DNA of 10,577 nucleotides from an uncultured Clostridia bacterium. GTDB taxonomy: Bacteria; Bacillota; Clostridia; Oscillospirales; Ruminococcaceae. The notes under the pieces were generated by a model. The model was not told the origin of the DNA. It was given only the letters and a program-made list of their open reading frames with translations, and searched no databases. The stretch is from the NCBI GenBank assembly GCA_946056455.1, contig CAMGJS010000019.1:1-10577 (forward strand), written 5' to 3'. Numbering within the stretch: position 1 is the first letter of the stretch; each line of letters begins with the position of its first letter. This document shows, piece after piece, positions 1 to 10,577 of the stretch. A program made the translations under genes and the position numbers.

Positions 1-900
1 GTCTATTCCGCAACCCTCAAGCACCTTGGGGTGAACCATTCCTGCGCCGAGAAGTTCGATATATCCCTCGTTCTTGCAAAGCGGACAACCTGCTCCGTTG
101 CAGTTATAGCACATAACATCGACTTCGGCGGAAGGCTCGGTATAAGGGAAATGATGAGGACGAAGGCGTATCTTGCAATCGTCGCCGTAAAGACGCTTCA
201 TAAGAAGTTCAAGAGTTCCGCAGAGGTCAGCCATTGTTACTCCCTTGTCGATAACAAGTCCCTCAATCTGATGGAACAATGGTGAATGAGTAGCGTCAAC
301 GGTGTCGCAACGATAAACTCTTCCGGGGGAAATTATTCTTATCGGGGGCTTTCTGTTTTCCATTGTTCTTATCTGAACGCTTGATGTCTGAGTTCTTAAA
401 ACGACATTTTCATTGATATAGAATGTATCCTGAGTATCTCTTGCAGGGTGGGACTTTGGCATATTGAGCGCCTCAAAGCAGTAGCGGTCGGTTTCAACCT
501 CGGGACCGTCGACAATATCAAAGCCCATACCCGTAAAGATGTCCTTTACTTCGTTGAGAACGATTGTTAAGGGGTGGAGTTTTCCAACCTTCTGCGACTT
601 TCCCGGCAAGGTCACATCTATAACCTCGCTTTTAAGTTTTTTAGCGGTAAGTTCCTCTTTGAGAGCTGTTTTTCTCGCTTCGATTTTTTCTTCAATGTCG
701 GCACGGACTTTATTTGCAAGCTGTCCGACAACGGGGCGTTCCTCAGCGGAAAGACTGCCCATCTGCTTTAAAATAGCGGTAAGCTCGCCCTTTTTGCCGA
801 GAAGTCTTACTCTTAAATCCTCAAGCTGTTTGCTGTCGGATATTTTTGCAAGCTCGTCTGACGCTTCCGCTCCGATTTTTTCAAGAGCTTCCTTCAACAT
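1..900 (-). CDS. pheS: Phenylalanyl-tRNA synthetase alpha subunit, 3' end outside window
   Basis: Reading the minus strand from the ATG at 900 gives 300 uninterrupted codons that run off the left edge. About 40 residues of a usual ~340 are therefore missing. The protein charges tRNA-Phe as the catalytic alpha subunit of the cytoplasmic alpha2beta2 enzyme. The N-terminal ~90 residues are the charged coiled-coil tRNA-binding arm. The class II core follows, with [11 protein letters not shown] (151-161), the motif 2 stretch [10 protein letters not shown] (209-218) and [11 protein letters not shown] (247-257). A four-cysteine stretch (C264, C267, C272, C275) just before [11 protein letters not shown] resembles the CxxC pairs seen in many bacterial PheS. 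A GAGGTGA ribosome binding site precedes the start. The gene is controlled by the T-box leader upstream; pheT probably follows outside the window. The assignment is secure. Confidence 0.96.
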
Positions 901-933
901 TTTTATCACCTCAAAAAAATTTTTAACACAAAT

Positions 934-971
934 AAAAAAGCCTGCCCCGTCTGAACAAACAGGACAAGCCT
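934..971 (-). terminator. T-box-controlled intrinsic terminator upstream of pheS
   Basis: On the minus strand the 5' arm (971-956, GCTTGTCCTGTTTG core) pairs along its whole length with the 3' arm (CAGACGGGGCAGGC, 953-940). Several pairs are G-U, and the loop is very small. A run of six T follows (939-934). The wobble-rich 5' arm also lets the same bases serve as the 3' strand of the antiterminator. The hairpin ends about 33 bases before the pheS ATG. Confidence 0.88.
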
Positions 972-1188
972 AAGACTTGCTTATATACCACCCGATTGTT
1001 AAAGAAGCAGTCACTTCCCCGACGATAACGCTGTCAGGCGTTCTTCCCTACTCGAAAAATCTTTAAGGAAAACCACTCGGGAGTGAAATTCGCGTTCCGC
1101 GGTGCGAAAAGCTCACAGCAAAATAACGCTTTTCTCTCTGCAACTGCGCCGTTGTCGGAAAACTACTGTACTCCGTCTTTGTGTTTAC
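934..1188 (-). promoter_or_regulatory. T-box riboswitch leader of pheS (Phe-specific)
   Basis: The untranslated leader of pheS has T-box architecture. Stem I begins with GACGGAGTA, and its apical part carries the AGAGAG motif. A UUC phenylalanine specifier followed by the conserved A lies at 1087-1085, in the context GCGAATTTCAC. A small stem (1027-1031 with 1038-1042) sits in the middle. The T-box core CGGGTGGT is at 994-987; its UGGU can pair with the ACCA end of uncharged tRNA-Phe. The antiterminator can be drawn as CGGG with CCUG and GCAAG with CUUGU. Its 3' strand is also the 5' arm of the terminator, so the two folds exclude each other. Expected behaviour is readthrough into pheS when tRNA-Phe is uncharged. 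The tRNA bulge (UGGUAUAUAA) looks longer than the usual seven bases. Confidence 0.9.
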
Positions 1189-1194
1189 TTTAAC

Positions 1195-1223
1195 ATTATA
1201 TATAATTTTTTTAGGATTTGCAA
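1195..1223 (-). promoter_or_regulatory. Promoter of the pheS T-box transcript
   Basis: The minus strand shows TTGCAA at 1223-1218, a 17-base A/T-rich spacer, and a perfect TATAAT at 1200-1195. This is a strong sigma-A (housekeeping) promoter. The predicted start is near 1188, just before stem I of the T-box leader, which fits the full-length riboswitch. Confidence 0.85.
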
Positions 1224-1232
1224 GGGTTTTTA

Positions 1233-1261
1233 TTGAAATGGCAGAAAAAATATGATAAAAT
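1233..1261 (+). promoter_or_regulatory. Divergent promoter for the membrane protein/acpS/nnr genes
   Basis: TTGAAA at 1233-1238, a 17-base spacer and TAAAAT at 1256-1261 form a good sigma-A promoter on the plus strand. It lies back to back with the pheS promoter, with 9 bases between the two -35 boxes. It leaves a leader of about 55 bases before the ATG at 1325. A TATAAT at 1290-1295 lacks a well placed -35 and is less likely. Confidence 0.65.
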
Positions 1262-1324
1262 ATTCAAGGTAAAGGCATTACAGTTTTTATATAATTTTCA
1301 CAAACCAAAGGAGATTTTTTTGAA

Positions 1325-1813
1325 ATGGACACTTATGCAGAACAGCTTGTCATCAAAGAAAGCAACGCAAAAGATACCATAATAAGAGTGCTTATCATCG
1401 GGGGAGGATTTATTCTTTCTGTGGCAGTATTTTTATTATTCAGTATTTTAGGACTTTTACCCATAGGGGCAATTCTCACGATAGGAGTAGCTGTCGGAGC
1501 GTATTTTATCTTTTTGCAGACAGGCGTTGAATATGAATACATCATCACCGAGGGCGAACTTGACATTGACAAGATTGTCGCAAAAAGAACGAGAAGCAGA
1601 CTGCTCACCGTGAAGGTTGCAAACTTCAGGGAATACGGGATAATATCGGAGGCAACGGAAAAGGACGGTCTTACCGTTTTTATGGTAAGCGGAAGAGGAT
1701 ACAGCGATTATTATGCTGATTTTACTCACAAAAAACACGGCGAATGCAGACTTATCTTTTCTCCCGATGAAAGAATGAGGTCGCTTATCGAACCGTATCT
1801 CACCATAAAATAA
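1325..1813 (+). CDS. Small two-helix membrane protein, DUF6106-like, function unknown
   Basis: This 162-residue protein has a short polar N-terminus. Two adjacent hydrophobic segments (about residues 19-40 and 43-64) follow, separated by a short turn. The soluble tail of ~95 residues begins VEYEYIITEGELDIDKI and is rich in charged residues. This plan (two helices, then a small beta-rich cytoplasmic domain resembling a bacterial PH-like domain) recalls clostridial proteins grouped as DUF6106; I give that name from pattern memory. The start follows an AAAGGAG site at 1307-1313, with an 11-base gap. The stop is 13 bases before acpS, so the two are probably co-transcribed, but this does not imply a shared function. 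No catalytic motif was seen. Confidence 0.8.
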   Translation: MDTYAEQLVIKESNAKDTIIRVLIIGGGFILSVAVFLLFSILGLLPIGAILTIGVAVGAYFIFLQTGVEYEYIITEGELDIDKIVAKRTRSRLLTVKVANFREYGIISEATEKDGLTVFMVSGRGYSDYYADFTHKKHGECRLIFSPDERMRSLIEPYLTIK

Positions 1814-1826
1814 CAAAGGAGCTTTT

Positions 1827-2183
1827 ATGACTGTCGGAACAGATATTATAGAAATATCGCGCATTGAAAAAAATCTTGAAAACAGAAAATTCATAGAGCG
1901 GATATATTCCAGGGAAGAAATAGAATATTTTTCTAAAAAAGGATTTAAGGCTGAAAGTATGGCGGGAAATTTCTGTGCTAAGGAGGCTTTTATGAAGTGC
2001 CTTGGGACAGGAATGTTTGACATTCCGTTCAACGAGATAGCGGTACTCAGAAACGAAAACGGCAAGCCGTATATATCCCTTTCGGGCAAGGCGAAAGAAC
2101 TTCTTGACAAAAGCGGTATGCAGGTCGATGTGAGCATAAGTCATTGCAGAGAGTATGCAACGGCGGTCTGTATTTTATTTTAG
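1827..2183 (+). CDS. acpS: Holo-[acyl-carrier-protein] synthase
   Basis: The protein transfers 4'-phosphopantetheine from coenzyme A to a serine of apo-acyl carrier protein, activating it for fatty acid synthesis in the cytoplasm. At 118 residues it is the normal size for the trimeric AcpS class. The N-terminal VGTDIIEISRIEK holds the Mg-binding Asp (D6). The second signature, GNFCAKEAFMKCLGTG (47-62), holds the catalytic-site Glu (E53). The C-terminal strand VDVSISHCREYATAV (100-114) is also typical. AAGGAG precedes the ATG at a good distance. The gene sits 13 bases after the membrane-protein gene and 17 bases before the nnr start. The acpS-nnr pairing is common in Firmicutes. Confidence 0.96.
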   Translation: MTVGTDIIEISRIEKNLENRKFIERIYSREEIEYFSKKGFKAESMAGNFCAKEAFMKCLGTGMFDIPFNEIAVLRNENGKPYISLSGKAKELLDKSGMQVDVSISHCREYATAVCILF

Positions 2184-2200
2184 AACAAAGGGTGAAAAAT

Positions 2201-3733
2201 ATGTATCTTCTTACTCCCCAGAAAATGAAAGAGCTTGAAGCTTTATCGGACAAGCACGGCGTATCATATTCGGCGCTTATGCAGAATGCAGGCGAACAGC
2301 TTGCAGAGCAGATTTATTCTCTGCCCGTTGATTTGTCATACGGCATTGTGTTTTTTTGCGGAAGCGGAAACAACGGCGGCGACGGCTTTGTTGCGGCAAG
2401 GCTTTTAGCTTCGGGCGGTTATCCCGTTACCGTTGTGCTTATGTGCGGTGAACCTGCAACGGAGCTTTCTGCAAGAGCGTATGTTGAGCTCGGTGAAAGC
2501 TTGGCGGAGGTTTTAACTCTTTATGACAACAACGAAAAGATTTTTTCAAAATTATCCTCGGCTTCACTCATCGTTGACGCTGTTTTCGGAACGGGCTTTC
2601 ACGGCGAACTTCCTCCGCAAGTCAAAGCCTGCTTTTCGTTTGCGGCAAGGTCGGCGGCAAAAAAGCTTGCTGTTGATGTTGCAAGCGGTGGCGATTGCAC
2701 CGACGGAAAGGTTTCCGAGGGAATTTTAAAATGCGATTACACCGTGACCTTCGCCTATGAAAAAATCGGAATGAGAATGTACCCCCTTTGCGATTATTCG
2801 GGAGAAGTGAGAGTTGTGGACATAGGCATTGACAAGGCTCTTTGCAAGAATGTCACGCCGATAATTGAAACCGACGACGATTTCTTAAAAAGACTTATCC
2901 CCGAAAGAAACAGATACTCGCACAATGGCGACTTCGGAAAGCTCATAAACATTGCAGGCTCAAAGAAAATGCCCGGGGCGGCGGCTCTGTCAACAATGTC
3001 GGCTTTACGCTCGGGAGCAGGACTTGTCACTCTTGCGACACCCCGTACTGTTGCAGAAAGTCTTTCGGGCAATATATATGAGTGTACTTCCCTCCCCTTA
3101 AAAGAAACGGCCGCAGGTACAATCTCCGCCACAAACGAAAAAGATATTCTCACTCTTTGCGAAAGTGCGGCGGCTGTTTCAATAGGTTGCGGAATGGGCG
3201 TAAATGACGATTGTCTTAAAATCATTGAGGCTACAATAAAAAATGTATCCTGCCCTGTAATTATTGACGCGGACGGCATAAACTGCATTGCAACGCGAAT
3301 AGATATATTAAAGGACAAAAAGGCGGAGGTCATTGTTACCCCTCACCCGAAGGAGCTTTCAAGGCTTCTGGGTATTTCTGTTAAAGAAGTGATAGAGAAC
3401 AGATTTTCTCTTGTGAAAAAATTATCCGAGGAATACGGGATAACTGTTCTTTCAAAGGGAATGCCCACGATAGTATGCGGTTCTAACGGATATTCATTCA
3501 TAAACGAAAACGGAAACGCAGGTCTATCACGAGGTGGCAGCGGAGATGTGCTCACGGGAATTATTGCGTCGTTGGCGGCACAAGGGCTTTCGGGAACCGA
3601 CGCGGCGGCGGCAGGAGCGTACATATTCGGCAAGGCGGCGGATATTACCGCAGATGAGCTTTCAATGCAGGGAATGTTACCGTCGGATGTGATAAAGCGT
3701 CTGCCCTTTGTATTCAAAGAAATAGGAAGATAA
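2201..3733 (+). CDS. nnr: Bifunctional NAD(P)H-hydrate epimerase / ADP-dependent dehydratase
   Basis: This is a metabolite-repair enzyme that restores damaged NAD(P)H. The N-terminal YjeF_N domain (~1-215) interconverts the R and S hydrates; the C-terminal ribokinase-like domain (~225-510) dehydrates the S form using ADP. Epimerase marks are GSGNNGGDG (54-62), VDAVFGTG (125-132) and VDVASG (158-163). Dehydratase marks are NIAGSKKMPGAA (250-261), TPHPKE (380-385) and GGSGDVLTG (445-453), with D449 as the expected catalytic Asp. An in-frame ATG at 2144 would add 19 residues inside acpS. I prefer 2201, which has AAAGGGTGA just upstream and gives the usual N-terminus MYLLTPQKMKELE. The length is 510 residues, normal for the fused form. 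Confidence 0.95.
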   Translation: MYLLTPQKMKELEALSDKHGVSYSALMQNAGEQLAEQIYSLPVDLSYGIVFFCGSGNNGGDGFVAARLLASGGYPVTVVLMCGEPATELSARAYVELGESLAEVLTLYDNNEKIFSKLSSASLIVDAVFGTGFHGELPPQVKACFSFAARSAAKKLAVDVASGGDCTDGKVSEGILKCDYTVTFAYEKIGMRMYPLCDYSGEVRVVDIGIDKALCKNVTPIIETDDDFLKRLIPERNRYSHNGDFGKLINIAGSKKMPGAAALSTMSALRSGAGLVTLATPRTVAESLSGNIYECTSLPLKETAAGTISATNEKDILTLCESAAAVSIGCGMGVNDDCLKIIEATIKNVSCPVIIDADGINCIATRIDILKDKKAEVIVTPHPKELSRLLGISVKEVIENRFSLVKKLSEEYGITVLSKGMPTIVCGSNGYSFINENGNAGLSRGGSGDVLTGIIASLAAQGLSGTDAAAAGAYIFGKAADITADELSMQGMLPSDVIKRLPFVFKEIGR

Positions 3734-3739
3734 TAAAAT

Positions 3740-3789
3740 AAGCCTTTTTTGTCCGAAACATAAAGTCTGACAAAGGAGGCTTTTTCTTT
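3740..3789 (+). terminator. Terminator-like hairpin that contains the next gene's ribosome binding site
   Basis: AAGCCTTTTTTGTC (3740-3753) pairs over all 14 positions, two of them G-U, with GACAAAGGAGGCTT (3769-3782) around a 15-base loop. A T-rich run (TTTTTCTTT) follows. The shape is that of an intrinsic terminator after nnr. However, AAGGAGG (3773-3779) within the 3' arm is the only ribosome binding site for the ATG at 3790, so the hairpin would hide it when folded. A weak promoter-like pair, TTGTAT (3708-3713) and TAATAA (3731-3736) with a 17-base spacer, could start a transcript near 3743 that lacks the base of the stem. Confidence 0.7.
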
Positions 3790-4305
3790 ATGAAAAAAAT
3801 ATTGTGTATCTGTCTTTGTTCGTGTATGCTTTTCTTATGTGGATGTAAGAAAATCATTAAAGAGGACAGTCCCGAAACTTCAAGATTGTTTACTGCAACC
3901 GCTGAAATTGACTGCGGTGACGGTGTTTTTGTTTCGGGCATTATAACCCGTCTCGGAGCGGAAAGCTGGCGCGCGGAGATGAATTCGCCCGACACGATAG
4001 AGGGAATTGTGCTTTCGTATTCGCCCGACGGAATTATTGCCGAATACCACGGAATGACGCTTACTACCGCAAAGGAGAATACTCCCGAAAAGAACATTCT
4101 CGGCTCTGTTTTCAAATGTATAGACCATAGCTCAACGCTTGTTTCAATGCCTTATGAGGAAACTGAAAACGGAAGAATGTTCTTTGGCGAATGTGAAAAA
4201 GGAAAATACACTATCACTACCGACAACGATAACAATATAACCGCCATATGCCTTGAAGATATGGGGCTTTCGGCAACGCTTGAAGATTTTTGTGTAATTG
4301 AATAA
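3790..4305 (+). CDS. Small secreted lipoprotein of unknown function
   Basis: The 171-residue product begins MKKILCICLCSCMLFLCGCKK: a basic end, a hydrophobic stretch, and a lipobox-like L-C-G-C whose last Cys (C19) would be lipidated after cleavage by signal peptidase II. The mature part (about residues 20-171) is rich in alternating polar/hydrophobic stretches such as LFTATAEIDCGDGVFVSGII and SWRAEMNSPDTIEGIVLSY. This suggests a beta-rich fold, possibly like the LolA/LppX type; that comparison is a weak inference. The signal peptide is unusually cysteine-rich (C6, C8, C10, C12, C17 before C19). The gene ends at the edge of the structured intergenic element and is convergent with the hydrogenase operon. 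I do not recognise a named family. Confidence 0.8.
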   Translation: MKKILCICLCSCMLFLCGCKKIIKEDSPETSRLFTATAEIDCGDGVFVSGIITRLGAESWRAEMNSPDTIEGIVLSYSPDGIIAEYHGMTLTTAKENTPEKNILGSVFKCIDHSSTLVSMPYEETENGRMFFGECEKGKYTITTDNDNNITAICLEDMGLSATLEDFCVIE

Positions 4306-4308
4306 AAA

Positions 4309-4430
4309 ATATCCCGACTGTCAGGGTAATGCCGATAAAGAAATATTTATCAGCACCGAGCCGCAAACTTTGGCATTTCGTAAAGTAAATTACGAATTGC
4401 CAAAGGAGGCTCCACCATAGTCGGGATTTT
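4309..4430. terminator. Branched inverted repeat between convergent genes; bidirectional terminator, possible structured RNA
   Basis: The outer stem ATCCCGACT (4311-4319) pairs with AGTCGGGAT (4419-4427). It extends by a G-T pair, a T-A pair and, past a CAG bulge, GGT with ACC. Inside are two helices. P2 is 4330-4339 with 4346-4355, with one mismatch and a 6-base loop. P3 is GAGCC (4358-4362) with GGCTC (4408-4412), then 15 further positions with one mismatch (4368-4382 with 4391-4405) and a small A-rich internal loop. The plus strand continues with TTTTATTATTT and the minus strand with ATTTTTTATT, so either transcript could end here. The stop codons of both flanking genes lie in or beside the opposite strand's T-run. 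I recognise no riboswitch consensus on either strand. Confidence 0.65.
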
Positions 4431-4431
4431 A

Positions 4432-5856
4432 TTATTTAAGTATAGAAATAGCGTCCGCTATGCTCTTTTCAAAAGCCTCGTTGCCGTATTTGTCGACCTC
4501 GGCTTTGTTTTTTTCGCCGTGGGTAAGACAACCTGCTCCACCGATACAACCGCCCACGCAAGCCATACCCTCGATAAAGTTTGCGTCAAGCATATTCTTG
4601 CTCTTTTTGAGCAGTGCCACACGGCAAGCCTCGATACCGTCGCAGGTGCAGGCTTTGAGTTCAAAGTCCTCTATTCCCTGCTCTTTGAGCGCCTCGGCAA
4701 CAGCGTCGGTAAGTCCGCCCGAACGGGCAAAAATTCTTCCGAAGTATGAAGCGTTGTCAAGGACATCTTCTTCAAGATTTGTGATTTCAATATCACGGCT
4801 GTCAAAAAGCGCCTGCAACTCCTCAAAGGTCATAACAGCGTCAATGTATTTTTTCACCTCGGGCTTCTGAGCCTCGGCTTTCTTTGCGGTGCAAGGACCT
4901 ATGAACACGACCTTTGCAGCGTTGTCTGTTTCCTTGATATATTTTGCAATAGTCGCCATAGGCGAAAGGTTATGTGAGATATGCTCTTTGAGTGCAGGGA
5001 AGGATTTATTGATATAATCAACAAAAGCAGGACAGCACGAGCTTGTGAGAAAACCCTTTTCGGTGAGTTCTTTGGACTCTGCCATAGCTACCATATCCGC
5101 GCCGAGAGCCGCCTCAACAACGGTATGAAAACCTAAGGCTTTAAGTCCGCTTATTACCTGCCCGAGTTTTGCATAGGTGAACTGGCTTGATATTGACGGT
5201 GCAACTACCGCATAGACATTGTATTTTTCATCACGGTTGCGGTTTTTGAGCATATCCACAACATTGATGATATAGGATTTATCCATAATAGCGCCGAAAG
5301 GACACTGATAAACGCACGCTCCGCAGGAAATGCAGGTGTCGTTGTCGATAATGGCCTCTTTGCTTTCGTTCATAGAAATCGCCTTTATCTTGCAGGCGTT
5401 CTGGCACGGGCGCTTTCTGCTGACTATTGCGGTATAAGGACACACCTTTGCGCAGGCTCCGCATTCCTTGCACTTTGACTTGTCGATATGAGCGACATGG
5501 TTGTTATCAAAGGATATTGCTCCGAAACGGCATACATCTTCGCAACGGTGCGCAAGACAACCTCGGCAGGCGTTTGTGACTTCAAATCCGCCGACGGGAC
5601 ATTCATCGCAGGCTATCGGGATAACCTCAATGACATTGGGGTTTTCTTTATCTCCGCCCATTGCGATTTTGACGCGCTCGGAAAGAATAGCTCTTTCTTT
5701 ATAAACGCAACAGCGCATTGTCGGCGTTTTTCCCGGAACGAGGATTTTGGGGATATCCAAAAGATTATCGTAAAGAGTATCGTTCCAGGCTTGCCTTGCT
5801 ACTTCGCTTAAAACCTTATATTTCAGATGCTGGACCTTTGTATCAAACTTTCGCAT
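4432..5856 (-). CDS. hydA2: Group B [FeFe]-hydrogenase, probably ferredoxin-dependent (HydA2 type)
   Basis: This 474-residue cytoplasmic enzyme should reduce protons with reduced ferredoxin, disposing of fermentation electrons as H2. The N-terminal third is cysteine-rich: CDEC (83, 86), CRGC (97, 100), C105/C109, CKECGACAKVCP (C129, C132, C135, C139), C151/C155 and CISCGACVYQCP (C175, C178, C181, C185). This predicts several [4Fe-4S] clusters. H-cluster motifs follow: L1 TSSCCPAF (C274, C275), L2 GPCTAKKAE (C322), and L3 EGMACVGGCIGGAG (C433, C437). Gly before PC in L2, where group A enzymes have Met, and the GGAG ending of L3 point to group B. AAGGTG precedes the ATG; 12 bases separate it from the phosphatase gene. 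It is the last gene of the operon. The maturases HydE, HydF and HydG are not in the window. Confidence 0.9.
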   Translation of the reverse strand: MRKFDTKVQHLKYKVLSEVARQAWNDTLYDNLLDIPKILVPGKTPTMRCCVYKERAILSERVKIAMGGDKENPNVIEVIPIACDECPVGGFEVTNACRGCLAHRCEDVCRFGAISFDNNHVAHIDKSKCKECGACAKVCPYTAIVSRKRPCQNACKIKAISMNESKEAIIDNDTCISCGACVYQCPFGAIMDKSYIINVVDMLKNRNRDEKYNVYAVVAPSISSQFTYAKLGQVISGLKALGFHTVVEAALGADMVAMAESKELTEKGFLTSSCCPAFVDYINKSFPALKEHISHNLSPMATIAKYIKETDNAAKVVFIGPCTAKKAEAQKPEVKKYIDAVMTFEELQALFDSRDIEITNLEEDVLDNASYFGRIFARSGGLTDAVAEALKEQGIEDFELKACTCDGIEACRVALLKKSKNMLDANFIEGMACVGGCIGGAGCLTHGEKNKAEVDKYGNEAFEKSIADAISILK

Positions 5857-5868
5857 ATTACACCTTCT

Positions 5869-7041
5869 TTAAAAATAGCTTACCTTGATTTTTTTGCCCA
5901 TTTTTTTGAGACAAGACGAGAGCTCCTCGACAATGTTCATCTTTATGCTGAAATTTATGGGCAGGTCGGGGTTCTGGTGGGCAGGGTTCATCGCTCTGCC
6001 GACAAAGAAGTTTATGTCCGTCGCCTCTTCAAAAAGCAGACGGCATATAAGCGAAGCGCCGTCACGCTTGAAGTTCCATTGTTCGTAATTTTCATTTCCC
6101 GCAAGGTAATCTCTTGCGTATTCAAGCACCTTGCTCATTGTGATAACGCCCTCGGTGACAAGGTCAACGCCGTCTATCTCCGCAATAGGAGGAACATCGG
6201 ATTTTTCAAAATTAAGGCTCACCTTTATCTGCTTGCCGAGGTATTTTGCCGCTATTGACGAAGTCGTTCCTCCGCATATAATATGCTTGCCCTCTTTTGA
6301 GAAAAAGAGTGACATCATTCTGTCGCAGTCGTTGCGGTTCTGGGGAGGTCCGAAAAGAATATTCATCGGCTCTCTCTTTCTCACTCTCACAACGCAGGCG
6401 GTAGCATCGTCGCCCGGGCGGTTGCCGTAAAGCTTGTTGCACTCATCGACGAGAATTGTCGAGAGGGTTTTTGCGGTGTATCCCACATCGGAAATAGACT
6501 CCATAAAATCTCTTATATCTTCCGTCTTCCAGCCGAAGTTAAATGCTGTACCTATTCCGGCGTGTGGACAACCATCGCTCATTGCGACAAAAACATCGTT
6601 TTCTTTGAGCTTTATCGTTGAGCGGATAACCGTTTTTCCGTCTATGTTAAGCTCGGTTTTGGGGTAATCATAACTCTTGCCGTCACGGAAAAGCATAATG
6701 AGCGGATTGTCAAACTGCATAAGCTCGGCAGTTTCGTTATCTTTGATATGAATAATGGTGAAGGTCGAGTATGCAACTCCCCTTACAGAACATATCGGCA
6801 AGGTAGCCGCGATAGTCCTTACGCAGTCTTCAAGCTTTAAGCCTTCGGCAAGCATTGTTGATATTATCTTTGATGTAAGCGTTGAAAGAATACTCGCCTT
6901 GACGCCGCTGCCTAAACCGTCGGCAAGAACGATAACAGTCGAGTTTTCGTCCTGCTCAACAATGTCAACATGGTCGCCGCAAAGCTCTTCGCCGTAATGA
7001 TTGATGCTTTTATATCCTATGTCGGTACATAAATCATTCAT
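5869..7041 (-). CDS. SpoIIE/PP2C-family serine phosphatase with extra C-terminal domain
   Basis: Residues ~5-222 form a PP2C-like (SpoIIE/RsbU class) phosphatase. The metal-site acidic residues are in place: GD (D23), VLADGLGSG (D41), AMSDG (D156) and GDDATACVV (D211, D212). It should remove phosphate from Ser/Thr of a protein partner using Mn or Mg. Residues ~225-390 form a separate domain that I do not recognise, with NILFGPPQ and a glycine/serine-rich HIICGGTTSS. There is no membrane segment. I start at 7041, where AAGGAG (7057-7052) is well placed; an upstream in-frame ATG at 7074 would add 11 residues inside hydS. The start overlaps the end of hydS by 8 bases, implying translational coupling and joint action. 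Such phosphatases are known neighbours of group C hydrogenases, which supports a role in H2 or redox signalling. Confidence 0.9.
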   Translation of the reverse strand: MNDLCTDIGYKSINHYGEELCGDHVDIVEQDENSTVIVLADGLGSGVKASILSTLTSKIISTMLAEGLKLEDCVRTIAATLPICSVRGVAYSTFTIIHIKDNETAELMQFDNPLIMLFRDGKSYDYPKTELNIDGKTVIRSTIKLKENDVFVAMSDGCPHAGIGTAFNFGWKTEDIRDFMESISDVGYTAKTLSTILVDECNKLYGNRPGDDATACVVRVRKREPMNILFGPPQNRNDCDRMMSLFFSKEGKHIICGGTTSSIAAKYLGKQIKVSLNFEKSDVPPIAEIDGVDLVTEGVITMSKVLEYARDYLAGNENYEQWNFKRDGASLICRLLFEEATDINFFVGRAMNPAHQNPDLPINFSIKMNIVEELSSCLKKMGKKIKVSYF

Positions 7042-8707
7042 CAGATATACTCTCCTTAAGCTTTGTGAGGGCAATTTTCGTTTCCGCCGCAGTTTCGCCC
7101 AGAAGCGACGCTATCTCCTGAACGATACGCATCTGCTTGTCAACGACCTTGTCGGCGATTTCAACTGTCTGTCGGCTTATGCTTTCTTTCTTTTCCTTTT
7201 CACATTCTTCAGATGTGATATCGCGCATAATACATATGAGAAGTCGATAGTCCTTATCGTAAAGAACGGTCTGCTCGACATATTTTTTATATTCGGCAAG
7301 ATACATTCTCTGGTCCCTTACGCTTCTGCCCGTTTCAAGCACGGTGAGGAATATCTTGGGGTCGAGTATTCTTATTACCTGGTCGCCTAAAACATCGGAG
7401 GCGGAACGGATATTCATAATCTTTCTTGCCGCCGTGTTTATCTGCTGGACTTCGAGGCTTTCGTTAAGAACGATAATGCCGTTGGGGGTGTTATTGACAA
7501 TGTTATCCGAAAAGCTTTCTGCTTTGTCTTTAAGGAACGGCAGACACATTGAAACCTCCGCCTTGCCCTGATAAACGGCAACAGCTTTTTCACGGCAGGT
7601 ATTGTATCCGCAGGAACCGCAGTTGAGTTCGTCCGATGGCTTGAATTTGCCCATACGATGAAGAATTTCTTCAATCTCGGTTTCGCTCGGCATATTCACC
7701 TTGCGGTCAATCATTTCAAAATTCTTTTTAATCTCGTCGGGTTCAAACTCTGATATTTCAAAATCATTCTTACCCGCATAGTTTGCAATTTCCATATAGT
7801 CCTTAACGGGCGAATGATGATATTTTTCCATAACTGGACCGCCGATACAGCTTCCTGTGCAGGCGGACATTTCAATGAAGCATTTGTGAATTTTTCCGCT
7901 TTCGATATCTTTAAGTGCGGCAATGCAGTTTTCAACGCCGTCAACAACAAGATATGTATAACCCTTTTCTTCGCAGTCCATTGTTTTTAAAATACCGCCC
8001 GATGTGGGGAAAAATCTTGCACGGCTGTTTTCGTTTTCGTCCTTTTCGCCCGAAAGCGTAATGTTCTCGCTTTCAAGCCAGTTTGTAAGCTCCTCAAAGG
8101 TGAGAACCGCGTCCACAATTCCGCCGTAACGCTCAGCTTCGTCCTTTTTTGAAACGCAGGGACCTATGAAAACTGTCTTTGCGTTGGGGTTACGCTTTTT
8201 TATGTCCGAACAATGAGCCTGCATAGGCGACATAACATCCGCAAGAAAAGGAAGCTCCGCAGGAAAATATTTCTGTATAAGAAGATTTACAGAATGACAG
8301 CAGGAGGAAATCAAAATGTCACGCTGTTCTTCTCTTAAAATTCTTTCGTATTCGGTCTTTACCATTGTAGCGCCGTAAGCTGTTTCTTCAACCTCATAAA
8401 AGCCGAGCTTTCTGAGCGCTTCTCTCATCGAATTTATTCCGACGCCGTAATTTGCCACAAACGAAGGCGCCAGACTTGCAATGACCGGCGCTCCGCTTTG
8501 AAGATAAACTTTGATTTTTTCTGTTTCGTCGACTATTTCCTTTGCATTCTGAGGGCAGACAACAAAACATTGTCCGCAAAGAATACATTCATCGTCGATA
8601 ATATGAGCCTGATTTCCCGAAAATCTTATGGACTTTACGGGGCAGTTTCTGATACATTTATAGCAATTTTTACAGTTGGACTTTTTAAGCGTCATACAAC
8701 CGGGCAT
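7034..8707 (-). CDS. hydS: Group C sensory [FeFe]-hydrogenase with PAS domain (HydS)
   Basis: This 557-residue protein begins with a two-cluster ferredoxin domain (C12, C15, C18, C22; C41, C44, C47, C51). The H-cluster domain follows, with L1 ISSCCHS (C136, C137), L2 IGPCVSKKDEAE (C184) and L3 EMSACTGSCIGG (C283, C287), so all four expected ligand cysteines are kept. Next is a CxxCxxxxC...C cluster module (C363, C366, C371, C388) like the small Fe-S domain of RnfB-type proteins. Then come a PAS domain (~398-497) and a charged, probably coiled-coil tail (~500-555). There is no kinase, cyclase or DNA-binding output domain, so the signal must pass to a partner, most simply the overlapping phosphatase. 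Group C enzymes are thought to sense H2 rather than make it in bulk. GAGGG precedes the ATG, 3 bases after the ferredoxin stop. Confidence 0.92.
   Translation of the reverse strand: MPGCMTLKKSNCKNCYKCIRNCPVKSIRFSGNQAHIIDDECILCGQCFVVCPQNAKEIVDETEKIKVYLQSGAPVIASLAPSFVANYGVGINSMREALRKLGFYEVEETAYGATMVKTEYERILREEQRDILISSCCHSVNLLIQKYFPAELPFLADVMSPMQAHCSDIKKRNPNAKTVFIGPCVSKKDEAERYGGIVDAVLTFEELTNWLESENITLSGEKDENENSRARFFPTSGGILKTMDCEEKGYTYLVVDGVENCIAALKDIESGKIHKCFIEMSACTGSCIGGPVMEKYHHSPVKDYMEIANYAGKNDFEISEFEPDEIKKNFEMIDRKVNMPSETEIEEILHRMGKFKPSDELNCGSCGYNTCREKAVAVYQGKAEVSMCLPFLKDKAESFSDNIVNNTPNGIIVLNESLEVQQINTAARKIMNIRSASDVLGDQVIRILDPKIFLTVLETGRSVRDQRMYLAEYKKYVEQTVLYDKDYRLLICIMRDITSEECEKEKKESISRQTVEIADKVVDKQMRIVQEIASLLGETAAETKIALTKLKESISDE
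7052..7057 (-). promoter_or_regulatory. Ribosome binding site of the phosphatase, inside hydS
   Basis: AAGGAG on the minus strand lies 10 bases before the ATG at 7041 and within the last codons of hydS. It supports the 390-residue product and suggests coupled translation with hydS. Confidence 0.7.
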
Positions 8708-8710
8708 ATA

Positions 8711-8968
8711 CTATCCCTCTTCCTTTAATGCCTTTAAAATCTTATCTTCAAAAAATTCCTTGAAATTGTCTTTTGTTACTCCTGTGTAGATATTGTCGTC
8801 AACTGTGATTGTAACGCCCTCACGATTGCACTTGCCGGTACAGAAATTACCGGCAAGCGTAATATCGTTTGAAAGGTTGCGCTCTTCAATGGCGCTCTGC
8901 AAAAGCGATACAATATCCTCAGACCCTTTTAAGTGGCAGGAACTTCCCACACAAATCTGAACTATCAC
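8711..8968 (-). CDS. Thioredoxin-like [2Fe-2S] ferredoxin (second of a tandem pair)
   Basis: This small soluble electron carrier of the NuoE/thioredoxin-like ferredoxin fold has the cluster pattern CVGSSC (four residues between cysteines) and, ~35 residues on, FCTGKC (three between). I prefer the GTG at 8968 (85 residues, MIVQICVGSSCHLKGS). AAAGG at 8983-8979 is 10 bases away, whereas the GTG at 8977 is almost on top of that site and would overlap the previous stop by 4 bases. The preceding ferredoxin ends at 8974, and hydS starts 3 bases after this gene. The position suggests electron exchange with HydS, which is inference. Confidence 0.88.
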   Translation of the reverse strand: MIVQICVGSSCHLKGSEDIVSLLQSAIEERNLSNDITLAGNFCTGKCNREGVTITVDDNIYTGVTKDNFKEFFEDKILKALKEEG

Positions 8969-8973
8969 CCGTA

Positions 8974-9213
8974 TCACACCTTTGCAAGAATTTCTTTATT
9001 GAAAAATTCGTCAACAGTATCGGGGGTAAGCGAAAAGAAGTTGTCGTCAACGGTTACGCATACGCCCTGCTGACATTTGCCCATACAGAATGTTCCGCCG
9101 AGCTGAACCTTTTCTTTAAGGTCGTTTTCTGCAATAAGATACTGCAACTGCTCTACTACTCTGCGCGAGCCTTTAAGGTGACAGGAGCTTCCTATACATA
9201 CTGTTACTTTCAT
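8974..9213 (-). CDS. Thioredoxin-like [2Fe-2S] ferredoxin (first of a tandem pair)
   Basis: This is a paralogue of the next gene, sharing GSSCHLKGS, the FCxGKC motif and the VTVDDN stretch near the end. Cluster ligands are the cysteines of CIGSSC and FCMGKC, as in NuoE-like [2Fe-2S] proteins. The ATG at 9213 (79 residues) is preferred over the in-frame ATG at 9228, because GAGGAG at 9226-9221 sits 7 bases before 9213 and would lie inside the coding region of the longer version. It follows the kinase gene by 21 bases with no terminator or clear promoter between them. Compared with its neighbour it has QQGVC in place of NREGV after FCxGKC, so it carries one extra cysteine. Confidence 0.88.
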   Translation of the reverse strand: MKVTVCIGSSCHLKGSRRVVEQLQYLIAENDLKEKVQLGGTFCMGKCQQGVCVTVDDNFFSLTPDTVDEFFNKEILAKV

Positions 9214-9220
9214 TCCGTCA

Positions 9221-9226
9221 CTCCTC
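9221..9226 (-). promoter_or_regulatory. Ribosome binding site that fixes the start of the first ferredoxin
   Basis: GAGGAG on the minus strand lies 7 bases before the ATG at 9213. It falls inside the coding sequence if the upstream ATG at 9228 is used. This is the reason for the shorter start. Confidence 0.75.
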
Positions 9227-9234
9227 ATTTTCTG

Positions 9235-9984
9235 TTACTGATAGTCAACAACATTTACCCACGAGAGAAGGAATTCTCTTTCGTTTTCGTTTGCCTTTAC
9301 AGACTGTGAAGCGGCAACGATGGGCATCCACTTCTGAACATACTGCTTTGCTGTGTCGCTCTTCTTGCAGAAAAGCTCAAGATATTTCTTTGCTCCGTCA
9401 ATATCTCCGTTGAGCCAGAAAAGAAGATATGTTCTTGCGGCGTCAGCCGAAGCGTTACCCTGTGTAGCATGCGCCCAGTCGATGATATAGGGCGTGCCGT
9501 CATCGGTGATTATAACATTGGAGGGGTTGAAGTCGCCGTGGCAGAGCTTGTTATGCTTGGGCATAGATTCAAGACGGGTAAAGAGGTCGTATCTTGTTGT
9601 AGCGTCAAGCTGAGTAAGACCTATCTTGCGGTTCATCTTGTCCTTGAGCTTTGAAAGCATCGGGTTTGTCTTTGACTGAACTTCAAGCTGAAGGTCAACG
9701 AGAAGTTCGAGGTATTCGTCCTTCTTATCGGGGTTTTCTTCCATACGCTGAGTAAGAGTCTTACCCTTGATGAATTCGGAAACGATAGCCCACTTTCCGT
9801 CTATTGTGGTAACTTCGATAATCTTGTTGATGTTAAGTCCTGTTTCTTCAACTCTTGCCTGATTTAATGCCTCGTTGAGAACATCAGCCTTTGAATAATC
9901 GGTATCGAATACCTTTATACATTTGTCACCGTCACGGTAAATGGTCTTTGAATTTCTAACAGCAATCACTCTATCGAGTTTCAT
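9235..9984 (-). CDS. Small APH/choline-kinase-fold kinase (TIGR02172-like), substrate unknown
   Basis: This 249-residue soluble protein has the marks of an aminoglycoside-phosphotransferase/choline-kinase fold. An N-lobe with CIKVF carries the likely ATP-binding Lys. The catalytic loop is CHGDFNPSNVII (~148-159), with the catalytic Asp in HGD and the metal-binding Asn. The second metal site is the Asp of YIIDWAHA. The family includes small-molecule kinases and some protein-directed kinases. Nothing here indicates antibiotic resistance. It resembles, from pattern memory, the paralogous family TIGR02172 of anaerobes such as Fibrobacter. AGGAGG abuts the adhE stop, 12 bases upstream, so its translation is probably coupled to adhE. 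The context suggests regulation of fermentation, possibly opposing the PP2C phosphatase; that is inference. Confidence 0.82.
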   Translation of the reverse strand: MKLDRVIAVRNSKTIYRDGDKCIKVFDTDYSKADVLNEALNQARVEETGLNINKIIEVTTIDGKWAIVSEFIKGKTLTQRMEENPDKKDEYLELLVDLQLEVQSKTNPMLSKLKDKMNRKIGLTQLDATTRYDLFTRLESMPKHNKLCHGDFNPSNVIITDDGTPYIIDWAHATQGNASADAARTYLLFWLNGDIDGAKKYLELFCKKSDTAKQYVQKWMPIVAASQSVKANENEREFLLSWVNVVDYQ

Positions 9985-9996
9985 AGTTATTCCTCC

Positions 9997-10577
9997 TTAT
10001 ATTTTCTTCTTTCTGCCCTTGCTTGCTTTAACATAAGCCTGCTTTGCCTTGTCGTTGTCTGAGCTCTTGATTACAGATAAGCCGTCAGGAGTTGCAACTT
10101 CTTCAAAATGCTTGCCGTAGTAAGCGTTGAGGTACATCTGCTTGATTTCGCTCATAAGAGGATAACGGGGGTTAGCGCCTGTGCACTGGTCGTCAAATGC
10201 CTGCTCAACCATATCGTCGAGTCTGTCAAGGAAGTCCTTTTCGTCAATGCCGTAGTCCTTGATTGTAGCCTTTATGCCGACCTTTTCTTTAAGCTCGTTG
10301 ATAGCCTTGATAAGACCTTCAAGCTTTTCTTCGTCTGTGTTGCCCTTGATTCCAAGATAATCGGCAACCTCTGCGTATCTTGCAAGAGTGTGGGGGTGGT
10401 CATACTGTGAGAAGGTACCCATCTTTGCGGGAACTTCGCTTGCGTTGAAGCGGAGAACTTCTTCAATCATAAGTGCGTTGGCAACGCCGTGAGGAAGGTG
10501 ATGGAATGCACCGAGCTTGTGCGCCATTGAGTGACATACGCCGAGGAATGCGTTTGCGAATGCCATACCTGCCATTG
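9997..10577 (-). CDS. adhE: Bifunctional acetaldehyde-CoA/alcohol dehydrogenase, C-terminal part only
   Basis: The last ~193 codons of an iron-dependent alcohol dehydrogenase domain run in from the right edge. There is no start codon in the window; methionines near the edge are internal. GVCHSMAHKLGAFHHLPHG near the edge holds two Fe-ligand histidines 14 residues apart, as in E. coli AdhE. The stretch ending CTGANPRYPLMSEIKQMYLNAYYG is characteristic of AdhE rather than of short single-domain alcohol dehydrogenases. The full protein would convert acetyl-CoA to acetaldehyde and then ethanol, using two NADH. The end is lysine-rich (KASKGRKKKI). It is the most upstream gene seen in the operon; its promoter is outside the window. 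Confidence 0.92.
   Translation of the reverse strand, partial: MAGMAFANAFLGVCHSMAHKLGAFHHLPHGVANALMIEEVLRFNASEVPAKMGTFSQYDHPHTLARYAEVADYLGIKGNTDEEKLEGLIKAINELKEKVGIKATIKDYGIDEKDFLDRLDDMVEQAFDDQCTGANPRYPLMSEIKQMYLNAYYGKHFEEVATPDGLSVIKSSDNDKAKQAYVKASKGRKKKI

Follow-up and report, generated by a model that had tools for sequence, protein, structure and literature searches.

The window analysed here, 10,577 nucleotides long, is one entire contig of a 1.33-Mb genome bin that is rated 74% complete. It carries seven co-directional genes on the minus strand, which run from adhE to the gene of the hydrogenase HydA2 (Table 1) and lie 12, 21, 5, 3, -8 and 12 nt apart. The preliminary description had named these genes and reported gaps of 3-21 nt with one overlap; both the layout and the gene calls hold. 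Each of the seven genes matches a Pfam family above the curated cut-off. Only the end of adhE is present: it spans positions 714-870 of the 872 in the AdhE model NF010378, and its 226 bits fall under the whole-protein cut-off because the gene is truncated at the contig end. HydS consists of two [4Fe-4S] clusters, an H-cluster domain, an FeS domain, a PAS domain and a C-terminal tail. HydA2 falls into group B1 of the monomeric [FeFe] hydrogenases by its NCBIfam model; PMC6776011 calls the Ruminococcus albus enzyme group A1. As for internal promoters, the window has 14 promoter-like sites and its shuffled versions 15.9 ± 3.8, which is chance level. An Rfam search of the window matched nothing.

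Table 1. Features of the locus, with positions in the window, strand and basis
Feature	Position	Strand	Basis
adhE, 3' part (Fe-ADH C-terminal domain)	about 9997..10577	-	PF25137, 117.9 bits; C-terminal 192 aa only
APH-fold kinase, adhE-linked	9235..9984	-	PF01636, 46.5 bits (cut-off 23.2)
Thioredoxin-like [2Fe-2S] ferredoxin A	8974..9213	-	PF01257, 35.7 bits; start 9213 matches R. albus 7, 9228 possible
Thioredoxin-like [2Fe-2S] ferredoxin B	8711..8968	-	PF01257, 36.1 bits; start 8968 matches R. albus 7, 8977 possible
HydS	7034..8707	-	PF02906, PF04060, PF00989
HydS residues 521-551, tail behind PAS, proposed phosphatase contact	7055..7147	-	conservation in 100 sequences
SpoIIE/PP2C serine phosphatase	5869..7041	-	Pfam match; 8-nt overlap with the hydS stop
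Phosphatase C-terminal a/b domain, residues 226-390	5869..6366	-	structure model, pLDDT 89.6
HydA2, monomeric [FeFe] hydrogenase B1	4432..5856	-	TIGR04105, 569.9 bits (cut-off 450)
Structured 3' element and terminator-like hairpin with T-run	4306..4432	-	136-nt fold, z -8.1

The arrangement is found again in relatives and in R. albus 7, whose plasmid pRumal01 has the identical gene order from adhE to HydA2 with 60-81% identity to the genes of the window (70% for HydS). The operon itself is already known from that organism, a rumen bacterium that chooses between ethanol and hydrogen by means of these genes, and in which Zheng et al. reportedly described a hydS-hydA2-adhE unit in 2014. In gene content and order the window, with its partial adhE, agrees with this H2-responsive type. 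The preliminary description had named a similar unit of R. albus 7 that goes down at low H2, and indeed PMC6776011 gives a 111-fold lower expression in low-H2 co-culture. The R. albus 7 copy is plasmid-borne; the upstream part of the window's copy lies beyond the contig end. In both R. albus 7 (RUMAL_RS17345) and a sibling of the window's genome (G004) a LysR-type gene lies upstream, but the sibling lacks the rex gene that R. albus 7 has between LysR and adhE. Between this sibling and the window's genome, nucleotide identity is 95.0% in the operon, 91.1% in its flank and 93.1% at another locus, which gives no indication that the operon was transferred recently.

Partners of HydS and of adhE

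Among 120 related genomes, the PP2C phosphatase is present in 42 of the 43 that have HydS and in none of the 77 that do not. Where a locus leaves room for it, its gene follows hydS in all 77 named cases and in 38 of 39 unnamed ones. Judged from these counts, the phosphatase is a strict companion of HydS. The two genes overlap, and the tail of HydS behind the PAS domain holds the most conserved block of the protein (residues 521-540; at 0.26 bits its mean entropy over 100 sequences is below that of every other block). This evidence supports the coupling of HydS to the phosphatase that had been suggested earlier, and a literature search found no paper that joins HydS, hydrogen sensing and the phosphatase. 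In the same number of sequences C137, C184, C283 and C287 of HydS are kept at 97% or more. With its H-cluster domain and cysteine ligands, its PAS domain and the adjoining SpoIIE-type serine phosphatase, HydS resembles the sensory [FeFe] hydrogenases of HydDB group C3, as PMC5037454 describes them; it differs in C136, which is found in 93/100 HydS proteins versus about 17% of HydDB sensory sequences (PMC10055695).

The phosphatase of the window shares the fold and the invariant metal-binding aspartates of SpoIIE/RsbU-type PP2C proteins. It differs from them in that the sensor is a separate protein and in an additional C-terminal domain, which in the window's copy has no Pfam match. A Rossmann domain of the molybdopterin-oxidoreductase type is a possible fold for it. 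Compared with PDB sequences, the domain gave a weak match to a phosphoheptose isomerase (E 0.01), which was rejected. Standalone copies of the domain were not informative: among the 120 listed of 1761 matches, many lie on short contigs and some are named partial phosphatases. The best 120 of 8000 scored candidates contain no HydS-PP2C protein of fusion length.

In the same 120 genomes the kinase shows no genome-level association with HydS (16/43 HydS-positive versus 19/77 HydS-negative genomes, p = 0.21). On the other hand, of the 57 kinase loci examined 49 have adhE directly upstream (23/30, then 26/27 further), and in 15/15 loci from HydS-negative genomes the kinase gene follows adhE with neither HydS nor phosphatase. 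Two genomes, G002 and G094, have the LysR-adhE-kinase arrangement without HydS. In 7/30 kinase loci ferredoxin or HydS genes are present and adhE is not directly upstream, hence the kinase also joins HydS operons; it shares the operon in 58/67 named and 10/38 unnamed HydS loci with room for it. By these tallies the kinase tracks adhE more faithfully than HydS, and it most likely acts in the context of AdhE.

The protein matches the profile of the APH phosphotransferase family and has its catalytic motif, with K24, D151 and N156 invariant and H149 and D169 nearly so in 53 sequences. It stays under the curated cut-offs of TIGR02172 (54.5 versus 228.2 bits) and of Pfam Pkinase (20 versus 31.7 bits). 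Thiamine kinase (33.9 bits, cut-off 299) and choline kinase (E 1e-6 over 88 positions) were considered and dismissed as weak matches.

Since the phosphatase goes with HydS and the kinase with adhE, the locus joins two modules. One consists of adhE and the APH kinase, often behind a LysR-type gene and rex, and makes ethanol; the other consists of ferredoxin, HydS and PP2C, in many loci close to HydA2 or HydABC, and senses and makes H2.

The upstream LysR-type gene and promoter signals

Among the loci with room for it, 26/40 named and 8/32 unnamed ones have the LysR-type gene upstream. Many of the LysR-adjacent promoters have a dyad in common, which usually precedes a sigma-A-like -10 box by 36 nt; of 25 regions, 18 show this spacing and 3 a spacing of 35 nt, where the boxes were picked at a fixed distance by a search that itself looked for TATAAT-like hexamers. 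In 20 of 31 held-out LysR-adjacent regions the dyad scores above all 100 shuffles, in the other 11 it does not, and it is also present in R. albus 7 and, together with the LysR gene, upstream of the operon in the sibling G004. It is absent from all 11 adhE-kinase promoters for which the stretch examined shows no LysR match (195 nt upstream in the case of L226), as well as from three adhE-kinase loci in which the LysR gene is divergent; one locus of genome G055 has such a divergent gene adjoining adhE. When the dyad was searched as a fixed pattern with up to 3 mismatches, the operon promoter was matched in only 3 of 10 genomes or records, and other matches fell elsewhere. On present comparison, then, many of these promoters are marked by a LysR gene together with a dyad whose distance from the -10 box is fixed.

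The neighbouring LysR-type regulator may, on comparison with relatives, be the on-switch of the operon, and we regard it as a candidate for the transcriptional output of the H2 response. Neither LysR gene nor promoter was found in the window's own genome, which is 74% complete; the contig ends inside adhE, and for this reason both lay beyond the reach of the preliminary description. HydS operons of more distant relatives are mostly without LysR (8/32 have it), therefore LysR is not the general target of the phosphatase. The open-licence literature yielded no publication on a LysR regulator of this operon; the 2014 paper by Zheng et al., outside that search, may mention LysR.

Of the 13 adhE-first promoters, 11 have a Rex-like box with no more than 2 mismatches to what we take to be the Rex consensus, as against about 1 per 100 shuffles. 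Only 3/17 rex-first promoters have one, and the R. albus 7 promoter has no such box better than 5 mismatches. The R. albus operon includes a rex gene.

Proposed mechanism and its alternatives

We lean, by a modest degree, towards the following explanation as a whole: an R. albus 7-type H2-responsive operon of two modules, activated through LysR and the dyad, in which HydS acts on a partner by way of PP2C. The LysR protein would bind the dyad and activate the operon, and Rex would be a second input where its box overlaps the -10. H2 would change the redox state of HydS, which the PAS domain and the tail may relay to PP2C, and PP2C would then dephosphorylate a partner, the first candidates being the LysR regulator, AdhE and HydA2.

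A further close parallel is hfsABCD of Thermoanaerobacterium, in which hfsB encodes a hydrogenase with a PAS domain, hfsC a serine phosphatase and hfsD a HydA2-like enzyme (PMC5707799 and PMC11837493); there, however, adhE lies elsewhere (Tsac_0416) and a kinase gene is not described within the four-gene operon. When hfsA or hfsB is deleted, adhE transcripts rise two- to threefold (PMC5707799), which counts for our explanation. Against it counts that expression of hfsD alone in an hfsABCD deletion brings back high ethanol although the phosphatase is missing (PMC11837493).

That last result is what one would expect if the HydS-phosphatase pair regulated HydA2 post-translationally and ethanol changes followed from electron flow. 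HydA2 indeed comes after the phosphatase in 57 of the 63 named loci that offer 2.7 kb or more, and deletion of hfsB raised hydrogenase activity. We nevertheless find this doubtful, given the 111-fold transcript change in R. albus and several unnamed HydS-phosphatase loci without HydA2 nearby. Rex alone, leaving the promoter as more H2 raises NADH, would make HydS unneeded for the transcriptional response; the boxes in adhE-first promoters and the rex gene of R. albus speak for it and lend it some chance. Nonetheless we doubt it, because of the rex-first and R. albus 7 promoters and because T. saccharolyticum had higher ethanol together with higher rex expression (PMC5707799).

The role given to the kinase in the preliminary description, an antagonist of a HydS-activated phosphatase at one shared target, did not find support and is in our opinion unlikely. 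The frequent sharing of an operon with HydS, the loci in which no adhE adjoins the kinase and the intact active site agree with such a role, but the lack of genome-level association and the kinase genes behind adhE in HydS-negative genomes do not. Very improbable to us is the proposal of Zheng et al., as relayed in PMC5707799, that the PAS domain of HydS signals to the adjoining kinase: the two are adjacent in R. albus 7, yet the kinase is distributed with adhE, and it is the phosphatase whose gene overlaps that of HydS and which strictly co-occurs with it. Rather improbable, too, is partner switching of the kind known from SpoIIE and RsbU, where the phosphatase would dephosphorylate a STAS protein and free an alternative sigma factor to transcribe the operon. 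The phosphatase has the right family and fold; 113 of the 120 genomes have STAS and all 120 have HATPase_c_2, but both are near-universal and their co-occurrence is therefore uninformative. Moreover, two HydS-positive genomes (G028, 78% complete; G098, 97%) show no STAS match, and the -10 boxes are sigma-A-like, albeit sought as TATAAT-like hexamers.

Meaning for rumen and gut bacteria

Interspecies hydrogen transfer has one of its classic cases in R. albus (PMC5707799). How the cell translates the level of H2 into acetate or ethanol is described only as a proposal in PMC6776011 and PMC11837493. By the comparison, the phosphatase goes with the sensor, the kinase with the ethanol enzyme. Among gut Clostridia this module is common, with at least 565 relatives, of which the best 80 were kept, many of them from ruminants, where H2 feeds methane formation. 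A bolder version of our explanation, on the whole unlikely in our judgement, is that the ethanol/H2 switch of R. albus-type bacteria in rumen and gut is carried out by a dedicated LysR-type activator acting at the fixed dyad, and that the HydS-gated phosphatase sets the phosphorylation of the LysR regulator or of AdhE, phosphorylated by the adhE-linked kinase; the target would be encoded in or right beside the operon. The new lead is one DNA-binding protein, LysR, and one short site, the dyad, both in R. albus 7.

The operon and its precedent

Gene calls and profile matches bear out the seven genes that the preliminary description placed on one strand, the minus strand: the 3' part of adhE, an APH-fold kinase, two thioredoxin-like [2Fe-2S] ferredoxins, HydS, a SpoIIE/PP2C phosphatase and HydA2, with gaps of 12, 21, 5, 3, -8 and 12 nt when start codons are chosen to agree with Ruminococcus albus 7. 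The precedent that it named in that strain also proved correct. On plasmid pRumal01 of R. albus 7, LysR and then Rex precede a series with the same order as in the window: adhE, phosphotransferase, two ferredoxins in succession, HydS, SpoIIE phosphatase, HydA2. Identities to the window's proteins are 60% (adhE part), 77% (kinase), 81% and 63% (ferredoxins), 70% (HydS), 76% (phosphatase) and 77% (HydA2). According to PMC10838669, HydA2 and HydS form a single transcriptional unit on pRumal01. This is a known operon, ordinary as such, and its value lies in comparison.

The window is one complete contig (C19) from a genome bin of 1.33 Mb rated 74% complete. It stops short of the operon promoter, and promoter-like sites within it do not exceed chance level. 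Downstream of HydA2 lies a palindromic repeat with a strong fold and a T-run (z -8.1), the core of which recurs at three other sites of the bin (contigs C113, C125 and C20; 83-89% identity), the C125 copy immediately 3' of the HydABC operon. Judged by eye, the outer stems of the copies vary in sequence and retain complementarity; the version in the sibling genome G004 is shorter, without one hairpin.

Coordinates of the features discussed
Feature	Sequence	Positions	Strand
HydS	window	7034-8707	minus
Palindromic repeat behind HydA2	window	4306-4432	minus
Hydrogenase-like and apparent chemotaxis domains, L154	G000:C63 (window's bin)	1008-2911	
Dyad-like site off operon promoter	G090:C12	5108-5131	
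Dyad-like site off operon promoter	G000:C116 (window's bin)	2426-2449	
Dyad-like site off operon promoter	G004:C144 (sibling genome)	1895-1918	

Partners of the sensor and of the kinase

Among 120 related genomes, one of them the window's own, 43 were scored HydS-positive from a list compiled by hand that takes in some partial genes (the weakest, in G009, at 110 bits). A phosphatase of at least 90 bits occurs in 42 of the 43 and in none of the other 77; the sole exception, G080, has a 46-bit match adjoining its HydS. All these genomes are kin, so that neither these counts nor those of the kinase below are independent draws. In the loci with room, the phosphatase lies behind HydS in 77/77 named and 38/39 unnamed, more distant ones (in L039, which departs from this, part of a phosphatase sits on a different contig), and a small ferredoxin precedes HydS in 76/77 and 35/39. 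Hence the proposed coupling of HydS to the phosphatase stands. The HydDB entry for group C3 (PMC5037454) reads phosphatase-linked (putative), with the role listed as undetermined.

The kinase behaves differently. It reaches at least 200 bits in 16/43 HydS-positive versus 19/77 other genomes (p = 0.21). In a set of 30 kinase loci, each from a different one of the 35 kinase-bearing genomes, adhE is immediately upstream in 23, including 15/15 from HydS-negative genomes, and the other 7 are HydS or ferredoxin operons. Of 27 further loci (same class, different order; best matches only), 26 have adhE upstream and 14 have HydS downstream. All six genomes of the window's genus have the kinase and two have HydS; LysR-adhE-kinase without HydS occurs in G002, of this genus, and in G094. 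The kinase thus goes primarily with adhE and shows no genome-level association with HydS, although HydS operons include it as well. These counts, and the linkage to adhE even without HydS, do not support the earlier suggestion that the kinase antagonizes the phosphatase. Signalling to the kinase next door is a proposal of Zheng et al. 2014, as told in PMC5707799; any substrate assigned to the kinase would be putative. In one locus, L273, HydA2 comes after adhE and the kinase, and the available stretch shows neither a ferredoxin nor a HydS match.

Possible action of HydS

When the HydS of the window is aligned with 99 non-redundant sequences out of 116 (100 in all), residues 521-540, behind the PAS domain, form the block of lowest mean entropy (0.26 bits), followed by an iron-sulphur block (0.50 bits). 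We read residues 521-540 as a candidate phosphatase contact; the same block could be a dimerisation helix. With positions 136, 182 and 281 matched to those in PMC10055695, the proton-transfer residue C136 is cysteine in 93/100, against about 17% of sensory hydrogenases according to that paper; G182 is glycine in 100/100 and S281 serine in 85/100.

Thermoanaerobacterium has hfsB (HydS homologue), hfsC (serine phosphatase) and hfsD (HydA2-like), as PMC11837493 describes. Strains deleted for hfsA or hfsB show a two- to threefold rise in adhE transcripts, along with more ethanol and more NADH-ADH activity, with NADH-ALDH activity unchanged (PMC5707799); the sensor is therefore a brake there. Deletion of hfsC or hfsD does not change adhE transcripts (PMC5707799), and in a full hfs deletion hfsD expression is enough for high ethanol (PMC11837493), so that the phosphatase can be bypassed in that organism. 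This weighs against a constant requirement for the phosphatase in ethanol control. For the operon described here, the direction of the H2 signal and any phosphatase target are inferred.

Four HydS-like proteins (G037:C90, G064:C139, G020:C157, G034:C12; open frames of 443-458 aa) align to HydS only as far as about residue 400-433 and adjoin HATPase_c_2 (RsbW-like) matches; they may be an equivalent, tied to a kinase, of the phosphatase-linked sensor. L154 has an [FeFe]-hydrogenase-like domain ahead of an apparent methyl-accepting chemotaxis domain (by eye) across two overlapping frames, perhaps a chemotactic H2 sensor (HydDB C2). L140, from a record titled Methanocorpusculum (an archaeon), holds a full bacterial LysR-rex-kinase-HydS-phosphatase-HydA2 set and is probably a contig assigned to the wrong bin.

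An upstream LysR gene and a candidate dyad site

Of the loci with 6.1 kb or more, 26/40 named and 8/32 unnamed ones have a LysR gene upstream, and so do G004 and R. albus 7; the gene is 3 kb away from rex in L097 and L099. A dyad model trained on four loci was applied to 31 other LysR-adjacent regions: it exceeds every one of 100 shuffles in 20 and fails to do so in 11 (L036 and L096 are the same locus, others near relatives). R. albus, outside the training set, scores 33.4, and G002 scores 20.1; each value is higher than that of any shuffle. Where the available stretch shows no LysR match, all 11 adhE-kinase promoters fall within their shuffles (L226 offers only 195 nt), and the dyad is absent at three adhE-kinase loci with divergent LysR genes (46, 36 and 34% identical).

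Taking as -10 the best TATAAT-like hexamer 18-60 nt away, the spacing between dyad and -10 could be scored in 25 of 36 regions (10 lack a right half at three mismatches or fewer, 1 a good -10): it is 36 nt in 18, 35 nt in 3 and other in 4. G004 has one computed site at 35 nt and a second, found by eye, 36 nt from a -10 embedded in a Rex-like box. At up to three mismatches the fixed pattern gives 0-3 sites per genome or record in the ten searched, and its reversed control none; only three of the matches, in G086, G105 and R. albus, fall on the operon promoter. The off-promoter sites (table; 2 and 3 mismatches) may mark additional targets of the LysR regulator or be due to chance.

Rex-like boxes (up to two mismatches) occur at 11/13 adhE-first, 3/17 rex-first and 1/6 other promoters, against a background of about 1 per 100 shuffles; the R. 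albus promoter, one of the 17, has none at this threshold. We read the dyad as a candidate activator site, at which the LysR protein would presumably bind; in some lineages Rex may provide a second input. Content, order, co-occurrence and promoter conservation are shown by comparison, and the testable lead is the LysR gene with its dyad.
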